Under the pieces are notes generated by a model. The model saw only the letters and a list, made by a program, of their open reading frames with translations, made no database searches and was not told the DNA's origin. A stretch of DNA of 64,000 nucleotides from Paludisphaera rhizosphaerae (GTDB lineage: Bacteria; Planctomycetota; Planctomycetia; Isosphaerales; Isosphaeraceae), in NCBI RefSeq assembly GCF_011065895.1, contig NZ_JAALCR010000005.1, positions 124,001-188,000 of the forward strand. The letters run 5' to 3'. This document shows positions 1 through 64,000 of the stretch, piece by piece (the first letter of the stretch is position 1; every line of letters begins with the position of its first letter). Both the position numbers and the translations under genes were made by a program.

Positions 1-16
1 GTGGCCCGTAGGGCCG

Positions 17-91
17 GATGAGGGGGACGACCGGCGTCGGACGTGGAGCCGACGGGTCACTCTCGATCCCGCGGCGGTCGTCCCCCTCATC
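17..91. repeat. Inverted repeat in the leading intergenic region
   Basis: A perfect 16-bp inverted repeat, GATGAGGGGGACGACC at 17-32 and its complement at 76-91, is separated by 43 bp. It could be a large hairpin at the end of a gene lying before the window or a member of a dispersed palindromic family. There is no T-run after it, so a classical terminator is doubtful. Nothing else is recognisable in the 325 bases before the first gene. Confidence 0.5.
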
Positions 92-325
92 TGACCGCTT
101 TGCGGTCCGTCTTCCCCCTCCAGGGGGGAAGATGTCTTGATCGCCGCGGCCGAACATGTGTCAGGTCGTCAGCCCCTGCATCGGGTTGACATCCGCGAAC
201 ATGGTGGCAGGACGGCCCTCGCGACGCAAGCGCCTGCCCGTCGCCCGCTGGCGAAGGCCGGCGAGGCGTGTTATACCGAAACCCCCGGCGCGTCCCCCCT
301 CTTCCACCCGCCCGAGACGAACCGC

Positions 326-2497
326 ATGAACCGCCCTCGCCTGCTCGCGATCGTCCTGCTCTCCAACCTCGCCGCGACGGCCCTCGGCCAGCCTGCCTCC
401 CCGGCGGACGGCTTCCCAGTCTTCAACGTCCCCGGCCAGGAAGCCGCGATGGGACGGCTCGGCGAGCTGTACCGGCTGCACCACGACAGGGCGAAGACCA
501 ACTGCACGCTCTGGGACGCCTGGCTCCCGCACGGGACGCTCTGGGCCGCCGTCGACCCTCGCGACGGCGCGAAGGCCGCCCGCGACTACTACCGAGACGT
601 CTTTCTCTCGCGGCGGATCGACGACGAGGGGTACGTCGCCATGCAGCAGCACCGCGGCCTGGCGCACAGCGACGGTTGGCCCTTCCCGACTCTCCAGCAG
701 GCCGGCGGCCGCGGCTGGTACTTCTCGACGTCGGGTGAACATTACCTGATGGACTACTTCCCCACCCAGGCGTTGACGAACGTCGACGGCTGGGAGATCC
801 GCGGCGCGACGGTCGAGGGGTTCGACCCCGTTCTCGGTTTGAAGCTCCGCATCGACGACGACGCAGCTTCCATCGCCACGCCGGCCTTCGCCTGCAAGAC
901 GATCGTCGCCCCGTTCATTCGGCTCGAATGGGGGGCGAAGGAGCTGAAGCCCGACGCCAGGGCCTCGCTCTCGTGGAGCCTCCAGGGCGAGGCCGGGGAC
1001 CATCCCGACCGCCGGTCGCCCATGGCCCTCCCCCCCGCGACGGGCGCCCAGGCGTTCTCGAACGTCCCCCTGCACCGCCAGCCGGGTTACAACGACGGCA
1101 CGCTGACGCAGATCCGGTTCCACCTCGACGGCGCGAAGGGGGCTTCGGTCACGCTCAAGTCGATCATCACGGCGATCGACACCCGGCACCCGATCACCAA
1201 CTTCAACTTCGTCCGGGGCTCCGCCGAGTACTTCAACTGGACGGCCGACCTGCCGTTCCTGCGGGCTAACATCGGCCGGATTCGTGGAGCGATGCGCTAC
1301 GCCCTTCGCGAGTTCGGCGTCGAGGAGCATCACCTCGTCCGCGTCCCCTGGGTGGGGCACGACGGCCGGACGGGCCTGTCGTTCGGGCCGGACGGCAAGA
1401 AGACGCTGCTGCACGGCGAAGGGGTCGGCAACAACTACTGGGACCTCCTCCCCTTCGGCGGCGACGACGGCCTGGCGACCATCTACCTGTATGACGCGCT
1501 CCTCAAGCTGGCCGACCTCGAAGCGGCGATCGCCGCCCATCCTGATTGGGCGATCCCGGCCGAGCCGCAGCCTTTCCGACCCGACGACCTCCGCGCCCTG
1601 GCGGCGAAGGTCAAAACGAAGTTCGACGCCACGTTCTGGCTCCCCGAGACCGGCCGCTTCGCCGGCTGGCGCGACCGCGACGGCAAGGCCCCCGACTACG
1701 GCTTCGCTTTCGTCAACACGGAGGCGATCGCCTATGGAATCGCGACCGACGAGCGGGCGAAGGCCGTCTACGACTGGCTCGACGGCCGCCGGATCATCGC
1801 CGGCGACACCTCCCAGGGCGCTGACATCTATCACTGGCGGTTCGCCCCCCGTTCCACCACCCGGCGCAACGTCGAGACCTATACCTGGGTCTGGTCGGGC
1901 CCCGAGAACATCCCCTGGGGCGGGCAGGTCCAGGACGGCGGCGCGGTGATGGGCTTCTCCTACTTCGACCTGCTCGCAAGGCTCCGCACCAACGGCCCTG
2001 ACGACGCCTGGGCCCGCCTGAAGACCATCCTCGACTGGTTCGGGGAGGTCCAGTCCGAGGGGGGCTATCGCGCTTATTACGCCAAGCCCGGCCGGGGCAC
2101 CCTGCAAGGCGGCGGGCCGGCGGGCGGTCTGGGGCTCGACCAGGAGTTCCTGGAGAGCGTCCTCGTCCCCCCGTTCATGCTCTACGGCTTTCTCGGCGTC
2201 GAACCTCGTCCCGACGGCCTGAAGATCGCCCCTCGGCTGCCGTCGGCGTGGGAATCGGCGTCGATCTCACGCGTCCAGGCCCAGGACCGCGTCCTGACGA
2301 TCTCCGCCGGCCGTAATTCCATCGGGCTGGTCGTTGAGGACGGCCCTGACTCCGAGATGGCCGTCCAACTCCCCGCCGGCTCATGGGACGCCTCGTGGGA
2401 CGGCACGACCCGCCGGATCACCGTCGACGACGGCAAGCCCGTCAAGCTGCCGATCCACAAGGGCCGGTCGTTCAACTTCAACCGGCCAAGCAACTAA
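326..2497 (+). CDS. Secreted six-hairpin glycosidase-like protein
   Basis: A 723-residue protein. The reading frame is open from 137, but the ATG at 326 gives a clean signal peptide (MNRPRLLAIVLLSNLAATALG, cleaved before QPAS), so I chose it. The middle has the look of an alpha/alpha-barrel glycosidase: FNWTADLPFLR, GVGNNYWDLLPFGGDD and later ETYTWVWSGPENIPWGGQ. A C-terminal beta region (about residues 620-720) resembles the cap domain of such enzymes. It probably acts on oligosaccharides outside the cytoplasm; the substrate cannot be told. The next gene starts 9 bases after its stop, so the two are likely co-transcribed. I am sure of the gene, moderately of the fold, and not of the specificity. 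Confidence 0.75.
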   Translation: MNRPRLLAIVLLSNLAATALGQPASPADGFPVFNVPGQEAAMGRLGELYRLHHDRAKTNCTLWDAWLPHGTLWAAVDPRDGAKAARDYYRDVFLSRRIDDEGYVAMQQHRGLAHSDGWPFPTLQQAGGRGWYFSTSGEHYLMDYFPTQALTNVDGWEIRGATVEGFDPVLGLKLRIDDDAASIATPAFACKTIVAPFIRLEWGAKELKPDARASLSWSLQGEAGDHPDRRSPMALPPATGAQAFSNVPLHRQPGYNDGTLTQIRFHLDGAKGASVTLKSIITAIDTRHPITNFNFVRGSAEYFNWTADLPFLRANIGRIRGAMRYALREFGVEEHHLVRVPWVGHDGRTGLSFGPDGKKTLLHGEGVGNNYWDLLPFGGDDGLATIYLYDALLKLADLEAAIAAHPDWAIPAEPQPFRPDDLRALAAKVKTKFDATFWLPETGRFAGWRDRDGKAPDYGFAFVNTEAIAYGIATDERAKAVYDWLDGRRIIAGDTSQGADIYHWRFAPRSTTRRNVETYTWVWSGPENIPWGGQVQDGGAVMGFSYFDLLARLRTNGPDDAWARLKTILDWFGEVQSEGGYRAYYAKPGRGTLQGGGPAGGLGLDQEFLESVLVPPFMLYGFLGVEPRPDGLKIAPRLPSAWESASISRVQAQDRVLTISAGRNSIGLVVEDGPDSEMAVQLPAGSWDASWDGTTRRITVDDGKPVKLPIHKGRSFNFNRPSN

Positions 2498-2506
2498 GGC
2501 TGACCC

Positions 2507-3394
2507 ATGAAGCCGCCTCGTTTCCTCCTTGTCTTGCTCGCGACCCTCGCCACGACCTCCGGCCGAGGCGAGGAGCCGTCGCAGCCCGTCCGGGTGCTGA
2601 CCTGGAACATCTGGCGCGGGGGCGATCGAGCGATGGACGAGAAGGACCCGGCGGCGAAGCTTGCCAAGCAGCGGCGAGTCGCCGACGTGATCCGCGCCAG
2701 CGGGGCCGACGTCGTGGCGATGGTCGAGACTTATGGCTCGGGAGAGTCGATCGCTCGGGAGTTGGGATTCCACTTCCGTCCGCGGGGGACGAACGTCTCG
2801 ATCCTCAGTCGGTGGCCGATCGGCCGCGACCTCTCGGTCTACAAGCCCTTCCACTGCGTCGGGGCGGTGGTCGAGCCCCCGGGCCGGCCGCCGATCGCCG
2901 TCTATTCGGTCTGGATCCACTACGTCGACGACGTCTGGACCGACCCCAAATCACGCAACGGTCGGTCGGCCGAGAAGCTGGTCGCCGACGACGGGGCGAG
3001 CCGGGTGGAAGAGGTCCGCGCGATCCTCGCCGGCGCAGAGGAACAGGCGGCGGGGCTGCCGCTGATCGTGGCCGGCGACTTCAACAGCAACTCCCACCTG
3101 GACTACGTCCCGGCGGCCCGCGACCAGTATGGGATGGTCGTTTCCTGGCCGGTGACCCGGGCCGTGGAGGCCGCCGGTTTCCGCGACGCCTATCGCGAAG
3201 TCCTTCCGACCATCGATCGGGCGCGGGACCGTACATGGTCGCCTCGGTTCCCGGAGCAGATCCAGGACCGCATCGACTACGTCTTCTTCAAGGGGGCCGT
3301 CCTCCGCCCGACCGCCGCGCGACGGCTCGACCAGGCGGACGGCGTCTGGCCCTCGGACCACGCGGCGGTCTTCGTCGAGTTCGACGCCCGCTGA
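2507..3394 (+). CDS. Secreted endonuclease/exonuclease/phosphatase (EEP) family protein
   Basis: A 295-residue protein with an N-terminal signal peptide ending near GRGEE. The standard EEP motifs are in order: TWNIWRGG at the start of the domain, VAMVET with the metal-binding Glu, VAGDFNSN (the GDFN motif), DRIDYVF and WPSDHAAV with the terminal catalytic Asp-His. The length suits a single EEP domain. Members cleave phosphodiesters of nucleic acids, phosphoinositides or sphingomyelin, and the sequence does not say which. It is exported and probably shares a transcript with the glycosidase-like gene before it. The start ATG is the first in the frame. Confidence 0.85.
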   Translation: MKPPRFLLVLLATLATTSGRGEEPSQPVRVLTWNIWRGGDRAMDEKDPAAKLAKQRRVADVIRASGADVVAMVETYGSGESIARELGFHFRPRGTNVSILSRWPIGRDLSVYKPFHCVGAVVEPPGRPPIAVYSVWIHYVDDVWTDPKSRNGRSAEKLVADDGASRVEEVRAILAGAEEQAAGLPLIVAGDFNSNSHLDYVPAARDQYGMVVSWPVTRAVEAAGFRDAYREVLPTIDRARDRTWSPRFPEQIQDRIDYVFFKGAVLRPTAARRLDQADGVWPSDHAAVFVEFDAR

Positions 3395-3496
3395 CGCCGA
3401 CGCTCGGGTCTTGTCGCGGGCCGGCGTCGGCTGCGACGATGGGGCGCGAAGCTTCGACGACGAACGGAACGGAGGCCCCGCACGGGGTTGCAGCGC

Positions 3497-4444
3497 ATGG
3501 CCGATTCCTCGACAGGTCCCGAGCCCGATCAACGCGACGATCAAGCCGCGGCCGAGTGGCTGCTTCAGGACGACCAGGCCTCGGCGAAGAAGCCGCAGCA
3601 GCCGATCGTCGCCCCGAGCGGGGATTCCTTCGACCTGGCCGACACCGACGAGCCCGCCCCGACGCGCCGGGCCTACATCCCCCCGCCCGCCTCCGACGAG
3701 CGAGAGGTCGCCCCCGAACCAGCCAGACCCGCCGAGCGGATCAGGCCGCGCGAGAGGGAGTCGATCGACGAGCCCCGCCGCGAACGCCCCGCGCCCCGGC
3801 GGCTCGACTCCGGAACGGCCGTCGACCACGTCTGGACCCGAGGCGCCGAGTGGGGGCCGACGATCGTCGCCCTGATCGTCTGGGGTGTCGTCGCCCTGAC
3901 GCTTCTCTACTTCCTGCTCGCGTGGGAAATGTACAGCACGGCGATGGCGACCCTGGCGATCGGCGGCCTGGTCGGGCTGGCGCTCCTCTATCCGATCCTG
4001 ATCACCCTGGAACGTCCCGTCCGCATGACGCCCGAGCAGGCGCTCCGCGACTACTACCAGGCGCTCTCGCACCACTTCCCCCACTACCGGCGGATGTGGC
4101 TGCTGTTGAGCAACGCAGGACGGACGTCGTCCCGCTTCGCCTCGCTCGAAGGCTTCAAGGGCTACTGGAAAGCCAAACTGAAGCAGTTGCGCGAGGGCAA
4201 GGCCAAGGGTTCCACGCCGCTCGTCTTCGTCGTCGAGGGATTCAAGTCGGAGAAGAGCGGCGGCAAAACGGAGATCCAGGGCAAGTGGACCGTCCAGGTC
4301 TTCGTCCGGGGCCAGCGCGACGCGGGTCCCATCTGGTCGTTCCCAACGGAGGGGACGCTCGTCAAGGGCCCGGACAACATGTGGTACATCGACGACGGCA
4401 CGCTGGCCGAGCGGAGATCGACGCGGGCGGCGGACGCGGAGTAA
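3497..4444 (+). CDS. Membrane protein of unknown function with disordered N-terminus
   Basis: A 315-residue protein from ATG 3497 (an in-frame ATG nine bases upstream is possible). The first 115 residues are charged and Pro/Glu/Arg-rich, probably disordered. They are followed by two adjacent membrane segments (about residues 120-165) and a cytoplasmic-looking domain of about 145 residues containing MTPEQALRDYYQALSHHFPH and FKGYWKAKLKQLREGKAKG. The C-terminal domain ends in a compact beta-like stretch with two Trp residues. I do not recognise a family. It stands after the EEP gene and is convergent with the following minus-strand gene, 22 bases away. Confidence 0.75.
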   Translation: MADSSTGPEPDQRDDQAAAEWLLQDDQASAKKPQQPIVAPSGDSFDLADTDEPAPTRRAYIPPPASDEREVAPEPARPAERIRPRERESIDEPRRERPAPRRLDSGTAVDHVWTRGAEWGPTIVALIVWGVVALTLLYFLLAWEMYSTAMATLAIGGLVGLALLYPILITLERPVRMTPEQALRDYYQALSHHFPHYRRMWLLLSNAGRTSSRFASLEGFKGYWKAKLKQLREGKAKGSTPLVFVVEGFKSEKSGGKTEIQGKWTVQVFVRGQRDAGPIWSFPTEGTLVKGPDNMWYIDDGTLAERRSTRAADAE

Positions 4445-4466
4445 TCCGCCGCCCGGCCGGCTCGGA

Positions 4467-5846
4467 TCAGAGCTTCCGGTAGGTCTTCAACGGCCCGACG
4501 CCGCCGCCCATGACCAGGGAGGTCGGGCTGATCGACTGGAGCCGGTTGACGTACGAGTAGCCCAGCATGTTCGGGTCGGTCGTGCTGGAGATCCGTGCGC
4601 TGAAGACGCCGGCGGCGTATGACCACGAACCGCCGCTGGAGACGGACGCCGGCTGGAAGAGACGCGGGCGGGCGACGGTCCTCGTGGAGCTGAAGCTGCC
4701 GTCCGAGCGGACAACCATCACGAGCGTCCCCTTGGAGTCGGTGATCGTCCACGAGCCGACGAGCATCTCGCGGATCTGCTCCTCGCGCATCGCCTTCAGC
4801 TCGGCGGGCGTGGGCTCGGGCTCGCGTACGGGCTTGGGCTCCGGGGCCGGGGCCGGGGCCGGGGCCGGGGTCGAAGTCGCGACTGGAACGGCTTCGGTCC
4901 TGGCAAGCCTGAACGTGTACAGAACGTGGCGGGATCCGGTCGGAGCCTCAAAGGTGGACGGCCGGGCCTGTTCCTCTTCCTTGGCGGAGCAGACGATCAG
5001 CCGGTCCTGGTCGAACATGTAGATCCCCTTGAGGATCGAGTCGTGTTCGGTGATGAGGTCGATCTCCTTGGGCGTCGTCGCCGGATCGATGCGGTAGGCC
5101 CAGAGCCGCCGGGTCTCGCTGATCGGCGACGTGACCGAGACGCCCCGCGAGCCGATGCGGACCCGGCCGTCTTCGGCGATCTTGCGGCGGATCAGCTCCG
5201 CGCCCAGCAGTTCGCCGTCGTCGCGGATCGAGACGATGTCCCACGAACCGGCCATCAGGTTGCGGTCGCGGGCGATCTCCTCGGCCGTCGCTCGAATCCT
5301 CCCCAGCGCGACCGGCTCGGCCGGGACGGGGACGTCGTTCTTGATTTCGACGGCCTCGACCAGTTCCTCGGGCGCGACGGTGGCGGCGTCTCCGCTGGCG
5401 TGGGCGAACCGCAGCAGCATCCGCGACGAGCCGGCCAGGGACTCGAAGTCAGTGGGACGAACCGGGGTGTGGCCTTCGCTGAAGCAGACGACGAGTTCGT
5501 CGCCCTCGATCTTGTAAACGCCGGGCATGACCCGCTCATCCGAGGTGACCAGGTCGATCTCACGCGGGAGCTTCGCGGGGTTGATCTTGAAGCCGACCAC
5601 CCGCTTCACGCCGGTGTCCGGAACGGTGTAGGTGATGGTCCGCTCGTTGATCAACACCCGACCGCCCTTGACGAGGCGGTCGCGGATGAGGCGAAGACCG
5701 ATCTCCTCGCCGTCGTCGATCGCCGAGGCGATCGTCCAGGGCCCCATGAGGATCTGCCGGGCCCGCCGCAGCTCGGTCTCCGTCGGCCGAACGTCCGCCT
5801 GAAACCACCCGATCCCCGCCGCCGCCACCACAAGCGAGAGCATCAT
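4467..5846 (-). CDS. TIGR03067-like two-repeat secreted protein
   Basis: A 459-residue protein. The frame is open to 6008, but ATG 5846 (MMLSLVVAAAGIGWFQADV) puts a short hydrophobic leader at the N-terminus. Two tandem copies of the same domain are visible. Each has M-x-G-x-W near the start (MGPWTIASAIDDG and MAGSWDIVSIRDDG), PREIDLVT/PKEIDLIT in the centre and LVVCFSEG/LIVCSAKE near the end. This is the pattern of TIGR03067, a domain expanded in planctomycetes. A Pro/Ala/Glu linker then leads to a third, unrelated lipocalin-like domain (VGSWTITDSKG). Function is unknown; a periplasmic or surface binding role is an inference. Confidence 0.75.
   Translation of the reverse strand: MMLSLVVAAAGIGWFQADVRPTETELRRARQILMGPWTIASAIDDGEEIGLRLIRDRLVKGGRVLINERTITYTVPDTGVKRVVGFKINPAKLPREIDLVTSDERVMPGVYKIEGDELVVCFSEGHTPVRPTDFESLAGSSRMLLRFAHASGDAATVAPEELVEAVEIKNDVPVPAEPVALGRIRATAEEIARDRNLMAGSWDIVSIRDDGELLGAELIRRKIAEDGRVRIGSRGVSVTSPISETRRLWAYRIDPATTPKEIDLITEHDSILKGIYMFDQDRLIVCSAKEEEQARPSTFEAPTGSRHVLYTFRLARTEAVPVATSTPAPAPAPAPEPKPVREPEPTPAELKAMREEQIREMLVGSWTITDSKGTLVMVVRSDGSFSSTRTVARPRLFQPASVSSGGSWSYAAGVFSARISSTTDPNMLGYSYVNRLQSISPTSLVMGGGVGPLKTYRKL
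4843..4866. repeat. Tandem GGGGCC hexamer, four copies
   Basis: Four perfect head-to-tail GGGGCC units lie inside the Pro/Ala linker of the TIGR03067-like gene, where the minus strand encodes alternating Ala-Pro. The array is in frame, so changes in copy number would only lengthen or shorten the linker. Confidence 0.85.
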
Positions 5847-5998
5847 TGCAGGCCCTTTCGAGAATCCGTCCCGGTGCATCCTCCAGGCGCAACCCTCGCG
5901 CCCCACGCCCGCCTTATTCCAGAACCCAGCCCGGAAGGCAAGGGCAAATACGGAACTGGCGAAAACCTTGTCGGGTGAGCGGACACCGGCAAGGACGT

Positions 5999-6466
5999 TC
6001 ACTCCCACTCGTCAGGCAACGCCGAGAGGAAGGCCTGGAGCCGCGAACGAGCCTCATCGATGGGCATGGGCGCGGGATCGCCGTCGGCGTCGTGCGCCCA
6101 GTAGTTACGGACTCGACGCACGTCGTGCGCGCCGTCGCGGATCTTCGCTTCGATGCCTCGGCCCTTCCTACCGCCGATCTCATCGATCATCGCGCTTGCA
6201 TCGGTGATCCTGTCGGGATCCTTGTGTCTTGCTCGATCGTAGGAGCGCAGGGCCGCCTCGAACGACGCGAATAGTCGCACGATGTATGTGCCTTCGAGGT
6301 TCGCTTCGGCGCGGCGTAGGCTTTTCCTGGCTTCGCCGTCGCGAGTGAGGAGATCGGGGGCTGCGACGACGGCGTTGATGTAATAGTCTGCCGCCACGCG
6401 AACCGACCTGTATTCGCGCCAAACCTGGGTGATGTAGTCGTGCCAGTCAAAACGACGGTACGGCAT
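5999..6466 (-). CDS. HEPN-like protein, second gene of an overlapping pair
   Basis: A 155-residue helical protein starting at ATG 6466 (MPYRRFDWHDYITQ). The frame is open further upstream, but the upstream part is only the shadow of the partner gene. Residues 120-125 read R-N-Y-W-A-H, matching the R-N-x-x-x-H catalytic motif of HEPN ribonucleases, placed as usual in a C-terminal helix after a region of long amphipathic helices (about 35-80). HEPN proteins are common as toxins or defence RNases. It overlaps the partner gene by 20 bases, so translation is probably coupled. The family assignment rests on the motif and helical character only. Confidence 0.65.
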   Translation of the reverse strand: MPYRRFDWHDYITQVWREYRSVRVAADYYINAVVAAPDLLTRDGEARKSLRRAEANLEGTYIVRLFASFEAALRSYDRARHKDPDRITDASAMIDEIGGRKGRGIEAKIRDGAHDVRRVRNYWAHDADGDPAPMPIDEARSRLQAFLSALPDEWE

Positions 6467-6863
6467 ATTCGGCAATCGTGTCGAGCACCTGGTTGATCGT
6501 GGTCGGATTGAGAGGTAGAGCCGACATCTCCGGGGGGTTCGGGAACTCCTCGCTCGACGGCAGGGTGAGGTCGACGGTCCAACGACCGTCCTCGAAAAAG
6601 AGGCTGGCCGTCGGGTCGTAGCCGGGCATCTGGTAGATGTCCGCCGCAGCCTCCGCCCCCGGAACGTCGTAGCCGATCGGGTCGAGCAGCAGCTTGATCG
6701 TTCCTTTCTGAAGATAGAGGGCTGGCACTTCAAAGAGCTGGCGGTCGTCGTCACGAAGCCGCTTGGGATAGCGTCGGGTGACCCACTCCGTCCCCTGGAG
6801 CCCTGCCTCGAACCGGCTGACGAGTTCTTCAATCAGGACGCAGAAGCGTTCTTTGGCGGACAT
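6447..6863 (-). CDS. Unknown protein, first gene of the HEPN-like pair
   Basis: A 138-residue protein starting at ATG 6863. It is a mixed alpha/beta protein without signal peptide or membrane segment and contains TEWVTRRYPKR, LYLQKGTIKLLLDPIGYDV and a C-terminal NQVLDTIAEYAVPSF. I do not recognise a family; there is no nucleotidyltransferase motif of the MNT type. Its stop lies within the start of the HEPN-like gene, a spacing typical of toxin-antitoxin or two-component defence pairs. By position it could be an antitoxin or a substrate-recognition partner, which is inference. Confidence 0.65.
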   Translation of the reverse strand: MSAKERFCVLIEELVSRFEAGLQGTEWVTRRYPKRLRDDDRQLFEVPALYLQKGTIKLLLDPIGYDVPGAEAAADIYQMPGYDPTASLFFEDGRWTVDLTLPSSEEFPNPPEMSALPLNPTTINQVLDTIAEYAVPSF

Positions 6864-6905
6864 GGCGGTCGACTCCTTGGCAAGGTCAGACGGCGTCCTT
6901 CGATT

Positions 6906-8591
6906 CTACAGCCCCGCCCCAGCACGCCACCATCGCCAGCGGAAGGCCACCCAGGCGACGATCGAGAAGACAAGGCCCAGAATCGGGCAGACGACGAGGT
7001 AGACGAGCCAGACCGGCGCGACCCAATCGCCGGGGAAGACGGCCAGCGGTGGGGTGACAACGTCGATCTTCCCTCCCGCCCAGCGGCCGCTGGAGTCATA
7101 CGTGTGCATGGGAACGCTCGCCGCGGCGGCGTAAGGGCTGGTGATGGTCAGGGTCGCCAACTGCTCGGGAGTCACCCCTCGCTCCTGTGCGACGCCCTGC
7201 ACATACCACCGCACGCCGATCGGCAGAACGAACAGGGCCATCAGCAGCAGGTACGACATGACCATCGCCGTCGAGGTTCGCCGCGCCAGCGACGAGCACA
7301 TCAGGCCGGCCGCCGTGGTCGTCAGGCACGTCACGGCGATGATCAGCAGGAAGACGACCAGCGTCCAGAATCGGTTCCGCAGTTCCGGCAGCATGACGTA
7401 GGCCAGCAGGATCTGCTCGGTCAGCAGGAACGTCAGCACGGTCGAGACCCGAAGCGCGGCCAGGAGCTTCGCCAGCACGATCCGGCCGGGCGTCAGCAGC
7501 GTGGTCAGCAGGAGCGCCAGCGTCTGGCGTTCGCGCTCCTGGGTGATGCTCCCGGCGGAGAAGACCGGGCCGACCAGGAGGTTGAACGTCACGACATACG
7601 CCACGTAGTACCCCGCGAGTTCCGACCGCAGGAACAGCAGACCGGCCATCAGCGGGATGGACAGCAGCATGCTCACCTGGATCACCACCCGGAGCATCAA
7701 CGTCCCCTGGCTGAAGATCTCGCTGCGAAGCTCCTTGTCGAGGACCGGGTTGGTTCCGTCGGGCATCAGGTCGGTCCGCTTCGCGGGGGCGAAGAGCTTG
7801 TCCGGGAAGGCGTCGCGGTCGATGACGACGCCGATGGCGCCCTTCATCTCCTCCTCCTCGTCGACCACGCCTCCCCCCTGCCCGCCCACGTCGCTCGGCC
7901 GTAGCAGGCGGTTGACCACCACGATGCCGACCGTCGTCCAGATCATCAGGCAGACCGGCGGCAAAACGGCCACGGAGGCGAAGTCGCGCGTGGTGGGGTC
8001 CTCGGCGCGCGTCAGCATCAAGCAGAGCCCCGCCAGCGGCAGAACGACCAGGTAGCTCACCAGCAGCGCGGAACTGGTCCGGCTGAAGCTGCTGGAACAG
8101 GCCAGGCTGAGGAGCCCGAACGTCCCCGCCGCCAGGATCAGCACGATGTAGCTCCGCGCGATCTCCGACAGCAGAAGCCCCCCCAGCAGGTAGCAGAGGA
8201 TCATCAACGGCAGGCTGGAGAGGATCAGGATCACCAGGTACGAGAGCGAGCTGAGCAGCTTGCCGACGAGGATGGTGCTCGGCCGCAGCGGGCTGACCAG
8301 GAGCATCTCATACGTCTTCCGCTCCCTCTCGCCCGAGATGCTCCCCGCCGCGAACGTCGGCGCCATCAGTGCGACGAGGCAGAACTGGCCGAGGAAGAAG
8401 ATGTCATACAGCCGCTTGGCCACGCCCGGGCCGACCATCCGCGACCCTTCGTCCACCCCCGCCGGCCAGTAGAAATAGACCAACGCCCCGAGCAGCGAGA
8501 CGTAGGCGAACTGGAGCAAGAACGACCGCGGAGACCGCAGCGTGGTCAACAGCTCGCGGTTGAGCACGGGGTTGTTGTTGAGCCAAAACAT
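6906..8591 (-). CDS. Double ABC-2 type transporter permease
   Basis: A 561-residue membrane protein. I chose ATG 8591 (MFWLNNNPVLNREL) over a TTG at 8621. It is an internal tandem duplication of an ABC-2 permease: NPVLNREL with a following membrane set and SGERERKTYEMLL in the first half, then NPVLDKEL and TQERERQTLALLLTTLL in the second. Each half has about six membrane helices. The E-R-E-R-x-T loop after the second helix is the usual contact region for the ATPase. No ATPase gene lies next to it, so the partner must be encoded elsewhere. Substrate is unknown. Confidence 0.8.
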   Translation of the reverse strand: MFWLNNNPVLNRELLTTLRSPRSFLLQFAYVSLLGALVYFYWPAGVDEGSRMVGPGVAKRLYDIFFLGQFCLVALMAPTFAAGSISGERERKTYEMLLVSPLRPSTILVGKLLSSLSYLVILILSSLPLMILCYLLGGLLLSEIARSYIVLILAAGTFGLLSLACSSSFSRTSSALLVSYLVVLPLAGLCLMLTRAEDPTTRDFASVAVLPPVCLMIWTTVGIVVVNRLLRPSDVGGQGGGVVDEEEEMKGAIGVVIDRDAFPDKLFAPAKRTDLMPDGTNPVLDKELRSEIFSQGTLMLRVVIQVSMLLSIPLMAGLLFLRSELAGYYVAYVVTFNLLVGPVFSAGSITQERERQTLALLLTTLLTPGRIVLAKLLAALRVSTVLTFLLTEQILLAYVMLPELRNRFWTLVVFLLIIAVTCLTTTAAGLMCSSLARRTSTAMVMSYLLLMALFVLPIGVRWYVQGVAQERGVTPEQLATLTITSPYAAAASVPMHTYDSSGRWAGGKIDVVTPPLAVFPGDWVAPVWLVYLVVCPILGLVFSIVAWVAFRWRWWRAGAGL

Positions 8592-8726
8592 GGACGGGTC
8601 TCGCAGGCCGAGGGCGATCAACGGACAACCGTACGACGTCCGATCGCCTCCAGCCTAACGTCTCGACTCCGCGCATGCGAGCCGGCCGCCCCGCATTCGC
8701 GAGACGCCCGGCGCGAAAGGCTGCAC

Positions 8727-10313
8727 TCAGGCCAACGTCACGTCCAGCCGCGTGATCGAGGCCGGGTCGAGGACGACGCGGAACGAGCCCCCCTTGAGGT
8801 CCGTCTCGGCGGACTTCGGCGTCACGACGTCGGGGGCCTCGAACGTGTTGTGGGCGTTCAACTCCTTGTGCGTCAGAACAACCTTGCCCACCGAAGCGGC
8901 CTCGCCCCCCTTGAGCCGAACGTCGACCTCGACGGGCTCCGAGGCGTGGGTGTGGACCAGGGTGATCGTGACCTTCTTCGAGTCCGACGACGAGGCCGAG
9001 CCGGCCACGCGGAAGAGCTTCTCGTCGCGCCCCTTGATCTTGAAGGGGACGTCCGGGGCCTCGGCGACGACCTTCAGGCTCCTGGCCCCATGGTGAGCGC
9101 GATACATCTCGAAGACGTGGAAGTTCGGCGTGCAGACGAACTTGTCGCCGTCGGCCAGGAAGAGCGAGTGGATGTTGTTGATGAGCTGCGCGACGTTCGC
9201 CATGTCGATCTTATCGGCGTGGCGGTTGAAGACGTCGAGCGTCAGCCCGGCGACGAGGGCGTCGCGGAGGCAGCCCATCTGCTCGAAGAGGTGCGCCTTG
9301 TTGATCTCGGTCCCCGCCGGGTGCCAGGCGCCCCATTCGTCGATGACGAGCTTCACCTTATGCTCGCGGTCGAACTCGCCCATCACGGCCCACTGCTCGC
9401 GGACGAGGGTCTCCATGTAGTTCGCCTTGTGGAGCATCTCGTACCACTGGTCGACGTCGAACTTCAAGGCGTGGCCCGTCGTGCCGCAGTAGTAGTGGGC
9501 GGCGAAGCCGTGCAGCGGGGCGATGGCCCCGTCGCGCCACTTGGCGAAGAAGCGACGGGTCCAGTCGAGGTCGTTGCTGTTGGGGCCGGCGGCGGTCAGG
9601 TAGAGCTTCACACCGTACTCAGGAACCCACTCGGTGAACTTGCGGTACTCCTTGCAGTAGTCTTCGGGCGTGTACTTGCCGCCGCAGCCCCAGCTCTCAT
9701 TGCCGACGCCCCAATAGGCGATCTTGAACGGGTCCGGGTCTCCGTTGGCGACGCGCTCGTCGGCCAGCGTGGTGGACCCGGCGGGGCCGTTGCAATACTC
9801 GACCCAGTTCTGGAACTCGGTCGGCGAGCCGGCCCCGACGTTCGCCGCGAAGTAGGGCGTATCCCCGCAGAGCCGGCAGAACTTCATGAACTCGTGGGTG
9901 CCAAAGGCGTTCGACTCAGTCACCTCGCGCCAGCGGCCGAAGCGTCGGGGGCGTTTGTCCCTCGGACCGATGCCGTCGCGCCAGTGGTAGGAATCGGCGA
10001 AGCAGCCTCCGGGCCAGCGGATCACCACCTTGCCCAGCCGATGCATGTGGTCGACCAGCTTCTTGCGGATCCCGCCGATGTTCTCGACCTTGGAATCCTC
10101 GCCGACCCAGATGCCGTCGTAGATCACGCCGCCGATGTGCTCGGTGAAGTGGCTGTAGATCTCCGGCTTGATCGTCCCGATCGGCTCGTTCAGCAGGACG
10201 TCCACCGTCGCCCCGACGGCGGCCGACGTCCTCGCGCCGGCGGCCCGCGACATCCCCGCCGCGCCCACGCCCAGCGCGCCGGCGGCTCCCAGAAAGTCTC
10301 GACGATTGATCAT
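8727..10313 (-). CDS. Alpha-L-arabinofuranosidase, GH51 type, Tat-exported
   Basis: A 528-residue enzyme that releases terminal arabinofuranose from arabinan or arabinoxylan. The N-terminus has a twin-arginine signal (NRRDFLGAAG). The two catalytic residues of GH51 are visible: the acid/base Glu206 in YWGVGNESWG and the nucleophile Glu326 in VIDEWGAWHP. The C-terminal beta-sandwich ends in SITRLDVTLA. The start ATG overlaps the stop of the sugar porter gene upstream (ATGA), so it is the last gene of a kinase-porter-glycosidase operon. Family is firm; export by Tat is inferred from the signal. Confidence 0.9.
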   Translation of the reverse strand: MINRRDFLGAAGALGVGAAGMSRAAGARTSAAVGATVDVLLNEPIGTIKPEIYSHFTEHIGGVIYDGIWVGEDSKVENIGGIRKKLVDHMHRLGKVVIRWPGGCFADSYHWRDGIGPRDKRPRRFGRWREVTESNAFGTHEFMKFCRLCGDTPYFAANVGAGSPTEFQNWVEYCNGPAGSTTLADERVANGDPDPFKIAYWGVGNESWGCGGKYTPEDYCKEYRKFTEWVPEYGVKLYLTAAGPNSNDLDWTRRFFAKWRDGAIAPLHGFAAHYYCGTTGHALKFDVDQWYEMLHKANYMETLVREQWAVMGEFDREHKVKLVIDEWGAWHPAGTEINKAHLFEQMGCLRDALVAGLTLDVFNRHADKIDMANVAQLINNIHSLFLADGDKFVCTPNFHVFEMYRAHHGARSLKVVAEAPDVPFKIKGRDEKLFRVAGSASSSDSKKVTITLVHTHASEPVEVDVRLKGGEAASVGKVVLTHKELNAHNTFEAPDVVTPKSAETDLKGGSFRVVLDPASITRLDVTLA

Positions 10314-11734
10314 GAGAGGCTCGCTTCCTTGGTCGTGTGCGACAGGCCCAACTCCTTCTGAAGCTCTTCCAGCGGCACGCCCTTGGTCTCGGGCATGACG
10401 AAGAGGACCCAGAGAAGCTGCAAGACCATCATCGCCGCGTAGAAGGCGAAGGCGTGGCCGCCCGACTTCTCGGCGATCATCGGGAAGGTCTGGGTGATCG
10501 CCAGCGCCCCGATCCAGTGGACCACGCTCCCCAACGCCTGGCCCTTGGCGCGGACGCGGTTCGGGAAGACCTCGCTGATGTAGACCCAGATCACAGCCCC
10601 CTGACCAAACGCGTGCGAGGCGATGAAGACCAGGATCCCCCCCAGCACCACCCAGGCGCCGACGCCCGTGAAGTTCGTCCCGTACGTGTAGAAGGCCCAG
10701 GCCGTCGCCGAGAGACTCAGGATGTAGCCGATCGAGCCGACGAGCATCAGGAAGCGACGGCCGAAGCGGTCGATGATCGTCATCGCCAGCATCGTGAAGA
10801 CCAGGTTCGTCCCGCCGACCACCACCGACTGCAAGAGCGCCGCGTCTCCTCCGGAACCGGCCATCTTGAAGACCGCGGGGGCGTAGTAGAGGACCGCGTT
10901 GATCCCCGAAAGCTGGTTGAACGCCGCGATGGCCGTGGCCAGCAGGATCGGCTTGAGGTAGGCCCGCTGGAAGAGCGCGTCCTGGTCCCCTTCGCCGGCC
11001 GTCTTGAGCGACTCGCGGATGTCGGCGATCTCGGCGTCCACGGCCTCGTCGGCGCCGATCTTCAACAGCACGCGGCGGGCCTCTTCATCCCTCCCCCGCG
11101 CCACCAGCCATCGGGGGCTCTCCGGGATCATGAAGGCGAGCACAAAGAAGACCGCCGAAGGCACGACCTGGATGCCCAGCATCCAGCGCCAGTCGTTCGC
11201 CCCCAGATCCAACCGCGCGATGAGGAAGTTCGACAGGAAGGCCAGCAGAATGCCCAGCACGATGTTGAATTGCACCGCGGCCACCAACCGCCCTCGATAC
11301 TTGGCGGGTGCGATCTCGGTGATGTAGAGCGGGGCGATCACCGAGGCCGCGCCGACCGCCAGGCCGCCCAGAATCCGAAACGCCAGCAGCGACCACCAAT
11401 CCCAGGCCAGCGCGCAGCCGCCGGCCGAGACGAGGTAGAAGATCGCCAGCACGGCCAGGAGCGGACGGCGCCCCCAGTCGTCGGCCGGCTTGCTCGCCAT
11501 CAACGAGCCCAGCACCGTCCCCAGCGGGGCGCTGGCGATGGTGAAGCCAAGTGTGATGCCGGTGAGGCCGAAGACCGTCGTGAGCGCGTCGGTCGTCCCC
11601 GACATGATCGCCACGTCCAGGCCGAACAGCAGGCCGCCCAGGCTGGCGACGAACGTGGCGAACAGCAAAGGCCCAGAGAGCGAGCGGTCGCCGGCCGAGC
11701 CGGCGGGCGTCGAGCGGTCGAAGGAGACGTCCAA
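10310..11734 (-). CDS. MFS sugar porter
   Basis: A 474-residue, 12-helix transporter of the sugar porter family (XylE/GalP/AraE type). The family signatures are present: PESPRWLVARG after helix 6, DRFGRRFLML in the central loop and PETKGVPLEE after helix 12. The start appears to be TTG at 11734, preceded by a GGAGG ribosome site about 10 bases upstream; no ATG lies before the first helix. It follows the PfkB kinase by 19 bases and overlaps the arabinofuranosidase gene by four. The context suggests import of a pentose or hexose released by the glycosidase. Confidence 0.88.
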   Translation of the reverse strand: MDVSFDRSTPAGSAGDRSLSGPLLFATFVASLGGLLFGLDVAIMSGTTDALTTVFGLTGITLGFTIASAPLGTVLGSLMASKPADDWGRRPLLAVLAIFYLVSAGGCALAWDWWSLLAFRILGGLAVGAASVIAPLYITEIAPAKYRGRLVAAVQFNIVLGILLAFLSNFLIARLDLGANDWRWMLGIQVVPSAVFFVLAFMIPESPRWLVARGRDEEARRVLLKIGADEAVDAEIADIRESLKTAGEGDQDALFQRAYLKPILLATAIAAFNQLSGINAVLYYAPAVFKMAGSGGDAALLQSVVVGGTNLVFTMLAMTIIDRFGRRFLMLVGSIGYILSLSATAWAFYTYGTNFTGVGAWVVLGGILVFIASHAFGQGAVIWVYISEVFPNRVRAKGQALGSVVHWIGALAITQTFPMIAEKSGGHAFAFYAAMMVLQLLWVLFVMPETKGVPLEELQKELGLSHTTKEASLS

Positions 11735-11753
11735 GCGAACCTCCGGAGGTGAA

Positions 11754-12632
11754 TCAAAGCCCGGCGAGGAGCGACGCCGGGAGCGCGGGCGTCCCCCCCG
11801 GTTGGGTGCAGACGAAAGCGGCCACGGCGTTGGCCCGCCCGTTGATCTCGTCGAGCGGCCGCCCCGCCAGCAGGCCGACCGTCATCGCCGCGGTGAAGGA
11901 GTCGCCCGCGCCGATCGTGTCGACGACCTCGACGGGGATCCCCGGATGGTCGGACCACTCGCCGTCGCGGAACAGGAGGCTGCCGGCCGTCCCCCGCGTC
12001 ACGGCCGCGACTCGGAGGTCAAACCCATCGACGAGCGCCGCGACGAGTTCGCGAGGCTCGCCGATCAGGCCGAACATCTCGGCCAGCGTGGCCAGTTCGT
12101 GGTCGTTCAGCTTCACGACGTTCGCCCGCTCCAGGGACCGCTCGATCACCTCGCGGTCGATGAAGGGAGGCCGGAGATTGACGTCGAAGATCCGAAGCGC
12201 CCCGGGCTTCGCGGCGTCGACCAGCCGGGCGATCGCCTCGCGCGAGACCGGCCCGCGCTGGGCGAGGCTGCCGAAACAGATCGCGTCCGCCTCAGCGGCG
12301 TGGCGGAGGGCCGTCGCATCGGCGGCGATCCGATCCCAGGCGACGTTCTCGTGGATCGTGTAACGCGGCTGGCCGTCGGCGTCCAGCTCGACGGAGACCG
12401 TTCCCGTGGGGGCGATGGGGTCGATCTCGACGCCGTCAGTGGGCAAGCCCAGCGCGCGGAAGCGGTCAAGAACCTCGCGCCCGAGGTCGTCGTCGCCGAC
12501 TCTCGTGACCAGCCGAGCGTCCGCCCCCAGCGATCGGCACTGGTAGGCGAAATTCCCCGGCGCGCCGCCGAGTTGCTTCCCGCCCGGCAAGAGATCCCAG
12601 AGGACCTCGCCGACGGCCAACACCCTGTCCAT
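11754..12632 (-). CDS. PfkB-family carbohydrate kinase, fructokinase-like
   Basis: A 292-residue sugar kinase. It has the N-terminal GGAPGNFAYQ sugar-binding motif and the C-terminal DTIGAGDSFTAAM motif with the catalytic Asp and anion hole, and the length is typical. The N-terminus VLAVGEVLWDLLPGG is like that of bacterial fructokinases. It is the first gene of the operon with the sugar porter and the arabinofuranosidase, and would phosphorylate the imported sugar in the cytoplasm. The substrate could be fructose or another ketose. Confidence 0.87.
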   Translation of the reverse strand: MDRVLAVGEVLWDLLPGGKQLGGAPGNFAYQCRSLGADARLVTRVGDDDLGREVLDRFRALGLPTDGVEIDPIAPTGTVSVELDADGQPRYTIHENVAWDRIAADATALRHAAEADAICFGSLAQRGPVSREAIARLVDAAKPGALRIFDVNLRPPFIDREVIERSLERANVVKLNDHELATLAEMFGLIGEPRELVAALVDGFDLRVAAVTRGTAGSLLFRDGEWSDHPGIPVEVVDTIGAGDSFTAAMTVGLLAGRPLDEINGRANAVAAFVCTQPGGTPALPASLLAGL

Positions 12633-12750
12633 CGCCGTCGCCTCCGCCGGCCGTCAAAACGGCCCCGGCGAGCCCCTCGCGGGCCCGCCCTCGCACATCC
12701 TCTGGAGGCTAACAGAGCCGCAAGGCCAGGTCGAGCGGGCAGCGATCGGA

Positions 12751-14217
12751 TCAGGGTTCCTCAGACTCGGGCGTCGGCTGATCCACCGGCGCTTGATTCC
12801 GCTGGTCGACGTCGAAACCGATCGCGGCGACGTCGTCCACGTTCTCCACAGAAGCCGCGCCGTTCTCGTCGAGCCGGTTCGGCCCGACCGAATAGACGCG
12901 CAGACCGTCGTCGACGCGGAGGATGTGATAGGGTCGGCCGGTATAAGGGTCGAGCGGCGGATTGGGGAGGATCGCCTTGGAGATCTCGGCGACAGTCGTC
13001 GGCCAGGCGCCCGTCGCGCGGCGATGGCGTTCGGCGGCGATCAGGATGACTGTCGCGCCAAGGCGGGCCCTGCTGCGAATCGCTTCTGCAAAGGCCCTCG
13101 CCACGCGATCGGCCATCAACGCGTACGCGGCGGTTTGCGCGAAACCGACGAGCCGTGAATTCGGGAACTCCGCGATGCGTTCCCGCAAAGCTTCCAGCCC
13201 GGCGAGTTGATCGGGCTCAGGCCGATCGGCGAGAGCGCGAAGCTCGGCCATCCATTCCAGCGACTCGGCGCAGTGGCCGGAACTCAGCAACCGCGTGGGG
13301 AACGCGACGAGCCCTCTGGCCCGGGCGTCCCGATATCGGAGCGATTCGAACAGCGATGCACGTTCGCCGCGCAGCAAGTGTCGCGCCCAGGGCCAATCCC
13401 GCTCTGCGAGAAGGTCGCGCTGAAGAGCGGCCATCGCGTCGAGCGAAGGTTCGCCCAGGGCGAGGATCCGCACGGCCAGATGCGCCGCGGTCTCCGCGAA
13501 GCGCATCCGACGCTCCTGCGACCAGGCGAACGGCTCGTCGCCGATCGCCCGCACCACGCCGAGCATCGCCCGACAGGATGAGATCGCGTCGTCGAACCGA
13601 CCGTCGAACACCGCGACCGCGGCGTCCGCTTGCAGAAGCCTCAGTATCCGCCACTCGCAGTTCCGTTCCCACACGTCATCTTCGTACTCATACACGAGCT
13701 TTCCCGGGGTCAGTCCGAAATGACCGCGAGGAAGAGCGACGAGTTTGCGAGCCTTTGCGAGAGCCGAAGAACGCCGCGACAACTCGTCGCGAAGGATCTG
13801 GGCCGTAGGTTCATCAAGACGGCGAGGAGTGCCGGTGAAGTCGTGGATCGAGAGGCGATCGAAGGCTCGTTCGACGTCCCAATCCGCCTCGGACACCGGA
13901 ATGCTGCTCGAGCGGCTGGCGTCGGGAGGCCAAGTCTTGGGCAGCATCGCCGACGCCTCAGCGACGACGATCGCCGCATTGGCGTCGTCCGGCACGACCT
14001 CGCGACCGTCGTTCGGATTGGTCAACCGCCAGTAGGGGTCGTCGCGCTCGGCCGCGGCCGCCGCGCGATCGAGCCGCCCCAGCGTCAGGTGGACGACGTA
14101 TCCCATCGCACCGGCGAAGAGAATCAACGCCGTAATCGCGATCAGCGCGGCCCATCCCCAGGAGACGAGCCAACGCTCCAGACGCTCTCCCGCCCTTTGA
14201 CCTTCGCCTGGGCTCAC
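12751..14217 (-). CDS. Membrane-anchored protein, paralogue 1 of a three-gene family
   Basis: A 488-residue protein starting at GTG 14217, which overlaps the stop of the preceding paralogue (GTGA). It has one membrane helix near the N-terminus (WGWAALIAITALILFAGAM), a long helical body and a C-terminal module with AAERHRRATGAWP, DPYTGRPYHI and RVYSVGPNRLDENG. That C-terminal module recalls the ending of GspG-type pseudopilins (peptide, then DP-x-G-x-P-Y, then a Y-S-x-G-x-N/D loop). Function unknown. It is the last of the chain that begins with the prolyl oligopeptidase gene. Confidence 0.75.
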   Translation of the reverse strand: MSPGEGQRAGERLERWLVSWGWAALIAITALILFAGAMGYVVHLTLGRLDRAAAAAERDDPYWRLTNPNDGREVVPDDANAAIVVAEASAMLPKTWPPDASRSSSIPVSEADWDVERAFDRLSIHDFTGTPRRLDEPTAQILRDELSRRSSALAKARKLVALPRGHFGLTPGKLVYEYEDDVWERNCEWRILRLLQADAAVAVFDGRFDDAISSCRAMLGVVRAIGDEPFAWSQERRMRFAETAAHLAVRILALGEPSLDAMAALQRDLLAERDWPWARHLLRGERASLFESLRYRDARARGLVAFPTRLLSSGHCAESLEWMAELRALADRPEPDQLAGLEALRERIAEFPNSRLVGFAQTAAYALMADRVARAFAEAIRSRARLGATVILIAAERHRRATGAWPTTVAEISKAILPNPPLDPYTGRPYHILRVDDGLRVYSVGPNRLDENGAASVENVDDVAAIGFDVDQRNQAPVDQPTPESEEP

Positions 14218-15950
14218 GGCCCGCCCTCGGCGGACCGACCGCGGAGTGCGGGATCGTGGGCGGACGCGCCGACATCGTCGTCGGTTGACTCCCGGTCCCA
14301 CTTCACCTTGTCGTACGATCCGTGTTCGTCACGCCGATTCGGGCCGACGGAATACACGCGAAAACGGCCGTCGACGTGCTCGACGTGAAACGCCTCGCCG
14401 TTGTAGGGATCAAGGGGCTGATCCGGAAGGAACTCCGCCCCGATCTCGGCCACCGATTTCGGCCAGGTGCCCGCAGCGCGACGGTGACGCTCGGCCGCCA
14501 GCAGGACGGCGACCACGCCCAACCCGGCCCGTCGACGAAGTTCCCCGTCGACGATCTTTCGTTGCAACGAGGGAAATGTCTCAGCCAGTAGAGGCCGAAT
14601 CCACTGACCTCTAACCTGGCTCGCGCGGACTTCCCACGCCTTCGCCGCTTCGCTCCAATCGGACTCGGGCCGCTCCAGGATCGCCAGCAGATCGCTCGAC
14701 CACTCCAGGAGAAGCGCTCTGTGCCAGCCGAACCACAGGGTCAAAGGCGGCAGCAGAAACCTCGCATGATCCATCCCCCTGCCGGACTCATACATTCCTA
14801 CATCCGCGTCGAACGAGTATTCATCAGAGCCGACACGACGGAACATCTCGAAGTTTCGCCCCAGGTTAGCCTTAATGGTCGTCAGCGCCTGGGCATACCG
14901 GTGTTCGTGAAGGATCGCAGCCTGCGCCCGCGTCAGGAGGTCGCTCGACGGCTCTCCCCGAACCAGTGCCCGCTCGATCCAGCCCCCCGCGCGAAGCGCC
15001 AGCAACCTGCGCAAGGCCTGAGACAGGCCCGACGGCGAATCTCCGAACGCTCGCGCGGCACCCAGCAGCGCAAGGCCGTCCTCCACCACTCGATCAAGGT
15101 CGCCGGCCTCGACCGCAAGCGCTGCATCGCCGTCCAGGAGACATCGGACCGCTTTCGCCTGGAGAATTTGGGCGTCCTCGCCTTCCCACAAGGCCCTCCC
15201 CATCGTCACGAAGCCGCGCCCACGTTCATAGTCCGCGAGCCTGCGGGCGACGGCGAGGGCTTCGGGAGCGGCATCGATCGAAACGCGGACTTTGGCGGCC
15301 GTCGCCTGGTCGAGCGAAAGCGACCAGTCTCCTTCCTTCATGAGGTCGACGCCCTTCCAGCCGATCGGCAGTTTCGCAACCGCGTCCGTGAGAACGCGGG
15401 TCGCGTCCTCGGCTTCAGGGACGGCTTCGAGGTTCGCAACCTGTTGCTCCAACCGCCACCCAGGCGCGAGCCGATCGAGCCTCGCGGACACGGCCTCGAT
15501 CCGAGCGGCGAGCATCCAGGCCGGGATGAAGATCGCCAGGAAGAGGAAAGGAAGAAGCCCCAGGACAGCAAGGAGGAACCGTTTCCAGTTCGGCGGCCTC
15601 GGCGGCGCCCGCCGCTTCCGCTGAGCGTCCTGTTCGTATCGCTCCAGCAATACGATCAGAGGGTGCATGAGCCAGAAGACCACCCCCATGAGCACAGGGG
15701 GAATAAGCAGGAAGCTGGGCTGACGCCTAAACGCAGTCAGGAGCATGTCCGTCAGTCGGGCAAGCCGATCGCCGGGGCTCTCCAGCGGCGCGAGAGCCAC
15801 GGCGAAGAGGACTACCAGAACCAATAACACGACCGCCGTGATCACCTCCAGCGAGGCGACGGCGGCAATGATCAGTAGCGAGATCCGCATGCCGTCGCCC
15901 AACGGAGACGGCACGCGGACGGCGGAAGGCGTCGTCTCGCCTTCGCTCAT
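14214..15950 (-). CDS. Membrane-anchored protein, paralogue 2 of a three-gene family
   Basis: A 578-residue protein from ATG 15950. It has several N-terminal membrane helices (residues about 20-45, 70-95 and 125-150), then a helical body with LDRLAPGWRLEQQVAN and ALWEGEDAQILQAKAVRCLL. The C-terminal module (AAERHRRAAGTWPKS, DPYNGEAFHVEHVDG, RVYSVGPNRRDEHG) is shared with its two neighbours. The ATG overlaps the stop codon of an oligopeptidase gene fragment upstream, exactly as paralogue 3 overlaps the intact oligopeptidase gene. Function unknown. Confidence 0.75.
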   Translation of the reverse strand: MSEGETTPSAVRVPSPLGDGMRISLLIIAAVASLEVITAVVLLVLVVLFAVALAPLESPGDRLARLTDMLLTAFRRQPSFLLIPPVLMGVVFWLMHPLIVLLERYEQDAQRKRRAPPRPPNWKRFLLAVLGLLPFLFLAIFIPAWMLAARIEAVSARLDRLAPGWRLEQQVANLEAVPEAEDATRVLTDAVAKLPIGWKGVDLMKEGDWSLSLDQATAAKVRVSIDAAPEALAVARRLADYERGRGFVTMGRALWEGEDAQILQAKAVRCLLDGDAALAVEAGDLDRVVEDGLALLGAARAFGDSPSGLSQALRRLLALRAGGWIERALVRGEPSSDLLTRAQAAILHEHRYAQALTTIKANLGRNFEMFRRVGSDEYSFDADVGMYESGRGMDHARFLLPPLTLWFGWHRALLLEWSSDLLAILERPESDWSEAAKAWEVRASQVRGQWIRPLLAETFPSLQRKIVDGELRRRAGLGVVAVLLAAERHRRAAGTWPKSVAEIGAEFLPDQPLDPYNGEAFHVEHVDGRFRVYSVGPNRRDEHGSYDKVKWDRESTDDDVGASAHDPALRGRSAEGGP

Positions 15951-16024
15951 CGGTGATCCTCGACGTTGAGAACCTTCACCAGGGACGTCCACTGCTCGGC
16001 GGTCTCCTTGATCTTCGCCTCACC
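15947..16024 (-). pseudogene. Relic of a prolyl oligopeptidase gene, C-terminal end only
   Basis: Read on the minus strand this stretch encodes AKIKETAEQWTSLVKVLNVE, which matches the last residues of the intact oligopeptidase next door (AKVIEEAADQWAFLVKVLNV). An in-frame TAG lies just upstream of the match. Its own stop overlaps the ATG of paralogue 2. It is what remains of a second copy of the oligopeptidase gene after duplication of the gene pair. Confidence 0.75.
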
Positions 16025-16102
16025 CTAGCCGTCATCGGTCTTGGCGTCGTTACAGATCCCCCCGGGCGCAGCACTCAAGACGAACCCGCGACCTTCGTCG
16101 AC

Positions 16103-17881
16103 TCATTCAACCTTGCGACCCTCAGCATCCTCGCGCGGCCCACCGCGAAGGTCGGGGTCGAGAGCGAAGACGCCGAGATCATCGGCAGCCCCATCGCGCC
16201 AGGTCTTCGCGTCGAACGTCCCATGCTCGTCCTTGAGGTTCGGGCCGACGGAGTAGACGCGTAGGCGTCCATCGACGTGCTCCATGCGGAAACGTTCGCC
16301 GCTGAACGGATCGCTCGGCGCAGGGGTGGGGAGGATGTCGGAGGAGATCTCGCCGATCGCCGCCGGCCAGAATCCCATCGCGCGGCGGTGGCGTTCGGCG
16401 GCGATCAGGATCGTCGCGGCGGCCATCTCAGCGCGGCCGCGAAGCTCCGTCGTCAGGTACATATCCAGAGGAGGAGCAAGCAGCAGTGGAAGAGCCGACG
16501 TAAAAGGGGCGACGCGCGAATTCACCGCAGCGCGAAGCCTCGCCCGCCAATCCCTCGCGGAGACGACCCATTCGGACTGGGGGCGATCGAGAATGGCGAT
16601 CGACTCGTTCATCCATTTCAAGGCCACGGCCATCTGGTAACGGCCGCTCACAACGGTCGCCGTCCCCACGATCTGGTGAAGTGAAGGGAAAACCATCTCC
16701 CGTCCGTTCGAGTCGGTTATGGCGGAAACCGGTAGTTCCCGAGAGGCCACCCTGCGGACCAGTTCGACGAACATGGCACGCTCACCCCGAAGGGCGTACA
16801 AGATACGAGGACGGCCGCGCTCGTCGTCCAGAAGATCCTGAAGCGAACCCAGCGCCTCGTCGGAAGGCTCTCCCTGCGCCAGGATGCGGACAACGGCGTC
16901 GACTGCCATGTGGTCGATGGCTATTCTTACGAACTGGCCATTCGCGAAGGGCTCGTCTCCAATCGACTGGGCGACCCCGAGGACGGCGGCGCACGAACCG
17001 AGCGCATCGTCGAGGTGGCCGTCGTGGGCCGCGATCAGGACGTCGGCTCGAAGGAGACGGGCGACGTCGAGCGCCCGGTAGGTCTCTTCGAGTTGCGTGT
17101 CGATCAGCGCCCGGCCCAGTGTGAATTCATGGCGTCCGCGGTCGTAGTCGGCGATCCACCACGCCGCCTCGAGCGTCTCGCCGCGAGCATCGAGGTCGGC
17201 AAAGAGCGCGTCGACCGTTTCATCATCGAGTCGCCGCGCCGGATCTGTCGCCACGGCCCGGTCGTATGCGACACGGACGTCCGGGCCGTCGGGGTCAGGA
17301 GGTGGCGGCCAGCCGCCGGGCAGTTCCGCAGCGACCTTGGCGACGGCGATCGCACCGTCCTCGTCTTCGGGGATGACCTCCCGGGCGGCCAGGAGGTCGT
17401 CGAGACGCCAGTCGGGGTCGATTCTGTCGGTCTCGGCCGTTGCCGACGCCAGTTCAGCCTCAGCACGCCGCATGATCCAGACGGCGGTCGCACAGCCCGT
17501 CGCCAAACCGAAGACAACCAGGCCGGCCACCCACACCCAGGCCCGAAATCGTCTCGGCGATCTTAAGGGCTCGCCGGTCGGACGCCTGACGCGGCGGGCG
17601 ATCAGGCCGAAGCCAGCCCGAAACAACGCCCCAAGAAGAGCGAAGAGGAATACCTCCGAGGCGCACCACCCCAGGCCGCGGCCCAGTAACTTCAGCAAGC
17701 CCAGGTCCAAGGATGCCTTGCCGACGAAGGGTAGCAGTCCGAGCGCGGCCCCCATCACGAACGCGGCGATCGGGAACGCGATCAACATCGCCAGCCAGGC
17801 GCCGAGTTCGGCCCCGCGCATCAGGTCGCGGCCGACCCCGGGCCTCGGGGTCGGCGCGACTTCGATCTCTTCTGGGATCAC
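16103..17881 (-). CDS. Membrane-anchored protein, paralogue 3 of a three-gene family
   Basis: A 592-residue protein starting at GTG 17881 (VIPEEIEVAPTPRPG), overlapping the oligopeptidase stop by four bases. The longer open frame upstream is the shadow of that gene. It has about three N-terminal membrane helices (LAMLIAFPIAAFVMGAALGL onwards) and another near residue 115. The body contains DPDWRLDDLLAAREVIPEDEDG, nearly repeated in paralogue 1 as DPYWRLTNPNDGREVVPDD. The C-terminal module has AAERHRRAMGFWP and RVYSVGPNLKDEHG. Coupling to the peptidase suggests a shared role at the envelope, which is an inference. Confidence 0.75.
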   Translation of the reverse strand: MIPEEIEVAPTPRPGVGRDLMRGAELGAWLAMLIAFPIAAFVMGAALGLLPFVGKASLDLGLLKLLGRGLGWCASEVFLFALLGALFRAGFGLIARRVRRPTGEPLRSPRRFRAWVWVAGLVVFGLATGCATAVWIMRRAEAELASATAETDRIDPDWRLDDLLAAREVIPEDEDGAIAVAKVAAELPGGWPPPPDPDGPDVRVAYDRAVATDPARRLDDETVDALFADLDARGETLEAAWWIADYDRGRHEFTLGRALIDTQLEETYRALDVARLLRADVLIAAHDGHLDDALGSCAAVLGVAQSIGDEPFANGQFVRIAIDHMAVDAVVRILAQGEPSDEALGSLQDLLDDERGRPRILYALRGERAMFVELVRRVASRELPVSAITDSNGREMVFPSLHQIVGTATVVSGRYQMAVALKWMNESIAILDRPQSEWVVSARDWRARLRAAVNSRVAPFTSALPLLLAPPLDMYLTTELRGRAEMAAATILIAAERHRRAMGFWPAAIGEISSDILPTPAPSDPFSGERFRMEHVDGRLRVYSVGPNLKDEHGTFDAKTWRDGAADDLGVFALDPDLRGGPREDAEGRKVE

Positions 17882-20025
17882 CGAGAAGCCTCGACATTGA
17901 GGACCTTCACCAGGAACGCCCACTGGTCGGCGGCTTCCTCGATGACCTTGGCGGTCGGCTTGCCGGCGCCGTGGCCGGCCTTGGTTTCGATCCGGATGAG
18001 GACCGGGTTGTCGCACGCCTGCGCGGCCTGGAGGGTCGCGGCGAACTTGAAGCTGTGCGCGGGGACGACGCGGTCGTCGTGGTCGGCCGTCGTCACCATC
18101 GTGGGGGGGAAGCAGGTGCCGGGCTTCACGTTGTGGAGCGGGCTGTAGGCGTGAAGCGCTTTGAACTCTTCGGGGTTGTCGGACGAGCCGTAGTCGTCGA
18201 TCCAGGCCCAGCCGATGGTGAACTTGTGGAACCGCAGCATGTCCTGCACGCCCACGCCCGGCAGGCAGGCGCCATAGAGGTCGGGCCGCTGGGTCATGCA
18301 GGCGCCGACGAGCAGGCCGCCGTTCGACCGGCCGGAGATCGCCAGCTTGGACTTGGTCGTGTACTTCTCGGCGATCAGCCATTCGGCCGCGGCGATGAAG
18401 TCGTCGAAGACGTTCTGCTTGCGCTGGCGGGTGCCCCCCTGGTGCCAGCTCTCGCCGTACTCGCCGCCGCCGCGAAGGTTGGCCACGGCGTAGAGGCCCC
18501 CCATCTCCATCCAGGTCAGGGTCGAGGGGGAGAAGCCCGGCGTCAGCGGAATGTTGAAGCCGCCGTAACCGTAGAGCAGCGTCGGGTTCTTGCCGTCCTT
18601 CGGGAAGCCCTTCCGGCCGGTGATGAACATCGGGATCTTGGTCCCGTCCTTGCTCGTGTAGAAGACCTGGACGGTCTCATACTTCGACGGGTCGAACTTC
18701 AAGGCCGGCTTGCGCCAGACGGTGCTGGCGCCGGTCGACACGTCGTAACGGTAGATCGTGGCCGGGCTGTTGTACGAGGTGAACGAGTAGAACGTCTCCT
18801 TGTCCTTGCGCTTGCCGCCGAAGCCCGAGGCCGTCCCCAGGCCGGGAAGTTCCACGTCACGGACGTGCTTGCCGGCCAGGTCGAAGACCCGGACGACAGT
18901 GTGGGCGTCCTTCAGGTAGTTGACCAGGAAGTGGTCGCCGACGACGTCGACGTTGTCCAGGGTCTCGGCCGCCTCGGGGATCACCTCGACCCACTTCTCG
19001 GGCTTCGGGTCGCGCGTGTCGATCGCCACGACCTTGCCGCGCTCGGCGTTCTTGTTGGTCTTGAACCAGAAGATCGGGCCGTCGTTGTCGATGAACGAGT
19101 ATTCGGCCTCGAACTCGCCGACGAGGTGGACGGGCGCGGCCTTGGGAGCGTCGAGTGGGCGGTACAGGACGCGGTACTTGTCGTCGGTCCCCTTGTGCAG
19201 GGTGAAGATCAGGTACTTGCCGTCGTCGGTGACGGTCGGCGTGGCCTCCCATTCCTTGTGCTCGGGGTCCTGCCAGACCAGCTCGTCCTGCTCCTGGGGC
19301 GTGCCCAGGATGTGATAGTAGACCTTCTGGAAGTAGTTCGCCCCCTTGAGGTCCTGCCCCGGCTCGGGCGTGGGGAATCGGCCGTAGAAGAAACCCTTGC
19401 CGTCGGGCGTCCACTCGGCGGAGGAGAACTTGACCCACTGGATCTCGTCGGCCAGATCCTGACCGGTGGCGACGTCGCGGACCTTCCAGACGTTCCAGTC
19501 CGAGCCCGCCTCGGCGACGCCGTAGGCCAGCCGGGCGCCGTCGTCGCTGGGGACCGTGCCGGCCAGGGCGACCGTGCCGTCGGCCGATAGTTTGTTCGGA
19601 TCCAGCACCATCCGGGGCGCGGCGTCGAACGTGTCGAGGACGAACAGGACCGACTGGTTCTGCAGGCCCGTGTTGTGGGTGAAGAAGTACTTGCCGGCCT
19701 TCTTGCCGGGGGGGCTGAACTTCTCGTAATCCCAAAGCTCGGTGACGCGGGACCGGATGGCGTCGCGCTGGGGGATGGAGTTCAGGAAGGCGTTGGTGAC
19801 CTTGTTCTCGGCCTCGACCCACGCGCGGGTGGCGTCGGAGTCTGGGTCTTCCAGGGGCCGGTATGGATCGGGGACCTTCGTCCCGTGGTAGTCGTCGACC
19901 GTCTCCGACCTTGGCGCGTCGGGATACTTGAAAGGCTTGGCGGGCTCATCGGCTCTCATCGGGCTTCCTGCGGCTCCCAGGGCCAGGGCGATCGCGGCGA
20001 GGCGCGAATGTCGTTTCATGATCAT
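17878..20025 (-). CDS. Prolyl oligopeptidase, S9A family, exported
   Basis: A 715-residue serine peptidase that cuts short peptides after proline. ATG 20025 is preceded by an AAAGGA ribosome site; a start at 20046 is possible. The N-terminus has a signal peptide (RLAAIALALGAAGSPMRAD). The seven-bladed propeller runs to about residue 440 and the alpha/beta hydrolase domain follows. The catalytic triad is visible: Ser567 in ISGRSNGGLL, Asp650 in HDDRVVP and His685 in KAGHGAG, close to the positions in pig prolyl oligopeptidase. It starts the chain with the three paralogous membrane proteins. Confidence 0.92.
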   Translation of the reverse strand: MIMKRHSRLAAIALALGAAGSPMRADEPAKPFKYPDAPRSETVDDYHGTKVPDPYRPLEDPDSDATRAWVEAENKVTNAFLNSIPQRDAIRSRVTELWDYEKFSPPGKKAGKYFFTHNTGLQNQSVLFVLDTFDAAPRMVLDPNKLSADGTVALAGTVPSDDGARLAYGVAEAGSDWNVWKVRDVATGQDLADEIQWVKFSSAEWTPDGKGFFYGRFPTPEPGQDLKGANYFQKVYYHILGTPQEQDELVWQDPEHKEWEATPTVTDDGKYLIFTLHKGTDDKYRVLYRPLDAPKAAPVHLVGEFEAEYSFIDNDGPIFWFKTNKNAERGKVVAIDTRDPKPEKWVEVIPEAAETLDNVDVVGDHFLVNYLKDAHTVVRVFDLAGKHVRDVELPGLGTASGFGGKRKDKETFYSFTSYNSPATIYRYDVSTGASTVWRKPALKFDPSKYETVQVFYTSKDGTKIPMFITGRKGFPKDGKNPTLLYGYGGFNIPLTPGFSPSTLTWMEMGGLYAVANLRGGGEYGESWHQGGTRQRKQNVFDDFIAAAEWLIAEKYTTKSKLAISGRSNGGLLVGACMTQRPDLYGACLPGVGVQDMLRFHKFTIGWAWIDDYGSSDNPEEFKALHAYSPLHNVKPGTCFPPTMVTTADHDDRVVPAHSFKFAATLQAAQACDNPVLIRIETKAGHGAGKPTAKVIEEAADQWAFLVKVLNVEASR

Positions 20026-20317
20026 GGAGTCATTCGTTCCTTTCACGAGGTCGGGCGTGGATGGAGGAGGCTCCGGTCGACATCGAAACTTCGCTCGACG
20101 CGACGTCTGTTTTCATGGAGAAGCGGACGAAGCGGAACCCTGTACGAGGAGAGTCGCGTCCGTGGCGTCCTCCGCGCCGGGGGTGTCCGCAACCGTCGCG
20201 CAAGGCGTTGCATCCGGTTGGGATTCCGCGTTCGCGCCGACCGGTCCATTCGCCATCAGGGCGCTCCCTTTTCGATCGAGGCTGGTCCGCCGTGCGGCCG
20301 AAACGAGGAGTGGGGGA

Positions 20318-20722
20318 TTATTCGGTGCGGGGCCCGATCGGGCCGAGCCGTCCCCTTTGGCCATCGCGGCCGAACCAGTAGGCGAACCCCGCGCCGGCGG
20401 CGATCATCACCATGGAGATCCCCGTCAGGTCGCCGAGATGACGGACGAAGTAATCGAAGCTCTCGTCGGCGATGAAGGGACGAAACTTCCACTCGGTGAA
20501 CAGGCCCAGGGCCAGCGCCGCAACTCCGCAAACGACGCCCCGCGCCTGCGACGACCGACTGGAAAGCCAGCCGCAGCCCAGTCCCAGCAAGGCCCCGGGG
20601 ATCATCATCCCGTAGAATCCTTGCTGATAAATGAGCTGGAACAAGTAATATCCCAGGGTCGCGCCGATCACGGCCCCCAGCGCACTCTTCAGGTCTTCGA
20701 CGATCCAATCCGGCGCGGGCAT
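20318..20722 (-). CDS. Small integral membrane protein, unknown
   Basis: A 134-residue protein from ATG 20722 (MPAPDWIVEDLKSALG). It has four hydrophobic segments, including AVIGATLGYYLFQLIYQQGF, MIPGALLGLGCGWLSS and MVMIAAGAGFAYWFGRDG. The glycine-rich pattern resembles small planctomycete membrane proteins of unknown function. The longer open frame upstream is a shadow of the divergent enoyl-CoA hydratase gene. The 290 bases between it and the oligopeptidase gene show nothing recognisable. Confidence 0.65.
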   Translation of the reverse strand: MPAPDWIVEDLKSALGAVIGATLGYYLFQLIYQQGFYGMMIPGALLGLGCGWLSSRSSQARGVVCGVAALALGLFTEWKFRPFIADESFDYFVRHLGDLTGISMVMIAAGAGFAYWFGRDGQRGRLGPIGPRTE

Positions 20723-20812
20723 CGTGGAGACTCCGGAAACGGCAGCGGCCCCTCTCACTCTCAATAAAGACGCATATTGGAACGATCCTAACCCTCCGGG
20801 GAGGCGAAAACC

Positions 20813-21682
20813 ATGTCGGACGAGGCGCGCGGAAGGGCCTGGCGATGGGATCGCGGCGACGACGGAGTCTGGACCCTCTGGTTCGACCAGCCGGGAAGGC
20901 CTCTCAATATCCTCGACCGCGCGGCGCTCGACGGCCTGGACGACTGCCTGGAAGAGGTCGAGGAAGACCCGTCCGTCCAGGGCGTTCTGATCCGCAGCGC
21001 CAAGCCGTCGGGCTTCTGCGCGGGGGCCGATCTGCATATCTTCGCCGAGTCGAAAGACGGAGACGAGATCGAAGCCTTCCTCCGACGCGGCCTGGACGTT
21101 CTCGACCGTCTGATGCGGCTGGGACCGGCGACGACCGCCGTGCTCCACGGGGTCTGCCTGGGAGCGGGGTTGGAATTGGCCCTGGCCTGTCGCCACCGCG
21201 TCGCACTGGCCTCGAGCGTGCCGCTTCAGGTGGGGACGCCGGAGGTCCGCCTGGGGCTGATCCCGGGGTGGGGGTCGATCGAACACCTGCCGAGGCTGCT
21301 AGCGCCGAGGGACGCGCTTGAGATGCTCCTGTTCGGCAACCCGATCGGGTTCCTCCAGGCGAAGTCGCAGGGGGTGGTGAGCCGACTCCTTTCGGCCGAG
21401 GAGCCGGAGCGATTGGTCGAGACCCTGTCGTCCGACGCCCCCGCCGAACGGCCGTTCCTGGCCGACGACTGGATCGACGAGCTGGCCTTCGCACGGGCCA
21501 AGCTCGAACGCCACTCCATCGACTTCCCCGAAACCCAGGCCGCGATCCTTCAGATCCTCGAAACCGACCTGGCCGAAGGACCCGAGGCCGCCCGCGAGGA
21601 AACCATCGCGAAGCTCGTCGACCTGGCCCTGGGCGACGCCTCCCGCGACGCCATCGCCGATTTCTTCGACCGCTCTCGGTGA
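20813..21682 (+). CDS. Enoyl-CoA hydratase/isomerase-family protein
   Basis: A 289-residue crotonase-fold protein. It has the family features FCAGADLHIF (oxyanion-hole region), GVCLGAGLELALACRHRVA (second oxyanion-hole Gly and helix) and PEVRLGLIPGWGSIEHLPRL. In place of one of the two usual catalytic glutamates it keeps E in TPEVRLGLIPG; the other is not obvious, so it may be an isomerase or a dienoyl-CoA or non-hydratase member. The last 66 codons are duplicated beyond the toxin-antitoxin pair downstream. The start ATG at 20813 follows a GGGGAGG sequence. Confidence 0.82.
   Translation: MSDEARGRAWRWDRGDDGVWTLWFDQPGRPLNILDRAALDGLDDCLEEVEEDPSVQGVLIRSAKPSGFCAGADLHIFAESKDGDEIEAFLRRGLDVLDRLMRLGPATTAVLHGVCLGAGLELALACRHRVALASSVPLQVGTPEVRLGLIPGWGSIEHLPRLLAPRDALEMLLFGNPIGFLQAKSQGVVSRLLSAEEPERLVETLSSDAPAERPFLADDWIDELAFARAKLERHSIDFPETQAAILQILETDLAEGPEAAREETIAKLVDLALGDASRDAIADFFDRSR
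21476..21672 (+). repeat. Direct repeat, copy 1 (end of the hydratase gene)
   Basis: A 197-bp stretch that recurs at 22635-22831 with about four differences, including GAGGAA/GAAGAA and CTGGCC/TTGGCC. It begins with GACGAG and ends with TTCTTCGACCG. The two copies are 1159 bases apart and bracket the toxin-antitoxin genes. Confidence 0.92.
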
Positions 21683-21797
21683 TGAGCCTCCGCGAGCCGG
21701 GTGACCCGCGCGGGAACGCCCGTTCCCACACGGATCTCTGTCGCTTGCCTTTGTCGGCCTGTTTCCGTCAGGGTCCGCTCCATACCACGGACGAAGT

Positions 21798-22217
21798 TCA
21801 GGTCCGCCAATCGTGAAGTATCAGCGGATGACCGATTTGCTGAATGCGCTGGTAGTGGGCTGTATTTCCCGTGACCAACTCCAAGCCATTCACGAGAGCG
21901 ATGGCGGCGATCATCGGGTCTGCCCTCCCGATGGGACGACCTACCCTCTCAAGCTCTCCCTCAATGCGCCCCGCCAGCGCCGCAGCCGCGTGATCAAAGA
22001 CGAGAACCTCTTGAGATGAGATACCCGCGAAGAACGCTTGAAGCTGCTTCAACGCCTGCTTCTTGGTGAGCCCACGAACGATTTCCAGAACTGTAACGAC
22101 GGATACCGTGTACCGTCCAAAAGCGGCAAGATACGCGGCTCCATTCCGTACGACGGTTGGATCGACGGCCTTACCGAGTTCCGAGAAAGTGTCTGTGTCG
22201 AGCAGGGCCTTATTCAC
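21798..22217 (-). CDS. PIN-domain toxin, VapC type
   Basis: A 139-residue PIN-domain ribonuclease from GTG 22217. The acidic residues of the active site are in place: Asp7/Asp9 in LLDTDTFSELG, Glu45 in TVLEIVRG and Asp100 in IGRADPMIAAIAL, with Asn118-Thr119 in GNTAHYQRI. VapC toxins cleave tRNA or rRNA when the antitoxin is lost. It overlaps the antitoxin gene upstream by eight bases. The pair lies between two copies of the hydratase gene end, which suggests that it was inserted there. Confidence 0.88.
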   Translation of the reverse strand: MNKALLDTDTFSELGKAVDPTVVRNGAAYLAAFGRYTVSVVTVLEIVRGLTKKQALKQLQAFFAGISSQEVLVFDHAAAALAGRIEGELERVGRPIGRADPMIAAIALVNGLELVTGNTAHYQRIQQIGHPLILHDWRT

Positions 22218-22479
22218 CGGCCGGAAGCCTCCAGGGGCGTTCCTCTCGAATTTTCATAGCCTCTTCGACCACTTCGTCGAGGAGATCCGGAGCGTCACGA
22301 AACATACCCATGATGGGGTTTTCAAGGGGCGAGGGCACATCCTCGTCAGCATGACTGCCGCTGGTGGGTTGAGGAATGGCTGCGTCATCGAGCACGGTCA
22401 CGCGAACGCGACGCCCGGCCAGTTCTTGAGAACGGCGGGCGACCTCTTCCCATGTTCCTTCGATGGTGATCTGTTCCAT
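22210..22479 (-). CDS. Antitoxin of the VapC-like toxin
   Basis: An 89-residue acidic protein from ATG 22479. The N-terminal half (ITIEGTWEEVARRSQELAGRRVRV) is a short beta-helix module like the one planctomycete and cyanobacterial antitoxins carry, and the C-terminal half (LLDEVVEEAMKIREER) is the likely toxin-binding helix. It precedes the toxin gene and overlaps it by eight bases, the usual order. I do not see a clear ribbon-helix-helix or AbrB motif. Confidence 0.75.
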   Translation of the reverse strand: MEQITIEGTWEEVARRSQELAGRRVRVTVLDDAAIPQPTSGSHADEDVPSPLENPIMGMFRDAPDLLDEVVEEAMKIREERPWRLPAGE

Positions 22480-22634
22480 ACCCCGACCTCCTCGGCTGAA
22501 GTCGCAGCGCAGGATCGCATCATGAACGGCATGGCCGCGTCATCTTGCATTTGTATTTTATAGGCCCAGAACAGGGCCGACAGCGCCTGGCTCTGGCTCG
22601 CGGCCTGGATTATACCCAGGCTGGCGGGGTGCGA

Positions 22635-22844
22635 GACGAGTTGGCCTTCGCACGGGCCAAGCTCGAACGCCACTCCATCGACTTCCCCGAAACCCAGGCC
22701 GCGATCCTTCAGATCCTCGAAACCGACCTGGCCGAAGGACCCGAGGCCGCCCGCGAAGAAACCATCGCGAAGCTCGTCGATCTGGCTCTGGGCGACGCCT
22801 CCCGCGACGCCATCGCCGATTTCTTCGACCGACCCGGGCGTTGA
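22635..22844 (+). pseudogene. Duplicated 3' end of the enoyl-CoA hydratase gene
   Basis: Copy 2 of the 197-bp direct repeat (22635-22831). It keeps the reading frame and encodes DELAFARAKLERHSIDFPET onward to a stop at 22844, with the last residues changed (DRPGR instead of DRSR). The frame is open upstream to 22545, but those 30 codons match nothing in the hydratase. No start or ribosome site supports expression, so I call it a gene fragment. Confidence 0.82.
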
Positions 22845-22885
22845 ACCGTCGAGGATCGGCTCAACGCCCGTTCTTGGTCGTCGAT

Positions 22886-23365
22886 TCAAGAACCCTTCTT
22901 GGCGGCTCCGGCAGCCATCTCGCCGGTGCCGGCCATCTTGGCGGCCTTGAATTCGTCGGCCGTCATGCGGACGATCTTCCGGTTGTGCATGAGCACCGGG
23001 CCGCCAGACGCGGGGACGTCCTTGCCGTAGGCGAGAACTTCGTCGGCCGGGTCGGTCGTCGCCGGACCTTCCATGGTGTCTTGAATCACCACGCCCGATC
23101 GCGCGATCACGTCGCCGGCGCGGAGGGCCATCAAACCGACCGGGGCGACCGCGTCGAGGTAAGCGAAATCGGAGACGGCGGTCGGCGGCTTCTTCTTGTC
23201 GAAGGTGTATTGGCGGAACAACTCGCCGATGTCGATGAGTTGGCGTTCGGCCCGAGACTCCTCCTCAGTGGTTGCGACGCTCGGGGGCGCGCTGACGCCG
23301 CCGCAGCCGGTGATCGCCGCCGTGCCGAGAGAGAGTCCAAGAGCCGCCACGAATGAAAAGCGCAT
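22886..23365 (-). CDS. Lipoprotein of unknown function
   Basis: A 159-residue protein from ATG 23365. The signal peptide ends in a lipobox (AAITGCGG), so Cys21 is likely lipidated. The mature part contains a helical stretch (RQLIDIGELFRQYTFDKKKPP) and a small beta domain (VLMHNRKIVRMTADEF). It follows a DUF1559 gene on the same strand by 155 bases, the arrangement also seen at the other two DUF1559 genes of the window. Family unknown; a partner role for the DUF1559 protein is an inference from synteny. Confidence 0.78.
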   Translation of the reverse strand: MRFSFVAALGLSLGTAAITGCGGVSAPPSVATTEEESRAERQLIDIGELFRQYTFDKKKPPTAVSDFAYLDAVAPVGLMALRAGDVIARSGVVIQDTMEGPATTDPADEVLAYGKDVPASGGPVLMHNRKIVRMTADEFKAAKMAGTGEMAAGAAKKGS

Positions 23366-23520
23366 GCGCGTGTTCGTCCAGGTGAAGAGAAAGCAGAAAA
23401 GCGAAGCGGGGGCCGGAGCCGAGCGGATCGGCCGACCCCCGTGCATCTGACGAGGCCCGTGATGGAGCGACCGGGCGGCCGCCCCAGGGGACGAGGTCCG
23501 GCCTGGCGGCCGGGGCCGAC

Positions 23521-24603
23521 TCAGTAAGCGTCGGCGCTGACGATTTCGCCGCCGGCCTTGGTGCCGAGGGCCATCCAGGTGGGCAGGCTGATCGAGTCCT
23601 TGACGAACCGGACCGAGCCGTCGGCGAAGCCGACGTTCACGCCGCCGGAGTGGTTGCTGCGGGCCGCCTGGTGGGCGACCTGATAGCTGGTGTCGCCGCA
23701 GTCCCACAACTTCGAGTTCGGCGTCAGCGTCTCCGTGAAATAGCCCGTCATGATCAGGCCGCGGTAGTACTGCTGGTGCCGGTAGTAGATTCGCGTGGAG
23801 TAGCCAGAGCCGCCGTAGGTGCAGATCGGGGCGTTCTGATAATCCATCGTGCTGCTGGTGATGTAAACGTTGAGCTTGGACCGCTCAGGAACGCCGCCCA
23901 GGATGCCGCTGGAGTCAGAGCCGGAGATCGCCGCGCTGCTGTGCAGCGTTTCCGAGAACACAACGGTGTTGCTCGTTCCGTCCGAAACCGCCGCGACGGT
24001 GACGGGAACGGCCCGCAGGTACTGCGGGTAAACCTTGGGCTGCGAGGTGTCGACCGTGATGTTGAAGATGCCCGCCCGCGACGTGTTCGATTCCTGAGCC
24101 GCGGCGGTGCCCAGCCGCTGTCCGGCGGTGGCGCCCAGGCTCGCCACGTAGTTGGCGTAGCCCACGCCCGCGAACTTGGTGTTCGAGTTCTCCGAGGGGC
24201 ACTGGAAGGCCGCGACGATCTGCATCTGGGCCGTGTAGTTCGCCGTGCCCGCCCCGTACAGGTTGATGCACTGCTCCAGGTTGAACGCGCCGTAGGTGCT
24301 GGCCGACTCGATGTACGGCAGGATCTGGGCCAGGACGTTCGGCCGCGAGCCGCAAGTGCCCGCGTTGATCACGGCCTCGTTGTAATACGGACCCCAACCA
24401 GGGATGTACGCCCCGGTGGCCGACTCCGCGTTGGCCAGGGCCAGGCCCATCTGCTTCAGATTGTTGACGCACTGGGCGCGACGGGCGGCTTCGCGGGCCG
24501 ACTGCACGGCCGGCAGCAGCAGAGCGATAAGAACCGCAATGATGGCGATGACGACGAGCAATTCAATCAGCGTAAACGCGCGTCGTGGCGAGCGCTTAAA
24601 CAT
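23521..24603 (-). CDS. DUF1559-family pilin-like protein
   Basis: A 360-residue protein from ATG 24603. The N-terminus is a type IV pilin-like prepilin signal ([19 protein letters not shown]), which would be cut after the short basic leader and methylated. The family signature [14 protein letters not shown] follows the hydrophobic helix, and the C-terminus has the H-x-G-G-x-N-x-x-F-A-D-G-S-V motif ([17 protein letters not shown]). This family is massively expanded in planctomycetes, is sometimes called DUF1559 or SBP_bac_10, and its role is unknown. A longer open frame upstream to 24819 lacks a signal and is not used. Confidence 0.92.
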
Positions 24604-24825
24604 ACGCACAGGTCCTTCAGAGTGGTAATAAAAGACTGACTGGCGAGAACACACCCACAGAGCGCGAGTGCGTTGAAAGAGAGACGGCTGACGGAAGGAG
24701 GCAAGGCCTTCGCGATCTAGTCCGGGAATTACATAGTAGCACCTTGGCAACCCTCTTTCAAGCCGCCCACACCACTGAGATGAAGATTGCTCGACATCAG
24801 TGCTGCACTCAAGCAACATAAAACA

Positions 24826-24865
24826 GCCCGGCTTTCGCCCCTGGTAGCAAGGACGAAAGCCGGGC
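24826..24865 (-). terminator. Probable Rho-independent terminator
   Basis: A 12-bp perfect inverted repeat (GCCCGGCTTTCG at 24826-24837 and its complement at 24854-24865) with a 16-base loop. On the minus strand it is followed by TGTTTTATG, a weak T-run. It lies 67 bases past the stop of the small lipoprotein gene and would end its transcript before the next DUF1559 gene. Confidence 0.6.
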
Positions 24866-24932
24866 CGAGCGTATGGTGGGGTGGGAATCTCGGTTTCGGC
24901 GAGAACTCCTCGTCGCGTCGACGCGACGAGGC

Positions 24933-25130
24933 TTAGTGTTTCCTGCCAGCGGCCTTGGCGGCGGCCTTCTCCGCGAACTTGGCCTCAGCCTGCTTGACCT
25001 CGTCGGGCCAGGCGTCCTTCGTGTCGCCGGTCGACGGCGGCGGCGGCAGCGAATCGCCGCTGCAACCGGCGACGGCGGACGCGAGCGTGACGGCGAGCAT
25101 GCCGATCAAGGCGATCTGGTGGCGCTTCAT
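24933..25130 (-). CDS. Small lipoprotein of unknown function
   Basis: A 65-residue protein from ATG 25130. The signal peptide ends in a lipobox (ASAVAGCSG). The mature part is only about 42 residues, Pro-rich then Lys/Ala-rich ([20 protein letters not shown]). It follows the truncated DUF1559 gene, as a similar small lipoprotein follows the intact DUF1559 gene at 34161, and it shares that protein's short Lys/Ala-rich ending. Function unknown. Confidence 0.7.
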
Positions 25131-25209
25131 CAAGGTGTTCGGTCTCCGTATCGCAAGGGGGCGGGGCCGGCGACGACCTCGAGTGCGGGCCGTCGCCGTC
25201 GATCGTTCG

Positions 25210-25857
25210 TCAGTAGCTGTCGGAGCTGAGGACCTCGCCGCCGTTGCGCGAGCCGAGCGCCCACCAGGTCGGCGGACTCACCGAGTCCTTGATGAAGTGG
25301 ACCGAACCATCGGCGAAGGCGACGTTGACGCCGCCGGAGTGGTTGCTGCTCGGCGGGGCGCTGCCGAGAGGGGCCACGTAGTAACCGGCCCACGTGCTGT
25401 TGCCGTCGATGCCGGCCGGCTCGCTGGGGTTGGTGCAGTTCATCTGGTTCGGCGTGCCGAAGTGGTTGTAGGCGTTGATGACCAGCCACACGGGGAACGT
25501 CGCGATCCACATCTGGCCTGAACCGCCGCCGTATCGCGTCCCCTGCGAGCCCGGAATGTTCTGGCAGGCCTGCACGAAGGTCAGCGCTCCCACCTGCCCG
25601 GTCCCGGCGGCGACGCCCGTCGGCGAGCGGAACGTTCCCCGCCGCGCCAGGTTGCTGCTGCGGGTGAAGTTGGAGTTGTTCACGCCGACCAGCCGCTCGC
25701 TCACGAGGCCGGTGTTGGAAGTGCCGTCGGTGATCCCGCCGATCGTCACCGGGCCCCAGGCTGCGCCGCAGTAATAGCAGTTGGACGACGGATGCATCAT
25801 GTCGTTATTGGCCGACACTATCCTACCGCGAAAACGGCCGATGACACGAAAAATCAA
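25210..25857 (-). pseudogene. DUF1559 gene lacking its N-terminal half
   Basis: The frame keeps the C-terminal 190 residues of a DUF1559 protein ([17 protein letters not shown] to [17 protein letters not shown] and LSSDSY), closely similar to the C-terminal half of the intact copy at 34161-35288. The first 190 or so residues, including the pilin-like signal, are missing. The homology stops near 25800, where base composition falls and a different gene begins. The open frame up to 25857 offers an ATG but no signal. I infer a truncation caused by insertion or deletion. Confidence 0.75.
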
Positions 25858-25935
25858 CGGCAGTCAAGCATTGGCAGTAAGCCGGCCTCGCGCAACGACG
25901 GATTTACAATTCGGCATAGATGAACTTAACAGGCA

Positions 25936-26805
25936 TCAAGTTACGGTATGCTCTTCAAAGTTGAGATCGAATCTAGCTCCATCTGTATAAGAGGAGTAGG
26001 TTACATTCGGGTCAGCGTTGAATCCTCCGGCGTCCGCCCGAAACCAGATGTTGTAATTGATAAGCTCCGTCGTTGTCACTCCCGTAAAATTGATCGTGGC
26101 GGCTTGTGAACCTGTTAGCGGATCAACCGTGGCATGGATAGTCACCCAGTTTCCGGAAACGTCAAGACCGCTGACCCAGAGCCCATTTTGATCGAGCCCT
26201 GCCGCCGCGAACGCACTCGTAAAGAATTGACCTGGAGCAATATTCGCGATTCCTTGTGACACAGGACCTTGATAGACGATCGACAGGCTGCCAGAAACTG
26301 TTTCTGGGTTTACGCCATCGCCCACAGTGTAAGCCTGGAATCCACCGGCATTTGAGACGACGGTAGCCAGCGTAGCCAGATTTGCAGTCGCGTTGGGATC
26401 TCCATGAGCATTCATCTGCGATAAAATATCTACAGTGGCCGAAATGCTGGTCGCCCCCACACCCGAGTTATCGCTGATTGTGCTAGCGACACCTGTATGC
26501 ACATTTGCAATTGTTTCAACATTAGTGGGGCTCAGTTGGGTGTAGTCCTGCGTGTCATATCCATCGTCCTGGGCCGTTTGGGTCCCGAAGGAGTGGTCGG
26601 CGTTTGGCACCCACGGCTCGATTAAATTCCAGGCTCCTGCCCACACCCCAGGATTTCCGACATTGTCATTACGAGTGATAGAAGCAAGTTTACGTTCCTC
26701 GAGCTGGCGATCTCCATTGCCACTGGCATTCGAAATCCAGTCACTTTGGAAGGCTCGAGAAACTCTGGTTCTCCGGCGAGTTCTTTTCAGACGAATCCTC
26801 ATCAT
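25936..26805 (-). CDS. Unknown protein encoded in low-GC DNA
   Basis: A 289-residue protein from ATG 26805. After a basic N-terminus (MMRIRLKRTRRRTRVSR) it is Ser/Thr/Asn/Gly-rich and probably all-beta, with ISATVDILSQMNAHGDP and YQGPVSQGIANIAPGQFF. There is no recognisable catalytic motif, signal peptide or C-terminal sorting motif. The GC content looks near 50 percent against two thirds around it, suggesting recent acquisition. It sits where the neighbouring DUF1559 gene is cut. I do not recognise a family. Confidence 0.6.
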   Translation of the reverse strand: MMRIRLKRTRRRTRVSRAFQSDWISNASGNGDRQLEERKLASITRNDNVGNPGVWAGAWNLIEPWVPNADHSFGTQTAQDDGYDTQDYTQLSPTNVETIANVHTGVASTISDNSGVGATSISATVDILSQMNAHGDPNATANLATLATVVSNAGGFQAYTVGDGVNPETVSGSLSIVYQGPVSQGIANIAPGQFFTSAFAAAGLDQNGLWVSGLDVSGNWVTIHATVDPLTGSQAATINFTGVTTTELINYNIWFRADAGGFNADPNVTYSSYTDGARFDLNFEEHTVT

Positions 26806-27161
26806 TCGACGCCTCCTGAAAGAAAGTACAACTTAGATGTGCGGCGCAATCAAACACAGAGAGGGTGGTAACCGGTGGCCCCGAGAGTCGGCCGCGAACC
26901 CAACTGAACAAAGCCTCGACTTGGGCAGCACCATTCGCGAGATTTATCGGATCACTCCGATGATCCCGGATTGTCCCCCGAAGGCTTAGCAACCATGATG
27001 CCAGATTTCCAATTCTTCATGAAGCTGCCGCAATCACACCGTTTTATGACCCTGCGGCCGAGCGGCTGGCTCAGGGATCGCCCCGGAACACCGACGTTCC
27101 GGGCAGAAGTTGCCACCCGTGGGCAAGTTCGAAGCCAGCATGCCGGAGCGTCGGTCTTCGT
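26806..27161. other. Intergenic low-GC stretch
   Basis: About 355 bases between the low-GC gene and the large lipoprotein gene. I see no gene, no complete transposase and no inverted terminal repeat. Short frames exist on both strands but have no recognisable content. The composition returns to high GC near 27050, which would put one edge of the acquired segment there. Confidence 0.5.
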
Positions 27162-29858
27162 CTAACGCGGGGCGTTCGGCAGCTTGGGGTCCGAGACGCG
27201 GTGGACCTCGGGGTCGGCGCCCGTCGGCGCGTTGGGATGTTCGAGTCGGGGGGGAGCGAGCATGGGGGAGTGCTCAACGGCCGCCGTCTGCGGGGCGGGC
27301 GGCTGGGAGGTCGCCTTGGGGGGAGTTTCCAAGGCGGCCGTCTGGGGGGCGGGAGGAGGCGGGACCGCCTTGGCCGGCTCGTCGTCGTGTTCGGACTTCG
27401 CCCGCATCCGGATGAGCAGGTGGTTGGAGGCGCCGTTGGGGGTGCCGACGCTGATATCCAGCAAGGGCCGGCCTCCGGCGTCGGGAGTGGTCCGGGCGTC
27501 CTTGGAGATCGTCACCTGCATCAGGTTGCGGCTGACGAGCACCGACTCGGCCGCCTTGCCGCCGGCGATGACGTGGGTGTCGTGGACGCTGAAGTTCTTC
27601 CCCTCCAGGAAGATCACCGACTCTTCGCCGGGCTCCGGCGGCTTGCCGTGCCAGGCCAGCAGCGACGGTTTGAGCTGGCCCCCGCGCGAGCAGAAGACCC
27701 GCGAGTCGTTGCTGTCCGCCGAGAACGGGACGCGGACCACCAGGCGCTGGGTGGGCATCAGGCTCTTGAGCTGGTTGATTCGCTCGACGGCGATCTGCAA
27801 CTCCTCCAGCCGCCCCACCGGGACGCCCCCCGGATGGTCCGGGGCGTTGAACTTGTTCAGCTCGGTCTCGGTCTCGGCGAGCCGGCCGGCCAGGTCGGAC
27901 GCTTTCTCGATGACCGAGGTCCGACCGTCCAGATCGCCGGTGCGGAACCAGTTGGCGACGGTGACGAACTCGATCTTGGGAATGAAGTTGGGCATCACGA
28001 TCAGCGCCGTGCATTCGCGCTGACCGGGCTCCAGACTCTGCTCCTTGTCGTCGCGACCCAAACCCTGTCGAACCATATCGGAGACGGCGGCCAGGCCGGC
28101 GCGGCCGGTGCGGCTGGTCTGAAGCCGAGGATAGAAGATCCACCCAAAGGTGTTCTCGCCGGCGCCGAAACCCACCATCGTCGGGTTGAGCCGGATGGCC
28201 GCCTCGTCTTCGGCGTTCGCCGCGTCGTTCGAGAAGACCCCGCCGGCGCGAAACGGCCCGAAGGCAGGAACGCCGCCGATCAGGTCCAGCCCGGACGACG
28301 ACCGCCGCGCGACCGAGTCGGCCACGTTCTGCTGGGCGATGACCGGCTCGATGGCGTAAACCCGCAGCGGCCACTTGGTGGTGGTGTAACGCTGGAAAAC
28401 CTCGAAGGCGTGTTCGGAGCCCTCGGGGTCGAAGAAGTTGGTCCGGCGCAGCTCCTCGCGGAGGAGGTCGCTCCGATACTCGGGGATCTGGTCGATGATG
28501 TCCTGCTTGAGCCGGGTGTTGAGCGCGGCGGCCTGGATCTTCAGGACGAAGGCGAAGGCGTCCAGCGAGCGGCGACGATTGGCGGCGGCCTGATCGATCG
28601 TCCCGCCAGTCGTGGAGGCCAGCATCACGCCCGAGTCCTCGGCTTTGGGACGCATCGCGGCCAGTTTGGGGAAGTCGCGGCGGGCGATCAGCGCCCCCAG
28701 ATCCTCAAGCGGATCGCTGTCGACGGGGACGACGGGCGTCGCCACCGCCTGCCCCGATGCCGCGGCTCGGGCGGCGAGCTTGGGCGAGGCGGTCTGCTCC
28801 AGGATGCTGTACGAAGCCTCGAACTCGCCTCGGAGCCATTCGGCGACCCGCGCCGTGCGATGGTAGGGCTCGTCGGCCAGTTCGCGGGCGAGTTGACGCT
28901 CGGCCTCCGTGCGCAGGAATTTGATGTTCTCGGCGCCGTAGAAGACCTCCGAGTCGGCTGACGCGACGAGAGCGAGCGGGCCCATGCCCGGTCCTGGGCT
29001 GGGGTCGTCGTCCTTGCCCGTCTGGTTGCAGAGCACCTGCGACAGGCTGCCGACCGCCTCGTTGATCACTGCGTTGCGAAGCGTGTAGCGCATCGTGTCG
29101 CGGTCCATCAGCGACTTGGCCGAAACCGTGATGATCGCCCCGCGCCCCCTGCGGTTCTTCGGCCCCGGCGAGAGCGTCACCGGGATCCGGACGAGGTACA
29201 GCCCGTAGCCGGGGCGGTCCGTCAGGTCGTCGCCGGCGTTGATCCGCCGCAGTTGGTTCAGGTGGTTCAGGTAGTGCGAATGCTCGTCCAGGACGACCGT
29301 CGGCTCCAGCATCCCGCCGGCCGAGGGATCCGCCGTGATCGAGCCGACCTTGCCAGCCTGCGCGGGGATCGCCGCCTGCGCGGCGGTGGCCGAGGTCGTC
29401 GCGTTCTGGCCGGAGATCATCGCCAGCAACGACTTGGTCTGATCGTCCTCGGACGTCGTGGTCGTCGAGCCCGAAGCGGTGGCGTCGCCCATCCCGGTGG
29501 CGAGTTGCAGCCGCTGGGCCTTGGCCTCGCTGCGGTTGATGGAGGCGTTGATGACCCCCTTGAAACCGACCTTCAGCCACTGGGCCATCTGAAGTTCGTA
29601 CTCGGAGCGGAACTTCGCCAGCCGGTCCTGCCCCCAGACGTCGGGCGACTTGACGCCGATCGTCCCCTGCTGGTTCATGCTCCGGTCCAGGTCGTCGATC
29701 ATCTGCTCGACGCGTTGGAGCGAAGGACCGTTGCCGGGCGAGGTCCGGGTCGCCGACGCCGGCCAGTAGGACTGGGGAGTCGCACAGCCGTCGACCGCCG
29801 CCAGCGCCGCCGCAAGCCCTGCCGCAATCCACAATCGTCGCGACCGCGATCGTGCCAT
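27162..29858 (-). CDS. Large lipoprotein of unknown function
   Basis: An 898-residue protein from ATG 29858 (MARSRSRRLWIAAGLAAALA), with a lipobox-like AVDGCATP that makes Cys25 a likely lipidation site. A start further upstream at 29996 would add an unlikely basic extension. The body is mostly mixed alpha/beta, with GYGLYLVRIPVTLSPGPKN, ALIVMPNFIPKIEFVT and a C-terminal Ig/TIG-like beta domain ending SNHLLIRMR. The last 60 residues are Pro/Ala-rich with a repeated APQTAA motif. No catalytic motif is seen. An outer-membrane or periplasmic structural role is a guess. Confidence 0.72.
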   Translation of the reverse strand: MARSRSRRLWIAAGLAAALAAVDGCATPQSYWPASATRTSPGNGPSLQRVEQMIDDLDRSMNQQGTIGVKSPDVWGQDRLAKFRSEYELQMAQWLKVGFKGVINASINRSEAKAQRLQLATGMGDATASGSTTTTSEDDQTKSLLAMISGQNATTSATAAQAAIPAQAGKVGSITADPSAGGMLEPTVVLDEHSHYLNHLNQLRRINAGDDLTDRPGYGLYLVRIPVTLSPGPKNRRGRGAIITVSAKSLMDRDTMRYTLRNAVINEAVGSLSQVLCNQTGKDDDPSPGPGMGPLALVASADSEVFYGAENIKFLRTEAERQLARELADEPYHRTARVAEWLRGEFEASYSILEQTASPKLAARAAASGQAVATPVVPVDSDPLEDLGALIARRDFPKLAAMRPKAEDSGVMLASTTGGTIDQAAANRRRSLDAFAFVLKIQAAALNTRLKQDIIDQIPEYRSDLLREELRRTNFFDPEGSEHAFEVFQRYTTTKWPLRVYAIEPVIAQQNVADSVARRSSSGLDLIGGVPAFGPFRAGGVFSNDAANAEDEAAIRLNPTMVGFGAGENTFGWIFYPRLQTSRTGRAGLAAVSDMVRQGLGRDDKEQSLEPGQRECTALIVMPNFIPKIEFVTVANWFRTGDLDGRTSVIEKASDLAGRLAETETELNKFNAPDHPGGVPVGRLEELQIAVERINQLKSLMPTQRLVVRVPFSADSNDSRVFCSRGGQLKPSLLAWHGKPPEPGEESVIFLEGKNFSVHDTHVIAGGKAAESVLVSRNLMQVTISKDARTTPDAGGRPLLDISVGTPNGASNHLLIRMRAKSEHDDEPAKAVPPPPAPQTAALETPPKATSQPPAPQTAAVEHSPMLAPPRLEHPNAPTGADPEVHRVSDPKLPNAPR

Positions 29859-30652
29859 GGCTCCCTCGCCCACCGCCGACCAGACCAGGACCGCGAGCCC
29901 CGGCGCGCACCGCCGCCTCCCGGTCCATCCTCGGAGAGTCTGATCATTCCCAGGATTTCGCCAAGGCGGATTTCGCGGATTGTAAGAAACTCCCAAAGTC
30001 GGCTACCCGCCACCAAAAGCCGTGTTTGGAGACCCCCATATCTTCAGACAGACCGATGGTTCCGGCCGCGAGTGATGCCCGATATCGAAGCCGCTCATTG
30101 TGGTAAGGGAGTCTCGAATGCGAGTGTCACCAAAGTCATTCCCACCGAAAAACGACGGCCCTGGGTGCCATGGCCACGCTTGCGTGGCCATGCGATACGC
30201 GACGGTCTCGCAGTCGCCGACGGCGGTTCATGGCCACGCAAGCGTCGAGCGAAGCAAGTTTCATTTCCACCGAACGAAGCCACCGAGAACCAGCGACACA
30301 ACCTCTTTGCAAGCAATGCCTTGCAACCCCCAAAGCCACTCATAAGCGCCAGCGATCGAACCCACTTCGGAGCCAATCCCCAGGCCCTCGACGAACGAAC
30401 GCAGCCGAGCCGGCATCTCCCACTGCCCCCTACCCACGCATTGCGAACCGTCCCCCCGAAATCGTCGAACGAACCCGCTTTCGAGACCAAAATCCACGAC
30501 GCAACCCCATACACCATTGAATTTTAAGACATCGGCTCCACCACCACTCCAGCGCAAACAGAGCCAATCGAAGCCATGTCTCCGACGGAGGCGGGCAACC
30601 GGCGTGATACGATGACCCCGAACCCTCCCACGACCTTCTCGCGACCACCCGC
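29859..30652. other. Gene-poor intergenic region
   Basis: Nearly 800 bases between divergent genes. All frames here are short and uninformative and I see no gene. It holds a palindrome with an extra half-copy (annotated separately), and its GC is lower than in the neighbouring genes. Promoters for the lipoprotein gene and for the membrane protein gene must lie in it, but I cannot point to boxes. Confidence 0.5.
30169..30240. repeat. Palindromic repeat with a third half-site
   Basis: CATGGCCACGCT at 30169-30180 is followed directly by its near-perfect complement to 30192, giving a 24-base palindrome with a two-base loop. The half-site CATGGCCACGC returns at 30229-30239. The form, a compact GC-rich hairpin plus a single arm, resembles intergenic repeats of the REP type. 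Confidence 0.65.
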
Positions 30653-33600
30653 ATGACGGCCGAATCCGACATCCCAGGCACCGCTCGCCCCGCCGCCGGC
30701 CCCCGACTCTTCGTCTGGTCGGTCTGGGGGGCGTTGGTGATCGTGGCGCTCTGGTACGTGGTCCAGTTCGGGGCCGACGCCCCGCGGTGGGACGACTATG
30801 CGGTGATCCCCCAGCTCTGCGGCCGGGCGCCGATCACCGCCTCGTGGCTCTGGTCGCAGCACAACGAGCATCGGTTCTTCCTGGCGAGGCTCGTGCTGCT
30901 GGGGGTCTTCGGCTGCAGCGGCGCGGATCCTCGACCGGCGATGGTCCTGAACGTCGCGGTGATGGCGGTCGCCGCCGCCGCCCTGATGGCCGTCTCGGCC
31001 CGTGCGCCGGGAGGCCGGAGATACTCCGACGCCTACCTGCCGATCGCCCTCTTGAGCTTGGGCCATTACGAGAACCTGACCTGGGCGATTCAGATCAGCT
31101 TCGTCCTGCCGGTCGCCCTGTTCTGCCTGGCAGCCCTGGCGACGACCCGTCCGGAGAAGCCGAACCCGCTCCGCGCCGCGGGGCTGGGGGCCTGCCTGGC
31201 CGTCTTGCCGCTCTGCAACGCCGGCGGCCTGTTATTGATCCCCGCGCCGATCCTCTGGCTGCTGGCCATGGCCGCCGCCGAATGGCGGTCGGGGAACCGA
31301 CGCCGCGCGCTCTGGGACATCCTGTGTGCGACGCCGGCCGTCTTGCTGGGAGCGTTCTACCTCCGGGGATACCAGCCGCCGGCCCACCACGCCCCTCCGG
31401 GCGGCGTGGCAGCGGCCCTGCGATCGACGCTTCAGTTCCTGGCGACGGGTTTCGGGACGGCGGGGATCGACTTCTGGCCGTGGTCGGGCCTCGCCGCGGC
31501 GGCCGTTGCACTGGGAGCGGCAGCCGTCCTGCTGACGGCCTGGGTGCGAAATCCCGGCGACCGCCCCCGGATCGAGGGCCTGCTGGCGCTGCTGGCTTCG
31601 GCCGGATTGCTCGCACTGGCGACCGGCTGGGGACGATCCGGCGAAGGTCCCACGGCCGGATTGCAACCTCGGTACGCGACCCTCGCCGTTCCGGTGCTGG
31701 TGCTGGCGTACCTGGCCTTCGCATTCTGCGGCGGTCGGCTGCTCCGACCGTTGGTGACGAGCGCGCTGCTGGTCATCGGCCTCGCCCTGCTCTGGCCGAA
31801 CGCACGCGAGGCGCTCGACGCCGGCCGGAACGCCGCCGAGCAGGCGACGGCCTTCGACCTCGACCGTGACGCCGGGACCCCAACCTTCCGCCTGGCGACC
31901 CGGCACTCGCCCTTCCTGCATCCCTCGAAACAGAAGCTGCACGAACACCTGGACGCGCTTCGTGAGGCGAAGCTCGGCAAGTTCGCCCGCATCCAGCCCG
32001 ACCCGGCTTTCCGCGAAGTCCCCGTCGAACTCCGCCCAACCGACGTCCGCCTGGCCCGCTGGCGAGACGGCGAGATCGAAGCCCTGGGCCCCGACCCGTG
32101 GATCCGCTTCGACCTCCCCGCGCCGGTGCGAGTCGCCGGGGTAAAGATCCGCTACAACCATCACAACGACGAAGGCGCCCCCGCCCACTTCCGCCTCGCC
32201 TGGCGGCCCGACGACCAGTATCGCGCTCCCGAACAGCAATACGGCGACTGGAACCTCCCCACCGGCGACGACCGCTCCGTCACGGTCTGGATCGACGGCC
32301 CCGTCGCCCAGCTCCGCATCCAGCCCGACAACGGCCCCTGCCGCTTCCGCATCCGCGAACTGACCCTCTTGATCGAGCCCGCGCCGGCATCCTCAGCGTT
32401 TCTCGACGGCGGCGAATCCAACCTGCGCAGTCGGGTGCGTCTTCTCAAGATCACGCGGACGGCTAAGATGAGGGCCAGCCGGGAGGGAACTGGAGGCGGG
32501 GGCGTCGTCGATGATCGACCGGACCGATACGCTGTTCGTGATGTGCTGCGCGACGATGGCGCTGCTGATGACCCCAGCGATGGGCCTCTTCTTCGCGGGG
32601 ATGGTCCGGCGCAAGAACGTGCTTTCCACGTTCCTGGGCTGCCTGGTGCCGCTGGGGGTCGTCACGCTCCAGTGGCTGGTTCTGGGCCAGGGCCTGGCGT
32701 TCGGCGGGGACCTCTTCGGCGGGCTGATCGGGGCGCCCGATTGGTCGATGCTCCGGGGCCGGTTCGAGCCGAGGCCCGACCTGACGGCGACCGTGCCGGG
32801 GCCGCTCGCGCTGGCGTTCGAGATGCTGGCGGCGGCCTTCGCGGCGGCCCTGGTCTCCAGCGCGGGGGCGGAACGGGCGAAGTCCTGGTCCATGGCCGTG
32901 GTCGTCATCTTGTGGACGACTCTGGTCTACGACCCCCTGGCCCACTGGATGTGGTCGCCCGACGGCTGGCTGCGACGGCTCGGGGCCCGCGACTTCGGCG
33001 GCGGCCTGGTCGTCCACGCGTCGGCCGGCGCGGCGGCTCTCTGCGTGGCCGTCGCCGTGGGCAAACGCCGAGGCGCCGACGTCGACAGCCTTCGCCCCCA
33101 CAACCTGCCTCTGACCGCGATCGGGACCGCCCTGCTCTGGTTCGCCTGGCTGGGGTTCAACGCGGGGCGAGCCTGGGGCGTCTCGACGATCGCCGCCGCG
33201 GCCTTTCTCTCGACGCTCGTCGCGGGGGCGGCGGGGATGCTCGCCTGGATCCTCGTGGAACGGGCGACGACCGGCAAGGCGACCTTCCTGGGAGGCTGCA
33301 CCGGAGTCGTCGCCGGCCTGGTCGGATCGTCGGCGGGCGCGGGAATGGTCGGGCCCGGGGTCGCCATCGTCCTGGGAGCCGGCGCCGCTCTCTTCAGCCA
33401 CGCCGCGATCCTCATCAAGAGTCGGCTGGACTACGACGACTCGCTCGACGTCTTCGGCGTCCACGGAATCGGTGGGATCACCGCCGCGATCGGCCTGGGC
33501 CTGCTGGCAGGCTCGGACCTGGAACCGTCCGCTGTGGGCCTCTTCAACGGCCGCGTCGAACTGATCCTCGCTCAGCTCGCAGCCGTCGGGGCGGTCGTCG

Positions 33601-33829
33601 CCTACTCGGTGCTCGTCACCTGGGCGATCCTCTTCGCGGTCGACCGCACGATGGGCCTCCGCGTCCCGCCCGAAGCCGAGGAACTGGGTCTCGACGTCGC
33701 CCTCCACGGCCAGCGAGCCTACGTCATGGGCGACGGCGAACGCCTGGGCATGGACTACCGCTGAGCCAGCCACATCTCAGGCTCCCGAGCCGACAAACCA
33801 GGCACGCCGACGGGCGCGTCGATTTCTGA
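30653..33829 (+). CDS. Polytopic membrane protein with C-terminal beta domain; frame runs through the next gene
   Basis: The first 580 residues form a coherent protein: a short cytoplasmic N-terminus, 9-11 membrane helices (from RLFVWSVWGALVIVALWYVV to about residue 380) and a beta-sandwich-like C-terminal domain (PWIRFDLPAPVRVAGVKIRY, FRIRELTLLIEPA). This layout resembles glycosyltransferase-C-like membrane proteins of unknown function. The natural end should be near 32400, but no in-frame stop occurs and the frame continues out of phase through the ammonium transporter gene to 33829. That tail is arginine-rich and looks non-coding. Stops in both other frames lie at 32464-32471, so a single indel or a sequencing error could explain it. 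Confidence 0.6.
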   Translation: MTAESDIPGTARPAAGPRLFVWSVWGALVIVALWYVVQFGADAPRWDDYAVIPQLCGRAPITASWLWSQHNEHRFFLARLVLLGVFGCSGADPRPAMVLNVAVMAVAAAALMAVSARAPGGRRYSDAYLPIALLSLGHYENLTWAIQISFVLPVALFCLAALATTRPEKPNPLRAAGLGACLAVLPLCNAGGLLLIPAPILWLLAMAAAEWRSGNRRRALWDILCATPAVLLGAFYLRGYQPPAHHAPPGGVAAALRSTLQFLATGFGTAGIDFWPWSGLAAAAVALGAAAVLLTAWVRNPGDRPRIEGLLALLASAGLLALATGWGRSGEGPTAGLQPRYATLAVPVLVLAYLAFAFCGGRLLRPLVTSALLVIGLALLWPNAREALDAGRNAAEQATAFDLDRDAGTPTFRLATRHSPFLHPSKQKLHEHLDALREAKLGKFARIQPDPAFREVPVELRPTDVRLARWRDGEIEALGPDPWIRFDLPAPVRVAGVKIRYNHHNDEGAPAHFRLAWRPDDQYRAPEQQYGDWNLPTGDDRSVTVWIDGPVAQLRIQPDNGPCRFRIRELTLLIEPAPASSAFLDGGESNLRSRVRLLKITRTAKMRASREGTGGGGVVDDRPDRYAVRDVLRDDGAADDPSDGPLLRGDGPAQERAFHVPGLPGAAGGRHAPVAGSGPGPGVRRGPLRRADRGARLVDAPGPVRAEARPDGDRAGAARAGVRDAGGGLRGGPGLQRGGGTGEVLVHGRGRHLVDDSGLRPPGPLDVVARRLAATARGPRLRRRPGRPRVGRRGGSLRGRRRGQTPRRRRRQPSPPQPASDRDRDRPALVRLAGVQRGASLGRLDDRRRGLSLDARRGGGGDARLDPRGTGDDRQGDLPGRLHRSRRRPGRIVGGRGNGRARGRHRPGSRRRSLQPRRDPHQESAGLRRLARRLRRPRNRWDHRRDRPGPAGRLGPGTVRCGPLQRPRRTDPRSARSRRGGRRLLGARHLGDPLRGRPHDGPPRPARSRGTGSRRRPPRPASLRHGRRRTPGHGLPLSQPHLRLPSRQTRHADGRVDF
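32511..33764 (+). CDS. amt: Ammonium transporter
   Basis: A 417-residue Amt-family channel for ammonium/ammonia with about 11 membrane helices. The twin pore histidines are present at His169 (VVHASAG) and His318 (GVHGIGG), equal to the E. coli AmtB positions within one residue. The N-terminus DRTDTLFVMCCATMALLMTP and the conserved SSAGAERAKSWS fit. No GlnK gene lies next to it. The short C-terminal tail (PPEAEELGLDVALHGQRAY) keeps the E-x-E-x-x-G-L-D-x-x-x-H motif that binds GlnK in other members. Confidence 0.93.
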   Translation: MIDRTDTLFVMCCATMALLMTPAMGLFFAGMVRRKNVLSTFLGCLVPLGVVTLQWLVLGQGLAFGGDLFGGLIGAPDWSMLRGRFEPRPDLTATVPGPLALAFEMLAAAFAAALVSSAGAERAKSWSMAVVVILWTTLVYDPLAHWMWSPDGWLRRLGARDFGGGLVVHASAGAAALCVAVAVGKRRGADVDSLRPHNLPLTAIGTALLWFAWLGFNAGRAWGVSTIAAAAFLSTLVAGAAGMLAWILVERATTGKATFLGGCTGVVAGLVGSSAGAGMVGPGVAIVLGAGAALFSHAAILIKSRLDYDDSLDVFGVHGIGGITAAIGLGLLAGSDLEPSAVGLFNGRVELILAQLAAVGAVVAYSVLVTWAILFAVDRTMGLRVPPEAEELGLDVALHGQRAYVMGDGERLGMDYR

Positions 33830-34160
33830 GAGACCTTTTATTTGCTCAAACGTTTATACGTGAACGCGATTTAGGTCGACCCAGCACTCCTGGCACAATA
33901 TCTGCATCACTCCTCGCATAACCCTTGCTAGTGAGTTCCATTCACGCCGTTCAGGTCCTCTTGCAGGACGACAGGACGCGTCGCCGTCGACTTCCGGTAA
34001 GTCGTCGCGTGAGGCGGGCCCTGTCACGATCGGCGTCGCATAAGGCCGCGCCTGGTCTTCGCTCGGAATCGAGCCGGACCGCCAGCGCTGGAAGGTGCTC
34101 CGCATAACAGCGAAGCGCTTTTATCCAAGATTGTTCATTATCTCTCGAGGACACGATCGC
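33765..34160. other. Intergenic region before the second DUF1559 gene
   Basis: About 395 bases. An AT-rich patch around 33835-33870 (TTTTATTTGCTCAAACG) is the likeliest place for a promoter of the DUF1559 gene. No gene is recognisable on either strand. Confidence 0.45.
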
Positions 34161-35288
34161 ATGCCGAACCGACGCCCCGCACGTGGCTTCACGCTGATCG
34201 AGCTGTTGGTGGTGATCGCCATCATCGCCGTCCTGATCGCGCTGCTGCTCCCCGCCGTGCAGTCGGCCCGCGAGGCCGCCCGGCGCAGCCAATGCGTCAA
34301 CAACCTGAAGCAGCTCGCGCTGGCCTGCATGAACTATGAGAGCTCCAACGGCTGTTTCCCGCCCCAGTCGATGATGTACCCTAACCAGAACCCTCCGGCG
34401 ATCGCCCAGCTCCCGTTCAGCTGGATCCCGAGCCTGCTCCAGTTCACGGAGCAGATGCCGATGTTCAACGCGATCAACTTTCTGGTTGAGCCGATGCACT
34501 CGGGTCCTGGCGGCTACGCGAACACGACGGCCTCCCTCGCCCGTTTGAACATCCTCACGTGCCCCTCCGATCCGGGCCCAGGCGTCGTTCGGACCTGGGC
34601 CGGCAACACGTCGCTGTCCTACGGGGCGACGAACTACGTGGGCAACATCGGCGGGCCTGGGATCGGCGGGCCGGTCGCGACGGGGACCATCATCCCCGCG
34701 CCGGGCGCCCCCCAGAACAGCAACTACGCCAGCGCCAACTACGGCATCGTGACGATCGGCGCGATCGCGGACGGCACTTCCAACACGGGCCTGATGAGCG
34801 AACACCTGACGGGACGGCAGTCCGGCACGATGGGAACCCGAGTGGCCCGCAGCAGCAACATGGCGAAGACGGGCGTCTTCGAGTCTCCCACAGGCGTTGC
34901 GTCCTCGGGAAACCCGGCGGCCGACAACCTGAAGTTCTATCAGCTCTGCCAGACCATCCCGGACTCGCCCGGCGGCCGCTACTGGACCCCGGGCCAGCTC
35001 TGGATCGCCACCTATCCGCAGTGGATCGTCATCACCAACTACAACCACCACGGCACGCCCAACCAGGTCTCCTGCGCCAACCCGAGCGACCCTGGTCAGA
35101 ACGGCAGCACGATCGCCTACGTCGGCCTGGCCGGCAGCGCCCCGCCGAACAGCTTCCATTCCGGCGGCGTGAACATGGCCCTTGCTGACGGCTCGGTCCG
35201 GTTCATCAAGGACTCGATCAGCCCTCAGACCTGGTGGGCCCTCGGCACCCGCGCCGGCGGCGAGGTCATCAGCTCCGACTCCTATTGA
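34161..35288 (+). CDS. DUF1559-family pilin-like protein
   Basis: A 375-residue protein from ATG 34161, with the prepilin-like N-terminus ([20 protein letters not shown]), the [15 protein letters not shown] signature and the C-terminal [17 protein letters not shown] motif. It ends in ISSDSY, as do the other copies. An open frame upstream to 34095 has no signal. It is the intact counterpart of the truncated gene at 25210-25857. A small lipoprotein gene follows 48 bases later on the same strand. Confidence 0.92.
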
Positions 35289-35336
35289 TCGTCCCCCCGC
35301 CGAATCCATGAACGAGACTGAGAGGACATAGACTCG

Positions 35337-35525
35337 ATGATTCGCAAAGCGACTCTTCTCCCGATCCTCGCCGGCCTGGTCCTGGGGACGATCCCATTGG
35401 GGTGCGGAGGTCAATCCACTCCGACCCCCATCTCCCCCGAAGAGGCCAAGAAGATCGTCGGCGAAGACCCGGACTACCTGCCGGGCCTCGACGCCAAGGG
35501 GAAGGCCCCAGCCAAGAAGCATTGA
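35337..35525 (+). CDS. Small lipoprotein of unknown function
   Basis: A 62-residue protein from ATG 35337. The signal peptide ends in a lipobox (GTIPLGCGG). The mature part is short and includes ISPEEAKKIVGEDPDYLPG and a Lys-rich end (APAKKH). It follows a DUF1559 gene by 48 bases and is likely co-transcribed. The pairing of DUF1559 and small lipoprotein recurs twice more in the window. Confidence 0.72.
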   Translation: MIRKATLLPILAGLVLGTIPLGCGGQSTPTPISPEEAKKIVGEDPDYLPGLDAKGKAPAKKH

Positions 35526-35554
35526 CGCAACCGTTCCGCGTAAAGTCGACGCCC

Positions 35555-35610
35555 ACCGAAGCTTCGGGGGTCGTGGCCGCTTCCGGCTCCACGGCTCGCG
35601 AAGCTTCGGT
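35555..35610. terminator. Possible hairpin between convergent genes
   Basis: A perfect 12-bp inverted repeat (ACCGAAGCTTCG at 35555-35566, complement at 35599-35610) with a 32-base GC-rich spacer. It lies between the lipoprotein gene and the end of mutM. There is no T-run, so it is only a candidate terminator. Confidence 0.4.
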
Positions 35611-35628
35611 CGTTGACGGACAAGCCCC

Positions 35629-36498
35629 TTAACCGTCCCTGTCCGACGCGCCACGCCGCGGCCGCCTCTGCGGCTGACATCGCGGACAAAGGTAAGTCGG
35701 CCTGCCGATCAGACCGGCGATGCGGGTTTTCTCGATCGGAGCCCCGCATCCCTTGCAGGGCTCGCCGGCCCGGCCGTACATCGAGTTGACCGCGAGAAAG
35801 CCCCCCTCCAACCCCAGGACTGTTCGATAACCGGCGTCGAAGCTCGCGCCCTCGGCGGCGATCGCCTTCGACAGCACCGGGGCGATCGCCGCGTGCAGGC
35901 GGTCGACCTCGCGAGAGGTCAGCTCGGCCGAGACCCGCAACGGATGCAACCGAGCCTCGAAGAGGATCTCGTCGGCGTAGATGTTGCCGATCCCCGCCAG
36001 CACCTTCTGATCCATGAGCGTCGGTTTGATCGCCCGCCGCGTCCGCCGCAGCCTCGCGGCCAGCTCGACTCGGGTGATCTCCAGAGCGTCCGGCCCATGC
36101 GAGCGGCCGAAGGCGACATCCGCTTCATCAGGGCCGTCGAACCAGAGGATCCGTCCCAGACGTCGCGTGTCACAGAACCAGACCGACGCCTCCGGGCTCG
36201 CCAGTCGGAACGTCAGTCGCACGTGCTCCGGACGATCGGGCTCGATCAGGCGAAAGCCTCCAGTCATCCGGGGCTGAATGACGATCATCCCCCTGTCGTC
36301 GGCCAGCCCGATCACGACCCACTTGCCCCGGCGCTTCACCTCCGCGACCCGCACCCCGACGCCCCGCGCCTTGAACTCCTCCGCCGTACACCCCAGCAGC
36401 ATGGACGGGTCGTGAAGTTCCAGGCCGAGAAGCCTGCGGCCCTCCAGGGCGGGCCTCAGGCCGCGCACCATCGTCTCGACCTCGGGAAGTTCAGGCAT
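35629..36498 (-). CDS. mutM: Formamidopyrimidine-DNA glycosylase
   Basis: A 289-residue base-excision repair enzyme that removes 8-oxoguanine and formamidopyrimidines and nicks the backbone. The start ATG 36498 gives the invariant PELPEVE terminus, where Pro2 is the nucleophile and Glu3 is catalytic. It also has KRRGKW (the Lys57-like residue), DQKVLAGIGNIYADE in the helix-two-turn-helix and a C-terminal zinc finger (CKGCGAPIEKTRIAG then CPRC). The upstream extension to 36546 is not used. It is divergent from the deoR gene of the microcompartment operon. Confidence 0.95.
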   Translation of the reverse strand: MPELPEVETMVRGLRPALEGRRLLGLELHDPSMLLGCTAEEFKARGVGVRVAEVKRRGKWVVIGLADDRGMIVIQPRMTGGFRLIEPDRPEHVRLTFRLASPEASVWFCDTRRLGRILWFDGPDEADVAFGRSHGPDALEITRVELAARLRRTRRAIKPTLMDQKVLAGIGNIYADEILFEARLHPLRVSAELTSREVDRLHAAIAPVLSKAIAAEGASFDAGYRTVLGLEGGFLAVNSMYGRAGEPCKGCGAPIEKTRIAGLIGRPTYLCPRCQPQRRPRRGASDRDG

Positions 36499-36591
36499 CG
36501 GCGGACACCGGATGAATCTGGCTGCGAACAGACACGACGCTACCACCTCGGTTCATCTTAGCAATCACATAAAGCCGCAAGAAATCCACCA

Positions 36592-36670
36592 CCGTCTTGA
36601 CGGATTCTACCAACAATCCGCCAAAACGCTTCACGATCGGCGAAAGTTCTTGACAGACCGCCGTCTTGAC
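36592..36670 (+). promoter_or_regulatory. Paired CCGTCTTGAC sites before the BMC operon
   Basis: The 10-base sequence CCGTCTTGAC occurs at 36592-36601 and again at 36661-36670, 69 bases apart, in the mutM-deoR intergenic region. A TTGACA hexamer lies between them at about 36652. Two direct copies at this spacing are what looped DeoR-family operators look like, but which promoter they serve is inference. Confidence 0.4.
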
Positions 36671-36721
36671 TGGAAACTCGATTCCGTAGTCGTGCCAGAA
36701 ATCCATCAGGACCGCTCACTC

Positions 36722-37564
36722 ATGCTCCCTGAGACCCGACGCCAGCGGCTCCGCGAGCTCATCGCCGAGCGGGGCTACGCGACGCTCGACGAGCTTGTGC
36801 GGGCTCTGAACGTCTCGGAGAGCACGGTCCGTCGCGATCTGGAAGCCCTGGACCTTTCCGGGGTGGTTCGCAGAACTCACGGCGGAGCGGTCTCGGCGGG
36901 AGAGGCGCGGACGTCTGCCTTGCCGGCCTTCGACGAGCGGACGCACACCGCGATCGCCGAGAAACGGGCGATCGGCGCGGCGACCGCCGCTCTGATCGAG
37001 GACGGCGATTCAGTCCTGCTGGACGGCGGCACGACGACCCTGGAGGTGGCCCGCGCGATTCTGGAGCGGAACATCCACGTCCAGGTGGTGACCAACAGCC
37101 TGCCGATCGCCCAACTGGTGGCGACGGCTCCACGGGCCGATTTGATTCTGATCGGGGGTTACGTCTACCCCCGGACGGGCGTCGCCCTGGGTCCGCTGGC
37201 CATCGCTGAGATGGGCGAGATCCGGGTGCGAACGGCGGTCCTGGGCGCGGGCGGGATCATGGCCGACGGCGTCTCCAACTCCAACCTCCTGCTGGTGGAG
37301 ACCGAGCGCCGGATGATGACCTGCGGCCAGGAGGTCGTCATCGTCGCCGACCGGACGAAGTTCGGCCGACCGGCCCTGGCGAAACTCTGCGGCTGGGACG
37401 AAGTGACGCGGCTGGTGTGCGACTCTCAGGCCCCCGCCGACCTCCGGCGGACGATCGAGGCGGCCGGCGTGGTCGTCCACGAGGCCGGACCGGTAGACCG
37501 CAACGGCCACGCTGGAATGACGGGAACCAAGAGCGAGACGACCGACGAGAGGACCGAGGCATGA
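36722..37564 (+). CDS. DeoR-family transcriptional regulator of the BMC operon
   Basis: A 280-residue regulator from ATG 36722; an open frame upstream to 36512 is not coding. The N-terminal winged helix has the DeoR signature ([20 protein letters not shown], then [12 protein letters not shown] and VRRTHGGAV). The sensor domain ([17 protein letters not shown], then [15 protein letters not shown]) is of the sugar-phosphate-binding isomerase fold. It begins the microcompartment operon and its stop overlaps the PduL start (ATGA). The expected effector is a sugar phosphate such as fuculose- or rhamnulose-phosphate, by inference from the aldolase in the same operon. Confidence 0.9.
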
Positions 37565-38253
37565 GCGCAACGGCGACGGCGGCGACCCGCGACCAGATCG
37601 AGAGCCTGGTGCGGTCGATCATCCTCAAGAGCATGGGCGGCGCACCGGCCCCGGCCAACGGGAACGGCAAACCGGGCCCGCCGAAGGTGATCGTCAACAT
37701 CTCGGCCCGGCACTGCCACCTTACCCAGGAGGACGTCGACATCCTCTTCGGCAAGGGGCACCAACTCACGCCGATGAAACGGCTGTATCAGGATACGGAC
37801 TTCGCCGCCGAGGAGACCGTCGCGGTCGTCGGCCCCCGGCAGCGGATGATCCCGGGGGTTCGGATCCTTGGCCCCTGCCGCAAGTTCAGCCAGGTCGAGT
37901 TGGCGTTCACTGACGCCATCAGCCTGGGGATCGACATCCCCGTCCGGCTCTCGGGCGACATTGAGGATACGCCGGGCTGCCTGTTGATCGGCCCCAAGGG
38001 ATCGCTGGTGATGCCCAAGGGCGTGATCCGGGCCGAGCGCCACGTCCACATGGGCCCACGCGACGCCGAATACTACGGCGTGAAGCACCTGGACCGGATG
38101 AACATGAGGGTCGAGAGCCCCTGCCCCGGTTTACTGGAAGGCCTGCTGGTGCGGACCCATCCGGACTGGAAGCTCGAGGTTCACATCGACACCGACGAAG
38201 CCAACTCCTGCGACCTGACGCACGCGACCAACGTGACGCTGGTCAAAGCCTGA
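37561..38253 (+). CDS. pduL: PduL-type phosphate acyltransferase of the microcompartment
   Basis: A 230-residue enzyme that converts acyl-CoA to acyl-phosphate. The zinc ligands are in the family motifs: His51 and His53 in ISARHCHLT, His160 and His162 in ERHVHMGP, and His207 before the DEAN motif (212-214). The first 25 residues ([17 protein letters not shown]) form an amphipathic helix like BMC encapsulation peptides, followed by an Asn/Gly/Pro-rich linker. In this pathway the acyl group is probably lactyl. The start overlaps the deoR stop by four bases. Confidence 0.92.
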
Positions 38254-38323
38254 CCTGACCGGATCGAAGCGAACGGATCGGACGACGATAGTTCTCTAAG
38301 CCCCTGCGGAAGGAGGGCCACCC

Positions 38324-38629
38324 GTGGCCTCTGCATCACTCGAAGCTCTCGGAATGATCGAAACCAAGGGGTTCGTGGCGCTCGTCGAAGCGAGCGACGC
38401 GATGCTCAAGGCGGCCAACGTTGAGCTGGTCGGCTGGGACAAGGTCGGCAGCGGCCTGGTGACGGCCTTCGTCGCCGGCGACGTCGCCGCGGTCAAGGCG
38501 GCGGTCGACGCCGGCGCGGCGGCGGCCAGCCGGATCGGCGAGGTCGTCAGCGTCCAGGTCATCCCCCGCCCCCATGAAGACCTCGGCGGGATCCTTTCGT
38601 TCACCAAGGCCGCGGCCGCCAAGGCCTGA
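38324..38629 (+). CDS. BMC-H shell protein 1
   Basis: A 101-residue shell hexamer protein, starting at GTG 38324 after an AAGGAGGG ribosome site. It has the family opening [20 protein letters not shown] and a canonical pore loop DKVGSGLV (K-V-G-S-G). The remainder, [19 protein letters not shown] and VIPRPHEDL, is standard. It is the first of three adjacent BMC-H genes and carries the canonical pore. It forms the flat facets of the shell. Confidence 0.95.
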
Positions 38630-38647
38630 GCGAACAGGAGCCCTGAC

Positions 38648-38971
38648 ATGGCGACGGCGCAGAAGCCCGCGACCCGCGGGAACAACGGGAGTCCGACGAT
38701 GAACGGCGAGGCCCTGGGGCTGATTGAAACCAAGGGGCTCGTGGGCGTGGTTGAGGCCACTGACGCGATGCTCAAGGCGGCGAACGTGACCCTGGCCGGC
38801 AAGGTGTCGGTCGGCGGCTCGTTCATCACGACGCTGGTCCGCGGCGACGTCGGCAGCGTCCGCGCCGCCGTCGAGGCGGGGGCGGAAGCCGCCAGCCGCG
38901 TCGGCGAGCTGGTCAGCGCCCACGTGATCCCCCGGCCCGACGCGGCGGTCCTCCGCACGTTCCTCGGCTGA
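38648..38971 (+). CDS. BMC-H shell protein 2
   Basis: A 107-residue BMC-H protein with an N-terminal extension of about 18 residues ([16 protein letters not shown]) before [20 protein letters not shown]. The pore loop is KVSVGGSFI, differing from the canonical K-V-G-S-G. The rest ([27 protein letters not shown]) is typical. The extension could face the lumen or the cytosol. It lies 18 bases after BMC-H 1 in the same operon. Confidence 0.95.
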
Positions 38972-39007
38972 GCCCACCCCACCCACACCGACACGGAGCC
39001 GAGAATT

Positions 39008-39292
39008 ATGAACGGCAACGCGCTGGGCCTCATCGAGACGATGGGCCTGGTCTGCCTCATCAACGCGGTCGACGCCATGCTCAAGGCGGCGTCGGTCGAG
39101 CTGGCGAGCCCGATCATCAAGCTGGACGGCGGCGTCGTCAGCGTGATGATCCGCGGCGACGTCAGCAGCGTCCGCGCCGCCGTCGAGGCGGGCGCGGAGG
39201 CCGCGTCGAAGGCCGGCGACCTTCGGGCCGCCCACGTTATCCCGCGGCCCGGCGCCGCGGTTGTTCGAGCCTACCTGGGGGCCTCGCGTTGA
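39008..39292 (+). CDS. BMC-H shell protein 3
   Basis: A 94-residue BMC-H protein ([20 protein letters not shown]). The pore loop reads [11 protein letters not shown], with Asp and two glycines where the others have serine-containing loops. The end ([28 protein letters not shown]) is close to BMC-H 2, so the two share a recent ancestor. Its stop overlaps the TTG start of the kinase gene. Confidence 0.95.
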
Positions 39293-40494
39293 AGATCCTC
39301 GTCGCCAACCTGGGCAGCACCAGCTTCAAGTACCGCCTCTTCGACCTGGGCGACCCGGCCGAGCCGGTCCTGGCCAGGGGGGCGATCGATCGCATCGGCT
39401 CGCCCTCGTCCAAGGTCGTCGTCAAAACGGCCCGCGGCGAATCCGAGACGTCGAAGACGGTCGCCGACCACGGCGATGCGGTGCAGATCTGCCTGGACCA
39501 GCTCACCGACCCGGAGATCGGCGTCCTGGCCGACCCCTCCGAGGTCTCGGCGATCGGGTTCAAGGCGGTCCACGCCCGCAACCTGACCGGCGTCCAGATC
39601 GTCGACGACGAGGTGCTCGAGGCGATGGAGGCGTTCAACGACGTCGCCCCTGCCCATAACCCGCCCTACGTGAAGGCCATGCGCGGCCTCCGCGAACGGT
39701 TCCCGGGCCTGCCGCTGGTCGCCGCGTTCGAGACCGGCTTCCACCGGACCATCCCCGAAGCGTCCCAGCGCTACGGCATCCCCGAAGAGTGGGCGACCAA
39801 ACTGGGCGTCCGCAAATGGGGGTTCCACGGCGCGAGCCACCGCTACATCTCGTGGCGGATCGCCGAGCTGATGGGCCGGAAGGATCTCAAGGTCGTCTCC
39901 TGTCACCTTGGGGGGAGTTCGTCGCTCGCCGCGATCCGCGACGGGGCGTCGATCGCCTGCAGCCTGGGGATGAGCCCGCAGACCGGCCTGCCGCACAACA
40001 ACCGCGTCGGCGACTTCGACGTCTTCGCCCTTCCCGTCCTGCTCCGCGAGACGGGCAAGAGCCTGGAGGAAGTCCTGGACGTCCTGGCCAACCACTCGGG
40101 CCTGAAAGGCCTCTGCGGCGCCAACGACCTCCGCGACATCGAGACCGCCGCACAGGCCGGCGACCCTCGGGCCAAGCTGGCCCTCGATTACTTCGTCGCC
40201 TCGATCCGCCACTACCTGGGGGCCTTCCTCCTGGAGCTGGGCGGGGCCGACGCCATCGTCTTCACCGGCGGGATCGGCGAGAACTCGTCGCTCATCCGCG
40301 AGCAGACCCTCCGCGACCTCAGTTGGTTTGGGATCGAGCTGGATCCGGCCCTCAACGCCTCCGGCCCGGTCGAGCGCCGGGTCTCCAGGGAAGGCTCGCG
40401 AGTGCAGGTCTGGACCGTGCCCGCCAACGAAGAGTTGGTGGTCGCCCGACAGTCGCAGGCGTTGCTTCAATCGGGCCGCAAGTCGTCCGACTGA
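39289..40494 (+). CDS. Acetate/propionate-family kinase of the microcompartment
   Basis: A 401-residue kinase starting at TTG 39289, overlapping the stop of BMC-H 3. It should transfer the phosphate of an acyl-phosphate to ADP. Family features: [51 protein letters not shown] and [14 protein letters not shown]. The substrate-binding loop reads [12 protein letters not shown] instead of the GLMMGTRSGDID of classic acetate kinases. That change suggests an altered acyl substrate, most likely lactyl-phosphate here. It gives the ATP-yielding last step of the pathway. Confidence 0.9.
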
Positions 40495-40546
40495 CCCTCG
40501 CCGGCGACCGACGCAACCAACCCTCAGCCCAACGGACGACTCGACG

Positions 40547-40864
40547 ATGTTCCTGGCCCGCGTGACCGGAAGCCTGGTGGCGACTCAGAAGGTCGCTTCG
40601 ATGACCGGACACAAGCTCCTCATCGTCGAGCCTTTCCGGGTCGACGAGAAGGGGGGCGACCGTCTGGTCCCCACCGGCCGGACCTTCGTCGTGGTCGACG
40701 CCCTGGGCGCCGGCCTCGGCGAGATGGTCCTCATCTGCCAGGGCTCCAGCGCCCGCCTGACTCCCGAGACCGAGAAGCTCCCCATCGACGCCGTCGTGAT
40801 CGGCCTGGTCGACACGGTGGACGTCCGGGGGAAGGTCGTCTTCTCCACCCGGGCCGAATCATAA
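40547..40864 (+). CDS. BMC-P (EutN/CcmL) shell vertex protein 1
   Basis: A 105-residue pentamer protein from ATG 40547; the upstream open frame is not coding. It has the complete EutN/CcmL pattern: MFLARVTGSLVATQK, GHKLLIVEPF, VVVDALGAGLGEMVLICQGS and AVVIGLVDTVDVRGK. It caps the vertices of the polyhedral shell. It is the most typical of the three BMC-P proteins of the operon. Confidence 0.93.
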   Translation: MFLARVTGSLVATQKVASMTGHKLLIVEPFRVDEKGGDRLVPTGRTFVVVDALGAGLGEMVLICQGSSARLTPETEKLPIDAVVIGLVDTVDVRGKVVFSTRAES

Positions 40865-40938
40865 ACGTGTTCACAAGCGACTGATCGACGCCGCCCCGCG
40901 CCTCGACGCATGGACCTCGACCCAGACCAGGAACCCCG

Positions 40939-42381
40939 GTGTCCGTCATGCAAACGACAGCCACAGAAGATCTGATCCGCAACGTGGTCCAGCAGGTCCT
41001 CTCGCAGATAGGGACCGGCCCGGCCAATGGCGCCAACGGCAACGGAGCGGCGAAGGGGCCCTCGGGCGACCTCGGCGTCTTCCCGACCGTCGAGTCGGCC
41101 ACGGCCGCCGCGGAGGCCGCCTTCAACGTCTTCCGCAACCGGCCGTTGGGCGACCGCAAGAAGGCGATCGACTGCATCCGCGAGATCTGCGTGAAGCAGG
41201 CCGAAGAGTTGGGCCGGCTGGAGCTGGAAGAGACCCAGATCGGCCGGCTCGACCACAAGATCGCCAAGCTGCGCGACTCGATCCCGGCGATCCCGGGCGT
41301 CGAGTACCTGCGGACGGACAACGCCAGCGGCGACGCCGGCGTGACCTTCACGGACTACACGCCGTTCGGCGTCATCGGCGCGATTACGCCGGTCACTCAC
41401 AGCCTCCCCACGCTGGCCGCGAACGCGATCAACATGCTCGCCGCCGGCAACACGGTGGTCTTCAACGCCCACCCCTCGGGACGGGCCATCGCGGCGCTCG
41501 GCGTGAAGAAGTTCAACAAGGCCATCGCCGAGGCGACAGGCCTCGAGAACCTGTTGACGATCATCGACCCGCCGACGATCGAATCGGCCAACGGCCTCTT
41601 CCAGAGCCCGAAGGTCAAGCTGCTGGTCGTCACCGGCGGCCCGGCGGTGGCTCGTGCGGCGCTGGCCAGCAAGCGACGGGCGATCGTCGCCGGCCCCGGC
41701 AATCCGCCGGTCGTCGTCGACCCCACGGCCTGCCTGGACCTCGCGGCGAAGTCGATCGTCGAGGGCGCTGCCTTCGACAACAACCTGCTCTGCATCGGCG
41801 AAAAGCAGGTCTTCGGCGTCGCCCCCATCTTCGACAAGCTCATGGAGACGATGTCCAAGTACCAGGCCTTCCGCCTGACGGCCCCGCAGATCGAGTCGCT
41901 CACGCGTGCGGCGTTCGAGAACGGGTCGGACGGCAAGCCGCACGTCCGCAAGGAGCTGGTGGGCAAGGACCCGGCCATCCTGGCGGCGCACGCGGGGGTG
42001 AAGATCCCCGCGAACACGCAGCTTCTCTACGGCGAGACCGGGTTCGACCACCCGTTCGTTCAGGAAGAGCAGATGATGCCGTTCGTCCCCTTCGTGAAGG
42101 TGCCGGACGTCAACACGGCTCTCGCCATGGCCCGCGAGAGCGAGCACGGCTACGGCCACACGGCGGTCCTGCACTCGCGAGACGTGGACGTGATGAACCG
42201 CATGGGCAAGCTGATGGACTGCACCATCTTCGTCGTCAACGGTTCGAGCCTGGCGGGCCTGGGCGGGCCGGCGGTGCCGTCGTTCTCCATCGCCGGGCCG
42301 ACCGGCGAGGGTGTGACCACCCCCCTGACCTTCACCCGCCAGCGCCGGACGGCCATCGCCGGCGGCTTCCGGTTCGCTTGA
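40939..42381 (+). CDS. CoA-acylating aldehyde dehydrogenase, PduP type
   Basis: A 480-residue enzyme of the PduP/EutE type that oxidises an aldehyde to acyl-CoA with NAD. The start is GTG 40939 or ATG 40948. The catalytic Cys is residue 285 (AFDNNLLCIGEK), and the earlier TPVTHSLPTLAANAIN and VVTGGPAVARAAL segments fit. The N-terminal 20 residues (TEDLIRNVVQQVLSQI) form an amphipathic helix and are followed by a Gly/Asn linker, as in encapsulated enzymes. In this pathway it should act on lactaldehyde. Confidence 0.92.
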   Translation: MSVMQTTATEDLIRNVVQQVLSQIGTGPANGANGNGAAKGPSGDLGVFPTVESATAAAEAAFNVFRNRPLGDRKKAIDCIREICVKQAEELGRLELEETQIGRLDHKIAKLRDSIPAIPGVEYLRTDNASGDAGVTFTDYTPFGVIGAITPVTHSLPTLAANAINMLAAGNTVVFNAHPSGRAIAALGVKKFNKAIAEATGLENLLTIIDPPTIESANGLFQSPKVKLLVVTGGPAVARAALASKRRAIVAGPGNPPVVVDPTACLDLAAKSIVEGAAFDNNLLCIGEKQVFGVAPIFDKLMETMSKYQAFRLTAPQIESLTRAAFENGSDGKPHVRKELVGKDPAILAAHAGVKIPANTQLLYGETGFDHPFVQEEQMMPFVPFVKVPDVNTALAMARESEHGYGHTAVLHSRDVDVMNRMGKLMDCTIFVVNGSSLAGLGGPAVPSFSIAGPTGEGVTTPLTFTRQRRTAIAGGFRFA

Positions 42382-42405
42382 CCCGAACGGGAGGGAGGCG
42401 CCCCG

Positions 42406-42663
42406 ATGCAGCTCGGCCGAGTGGTCGCTGTGGCGACCTCCACCGTCAAGCACCCGACCTTCGAGAAGGAACGGCTCCTGGTCGTCCAGCTCGAAGGAAC
42501 GGGGGGCAAGCCCGACGGCGAGCCCGTCCTGGCCTTCGACCGGCTGGGCGCCCGCAAGGGAGACCTCGTCCTGCTGACCAGCGACGGGGCCATCCTGCGA
42601 AGCCTCCTCGGCCGCGACACCCCGGGACGCTGGAGCGTGATGGGACTCCCCGACGATCTTTGA
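42406..42663 (+). CDS. BMC-P shell vertex protein 2
   Basis: An 85-residue EutN/CcmL-family protein: MQLGRVVAVATSTVKHPTFE, LLVVQLEG and VLAFDRLGARKGDLVLLTSD. The end after GDLVLLTSD differs from the usual I-D-A-x-x-x-G-x-V-D strand (it reads RWSVMGLPDDL), so it is shorter and more divergent than protein 1. It starts 24 bases after the aldehyde dehydrogenase. Confidence 0.9.
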   Translation: MQLGRVVAVATSTVKHPTFEKERLLVVQLEGTGGKPDGEPVLAFDRLGARKGDLVLLTSDGAILRSLLGRDTPGRWSVMGLPDDL

Positions 42664-42685
42664 GAGGAACGGCGGAACGATCGCG

Positions 42686-43459
42686 ATGACCCAAACGTGG
42701 AACGGATACGAGACGATGCGAAGGACGACGACCCCGGGGCTCTTCCCGGCCGGCTTCGCCCCCGCTCGCGCGCTCGACCCGATTCGCGCCGTCGACGAGG
42801 CCGTTCGTTCGGTCCTGGCGGAGATGTTCGGCGGGTTTCGGTCATCGACGTCGCCCGCTCCGAGAATCGTACGTCCCTCGGCGGCCGTGGAGCCGGTTTT
42901 CGCCGACCGCCTATTCGGTCTCCGGCAGGCCGAGACGCTGGCGGACGGTGCGACGATCCGCGTCGCCGTCGGAACTGTCGTCACTCCCCTGGCTCGCGAC
43001 CTCCTGAAGAAGAAGAACGTCGAGATTCGGCTCATCGGGTCGGCCGAAGTCGCCGCTTCGGCTCGCGGCGAGTGGGCCTTCGCGATTGAAGACGGCCCCG
43101 GCTGGCTCGTTGCCCTGCGGCGGTCGATGCTCGACGGCGCCGGCCCCTGGCGAGAACTGGCCCCTTCGGTCGATGACGCAGTCGCCTGGCTGGGCTCGGG
43201 CGAGGGCCGAGGCGTCTTGCTCGTCACCACCGACGGCGCGACGGCCGTCTGGCGGGCCTGCCAATCGTCGGGCGTCCGGGCGGCGTTCGCCAACGAGCCG
43301 GCCGACGTCCAGCGGGCGACCGGAACACTGGGGGCCAACCTGATCGTCGTCGACCCGGCGGGGAAGTCGATCGCCTGGATCAAGCAGCTCGCGACCGCGT
43401 TCCGAAGGGCCGGCGCCCCGAAGGATCCATTCGCGGGCGGGATCGGAGGGACGCCGTGA
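42686..43459 (+). CDS. Degenerate RpiB-like BMC-associated protein
   Basis: A 257-residue protein. The middle (about residues 90-118) reads TIRVAVGTVVTPLARDLLKK, resembling the T-P-x-A-R-x-L-L element at the start of EutT-type BMC proteins. The C-terminal part (about 165-250) aligns by eye with RpiB/LacA sugar-phosphate isomerases: GVLLVTTDGATAV at the active-site loop, SGVRAAFANEP and LGANLIVVD. The catalytic Cys of that loop is replaced by Val, so classical isomerase activity is unlikely. It overlaps the next BMC-P gene by four bases. Its role, structural or regulatory, is unknown. Confidence 0.7.
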   Translation: MTQTWNGYETMRRTTTPGLFPAGFAPARALDPIRAVDEAVRSVLAEMFGGFRSSTSPAPRIVRPSAAVEPVFADRLFGLRQAETLADGATIRVAVGTVVTPLARDLLKKKNVEIRLIGSAEVAASARGEWAFAIEDGPGWLVALRRSMLDGAGPWRELAPSVDDAVAWLGSGEGRGVLLVTTDGATAVWRACQSSGVRAAFANEPADVQRATGTLGANLIVVDPAGKSIAWIKQLATAFRRAGAPKDPFAGGIGGTP

Positions 43460-43734
43460 GAATCGCCGAGGTCATTGGACGCGTGACGCTGTCGCGAGTG
43501 CATCCGAGCCTCTCCGGGGCCCGGTTCCCGATCGTCGTCCCCATGCCTTTGGTAGCCCTCCGCGACGGCGCCCCCGACCGCGGCGAGGAACTCGTCGCCT
43601 ACGACAAGCTCGGAGTCGGCCGCGGCGACCTGATCGGCCTCAGCGAAGGGGGCGAGGCGGCCAACCCCTTCGGTAAGACGTTAACGCCGGTCGACGCCTA
43701 TTGCGCGTGCCTGATCGATTCCATCTCCTTCTAA
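43456..43734 (+). CDS. BMC-P shell vertex protein 3
   Basis: A 92-residue EutN/CcmL-family protein starting at GTG 43456, overlapping the previous stop (GTGA). It reads MRIAEVIGRVTLSRVHPSL, FPIVVPMPLVAL, VAYDKLGVGRGDLIGLSEGG and ends DAYCACLIDSISF. Three different BMC-P proteins in one operon are typical of the PVM class. Confidence 0.92.
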   Translation: MRIAEVIGRVTLSRVHPSLSGARFPIVVPMPLVALRDGAPDRGEELVAYDKLGVGRGDLIGLSEGGEAANPFGKTLTPVDAYCACLIDSISF

Positions 43735-43791
43735 GCATACAAACGGATCTTCACGAGAATTCCTGACCACGGCGGAGCGAGGAGAGCGGCC

Positions 43792-44742
43792 ATGAGCGTC
43801 CAGAACGAGTGGAAGCTGCGGGAGATGATGTGCGAGATCGGCCGGCGGATCTACGCCAAGGGCTTCGCTGCCGCCAACGACGGCAACATCAGCTACCGCC
43901 TGAGCGAGGACCGCGTCCTCTGCACGCCGACGCGGGTCTCCAAGGGCTTCATGAAGCCCGACGACCTCTGCATCATCGACATGGACGGCAAACAGATCTC
44001 CGGCAAGCGCAAGCGGTCCAGCGAGATGCTCCTGCACCTCACCGCGCTGAAGGCCCGGCCCGACATGAAGTCGTGCGTCCATTGCCACCCGCCCCACGCG
44101 ACGGCCTTCGCCGTGGCCAAGGAGCCGATCCCGAAGTGCGTGCTGCCGGAGATCGAGGTCTTCCTGGGCGAGGTCGCCATCTCCCCCTATGAGACCCCCG
44201 GCGGCCAGAAGTTCGCCGACACCATCCTCCCATACGTCAAGGACACCGAGACGATCCTGCTGGCCAACCACGGCACGATCACCCTGGGGACGGACCTGGA
44301 AGACGCCTACTTCAAGACCGAGATCATCGACGCCTACTGCCGCATCCTGCTGCTGGCCAAGCAGCTCGGCCGGGTGAACTACTACGGCGATGAGAAGGCC
44401 GCTGAACTGATCAAGCTCAAGCCGGGCCTGGGCATCCCCGACGCCCGCCTCACGCGCGGCCTTGAGAATTGCGACCTCTGCGGCAACAGCCTGTTCCGCG
44501 AGGGCTACGGCGACTTCAGCCCCGAGCCCAAGGTGTTCGTCCATCCCAAGCTGATCGACCAGATGGCGCAGGGGGGCGAGACCTCGGCGTGCGGCTGCTC
44601 CACGGGCGCCGCCGAGTTCGGCAACGGCTCGTCAGCCCACGGGAAGGCCTCCAACGGACAACCTGGCGGCCCCAACATCGACTCGCTGGTGCAGTCGATC
44701 ACGGACCAGGTCATGAGCGCCCTCAACGGCGCGGCGAAGTAA
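43792..44742 (+). CDS. Class II aldolase, fuculose/rhamnulose-1-phosphate type, with C-terminal encapsulation peptide
   Basis: A 316-residue zinc aldolase. Residues Glu78, His97, His99 and His160 (SSEMLLHL, CVHCHPPHATA, ANHGTIT) each lie five positions after Glu73, His92, His94 and His155 of E. coli FucA, so the active site is intact. It would split the sugar phosphate into DHAP and L-lactaldehyde. After the 215-residue domain and a short Cys-containing segment (CDLCGNSLFRE, CGCSTG) comes a Gly/Asn linker and a terminal amphipathic helix (NIDSLVQSITDQVMSALNG), a likely encapsulation peptide. It precedes the dehydrogenase gene by 31 bases. Confidence 0.92.
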   Translation: MSVQNEWKLREMMCEIGRRIYAKGFAAANDGNISYRLSEDRVLCTPTRVSKGFMKPDDLCIIDMDGKQISGKRKRSSEMLLHLTALKARPDMKSCVHCHPPHATAFAVAKEPIPKCVLPEIEVFLGEVAISPYETPGGQKFADTILPYVKDTETILLANHGTITLGTDLEDAYFKTEIIDAYCRILLLAKQLGRVNYYGDEKAAELIKLKPGLGIPDARLTRGLENCDLCGNSLFREGYGDFSPEPKVFVHPKLIDQMAQGGETSACGCSTGAAEFGNGSSAHGKASNGQPGGPNIDSLVQSITDQVMSALNGAAK

Positions 44743-44773
44743 CTCAAGCGAATCGTATCCGGGGATTCTCTCC

Positions 44774-45889
44774 ATGAAAGTCGGCATCATCGGCGGCGGC
44801 GGGCTGGTAGGCTCGTGTGCGGCCTTCGCCCTTCAGTGCGGCGGGGTCGTCGCCGGGATCGACCTGATCGACGTCAACGGCGACCTCTGCAAGGGGCAGG
44901 CGCTCGACCTGCTCCACGGGGCCTCGCTGACGGCCGACCAGACGATCCGCGCCGTCGGGTATGAAGCGATCCCCGAGCACGATCTCGTCATGATCACGGC
45001 CGGCCTCCGTCGCAAGCCCGACGAGAGCCGACTCGATCTCATCAACCGCAACGTCGACCTCTTCCTGACGATCCTCGACGACGTGAAGGCCGCCGGCCTG
45101 AAGCGCGACGCCGTCGTCGTGGTCGTCTCGAATCCGGTCGACGTGCTGACGTACCTGGCCGTCGGCCGGCTGGGGCTGCCGGCCTCGCAAGTCATCGGTC
45201 TGGGGACGCAGCTCGACACCGCGCGGTTTCGCAGCCTGATCGCCGAGGCTCTCAAGCTTCCGCCGACGCAGGTGACGGCCACGATCCTCGGCGAACACGG
45301 CGACAGCATGGTCCCGATCTGGTCGGCCGCCCAGGCCGCCGGTCTGCCGCTGGAGAAGTTCCCCGGTTGGTCGGCCTCGCTGGGCGAATCCCTTTTCGCC
45401 CGCACGAAGGCCAGCGGCGCGGAGGTCATCAAGCTCAAGGGGGGCGCGGGGTTCGCGGTGGGCATCGCCATCCGCGAAGTCGTCCACGCCGTCGCGCTCG
45501 ACTCGCGACGCATCCTGCCGGTGTCGTCGCTGGTGAACGGCCCGTACGGCATCCGCGACGTTTGCACCTCGATCCCCACGGTCGTCGGCCGTGCGGGGGT
45601 GGTCGCCCAGCGCGAGATCGAGCTTTGGTCCAAGGAGACCTCGTCGCTGCAGCGCTCGGCCCAGGTCCTCCGCGAGACGATCGATCAGGTTTTGAAGTCC
45701 AACCCGAAGGCTGCCGGCAAATCATCGGCCGCTCCGAGCCAGCCTGTAGCGACAGGCCCTCGGCCCGTCCGGGTGACGATGGGGGGCGGGGGCGGCGGCC
45801 CGATCGTCGGCGCGACGTCGCGCGTGACGGTCTCGGGCCTCGGTGATGGAAACGGCAACGGCCGTGGTTACGGCCGGGGGGTCCGCTGA
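44774..45889 (+). CDS. Lactate/malate-dehydrogenase-family enzyme with tail extension
   Basis: A 371-residue NAD-dependent 2-hydroxyacid dehydrogenase. It has the Rossmann motif MKVGIIGGGGLVGSCAA, the active-site loop AGLRRKPDESR and the catalytic His in LGEHGDSMVP. The loop R-R-K-P-x-x-x-R equals that of malate dehydrogenases rather than the Q-containing loop of lactate dehydrogenases. After residue 310 there is a helix (SSLQRSAQVLRETIDQVLKS) and a Gly-rich tail with repeated GNGNG and GYGRG, absent from ordinary members. In context it probably regenerates NAD for the aldehyde dehydrogenase. The next gene starts one base after its stop. Confidence 0.88.
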   Translation: MKVGIIGGGGLVGSCAAFALQCGGVVAGIDLIDVNGDLCKGQALDLLHGASLTADQTIRAVGYEAIPEHDLVMITAGLRRKPDESRLDLINRNVDLFLTILDDVKAAGLKRDAVVVVVSNPVDVLTYLAVGRLGLPASQVIGLGTQLDTARFRSLIAEALKLPPTQVTATILGEHGDSMVPIWSAAQAAGLPLEKFPGWSASLGESLFARTKASGAEVIKLKGGAGFAVGIAIREVVHAVALDSRRILPVSSLVNGPYGIRDVCTSIPTVVGRAGVVAQREIELWSKETSSLQRSAQVLRETIDQVLKSNPKAAGKSSAAPSQPVATGPRPVRVTMGGGGGGPIVGATSRVTVSGLGDGNGNGRGYGRGVR

Positions 45890-45890
45890 G

Positions 45891-47207
45891 ATGCAGAAGT
45901 CGCTCGACCGTAAACTGGCCGCGATCCACGCCGATCCCAACTGCCGCGAGTTCATCCTCGCCGACGCCAAGGACGCCGACATGGCGTTGGGCCTCGGCGC
46001 GCCCGGCCAATCGCCCGAACTTCACGCCGGCGAGGTCCGCTTCAAGACGCTGGAAGAGTACCGCAACCAGATGCGGCTCATCACGAAGCAGGCGCTCGTG
46101 GACATCATGCTGATGTCGGCCAGCTCCAATTATGCTTTGACGTTCGGCGAACGGCTGTTCGACGATTCGGCCGTCACCCCGGCCATCCGCGCCAACGACA
46201 CCACGGACATCCACCTGGCGCGGGGGGCCTCGTACGCCGCAGAGGCCGCCCGCCCCTTCCGCACCGCGAGCCTCGACCACGCGATGTGCGGGCACCTCGA
46301 CTGCAAGCCCGAGGAGCGCTCACTGGGCGCGAACCTGGGCCTCTACAGCGTGACGTTCAACAACGACCTCCGCCGCGACCTGGAAACCCTGGAGCGGTTC
46401 CACGCCTTCCGCGAAGAGGCCGAGCGCAAGGGCTTCCGCTACTTCCTGGAAGTCTTCGACCCCAACGTCGCCACGGGGATCGCGCCCGACGTCCTGCCGC
46501 ACTACCTCAACGATATGATTACCCGGATGCTGGCGGGCGTTGCGCCGGCCGGCCGGCCCGTCTTCCTGAAGATCGTTTACCACGGTCCGAAGGCGATGGA
46601 GGAGTTGGTCCGCTTCGACCGCCACCTGGTCGTGGGCATCCTCGGCGGCTCGTCGGGGACGACTCGCGACGCCTTCCAACTCCTGCACGACGCCCAGAAG
46701 TACGGCGCGAAGGTCGCCCTCTTCGGGCGGAAGATCAACCACGCGGAGAACCAACTCGCCTTCGTGCAGTTCCTCCGCCTGATCGTCGAGGGCGTCATCA
46801 GCCCCGTCGACGCGGTGAAGGCGTATCACGCCGTCCTGGGCAAGTTGGGCGTCGCGCCGATCCGCCCGCTGGAGACCGACCTGCAGATCACCGAGCAGTC
46901 AATGAGCTACGCCGGCGGTAAGACGGTCACCGTCCCGCCGATGCCGTCGCCGTCCCCCGTCCCCGCCCCGTCAATCGTCGGGGCGAAGCCCTCGACCAAC
47001 GGCTACCACGGCGTGAATGGGAGCGCGAACGGCAACGGTCGGCTCGTTGGCTCTCGGCCGCTGGTGACGGAGTCGCGACCGTCTCGCGAGAACGAGAACG
47101 GCGTGCCCACGTTCGCCGAGAAGCCTGACGGTCGACCTGACTTCACGCGGATGAGCCCCACCGATCGTCTGGCCTATCACAGGGCCCGGCTGGGACTGGG
47201 GCGCTGA
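45891..47207 (+). CDS. Unknown BMC-operon protein, TIM-barrel-aldolase-like
   Basis: A 438-residue protein from ATG 45891, immediately after the dehydrogenase stop. The first 340 residues look like an alpha/beta barrel: YFLEVFDPNV, PVFLKIVYHGPKAMEEL with a Lys at the end of a strand, and VVGILGGSSGTTRDAFQLL, a phosphate-loop-like Gly/Ser turn. This order resembles class I aldolases that use a Schiff-base Lys, without close similarity. The last 90 residues are a Pro/Asn/Gly-rich linker and a short terminal helix (DFTRMSPTDRLAYHRARLGL), which may be an encapsulation peptide. It seems to close the operon. Function unknown. Confidence 0.78.
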   Translation: MQKSLDRKLAAIHADPNCREFILADAKDADMALGLGAPGQSPELHAGEVRFKTLEEYRNQMRLITKQALVDIMLMSASSNYALTFGERLFDDSAVTPAIRANDTTDIHLARGASYAAEAARPFRTASLDHAMCGHLDCKPEERSLGANLGLYSVTFNNDLRRDLETLERFHAFREEAERKGFRYFLEVFDPNVATGIAPDVLPHYLNDMITRMLAGVAPAGRPVFLKIVYHGPKAMEELVRFDRHLVVGILGGSSGTTRDAFQLLHDAQKYGAKVALFGRKINHAENQLAFVQFLRLIVEGVISPVDAVKAYHAVLGKLGVAPIRPLETDLQITEQSMSYAGGKTVTVPPMPSPSPVPAPSIVGAKPSTNGYHGVNGSANGNGRLVGSRPLVTESRPSRENENGVPTFAEKPDGRPDFTRMSPTDRLAYHRARLGLGR

Positions 47208-47328
47208 CGCAGGAGCGCGATTACCGTACCCTGGTTCGTCGTTCCTACCTACGGCGGGCCCCTCTCCCCGGTCGGTCCCGCCAGACGCGCGAGACGAATC
47301 GGAGCCGCCTTCGGGCGGAGAGAGTCGC

Positions 47329-49212
47329 ATGCGGTCGTTCCGTCCTCAAGCCCGGCTCGCGGCCTGCGCCGCGGCGATCCTCCTGCTGCCCGCCGCGTCG
47401 GCCCTCGGCGATGAGGCCGAGGAGGTCAAGGCGAACTACACCAAGTACGAGTTCCTGATCCCGATGCGCGACGGCGTCCGCCTGTTCACGGCGGTTTACG
47501 TCCCCAAGGACCGCTCGCGCCTCTATCCGATCATGCTCACCCGGACGCCTTACAGCGTCGGCCCGTACGGGGCTGACTCGTACCGCCAGTCGCTCGGCCC
47601 CTCCGCCCTCTTCCGCCGCGACGGCTTCATCTTCGCCTATCAGGACGTGCGAGGGCGTTACATGTCCGAGGGCGAATACGTCAACATGCGGCCCTACCGG
47701 CCGATCAAGACCGACGCCTCCGAGATCGACGAAAGCTCGGACACGTTCGATACGATCGAGTGGCTGCTGAAGAACGTCGGCGGACACAACGGCAAGGTCG
47801 GCCAGTGGGGAATCTCGTATCCGGGCTTCTATACGTCGATGGGAATGATCGACGCCCACCCCGCGCTGAAGGCGTCGTCGCCGCAGGCGCCCATCGCTGA
47901 CTGGTTCGCCGGCGACGACTGGCACCACAACGGGGCTCTCTTCCTAGCCCACGCGTTCAACTTCATGTCGAACTTCGGCCACCCTCGGCCGACCCCCGTG
48001 AAGCGGAACGCGGCCGACCGCTACATGTACAACGACCAGCCCGACGGCTACGCCTTCTTCCTCAACCTCGGCCCGCTCTCGAACGCCGACGCCCGTTACT
48101 ACAAGGGCGACGTCCCGTTCTGGAACGAGATGATGCGGCACGCCAACTACGACGACTGGTGGAAGGCCCGCAACATCCGCCCCCACCTGAAGAACATCAA
48201 GCCGGCCGTCCTCAACGTCGGCGGCTGGTATGACGCTGAGAACCTCTACGGCGTCCTGGAGACCTACAAGTCCGTCGAGGCCTCTACCCCCCGGGCGACG
48301 AACGTACTTGTCATGGGCCCCTGGTCGCACGGCTCCTGGGCCGGCGGCCCCGGCGGTTCGCTCGGCCCGATCCCGTTCAACTCGAACACCGGCGAATACT
48401 ACCGCGAGCAGATCGAGTTCCCCTTCTTCCGAACGCTCCTGAAGGACCCCGAAGGCGCAACGGTCCCCGAAGCCCGCGTGTTCGAGACCGGCACGAACCA
48501 GTGGCGAACGTTCCAGGTCTGGCCGCCGAAAGAGGCCAAACCCAAGACGCTCTACCTGACCTCAGGCGGCCGCGTCTCCTTCTCGCCGGACTCCTCCAGC
48601 GCCCCGATGTTCGATGAGTACGTCAGCGACCCGGCCAAGCCTGTGCCGTTCATCGACGCCGTCTCCAACCGGATGACGGCCGACTACATGATCCAGGACC
48701 AGCGCTTCGCCGGCCGTCGGCCTGACGTCCTGGTCTACCAGACCGAACCCCTGACCGAAGACCTGACCATCGTCGGCCCGATGCAGGTGAAGCTCCACGT
48801 CTCGACGTCGGGGACGGACTCCGACTGGGTCGTGAAGCTGGTGGACGTCTTCCCCGACGACCACGCCGGCGAGACGACCGACGGCAAGCCGCTGGCGAGC
48901 TTCCAGGGCCTGGTCCGCGGCGACGTAATGCGCGGTCGCTACCGCGACGGCCTGGCCTCGCCTCAGCCGTTCACTCCGAACCAGCCGACTCCCGTGAGCA
49001 TGACGCTCCAGGACGTTGCCCACACGTTCCGATCGGGCCACCGACTGATGGTGCAGATCCAGAGCACCTGGTTCCCGCTGGTCGATCGCAACCCCCAGAA
49101 GTTCGTCGACCTCGCCACGGCCGCTCCCGAGGATTTCCAGAAGGCCGTCCAGCGCGTTTTCCACGGGCCGACGACGCCCTCGCGGCTGGAGGTCCTGGAA
49201 CTCCCTCGCTGA
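47329..49212 (+). CDS. CocE/NonD-family hydrolase (S15-like), secreted
   Basis: A 627-residue alpha/beta hydrolase with an N-terminal signal peptide (ACAAAILLLPAASALG). The nucleophile Ser163 sits in GQWGISYPGFY, the G-x-S-Y-x-G motif of the X-Pro dipeptidyl-peptidase/CocE group. The C-terminal jelly-roll domain (from about 430) has DLTIVGPMQVKLHVSTSGTD and SGHRLMVQIQSTWFP. These enzymes hydrolyse peptides or esters, including beta-lactams and glutaryl groups. It starts 122 bases after the BMC operon and may not belong to it. Confidence 0.9.
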   Translation: MRSFRPQARLAACAAAILLLPAASALGDEAEEVKANYTKYEFLIPMRDGVRLFTAVYVPKDRSRLYPIMLTRTPYSVGPYGADSYRQSLGPSALFRRDGFIFAYQDVRGRYMSEGEYVNMRPYRPIKTDASEIDESSDTFDTIEWLLKNVGGHNGKVGQWGISYPGFYTSMGMIDAHPALKASSPQAPIADWFAGDDWHHNGALFLAHAFNFMSNFGHPRPTPVKRNAADRYMYNDQPDGYAFFLNLGPLSNADARYYKGDVPFWNEMMRHANYDDWWKARNIRPHLKNIKPAVLNVGGWYDAENLYGVLETYKSVEASTPRATNVLVMGPWSHGSWAGGPGGSLGPIPFNSNTGEYYREQIEFPFFRTLLKDPEGATVPEARVFETGTNQWRTFQVWPPKEAKPKTLYLTSGGRVSFSPDSSSAPMFDEYVSDPAKPVPFIDAVSNRMTADYMIQDQRFAGRRPDVLVYQTEPLTEDLTIVGPMQVKLHVSTSGTDSDWVVKLVDVFPDDHAGETTDGKPLASFQGLVRGDVMRGRYRDGLASPQPFTPNQPTPVSMTLQDVAHTFRSGHRLMVQIQSTWFPLVDRNPQKFVDLATAAPEDFQKAVQRVFHGPTTPSRLEVLELPR

Positions 49213-49349
49213 GGGCGAGGAGTCGGTCGAAGCATGGGAATCGGCGGTCGCTCCTTCGCGGAGCGGCCGCCGGGGCATAGAATGGAGACGTCCACGTCCG
49301 GAACAGCCAGCCGGGAACGTTGCATCGCGTCGATCGAGAGAGGAAGTCG

Positions 49350-50417
49350 ATGAACCGCCCGTCCTATCGCGTCACGGAGCTGCTCGGCGACGGCATCGGG
49401 GACGAGTTGTCGGAGGCGGTCCACCGCCTGGCCGACGCTTTACCCATTCGCCTGGAGTTCGTCCCGGTCGACATCCGCGTCGAGAATCGTCGCGCCAAGG
49501 GGAAGGCGATCTACGATGAGGCGGTCGAGAAAATCCTCGACACGAAGGTCGCGCTGAAGCATCCCACGGCGACCACCGAGGAGAGCCCCAACGCGGTGCT
49601 TCGCCGACGGCTGGACCTCTCGGTCATCCATCGGCCGGTCTACACGATCCCCGGCGTTCCGACCAACTTCCGCCGCGAGCTGGACCTGGACATCGTCCGG
49701 ATCGCCACCGGCGGCACCTACGACGACCCCGGTCGGATGATCGGCGAGGACGGAGCCGTGAGCCTCCGGATCGTCGAGCGCCGGCCCGTTCGCGAGGCCG
49801 CCCGCTACGCCTTCAACCTGGCTCGCAAGACGAGCAAGCGAGTCACCAGCGCATCGAAGTACACGATCCAGAAGGCGACCGACGGCCTGTTCGAGAAGGT
49901 GGCCAAGGAAGTCGCCGGCCAGTTCCCCGAGGTCCCCCACAACATCGAGCTGTTCGACGCGCTTCTGGGCAAGGTCATCATGGCGCCAGAGAAGTTCCAG
50001 ATCGTCCTCGTGCTCAACGAGTACGGCGACTTCCTCTCCGACATGGCCTGCGGCCTGGCGGGCTCGCTGGGTATCGGCGCCAGCGCCAACCTGGCGTTCG
50101 ACGCCTCGGCCGTCGTCCGCGTCGCCCTGTTCGACGCAGCCCACGGCACCGCGCCGGACATCGCCGGGAAGAACCTGGCCAACCCCACGGCCATCTTCCT
50201 GGCCTTCTCGCTCTTGCTGTACCAGCTCGGCGAGATCAGCCTCGGCCAGGCGGTGAAGAACACGACCCTGGACCTCCTCCGCGAGGGCGTCCGCACGCCC
50301 GATCTCGGCGGCAAGGAGTCGACCCGGTCGTTCACCGAGGCCGTCGCCAAGGAGGTCGCCCGCCGCGTTGAGGCGAACGCCGCGCCGGCTCCTTCGGACG
50401 CTCCGGCCGCCGGCTGA
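49350..50417 (+). CDS. Isocitrate/isopropylmalate dehydrogenase-family enzyme
   Basis: A 355-residue decarboxylating dehydrogenase from ATG 49350; a start 30 bases upstream is possible. It has ELLGDGIGDELSEAV, VALKHPTATTEESPNAVLRR for substrate binding, the catalytic Lys-helix ASKYTIQKATDGLFEKV, NEYGDFLSDMACGL with the metal Asp residues and AHGTAPDIAGKNLANPTA for the nucleotide. It is an isocitrate or homoisocitrate/tartrate type; the residues do not settle the substrate. Confidence 0.88.
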   Translation: MNRPSYRVTELLGDGIGDELSEAVHRLADALPIRLEFVPVDIRVENRRAKGKAIYDEAVEKILDTKVALKHPTATTEESPNAVLRRRLDLSVIHRPVYTIPGVPTNFRRELDLDIVRIATGGTYDDPGRMIGEDGAVSLRIVERRPVREAARYAFNLARKTSKRVTSASKYTIQKATDGLFEKVAKEVAGQFPEVPHNIELFDALLGKVIMAPEKFQIVLVLNEYGDFLSDMACGLAGSLGIGASANLAFDASAVVRVALFDAAHGTAPDIAGKNLANPTAIFLAFSLLLYQLGEISLGQAVKNTTLDLLREGVRTPDLGGKESTRSFTEAVAKEVARRVEANAAPAPSDAPAAG

Positions 50418-50640
50418 ACGCGAAGTCGATCCGGTCGCAAACGGCGGTCCAGAGACCGCTCGACGCGCCTCGGGCCGACGTCCGCCCCCTTGACGGCTCC
50501 GTCACGGCGTCTTGTAATCGATTCCTTCGTCATCGTCGACCGTCGGACCACTCGGCGGCTCGACTATCGAATCGAATCCGCGGCCACAAAGGGGGACGAA
50601 TCCCCCGGCGCGCGAGCGGTCTTCTCCGAGAATCGCACAC

Positions 50641-53268
50641 ATGCCCGTCGGTGAATCCTCCGCCAAGCCCTCCCCGCGGCCGAGCGCGAGCCAGGTGCTG
50701 GTCGTCACCAGCGTGATGTTCACGTTCATCTCGTACTGGCGCACGGCGGCGATCGTCCTCTGCGACCTGGCGAGTACGGCCTATTACATCGGCGGGATCG
50801 TCGAATCCCAGATCGGCAAGGCCGCCCCCTGGTTCATCCTGGCCGTGATGGTGATGAGCTACGCGGTCTGCACCGTGTACATCGAAAGCTGCGCGATGTT
50901 CGTGCGCGGCGGGGTGTACCGGATCGTCAAGGAGGCGATGGGTCGGCAGATGGCCGGGCTGGCCGTCTCCGCCCTCCTTTTCGACTTCATCCTGACCGGC
51001 CCGATCAGCGGCGTGACGGCCGGCCAGTACATCATGGGCCTGCTCAACGACCTGCTGAACCTGGGACCCGAGAGCCCGATCATCGTCCACCAGGACCTTT
51101 GGTCGTCGCTGATCGCGATCGCCATCACGGTCTATTTCTGGCGCGTGAACACCAAGGGGATCCACGAGTCCAGCGACCAGGCGTTGAAGATCATGGGCGC
51201 GACGACCGTGATGGCCGTCGTGCTGATCACCTGGTGCCTGGCGACGATCGCCGTCGATCCGTCCAAGCGCGCCCTCCCCTCGCCCGCGCCCGATTTCTCG
51301 AAGAAGGTCGACTTCGAGGGGAAGCCCGTGCTCGATCCCTTCGGCCGCCAGGTCGACCCTCTTGGGTTCCTCGGTCACACGAAGGTCGCCGAGGAGTTGC
51401 GGCCGGAAGCCATCAAGGGGAACTGGTGGAGCCTTATCGGCGTCTTCGGGCTCGTGGTCGCGTTCGGCCACTCGGTCCTGGCCATGAGCGGCGAGGAGAC
51501 GTTGGCCCAGGTTTACCGCGAGGTCGAGAGCCCCAAGCTCAAGAACTTCAAGAAGGCGGCGCTGATCGTCTTCCTGTACAGCTTGCTGCTGACCTCGCTG
51601 ATCAGCTTCTTCGCCGTGATGATCATTCCAGACGACGTGCGGATGTCGCAGTATTCGGGCAACCTGATCGGCGGTCTGGCGATGAACGTCATCGGCCCGC
51701 AATGGGCCCGGCTGGGACTCAACGCGCTGGTCGTGCTGGTCGGCTTCTTGATCCTTTCGGGGGCTGTCAACACGGCGATTATCGGCTCCAACGGCATTCT
51801 CAACCGGGTCTCCGAGGACGGGGTGCTCCCCGACTGGTTCCTCAAACCGCACCCGAAGTTCGGCACGACGTCGCGGCTCATCAACCTGGTCGTGATCCTT
51901 CAGATCATCACGATCCTTCTGAGCCAGGGCCACGTCCTGACGCTCGGCGAGGCGTATGCGTTCGGCGTGATCTGGAGCTTCGTCTTCATGTCGCTCTCGA
52001 TGCTGATCCTCCGCTTCAAGCGGCCCGGCCCGCGCGACTTCGAGGTCCCGCTGAACATCAAGGTCGGGAACGTCCACGTCCCGATCGGCATGACGATCAT
52101 CTTCCTGATCCTGGCGATGTCCGCGATGGCCAACCTGGTGACGAAGGAGATCGCCACGGTTTCCGGCGTGATCTTCACGGCGGCCTTCTTCGCGGTCTTC
52201 CAGGTCAGCGAATACCTGAGAAAAAAACGCGAGGGCGAGGCCGGCCACGAGCACCTGGAGCAGTTCAACAGCGGGGAAGCCGACAAGATCTCGTCGGCCG
52301 CCCTTGGCCTGGCGCTCCCCTATCGCAAGCTGGTGGCGATCCGATCGCCGTACAATCTGAGCATGCTCCAGAAGTGCCTCGACGAGACCGACCCGGAGAC
52401 CACCGACGTCGTCGTCATGACGGCCAACGTCCTCCCCAAGGGGAGCGACGACTATCAGCCCGGGATCACCGAGTACGACCGGCAACTGCTGACCGCCGTC
52501 GTGAATCTCGCCGAGTCGGCCGGCAAGTCGGTCAAGCCGCTCATCGTCCCCACGAACGAGCCCCTCTTCGCGCTGGCCCAGACCGCCAAGACGATTGGCG
52601 CGCAAGAGCTGATCATGGGGATGTCGAACAAGTTCAACCCGGAAGACCAGCTCGACCAGATCGCCCTGTACTGGTTGAACATCTGCGGAGCCAAGCCTGA
52701 GCCCTTGACGATCCGCGTCCTGGGTCACGACAAGGACGTCCGCCTGGACATCGCCGGCGGCAGTCGGATTCCCAAGCCCGGCGCGGCCGCCCCCGAGGTC
52801 GCCCAGCTCATGGCCGACCTGCGGCGAAGCTGGCACGGCGTCGAGCGGCTTCTGCTGGCCTACGACGGCAGTCCGCTCAGCTCCGACTTCCTCGACACGG
52901 TCATGAGCTTCATCGACCCGGCGATCCACGTCACGCTGTTCTACGTGACCGAGAACGAGAACGGGGTCGACGGTGAGGTCGAGGGCCGCCGGATCGTCGA
53001 GCGCGGCGTGGAACGGGCGCGTGAGCTGGGTCGCCGCGTCCAGTTCAAGCAGGCCAACGGCGAGGCCGGCGAGGAGATCGTCCGCGAGGCCGTCGAAGGC
53101 AAGTTCGACGCGATCTTCATGAGCCTCCGCGGCGTGTACCGTCGCGGCGACACCTCGGCGTTCGCCTCCAACACGCGGTATGTGCTGGAGAACGCTCCCT
53201 GCCGCGTGATCCTTGGCTTCGCCCCCAAGTCCATCCCCGCCCCAGCCCCGTCTCACGCCGACGCCTGA
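50641..53268 (+). CDS. APC-type amino acid permease fused to UspA domain
   Basis: An 875-residue protein. Residues 20 to about 530 form a 12-helix transporter of the amino acid-polyamine-organocation type (SYWRTAAIVLCDLASTAYYI, FDFILTGPISGVTAGQYIM). The cytoplasmic C-terminal 330 residues contain two universal-stress-like modules, with VERLLLAYDGSPLSSDFLD as the P-loop-type start of the second and KFDAIFMSLRGVYRRGDT at its end. Such fusions are thought to sense adenine nucleotides. The substrate is unknown. It is followed by a strong terminator hairpin. Confidence 0.88.
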   Translation: MPVGESSAKPSPRPSASQVLVVTSVMFTFISYWRTAAIVLCDLASTAYYIGGIVESQIGKAAPWFILAVMVMSYAVCTVYIESCAMFVRGGVYRIVKEAMGRQMAGLAVSALLFDFILTGPISGVTAGQYIMGLLNDLLNLGPESPIIVHQDLWSSLIAIAITVYFWRVNTKGIHESSDQALKIMGATTVMAVVLITWCLATIAVDPSKRALPSPAPDFSKKVDFEGKPVLDPFGRQVDPLGFLGHTKVAEELRPEAIKGNWWSLIGVFGLVVAFGHSVLAMSGEETLAQVYREVESPKLKNFKKAALIVFLYSLLLTSLISFFAVMIIPDDVRMSQYSGNLIGGLAMNVIGPQWARLGLNALVVLVGFLILSGAVNTAIIGSNGILNRVSEDGVLPDWFLKPHPKFGTTSRLINLVVILQIITILLSQGHVLTLGEAYAFGVIWSFVFMSLSMLILRFKRPGPRDFEVPLNIKVGNVHVPIGMTIIFLILAMSAMANLVTKEIATVSGVIFTAAFFAVFQVSEYLRKKREGEAGHEHLEQFNSGEADKISSAALGLALPYRKLVAIRSPYNLSMLQKCLDETDPETTDVVVMTANVLPKGSDDYQPGITEYDRQLLTAVVNLAESAGKSVKPLIVPTNEPLFALAQTAKTIGAQELIMGMSNKFNPEDQLDQIALYWLNICGAKPEPLTIRVLGHDKDVRLDIAGGSRIPKPGAAAPEVAQLMADLRRSWHGVERLLLAYDGSPLSSDFLDTVMSFIDPAIHVTLFYVTENENGVDGEVEGRRIVERGVERARELGRRVQFKQANGEAGEEIVREAVEGKFDAIFMSLRGVYRRGDTSAFASNTRYVLENAPCRVILGFAPKSIPAPAPSHADA

Positions 53269-53291
53269 AAACGAAGGGGGCGTAAAAGCGA

Positions 53292-53326
53292 GAGGAGGAG
53301 CCGCGCCAGGGGCGCGGCTCCTCCTC
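53292..53326. terminator. Bidirectional terminator hairpin
   Basis: A perfect 16-bp stem (GAGGAGGAGCCGCGCC at 53292-53307 and its complement at 53311-53326) with a three-base loop, between the convergent permease and helical-repeat protein genes. It starts 24 bases after the permease stop and is followed by TTCT. The stem is very stable, so it can end transcripts from both sides. Confidence 0.85.
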
Positions 53327-53355
53327 TTCTCAGTTCAGCGACTACGTGAAGGCGA

Positions 53356-54816
53356 TCAGAGCCGAGCGGGCGCCGCGTCGCGGCCCTGCCCCTGGAATTC
53401 ACGGGCGCGGGCCTCGGAGATGGCTCGGAGCAGGCCGTTGTTGAGCCGGCGATACAGGGTGGACCGATACACGGCGGGCACGTCGCGATCGATCCACGCT
53501 CGGGCGTCGTCGGCCATTCGGCGCAGGCCGAGCGACTCGGCCATGGCACCCATCGCGACGAATCGTTCGGCGTCGGAAGGATAGAGCACCAGGCTCGCGC
53601 GAGCGTCCTCGAACCGCCCGGTGGAGATCAGGCTGTCGACCAGGATCCCCGCCAGCACGCCGCGAAGCCCGCGCTGCTGGACCGAGGCGACGGCCTCCGC
53701 GGCCAGGTTGTAGCTGCGGGTGGCGTCCTCGTTGCGGCCCTTGCGAGCCTGGAACTCGGCGACTAGCACCAGGGCCCGGGCGCGGGCCTCGGCGTTGCGG
53801 ATCCGGTCGGCCAGGTCGGTGGCCCGGCTGTACTGGCTCGATTCGCCGGCGGAGATCGCCAGCCGCTCCATCGCCCGATTCTTCCAGATCGGCCGTTCGA
53901 TCTGCTGGGCGATATCGGCCCCCTCTTCGAGGATGTCGTCGGCCTGCTCGGCGTAGGCGGCTCGCTCTTCTTCGGAGATCTTGGGGCCGCGTTCGCTGGG
54001 AGGGACCGCGAATTCCAGGGCGACCACAGCGCTGCCCACGGCCATGTTCTCAACCGCACGATCGAGGTATTCGCTGCGATACGTGGGGTTACGGATCTGG
54101 GCCGCCATGTGGGCGGCTCGCCTCCACTCCAGGCGGGCGACGCGGATGGCGACGTCGCCGGTCATCTTACTCGTCGACTTCTCGTCCGGGGCCTCGTCCG
54201 GGAAGAGCCGGATCTGCGGCTTGGACTCGCGCAGAAGGGCGTCGGACAGGAGCCCCGCCGTGGTTACGATCGAGATGATGAGCTGATCGTGGATCAGGTC
54301 GTTCTGCTCGTCCACCGCGGCGGAGGCGGCGTCTTCGGTGGCTCGGTGAGCCAGCGCGAGCTGGTTGTTCAGAATGGCGCCGCGGGCGATCTGGAGCAGG
54401 ATGCGCCCTCGCTCGCCGGGCTCGGAGATGAGCTTGGCGGTGTCGATCATCTCAGGGGTGATCTTCAGACCGCCGACTCCGGTGGTCGACCGGCCCGAGC
54501 TCTCCATGAGCAGGAACGGGGCGATCGATGGGTCGTCCGGGAAGTGGACGTTGACGCCCGGGCCCAGCGGGACCACGGGGACGACCGGAACGTCCGGGGG
54601 GCCTCCCGGCTGATTGCCGGACAGAGGGCTCCCAACCGGAGCCTGGCTCGGTTCAGGGCGGTAGTCGGGGATCGAGGACCGACCGGTCCCCGTCCCCGCT
54701 CCGCTTCCAGACGAGAGCCCGGAGTTATCCTGGGCCCTCGCGGGCGAAATGGCCCCGATCGCCGTCGAGGCGAGCAGGAGCGCCGCATATCGGATTGTCG
54801 GGTGGGCGGGCCGCAT
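53356..54816 (-). CDS. Secreted helical-repeat (TPR-like) protein
   Basis: A 486-residue protein. I chose ATG 54816 (MRPAHPTIRYAALLLASTAI) over a TTG at 54831; the signal peptide ends at ARAQ. After a Pro/Gly-rich segment of about 90 residues, the rest is a series of antiparallel helix pairs of TPR type: ALVLVAEFQARKGRNEDATR, SYNLAAEAVASV, FEDARASLVLYP. No catalytic motif is visible, so a scaffold or binding role is inferred. It is convergent with the permease gene. Confidence 0.75.
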   Translation of the reverse strand: MRPAHPTIRYAALLLASTAIGAISPARAQDNSGLSSGSGAGTGTGRSSIPDYRPEPSQAPVGSPLSGNQPGGPPDVPVVPVVPLGPGVNVHFPDDPSIAPFLLMESSGRSTTGVGGLKITPEMIDTAKLISEPGERGRILLQIARGAILNNQLALAHRATEDAASAAVDEQNDLIHDQLIISIVTTAGLLSDALLRESKPQIRLFPDEAPDEKSTSKMTGDVAIRVARLEWRRAAHMAAQIRNPTYRSEYLDRAVENMAVGSAVVALEFAVPPSERGPKISEEERAAYAEQADDILEEGADIAQQIERPIWKNRAMERLAISAGESSQYSRATDLADRIRNAEARARALVLVAEFQARKGRNEDATRSYNLAAEAVASVQQRGLRGVLAGILVDSLISTGRFEDARASLVLYPSDAERFVAMGAMAESLGLRRMADDARAWIDRDVPAVYRSTLYRRLNNGLLRAISEARAREFQGQGRDAAPARL

Positions 54817-54970
54817 GGGGTCTATCCTCAAGTCCGATCGGCGGGAAGGCCGACGATAAGGTCGGCCCTTCCGTCGGGGGTCGTCCGGCGGAGCTTCGAC
54901 GCTGTCGGCGCGCGGCCGACTTCCTCAAGGATGCCCTCGGATCCACGGCCGGTCAAATCGCCCGAGGCCG

Positions 54971-56290
54971 TCAGCCGTCTCGCCGGACGAACACGCGTCT
55001 TGGATTGTCGACCAGGGCGAGTTTAGCGACCTCAAGCGCCCGCTCGGTCGACCACCCCTGCCCCTTCACGCCCTCCTCGGCCAGCGTCTCGGCCAGAATT
55101 CGCTTGTACATGTTGACCTTCGGCAGGATGAACTCCAGCTTGTAGGCGTCCGAGTAGTAGCCCAGCAGCTTCGCCTTCGGCACCGCCTGAACCCGCGCCT
55201 TCAGGTCGGCCGCGATGAACGCGGGGATGTTCGAATACCACCAGTGGCCCATCGGCAGGACGTTCGGGAAGATCCACGAGTAGGCCACCAGCTCCGCGCC
55301 GGCGTCGGGCGAAAGCGTCGAGACCGGGAACGTCACGCCGGAGAAGTGGTTGAACAGCTCGCGATAGTCGTACAGGCTGACCCGCCGGTCGAACAGGTCG
55401 CGACCGCCGGCCACGCCGGCCGGGTAGACGTTGCGGATCGGGCCGATCATCAGGTCGAACGGCAGCTTGAAGTCGGCGCAGCACTCGGCGAGGGTCCAGA
55501 AGACGGTCGTGCGGATCTCGTCGTGCTCGTCGGGCCGAAGTTCGAGCCCTTTGATCGCCCGGCGGACGGGCGTCACGGACCGCTTGGGCGCCGCCTTGCG
55601 AGGGGAGAAGTCCGGCGGCAGGCTGATCGCGCAGGCTCGGGCGCCCTTGGCGACGAACCGCTCGAAGAGCTTCACGACGGCCTCACGCAAACCCTCGCCG
55701 TCGCCGACGTCCACGCCGGTCGCCTTCTTCAGCCGCTCGACGGTCCTGGGCTCGTGGAGCTTCAGGACAAGGTCGTCGGTCCGCAGGCAGGGGATATACT
55801 TGTTGGTGTCCCAACCTTCGAGGGGATCGTCGAAGTCGTTGGTGAGGAAGACGGCTTCCAGGTTGCTCTTCTTCCAGACGGTGTCGTCCCAGGCCTTGCC
55901 TTCGCGGTCGCCTTCGCGGAGGGCCTTGTCGTAGAGGCCGGCGATGTTGTCGGGGCCGATGCGGTCGTGGGGGAAGTCGTGGAAGGTCTTGGCGATCTCG
56001 ATCAGCCAGGAGTACTGGACGGTGTTGTCCAGGTTGGAGAGCCGCCGGGCCAGGTTCTCAGCCCGCTCGCGAGGGGCCAGCTTGGGGTCGACGTCGGCGG
56101 CGGGCATGCCGGACGAGTGGGCCAGCTCGGTGTAATAATGGTATCCTAGGACCTCGTCCAGGTTCCGGGCCGCCGGGCTGTGGGGATCGATGTGCGAATG
56201 CGGGTCGAAGATCGGCCAGCGGCGGATCTCATCGTAAAGCTCGCGGGCGGCGGAGTCGGACGGGCGTCGATCGTGGCTCTCGGCGGTCAT
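54971..56290 (-). CDS. Uronate isomerase-family amidohydrolase
   Basis: A 439-residue protein from ATG 56290, without the upstream extension to 56575. It has the metal-binding FDPHSHIDPHSPAARN at the start, FFDNFDDPLEGW-like LTNDFDDPLEGWDT in the middle and YSWIFPNVLPMGHWWYSNIP near the end. Length and motifs fit glucuronate/galacturonate isomerase (UxaC) homologues, but it lacks the usual D-P-H-C-H form. It would open the uronate route to KDG; no partner genes lie nearby, so the substrate is inferred. Confidence 0.75.
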   Translation of the reverse strand: MTAESHDRRPSDSAARELYDEIRRWPIFDPHSHIDPHSPAARNLDEVLGYHYYTELAHSSGMPAADVDPKLAPRERAENLARRLSNLDNTVQYSWLIEIAKTFHDFPHDRIGPDNIAGLYDKALREGDREGKAWDDTVWKKSNLEAVFLTNDFDDPLEGWDTNKYIPCLRTDDLVLKLHEPRTVERLKKATGVDVGDGEGLREAVVKLFERFVAKGARACAISLPPDFSPRKAAPKRSVTPVRRAIKGLELRPDEHDEIRTTVFWTLAECCADFKLPFDLMIGPIRNVYPAGVAGGRDLFDRRVSLYDYRELFNHFSGVTFPVSTLSPDAGAELVAYSWIFPNVLPMGHWWYSNIPAFIAADLKARVQAVPKAKLLGYYSDAYKLEFILPKVNMYKRILAETLAEEGVKGQGWSTERALEVAKLALVDNPRRVFVRRDG

Positions 56291-56438
56291 GGCGGCCTGC
56301 TGGGCTGAGGATGCCGAGGCGGCCGGGACGCGCCGGGCGGCCCGCCCGCCTGCGAGGGGTGAGCTAGCTTGCTCCGCCGAGCGTAGCCCGTTCCGGGTCA
56401 GGGGTAAAGGGGCGCGAGCGGGGAGGAGCCGGGGCGTT

Positions 56439-57179
56439 ATGAAGGTGGTCGTGACAGGGGGCGGGACGTCGGCCCCCATCGACGACGTGCGGGTCATCAC
56501 CAACGTCTCGACGGGGAGGACCGCCGCCGCCATTACCGAGGCCTGCCTCGGCCTCGGCGACGAGGTCTGGCACATCCACGCGCCCCTCGCCGAACTCCCC
56601 CTGCTCCGCTTCGCCCGGTGCGACCTGAACGCCGACCCTCAAACCGAGCGCGACCGACTGGACGACCTCCGCCGCCGCTGGCTGGCCGAGCGCGACCGCC
56701 TCCACCTGCTCCCACTGAAGGTCGGCACGGTGGCCGAGTATTCCCAGGCCCTCCGCGCCGCGCTCTCTGACGGTGCGATCGACGTCGCCTTCCTGCCGAT
56801 GGCCGTCTCCGACTACGAGCCCGAGGCCCGAGCCGGCAAGATCAGCTCCAAGATCGACGACCTTTCGATCCCTCTCCGGCGCACGCCCAAGGTGATCCGC
56901 TCGGTCCGCGACTGGGCGCCGTCGGTCTACCTCGTCGGCTTCAAGCTCCTCTCCGGCGTCCCGACCGAGGAACTCATCCAGCGAGCCCACGACGCCTGCC
57001 TGCTCAACCGCGCCGATCTCACAGTCGCCAACGACCTCAAAGACGTCCAGGCCGGCCGCCACACCCTCCACCTCGTCCGCCCCGGTCAGCCGACCGAAAC
57101 CCTGTCCCCCGGCCCCGACCTGGCCGCGCGGCTGGTCGAACGAGTTCGCACGTGGGCTCGTGAGGCATCCTTGGGGTAA
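56439..57179 (+). CDS. CoaB-like phosphopantothenoylcysteine synthetase-domain protein
   Basis: A 246-residue protein from ATG 56439. It has VVVTGGGTSAPIDDVRVITN, STGRTAAAITEACL, FLPMAVSDYEPEARAGKISS and NRADLTVANDL, the pattern of the CoaB half of bifunctional CoaBC. There is no flavoprotein (CoaC) half, so it would be a stand-alone ligase or a relative with another job. The AVSDYEP motif keeps the Asp of the CoaB active site (AVADYRP in E. coli). Confidence 0.8.
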   Translation: MKVVVTGGGTSAPIDDVRVITNVSTGRTAAAITEACLGLGDEVWHIHAPLAELPLLRFARCDLNADPQTERDRLDDLRRRWLAERDRLHLLPLKVGTVAEYSQALRAALSDGAIDVAFLPMAVSDYEPEARAGKISSKIDDLSIPLRRTPKVIRSVRDWAPSVYLVGFKLLSGVPTEELIQRAHDACLLNRADLTVANDLKDVQAGRHTLHLVRPGQPTETLSPGPDLAARLVERVRTWAREASLG

Positions 57180-57228
57180 GCCGCCCTACCGGCGACATGG
57201 AACGACGACGGTTTGGATCGCCCGATTC

Positions 57229-57306
57229 GTAGGGGCGCCCCTTGTGGGTGCCCTGATCGCCGTGGACATCCAATGGCGGTCGGGTGCCCACAAAAGGCTC
57301 CGCTAC
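57229..57306. repeat. Imperfect inverted repeat of 25 bp
   Basis: GTAGGGGCGCCCCTTGTG at 57229 onward (to 57253) pairs with the complement at 57282-57306, about 75 percent matched, across a 28-base loop. The GC-rich, TTGTGGGTGCCC-type arms look like a dispersed palindromic repeat unit. Confidence 0.6.
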
Positions 57307-57994
57307 AAACCTTCATTCTCCTCCGACAGGCGCAATCCAGACGGTCAGCGCTCTGGAGACGAGGCTCGGCGGGGCCGGTCACCATCTCCGAAGCCCGGCG
57401 GGTTCGCTTGGCTTCGATCGTCGCCCACCGCAGCCAAAGCGGCCGACGCAAGCTCCAACGGCAAAAGACCTTGAATCCGCCACCGCGACCCCTCGGGCGG
57501 CTTCGTTCGTCGCGTTCTTCTTGAAGACCTTGATCCCGTTCGCCCGTTTCCTCCGTCGATCGGCGGGCTCTCGCGACGGGCCAAAGGATCGAGCGGCGAT
57601 CCCCGAACGAAGGTCGCGGACGCCTGGGTTCGATTGGGTTCCTTCGCTCCGTCGCGAGACCGAGACGATCGCCGCAACCTCTTGTCAAATCGAGCGTTCA
57701 AGCTTCAGAGACATCCTGCGAAATGGGTTCGATCGGCCGGATTTCGCCGAACGCGTGCCGCGGACGCCCCCGCTTGTCCGCGAACCAACCGTCGGATTGC
57801 CAATGAGCGCCTCTATCACTAACGTACTCACGGCATGGCCTACCGAGGCCGGAATCCGTGGGCCTCTTGCTCCGCCTCAAGGCAACGACTCCAGAAGTAA
57901 GGACCATGCCGTCTAAGCGGGGGTCGGAAGGCATCGCATACGCGAGGAACCCTGGGGGCTTCATCGTTCATGGCCGGGAACCATGACCTCACTC

Positions 57995-58243
57995 GGGAGG
58001 GAAAAGGAACTGACACTGACGGCCTCCTCGTGACACTGACGGCCTCCTCGGGAGGGAAAAGGAACTGACACCGACGGCCTCATAGGTGCGTTGGCCCTGC
58101 CTGTTCGCCAGCGGAAAAATGAACTGACACCGCCTGTCCCTGTGACACCGCCTGTCCCTAGCGGAAAAATGAACTGACACCGCCTGTCCCTCCTAGCGGA
58201 AAAATGAACTGACACCGCCTGTCCCTTGACACCGCCTGTCCCT
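57995..58243. repeat. Cluster of TGACACCGCCTGTCCC tandem units
   Basis: The 16-mer TGACACCGCCTGTCCC occurs five times in direct orientation, at 58125, 58143, 58175, 58210 and 58227. Three copies are preceded by GCGGAAAAATGAAC (58111, 58161, 58196). Two related units, GGGAGGGAAAAGGAAC plus TGACAC, stand at 57995 and 58050. The mixed spacing (18, 32, 35, 17) rules out a CRISPR array. It resembles repeats mobilised by Y1-type REP transposases. Confidence 0.85.
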
Positions 58244-58369
58244 CCTTGGGTTCGTCGCCCGTTTCCTTGCTGCTCATCGCCCGCCCTCCCCCCGCGCCGG
58301 CTTGCAGTAGAGCGAAGACCCAGGCCGTCCATGGCCGAGGTCCCACGCCGCTCATCTTAGGAGCGGTAC

Positions 58370-58743
58370 TCAAGACTGCACCGCCTTCCTGGAGCCCTGC
58401 CGCTCATGGGCTACCTCGCAGGACTCGCAATACCAACGTTCCCGGCCGCGCACCACGCACATGAACTTCGTGGGCCCATCGCATGCGGGGCAGAGGCAGG
58501 CTGTTCGCGAGTCGTGCGGGGGTTTGTTCGCGTTTTGTTTTTTCAACGTCCCACCCCCGCCGTCAGACGGCAGCCGAGGGTGCGGCCGAACTCGCAGAGG
58601 CACGCCGAAGACCGGCAGCGGAATACGCTGCGTCGGTTGCCGCACTTGATGCATCTGGCGGGGTGTCCACATGCCGGACAGTGACAAGTTCTTGGTCTAA
58701 AATCGTGTTCACAACCTAGCGCTTGAACGCGGAGGCTGGGCAT
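58370..58743 (-). pseudogene. Possible broken double zinc-ribbon gene
   Basis: Two minus-strand frames overlap here. One ends at 58543 and contains CHCPACGHPARCIKCGN and CRSSACLCEF, the other ends at 58370 and contains CLCPACDGPTKFMCVVRGR and CESCEVAH. Both are Cys-rich ribbon motifs. A frameshift between about 58543 and 58600 would join them into one protein with two ribbons, so I mark the whole as a likely pseudogene. Function unknown; either half alone could be real. Confidence 0.35.
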
Positions 58744-58829
58744 CGTAGGATGTCCTTGGATGATGGTCGAAGGATTTCCAAGGGCGGATCGGCTCGTCAC
58801 AGCCGGCCGCCCTTTTCCACTTCAGATGC

Positions 58830-59012
58830 TCAGGAGGGTATCGCCTGACGTTCGGCCTGAGCCTTCCGATCGGCGATCTGTTCGCGCTCGATCGTCTCGG
58901 CGACGCGGAGAAGCTTGCCGAGCAACCGGGCTTGACGGAGATGGAAGCCCATACGCTCGCGGACGACGCGGGCCGGCGAGATCAGTTCCTGGGTGCTGCT
59001 GGTCTCGTTCAT
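58830..59012 (-). CDS. Small helical protein, unknown
   Basis: A 60-residue protein from ATG 59012. It is almost entirely one or two charged helices (RMGFHLRQARLLGKLLRVAE, TIEREQIADRKAQAERQ). It follows the helical winged-helix-like gene by 112 bases on the same strand. I do not recognise it. The composition is more protein-like than the neighbouring frames, but it is too short for certainty. Confidence 0.5.
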   Translation of the reverse strand: MNETSSTQELISPARVVRERMGFHLRQARLLGKLLRVAETIEREQIADRKAQAERQAIPS

Positions 59013-59124
59013 GGCTGCTGATCCCTCTCGCGTGTTCGCCTCCTCATCTGACTGCGAACATCTTAGACCCGGGCGCCGACAGGAATCCGACCAGATACCG
59101 ACTAGAAACCGACAGGACGGTTTT

Positions 59125-60738
59125 TCAGTCGTGGAGTTCCCTGAAGACCCAGCCTCCGCGGTGCCCCAGGACGATCCTGCTCTCGATCCGGGCTAGCAGT
59201 CTCTTCGCACGGCGGATGTTCGCCTGGATCGCCTCCGACGTGGCTTTCGAGTCGCCGTGAACTTCCATGGCAACTTCCTCGAACGAGGCCTTGGACTTGT
59301 CGGCCATGAATTCCACCAGCTTCGCGACTTGCGGTGATCCCTGGCGTTGCATTGCAAGAACTACGGCCGCGTAATCAACCGATGCGAGGGGAGCTTTCAC
59401 GACAGGTTCAGGCTTCGCCAGCTCGTCCATAATCCTCCGATGGAGGGCGACGACGGGCGTGACCATGCTGGTCAATAAATCGCCGCTGGGGCCCATCTCG
59501 GTCAACATCCCCCTGAGTTGCGACGGGGTCCTGGGAATCTCGAGATAATCGGCCGATAGGATCAGCGGAATTCTGGCCTGGTGGTCTTTGAAGTAACCGT
59601 CGACGATCTCGCTCAGGCCTTTGATCCTGCTGAGCTCTGGGCAATTCGCCTCGATCCTTTCGAAACTCACGAGAGGAACGTCACCCTTTACTATGGATCG
59701 CAGGCCGTACGCCATCAGATCGAGTGCGTGCTGTACTTCCGGCGATGCTAAGAGCTTCTTCCTGAGTGAGTAGGCTTCTTGCACGGGACGAATCCGACTC
59801 AGATAGGCGGTCAGTTCGTCGAGCATCCGCCTCAGGATTTCGCGATCTACGGGAAGGGGTTTCGCGGCAGGGACAGCCGGATCAAATGGTTCGTGGGGAT
59901 CGTGATGGACTATCCGTTCCAGAGCCTTTCGAGCGTCCTGATTCAACTTGTCCGTCGCACTGATGACCTTCATGAACACGTCGTCGCCAGCTTCGAGGGC
60001 GGCTTTGCGTTCGTGCGGAGACTGCGGTAAATCGTCGTCGTAGAGATACTCGCGGGACGCGTCCAGCGTCGATACAGCTTGCTTAACGAGAGGTTCGACT
60101 TCGTCCAGCTCCCCATACGCCGAAACCAACACGTCGGCTGATGGGTAGAGCCCTGCAATCTCAGGATAGACTTCCGACCTTGGCCGATCGCCACGAATCG
60201 AATCCAGGTATTTGTAGGCTTCTCCGATCTCCTCCTGGGCACCGGGCATCCGAGACAACTGGAGGATTGTCATGCGAACGGCCCGGTATCGCTTGGCCGC
60301 GTCCGCATATCGGCCGGTCTCGTCGATGATTGCTTGAAGGGAGTCGCGATCTCTCGGCAGCGGTGGAATCGCCGAGATTTCGCCGATCGTAGAGACGATG
60401 AGGCTGATGGTCTTGCGCAGCTTGTCGACCAACGTCCTGAAGTGTCCGAGTTCCTTTTGACATGCCGCCGAGCAAACGGCCTCGGCTAGAAAGGCTGCGG
60501 TCGCCAGCAACGAATCCGCCCCGACGGCAACCTGTTCGTCCAGGCGGCCACCGGGCACGTTGTCGTGCACCCTATTCCAAACCAGCACGAAAGTATCCTT
60601 AGCGGCTCCGTATTCGCGCTCAGCGTCCCGCCCGGGATTCACGTCGGACAGCTTTGCCAACGCAGCCTCCATCGGCATCGCCGCCCTGGATAATCGCCTG
60701 AGCGCGGCCAGCAACCTGCCCCTCTCTACGTTGGTCAT
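59125..60738 (-). CDS. Large helical protein with C-terminal winged-helix-like segment
   Basis: A 537-residue protein from ATG 60738. The first 430 residues are all-helical, with a Cys pair in EAVCSAACQKELGHF, RYADAAKRYRAVRMTIL and PVQEAYSLRKKLLASPEVQH. The last 90 residues (VVLAMQRQGSPQVAKLVEFM to GHRGGWVFREL) have the helix-helix-helix-beta-hairpin order of a winged helix. No membrane segment or known catalytic motif is visible. It stands alone between repeat-rich stretches. DNA binding is inferred only from the C-terminus. Confidence 0.7.
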   Translation of the reverse strand: MTNVERGRLLAALRRLSRAAMPMEAALAKLSDVNPGRDAEREYGAAKDTFVLVWNRVHDNVPGGRLDEQVAVGADSLLATAAFLAEAVCSAACQKELGHFRTLVDKLRKTISLIVSTIGEISAIPPLPRDRDSLQAIIDETGRYADAAKRYRAVRMTILQLSRMPGAQEEIGEAYKYLDSIRGDRPRSEVYPEIAGLYPSADVLVSAYGELDEVEPLVKQAVSTLDASREYLYDDDLPQSPHERKAALEAGDDVFMKVISATDKLNQDARKALERIVHHDPHEPFDPAVPAAKPLPVDREILRRMLDELTAYLSRIRPVQEAYSLRKKLLASPEVQHALDLMAYGLRSIVKGDVPLVSFERIEANCPELSRIKGLSEIVDGYFKDHQARIPLILSADYLEIPRTPSQLRGMLTEMGPSGDLLTSMVTPVVALHRRIMDELAKPEPVVKAPLASVDYAAVVLAMQRQGSPQVAKLVEFMADKSKASFEEVAMEVHGDSKATSEAIQANIRRAKRLLARIESRIVLGHRGGWVFRELHD

Positions 60739-61158
60739 GACCGCGGTCTCTTGAGGCCTAGGGAAAGGGCGTGTGTCCCGTAGTGACGAAAGGGCCCCAT
60801 CGGTGCCAGGGCCCCATCGGTGTCAGTTCTACCTTCCGGCACCTATCAGCCACAGCACAGGTCGGGGGGGCGGTCTCTGACGGAGGCAGCGACTCTAACG
60901 GACCGTGTCAACCGGAGGGATTGCTCCCCCCGGTTTCCGCTTAGCCAGACGTGCGTTCCTGCTGCTGGCTCGTCACGTCATGATCTCGCCATGGGTCGGC
61001 GCGCGGAATGGCTCGGGAGCGACCGCAGAAGCGGGCGACGCCACAGGAACCGGTTGCATCGATTTCCGGCGATACACCCCTCGTGACGGCCTTCGCCTTC
61101 CGAGAGGGAATCGCCTGCCACGGATACGGGCCAGGGCGACCGAGTTACCATGGCTCAA
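60739..61158. other. Intergenic region
   Basis: About 420 bases between two minus-strand genes. A short direct repeat, GGGCCCCATCGGTG, occurs at about 60792 and 60809. I see no gene, RNA or promoter that I can support. Confidence 0.45.
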
Positions 61159-62100
61159 TCAGGGGGTCTTCGGCTTCGCCTTCAGGTGCTCGTCGAACCA
61201 GTCGGCGAGGATCGCCTGGTCGTTGATGAGGTCCTTCCAGCCGTGAGACTCGCCTGGCTTGACGACGAGCTTGGCCTCGACGCCTTTCTCCTTCATCTTC
61301 GCGATGATGGTTTCGGCCTGCTGGATGGGGACGAGTTGATCGGCGTCGCCGTGCATGATGAGGGTCGGCGGGTCGTCGGGCGAGACGTGGGTGATGGGGC
61401 TGATCTGGTGGCCGAGGGTCTCGCGCATCCCCTCGTCGACGGGGCGGTAGATCTTGTCCTTGGCATCGAGCGCGTTGAAGTCGAACGGGGCCTTGAAGCC
61501 CTTGAGGACGCCTTCGCCGAGGGCCCTCTCGCCGGGCTTGCCGTAGTTGAAGAAGTCGGTCGGCGGGAAGTAGCAGGCGACGGCCTGCACCCGGCTGGAG
61601 TCGCGGTCGACGGGGTCCTTGGCGATCGGGTTCCCCAAACCTCCGGCCGTCCCCAGCATCAGCGAGAGATGCCCCCCCGCCGACGCCCCCGTCACGCCGA
61701 TCCGGTTCGGGTCGATGCCGTAGTCGCCGGCATGATAGCGGATGTAACGCACGGCGCGGTTGACGTCGTCGACGGCTTCCGGGATCGTGAACTTCGGCTG
61801 GCTGCCGTGGACGACGGCAAAGACCGTGTAACCCCGCTTCAGGTATTCGGCGACGTACCCCGGGTTGATCGCCTCGTGGGCCGAGTACCAGCCGCCGCTG
61901 ATCATCCAGACGATCGCCGCGCCGTTGGGTTTCTCCTTCGGCGTCAGGACGTCCATCGTCAGCGCCATGCCGTGCTTCCGCCCGTAGACCACGTCCTCCT
62001 TGCGCGTGTAGTTCGGCTCCTCGGCGACGACCGCCGCCGCGAACGGCCCGGCGCAGGTCAAGCAGCAGACGAAGGCCCAGGCGAGTTTCGTGCGGATCAT
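61159..62100 (-). CDS. BD-FAE-type alpha/beta hydrolase, secreted
   Basis: A 313-residue esterase with a signal peptide (LAWAFVCCLTCAGPFAAAVV). The nucleophile Ser lies in GVTGASAGGHLSLMLG, an oxyanion-type turn appears in WMISGGWYSAHEA and the late Asp/His are in LIMHGDADQLVPI and VVKPGESHGWKD. This is the pattern of bacterial BD-FAE-like esterases/acetylxylan esterases. It follows the CorC-type gene after a nested palindrome of about 100 bases. Confidence 0.87.
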   Translation of the reverse strand: MIRTKLAWAFVCCLTCAGPFAAAVVAEEPNYTRKEDVVYGRKHGMALTMDVLTPKEKPNGAAIVWMISGGWYSAHEAINPGYVAEYLKRGYTVFAVVHGSQPKFTIPEAVDDVNRAVRYIRYHAGDYGIDPNRIGVTGASAGGHLSLMLGTAGGLGNPIAKDPVDRDSSRVQAVACYFPPTDFFNYGKPGERALGEGVLKGFKAPFDFNALDAKDKIYRPVDEGMRETLGHQISPITHVSPDDPPTLIMHGDADQLVPIQQAETIIAKMKEKGVEAKLVVKPGESHGWKDLINDQAILADWFDEHLKAKPKTP

Positions 62101-62136
62101 CGGCGGTTCGCTCTCGATTGGGGAGGGATCGGAGTC

Positions 62137-62238
62137 AGAGTTCGTCCCAAGAGGGCCCAGGGAGAGGGGGACAGTCCCATTTTGCTTCGTGAACTTCGCA
62201 AAATTGGGACAGTCCCCGGCCCTCTTGGGACGAACTCT
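62137..62238. repeat. Nested inverted repeats between two genes
   Basis: The outer arms are a perfect 21-bp pair: AGAGTTCGTCCCAAGAGGGCC at 62137-62157 and its complement at 62218-62238. Inside, GGGGACAGTCCCATTTTGC (62167-62185) and the arm at 62198-62217 (GCAAAATTGGGACAGTCCCC) pair with one mismatch and one gap. The right outer arm overlaps the last bases of the CorC-type gene. It could act as a terminator and has the GGGACAGTCCC core of dispersed repeats. Confidence 0.85.
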
Positions 62239-63503
62239 CAGAACAGGAACTCGAGTGGTCGGACGAGCACATGGTCGACGCGGTTCGCGTCCATGTCAAC
62301 GACCTCGAAGCGCAGGCCCAGGTCTTCGAAGCCCTCGCCGACGCTGGGGATCCGGCCGAGCTTGGTGACGACCAGGCCGCCGAGAGTGTCGAATTCGCCC
62401 TGGGGCGGGTCGGAAAGCTGGAAGAGGTCGACGAACTCGTCGACGGGGAAACGGCCGTCGAGCAGCCAGGAACCGTCGGGACGCTGAACGGCGCGGGGGG
62501 CCTCGTCCTCGGCGGTCTCGACCATCGTCCCGAGCAGGGCGTCGCGGACGTCGGCCAGGGTGATGACGCCGACGACCGAGCCGTACTCGTCGAGCACCAC
62601 CGCTGCGCCGGTGGGGGCCTTGCGGAGTGCGTCGAGGATCTGCGGCCCGCGCGTCCCTTCGTAGATGAAGTCGGGGAGGGTGAGAAGCCCCTTGAACCGC
62701 GTCGGCTGGCCCTCGGCGCCGCGGGCGAGGAGGTCCTTCATCTGCACCATGCCCAGCAGATTGTCGAGCGTCTCGTCGCAGACCGGGATGCTGGCGTGAG
62801 GACTGAGGGTGATCTTGCGGGCGATCTCCTCGGGCGTGTCGCGGACGTCCAGCCAGACGACGCGGTCGCGAGGCGTCATCAACGCCCGGGCTCGGCGGTC
62901 GCAGAACCGAAAGACGCGCTGGAAGATGACGTGCCGCGAGGGATCGAACGAGCCCGATTCGACCCCCTCGCGCATCAAGTCCTTGATCTTCTGTTCGGCT
63001 CCGGCGGCGCGTTCTGGAGCTCGCGCGCCGAGCCGCCGCGCCATTCCAGCCCCGGAGCGACGCAAAAACTTCGCGGCCGGGGCCAGGATCCGGGCGAAGA
63101 AGCCGACGGCCCGGGCAAGTTTTGAGGCGTACCACTCGGGCCGGCCCGCCGCGAAGGCTCGGGGGACGGCGTCGGTCAGGACCGTGGCCGCCGCGGCGAT
63201 CGCCAGGGTGGCGAAGACGATCATCGGCCAGGCGAGTTGATCGTCTTCGCGTCCCAGGATCGCCCCCGCCAGGGCGGCGGCCGCCGTCGACGCGAACGTC
63301 GACGCCAGGCGAGTCGAGGCCCCGGCCCCGTCCGGATCCTTCGTCAGTTCCAGGGCCGCCCTCGCTCCCGAGTCCCCCTGCGCGGCGTGGTCGCGCAGCC
63401 GTCTCGGATTGGCCGAGGCCAGGGCGAACCCCAGAAGGGCGAACAGGCCGGCGACCGCGAGCAGAGCCAGGATCCCCAGGACGAGGGCCACTATCGATGT
63501 CAT
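62238..63503 (-). CDS. CNNM/CorC-family transporter-associated protein
   Basis: A 421-residue protein. The N-terminus has a membrane helix (LVLGILALLAVAGLFALLGF) and further hydrophobic segments to about residue 145, matching the DUF21 (CNNM) domain. It is followed by two CBS modules (VWLDVRDTPEEIARKITLSP, GAAVVLDEYGSVVGVITLADV) and a C-terminal CorC_HlyC domain (DEFVDLFQLSDPPQGEFDT, FEVVDMDANRVDHVLVR). These are Mg/Co efflux-associated or hemolysin-C-like proteins. Length and order are normal for the family. Confidence 0.9.
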   Translation of the reverse strand: MTSIVALVLGILALLAVAGLFALLGFALASANPRRLRDHAAQGDSGARAALELTKDPDGAGASTRLASTFASTAAAALAGAILGREDDQLAWPMIVFATLAIAAAATVLTDAVPRAFAAGRPEWYASKLARAVGFFARILAPAAKFLRRSGAGMARRLGARAPERAAGAEQKIKDLMREGVESGSFDPSRHVIFQRVFRFCDRRARALMTPRDRVVWLDVRDTPEEIARKITLSPHASIPVCDETLDNLLGMVQMKDLLARGAEGQPTRFKGLLTLPDFIYEGTRGPQILDALRKAPTGAAVVLDEYGSVVGVITLADVRDALLGTMVETAEDEAPRAVQRPDGSWLLDGRFPVDEFVDLFQLSDPPQGEFDTLGGLVVTKLGRIPSVGEGFEDLGLRFEVVDMDANRVDHVLVRPLEFLF

Positions 63504-63713
63504 TCGGCGATCCAGGTCGATTCGGTTCGGCGGGTCATGTCGCGTTCCGGAGAGCGAGCGCGTCGGCGTCTTCCACTATCTTACCAGAACCGCTCTCCGC
63601 CGCCGACCCGTCGGGAGACGTGGAGCACCCAGTGGAACCGTCCGCCGGCGCGCGGTACGTTGAGCGCGTGCCGGGCCCGTCCCGGGCCCGTCGGGCCTGG
63701 AGGATCAAACACC

Positions 63714-64000
63714 ATGCTCCACATCAGTTGCCCATCGTGCGGTGAACGCGGCAAGATCCCGGCCCACCTGGTCGGGGCGAAAATCAAATGCAAGAAGTGC
63801 GGCGCCGCCTTCCAGGTGCCCGGCGCGGATAAGGTCCCGGCCGCCGTCGGCGCGGGGGCCGCTGCGGCCGCGGCTTCGGCCTCGGCGCCGACCCAGACCT
63901 ACGACGGGATCGCCGTCGACGGCCTGGACCCCGCCGCCTGGACGCTCGCGCCGGACCAATCGTCGATCGTCCCCGCCGCCGAGCACCACGAGCCGGCGCA
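63714..64000 (+). CDS. Zinc-ribbon protein, cut by the window end
   Basis: The first 95 residues of an open frame that continues past the window. It opens with a zinc ribbon of the MJ0042 type: ISCPSCGERGKIPAHLVG, then IKCKKCGAAFQVPG. An Ala-rich stretch (AAVGAGAAAAAASASA) follows. Proteins with this ribbon at the start are frequent in planctomycetes and usually carry a membrane or kinase-like domain behind it, which cannot be seen here. It is divergent from the CorC-type gene. Confidence 0.75.
   Translation, partial: MLHISCPSCGERGKIPAHLVGAKIKCKKCGAAFQVPGADKVPAAVGAGAAAAAASASAPTQTYDGIAVDGLDPAAWTLAPDQSSIVPAAEHHEPA

Follow-up and report, generated by a model that had tools for sequence, protein, structure and literature searches.

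Chromosomal type II toxin-antitoxin (TA) systems of the VapBC type, among them those with a toxin near the tRNA(fMet)-type VapC, consist of two small overlapping genes with a PIN-domain toxin, show a patchy distribution and occupy varied sites. Phage 21 and e14 integrate in icd and supply an alternative 3' end for this gene, such that a gene with a new end is followed by the element and then by the old gene end. Integron gene cassettes form another system for comparison, in which a TA module may form a small unit by itself or stand in a row of such units between repeats. For Vibrio T6SS effector-immunity modules, the excerpts used of one study (PMC5361080) describe a one-sided homology anchor, a second junction without homology and an old gene part that is shifted downstream; one-sided recombination is proposed there for toxin/immunity modules. 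How TA systems move and integrate is called "unelucidated" in an excerpt of a 2020 review (PMC7167474).

The locus described here lies in a window of 64,000 nucleotides (the whole stretch of DNA that was analysed) from an assembly of 8.05 Mb in 110 contigs (G000). It shares the gene arrangement, the PIN toxin, the patchy distribution and the variety of sites with chromosomal VapBC, but differs in being bracketed by a long duplication of the end of a host gene. The order of gene, insert and old gene end is that of the icd phages; however, no integrase is recognised, the insert measures about 1 kb and the target gene differs between the cases read. As in the Vibrio modules, the structure fits one junction in homology and another without, with the old gene part shifted downstream. 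Whereas in Vibrio the old effector is displaced and the immunity gene orphaned, the present locus has a TA module as its cargo and a second copy of the gene end. The likeness to integron cassettes concerns two other loci (L251 and L090) and is drawn without attC or integron-integrase analysis; in the window, unlike in cassettes, the repeat is the end of a host gene. Among the matches listed from open-licence PMC articles, no paper deals with long gene-end duplications around TA modules, by which we do not claim absence from print. We regard the window locus as the insertion of a familiar type of module; the parts are known, and the footprint of the insertion is newly recognised. Its features are as follows.

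20813..21682, plus strand: enoyl-CoA hydratase/isomerase family gene, intact open reading frame (ORF) of 289 aa (Pfam ECH_1, E 3.7e-25)
21476..21672, plus strand: left repeat copy, the 3' end of the hydratase gene (direct-repeat comparison)
21673..22634, no strand: inserted segment of 962 bp, absent here in 5/5 other genomes of the same genus
21798..22217, minus strand: vapC toxin gene, 139 aa, GTG start, PIN domain (Pfam)
22210..22479, minus strand: vapB antitoxin candidate, 89 aa, directly upstream of vapC with an 8-bp overlap
22635..22831, plus strand: right repeat copy, an orphan 3' fragment of the hydratase gene (direct-repeat comparison)
22832..22844, plus strand: ancestral-type end of the hydratase frame with its stop codon (TGA, 22842-22844), aligning with the gene ends of relatives
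22836..22869, plus strand: possible stem-loop GGGCGTTGA...TCAACGCCC, following the right copy but not the left, read from the sequence directly

Comparison of the window with itself yields a 197-bp direct repeat (21476-21672 and 22635-22831, offset 1159) in which 193/197 positions are identical. This bears out the earlier note, according to which the hydratase 3' end is present twice around a VapBC-like pair. The copies differ at 21482, 21598, 21622 and 21628 (left-copy numbering); all four changes are synonymous and, judged by eye against relatives, the right copy looks derived at three of these sites. Similarity ends 10 nt ahead of the right copy's stop codon, and the hydratase codons past 21672 are encoded by the insert. 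The intact gene thereby ends in ...DRSR*, and the right fragment in the ancestral-type ...DRPGR* (compare ...ERPER* in G032). The first gene, which the note had called intact, is nearly so: the 289-aa frame is whole, with its last codons taken from the insert. For the same reason the idea that the repeat restores the gene's end is not entirely accurate, as the repeat alone does not supply these codons. When the source genome is searched with 21400-22900, only one 31-bp match is returned besides the locus itself, which rules out a dispersed repeat for the window. Elsewhere in the window, 15958-16012 and 17889-17943 form an 85% direct repeat, near the end of a prolyl oligopeptidase gene and about 1.9 kb off, possibly reflecting adjacent paralogues.

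Both vapBC genes lie on the minus strand, facing the hydratase. VapC matches the Pfam PIN family (PF01850) with an E-value of 1.5e-7 and 32.5 bits (cut-off 23.6), and the NCBIfam models of tRNA(fMet)-specific VapC with an E-value of 3e-16, scoring 59.6 bits against a cut-off of 143 (NF010285) and 59.3 against 140 (NF047863). By sequence similarity it is thus related to tRNA(fMet)-specific VapC, but it falls below the curated cut-offs and is not a called member. Residues D6, E44 and D99, which we take to be the acidic active-site residues of the PIN domain with a catalytic role, are invariant in an alignment of 12 sequences. At E 0.001 neither Pfam nor NCBIfam gives a match for the vapB candidate; its residues G57, D67, A73, R77 and R83 are invariant with six ORFs upstream of homologous vapC genes. 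On a plasmid of P. borealis (G028:C2:110312-110723) a vapC homologue is split into two reading frames.

Ordinary transposition leaves duplications far shorter than 197 bp, a contrast to which the earlier note had rightly pointed. No transposase or integrase ORF is recognised in 21673-22634 (the ORFs searched against Pfam in the insert region were the two of vapBC and 22545-22844). The outermost 30 bases of the insert match the inverted other end at 6/30 positions, and none of the 25 longest inverted pairs lies at the insert ends. A transposon target duplication was therefore rejected for the window, given the 197-bp length, the lack of a recognised transposase and of a terminal inverted repeat in the outermost 30 bases, and so was an integrase-type element, the insert having no recognised integrase. 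Among the nine PIN loci of this genome a long bracket of high identity is seen at the window locus only.

The search for a one-copy empty site in relatives had been set beforehand as a refutation test. All five other genomes of the genus (G028-G032) carry the hydratase without a second gene end: each gives one match at E <=1e-30, a single orthologue of 66-77% amino acid identity, with a single gene end at this place. A homologous vapC stands beside it in 0/5, which is the sense in which these sites are called empty. G029-G031 are without a vapC homologue at E 1e-10, and the homologues of G028 and G032 are on other contigs. The gene upstream of the hydratase is common to all five; of the genes that now follow the right copy, G032 has homologues after its hydratase, and for the DUF1559 gene among them the same holds in G029. 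Since the sites are empty, the neighbours are shared and the ancestral-type end is on the right copy, the sequences indicate that vapBC and one gene end were added between the hydratase and its old terminus. The part of the earlier note that described the TA pair as an insertion is thus upheld.

The footprint recurs, also around ParDE modules and in other phyla, which goes beyond the earlier note. Homologous vapC genes (E <=1e-10) are present in 21/45 genomes of the family Isosphaeraceae. We used 42 vapC loci, mostly with flanks of up to 10 kb either way, together with 664 control positions on the same contigs; four weak matches were left out (G037:C1:2431642, G016:C892, G010:C42 and G002:C212). 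A direct repeat brackets 10/42 vapC loci within 2.5 kb, against 20/664 control positions. With identity of at least 70% over at least 40 bp the counts are 10/42 against 14/664, with at least 80 or 85% over 45 bp they are 7/42 against 3/664, and with at least 85% over 60 bp 6/42 vapC loci remain against 0/664 controls.

Duplicated gene 3' ends are found at L083 (DUF1501-like), L104 (FAD-dependent-oxidoreductase-like), L112 (MacB/FtsX-like permease; the Aquisphaera insulae JC669 locus, also numbered L261) and L120 (amidohydrolase-like), where flanking genes are named from their translations rather than from family searches unless Pfam is cited. The repeats differ from site to site and often are gene 3' ends that stop at the stop codon. 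Not all are of this kind: L103, which duplicates the region upstream of a gene, L265 and L322 lie at or upstream of 5' ends, and others are intergenic. The distance between insert end and vapC ranges by ORF coordinates from 3 nt (L265) to 125 nt (window), and because of this variation no fixed element termini are claimed. In L119 and L120 the vapC gene is split into two frames with the repeats still present; the split in L120, on a contig with a coverage of 3.7, may be a sequencing error. Empty sites were also sought for three of these loci. The gene duplicated at L083 (G032) is carried without homologous TA beside it by 5/5 other genomes of the genus, for L104 two relatives match only as far as the gene end, and G001 and G003 yielded no orthologous empty site for L112, which counts against the explanation preferred below.

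Inserts of this type near the vapC loci hold other TA families as well: Pfam recognises Phd/YefM with PIN (L099), Panacea (L090), a HEPN toxin (L087) and a YhcG/DUF1016 nuclease (L111), and L088 carries a ParDE-like pair (by translation, with a ParE match at the same place). For a comparison between families, a bracket was defined as a repeat of at least 45 bp and at least 80% identity. The first set was limited to loci of more than 3150 bases, being 23/30 VapC loci (drawn from the window and L053-L081), 26/30 ParE loci and 27/30 acetyltransferase loci. Here 5/23 VapC, 4/26 ParE (L189, L199, L211 and L214) and 0/27 acetyltransferase loci are bracketed. A fresh set, to which the criteria already in use were applied, gives 9/40 for ParE and 0/20 for acetyltransferase. 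Over both sets the counts are 13/66 and 0/47, respectively, and pooled TA loci reach 18/89 against the 0/47 of acetyltransferase (P 2.5e-4). Eight of the nine fresh bracketed ParE cases were read individually, L347 being counted only; the repeats of L317, L341 and L342 are GC-rich or complex and may be of a different kind, and in L322 an ABC-transporter-like gene has its 5' end duplicated. The inserts of 16 tabulated cases measure 640-1988 bp, all but one being 1127 bp or less, and those of the fresh ParE cases 768-2136 bp. A narrow insert size range was dropped as a feature, since the fresh ParE pairs reach 2.1 kb.

An unbiased sample of 40 stretches of 20 kb (800 kb, in which few TA modules are expected) contains 13 repeat pairs of at least 80% identity around inserts of 0.3-4 kb. 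The three pairs of at least 85% concern an internally repeated protein, a low-complexity gene and a perfect 45-bp direct repeat around 2 kb (L175:5613-7750, G031). The latter insert has a 388-aa ORF and no recognised TA pair, and counts against the explanation preferred below. A tRNA attachment site had been considered for L175 and was withdrawn, as ARAGORN finds no tRNA there.

To look outside the family, named GTDB genomes were scanned with the VapC alignment, giving 61 loci of which 33 were counted outside the Isosphaeraceae set. Of these, 5/33 are bracketed (at least 80%, 45 bp), a count that has no matched control set. They are L251 (Thioploca), L252 (Methylomirabilota, with the repeat cut by the contig end), L265 (Thiotrichaceae, 269 bp, 96.7%), L271 (Polyangiaceae, 92 bp, 95.7%, adjoining an isocitrate-dehydrogenase-like gene as named from its translation) and the weak case L274 (Hydrogenedentes, 45 bp, 84%). 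L257 (Thiomargarita) is bracketed too, but is too repeat-rich to judge and stands outside the 5/33.

The ends of the repeats and the differences between their copies bear on how the duplications arose. In L083, L104, L112 and L189 the stop codon and the repeat end coincide or lie no more than 2 bp apart; the stop codon of one copy differs from that of the other in L104 and L112. At other loci the end lies 10 nt before the stop (window), about 7 nt before (L211), 10 nt after (L199) or 24 nt after (L120). Ends near the stop codon are expected from homology between two alleles with different downstream DNA.

In six coding cases 18/22 differences are synonymous where 8.3 are expected under neutrality (P 7e-6); the P-value is 0.008 against a model of local duplication in which one copy then decays neutrally. 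Three replicate cases, taken from the nine fresh ParE cases (L326 from 2615, L345, and L322 cut at 2560), show 16/28 synonymous differences (P 4e-4 for neutrality, P 0.11 for local duplication). Pooling the six and the three cases yields 34/50, where the expected fraction is 0.32 under neutral drift and about 0.49 under local duplication (P about 0.005 against the latter). The excess comes mostly from L112 and L322, and the first set minus L112 gives P 0.12 under the local-duplication model. Non-synonymous differences in L345 (7/14, where both copies are in similar reading frames and the choice of the intact gene is an assumption) and L326 (1/1) count against our preferred explanation. For these counts the blocks of L104, L189 and L252 were edge-trimmed and L083, L120, L211 and L214 were omitted because of gaps or mixed coding content. 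Clustering of differences toward one repeat end (L083, L104, L214 and L322) was not used, since alignment edges can cause it. Given this preponderance of synonymous changes in coding repeats, the copies probably acquired much of their divergence before they were brought together, at a time when each was still functional.

The Ku domain (PF02735) is matched in 0/45 family genomes, G000 included; among 14 control genomes the same search matches B. subtilis. Ku-dependent end joining was rejected on this absence.

Beyond the repeat, the insertion, the empty sites, the recurrence at unrelated TA modules and the lack of a Ku match in the family genomes, which are direct observations, we infer a donor, a recombination route and a stabilisation by addiction. 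The explanation we prefer, with moderate confidence, is a homology-anchored, additive insertion of a TA module that has no recognised integrase in the insert and is kept because addiction blocks collapse of the repeat. Foreign DNA would have carried vapBC joined to its own, slightly diverged version of the hydratase 3' end, and would have entered the chromosome by homologous pairing over this gene end. The other end may have been joined illegitimately (homology-facilitated illegitimate recombination), or the donor may have been a small circle integrated by one crossover. The product would be a gene with the donor's end, the TA module, the recipient's old gene end and the old neighbours; neither an integrase nor a transposase would be needed. 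The one-sided recombination proposed for the Vibrio modules offers a precedent. A strain with the presumed donor form (gene and TA without the fragment) was not found, which counts against this explanation. Long direct repeats normally collapse by recombination. Here, however, a cell that lost the insert would be left without the short-lived antitoxin and be poisoned, and the duplication would persist. Addictive inserts that resist collapse in this way would enrich TA modules among repeat-bracketed inserts whatever their entry route; L119 and L120 with their split vapC do not obviously fit such stabilisation. In an excerpt of work on pneumococcus, natural transformation is described as generating tandem duplications (PMC3784515).

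The main alternative is local: nicks about 200 bp apart on opposite strands would be filled in while a TA fragment is captured, so that both repeat copies derive from one template. The earlier note had likewise read the repeat as a duplication of one target sequence. This topology agrees with the cases examined, the repeats range widely in length (45-787 bp), and at L214 the copied stretch runs across two genes, covering the end of one and the beginning of a truA-like gene without disrupting either, which looks like a plain target duplication and speaks against our preferred explanation. We nonetheless consider local duplication somewhat unlikely, in view of the excess of synonymous differences, which also makes the reading of the earlier note less favoured, the four cases with repeats ending at stop codons and the lack of a Ku match in 45/45 family genomes. 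Taken together, the stop-codon ends, the synonymous excess and the lack of a Ku match favour, without proving, recombination with a diverged donor of gene end and TA over capture at a staggered break. That the insert is the remnant of a site-specific integrative element, with an alternative gene end as attachment site and reduced to the TA pair, would account for the same order of gene, element and old gene end and would suit the isocitrate-dehydrogenase-like neighbour of L271; with no integrase ORF recognised in the 962-bp insert, small inserts (up to 1988 bp in the tabulated cases and 2136 bp in the fresh ParE cases) and targets that differ between the sites read, it appears improbable.

Two further possibilities question the pattern itself. 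TA modules might sit in repeat-rich variable regions, in which case the brackets would be an unconnected coincidence. Some of the G020 cases are indeed GC-rich repeats that recur within and between contigs, and controls are non-empty at loose thresholds, but none of the 664 same-contig controls passes the strict threshold and none of the 47 acetyltransferase loci is bracketed, which makes coincidence decidedly improbable. Assembly artefacts deserve a thought where many genomes are drafts or metagenome bins and the contamination estimate of G000 is 2.39%. Against this, the copies in the window differ at four sites and have different flanks, and similar footprints occur in the few-contig genomes G031 (L189) and G037 (L199, a special case) and in the named strain Aquisphaera insulae JC669 (L112); an artefact is accordingly very hard to believe.

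Much wider than the homology-anchored insertion we prefer is the idea that type II TA modules are themselves minimal mobile cassettes and need neither integrase nor transposase to spread. They would use a homology arm from the end of a target gene and host recombination, leave the gene unbroken, loop out as a circle via the repeat, re-insert in another strain and be held by addiction, and long direct repeats of host gene ends would generally mark where solitary TA modules were acquired, across bacterial phyla. This we regard as speculative and rather unlikely. More modestly, the footprint may hint at how selfish TA pairs enter chromosomes. A recurrent footprint around unrelated TA families that can be read from sequence would make the question of their entry and movement testable: it predicts donors, empty sites and a dependence of stability on toxin activity. 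TA modules that adjoin housekeeping genes without harming them would likewise find an explanation.

Some loci show more complex arrangements. L199 was dropped as a simple gene-end case, as its copies belong to a broken transposase-like gene with rearranged parts; the ParDE pair lies inside this gene (L199:961-2703, G037) and the repeat is 177 bp at 99.4%. In G020, GC-rich palindromic repeats separate the TA modules of L088, L087 and L090. Copies of the L088 repeat recur at steps of about 1-1.3 kb and longer along one contig, like a cassette array, and for several G020 loci a dispersed repeat origin is likely. L251 has three repeat copies with a TA-like pair in each gap, so that two pairs stand in series between copies of one 90-118-bp segment (L251:1860-3540), which suggests repeated insertion at one target. 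At L326 (2298-3962), finally, the 3' end of a PIN-type toxin gene is duplicated (135 bp, 97%) and a ParE-type pair follows this gene, so that one TA module is inserted at the end of another.
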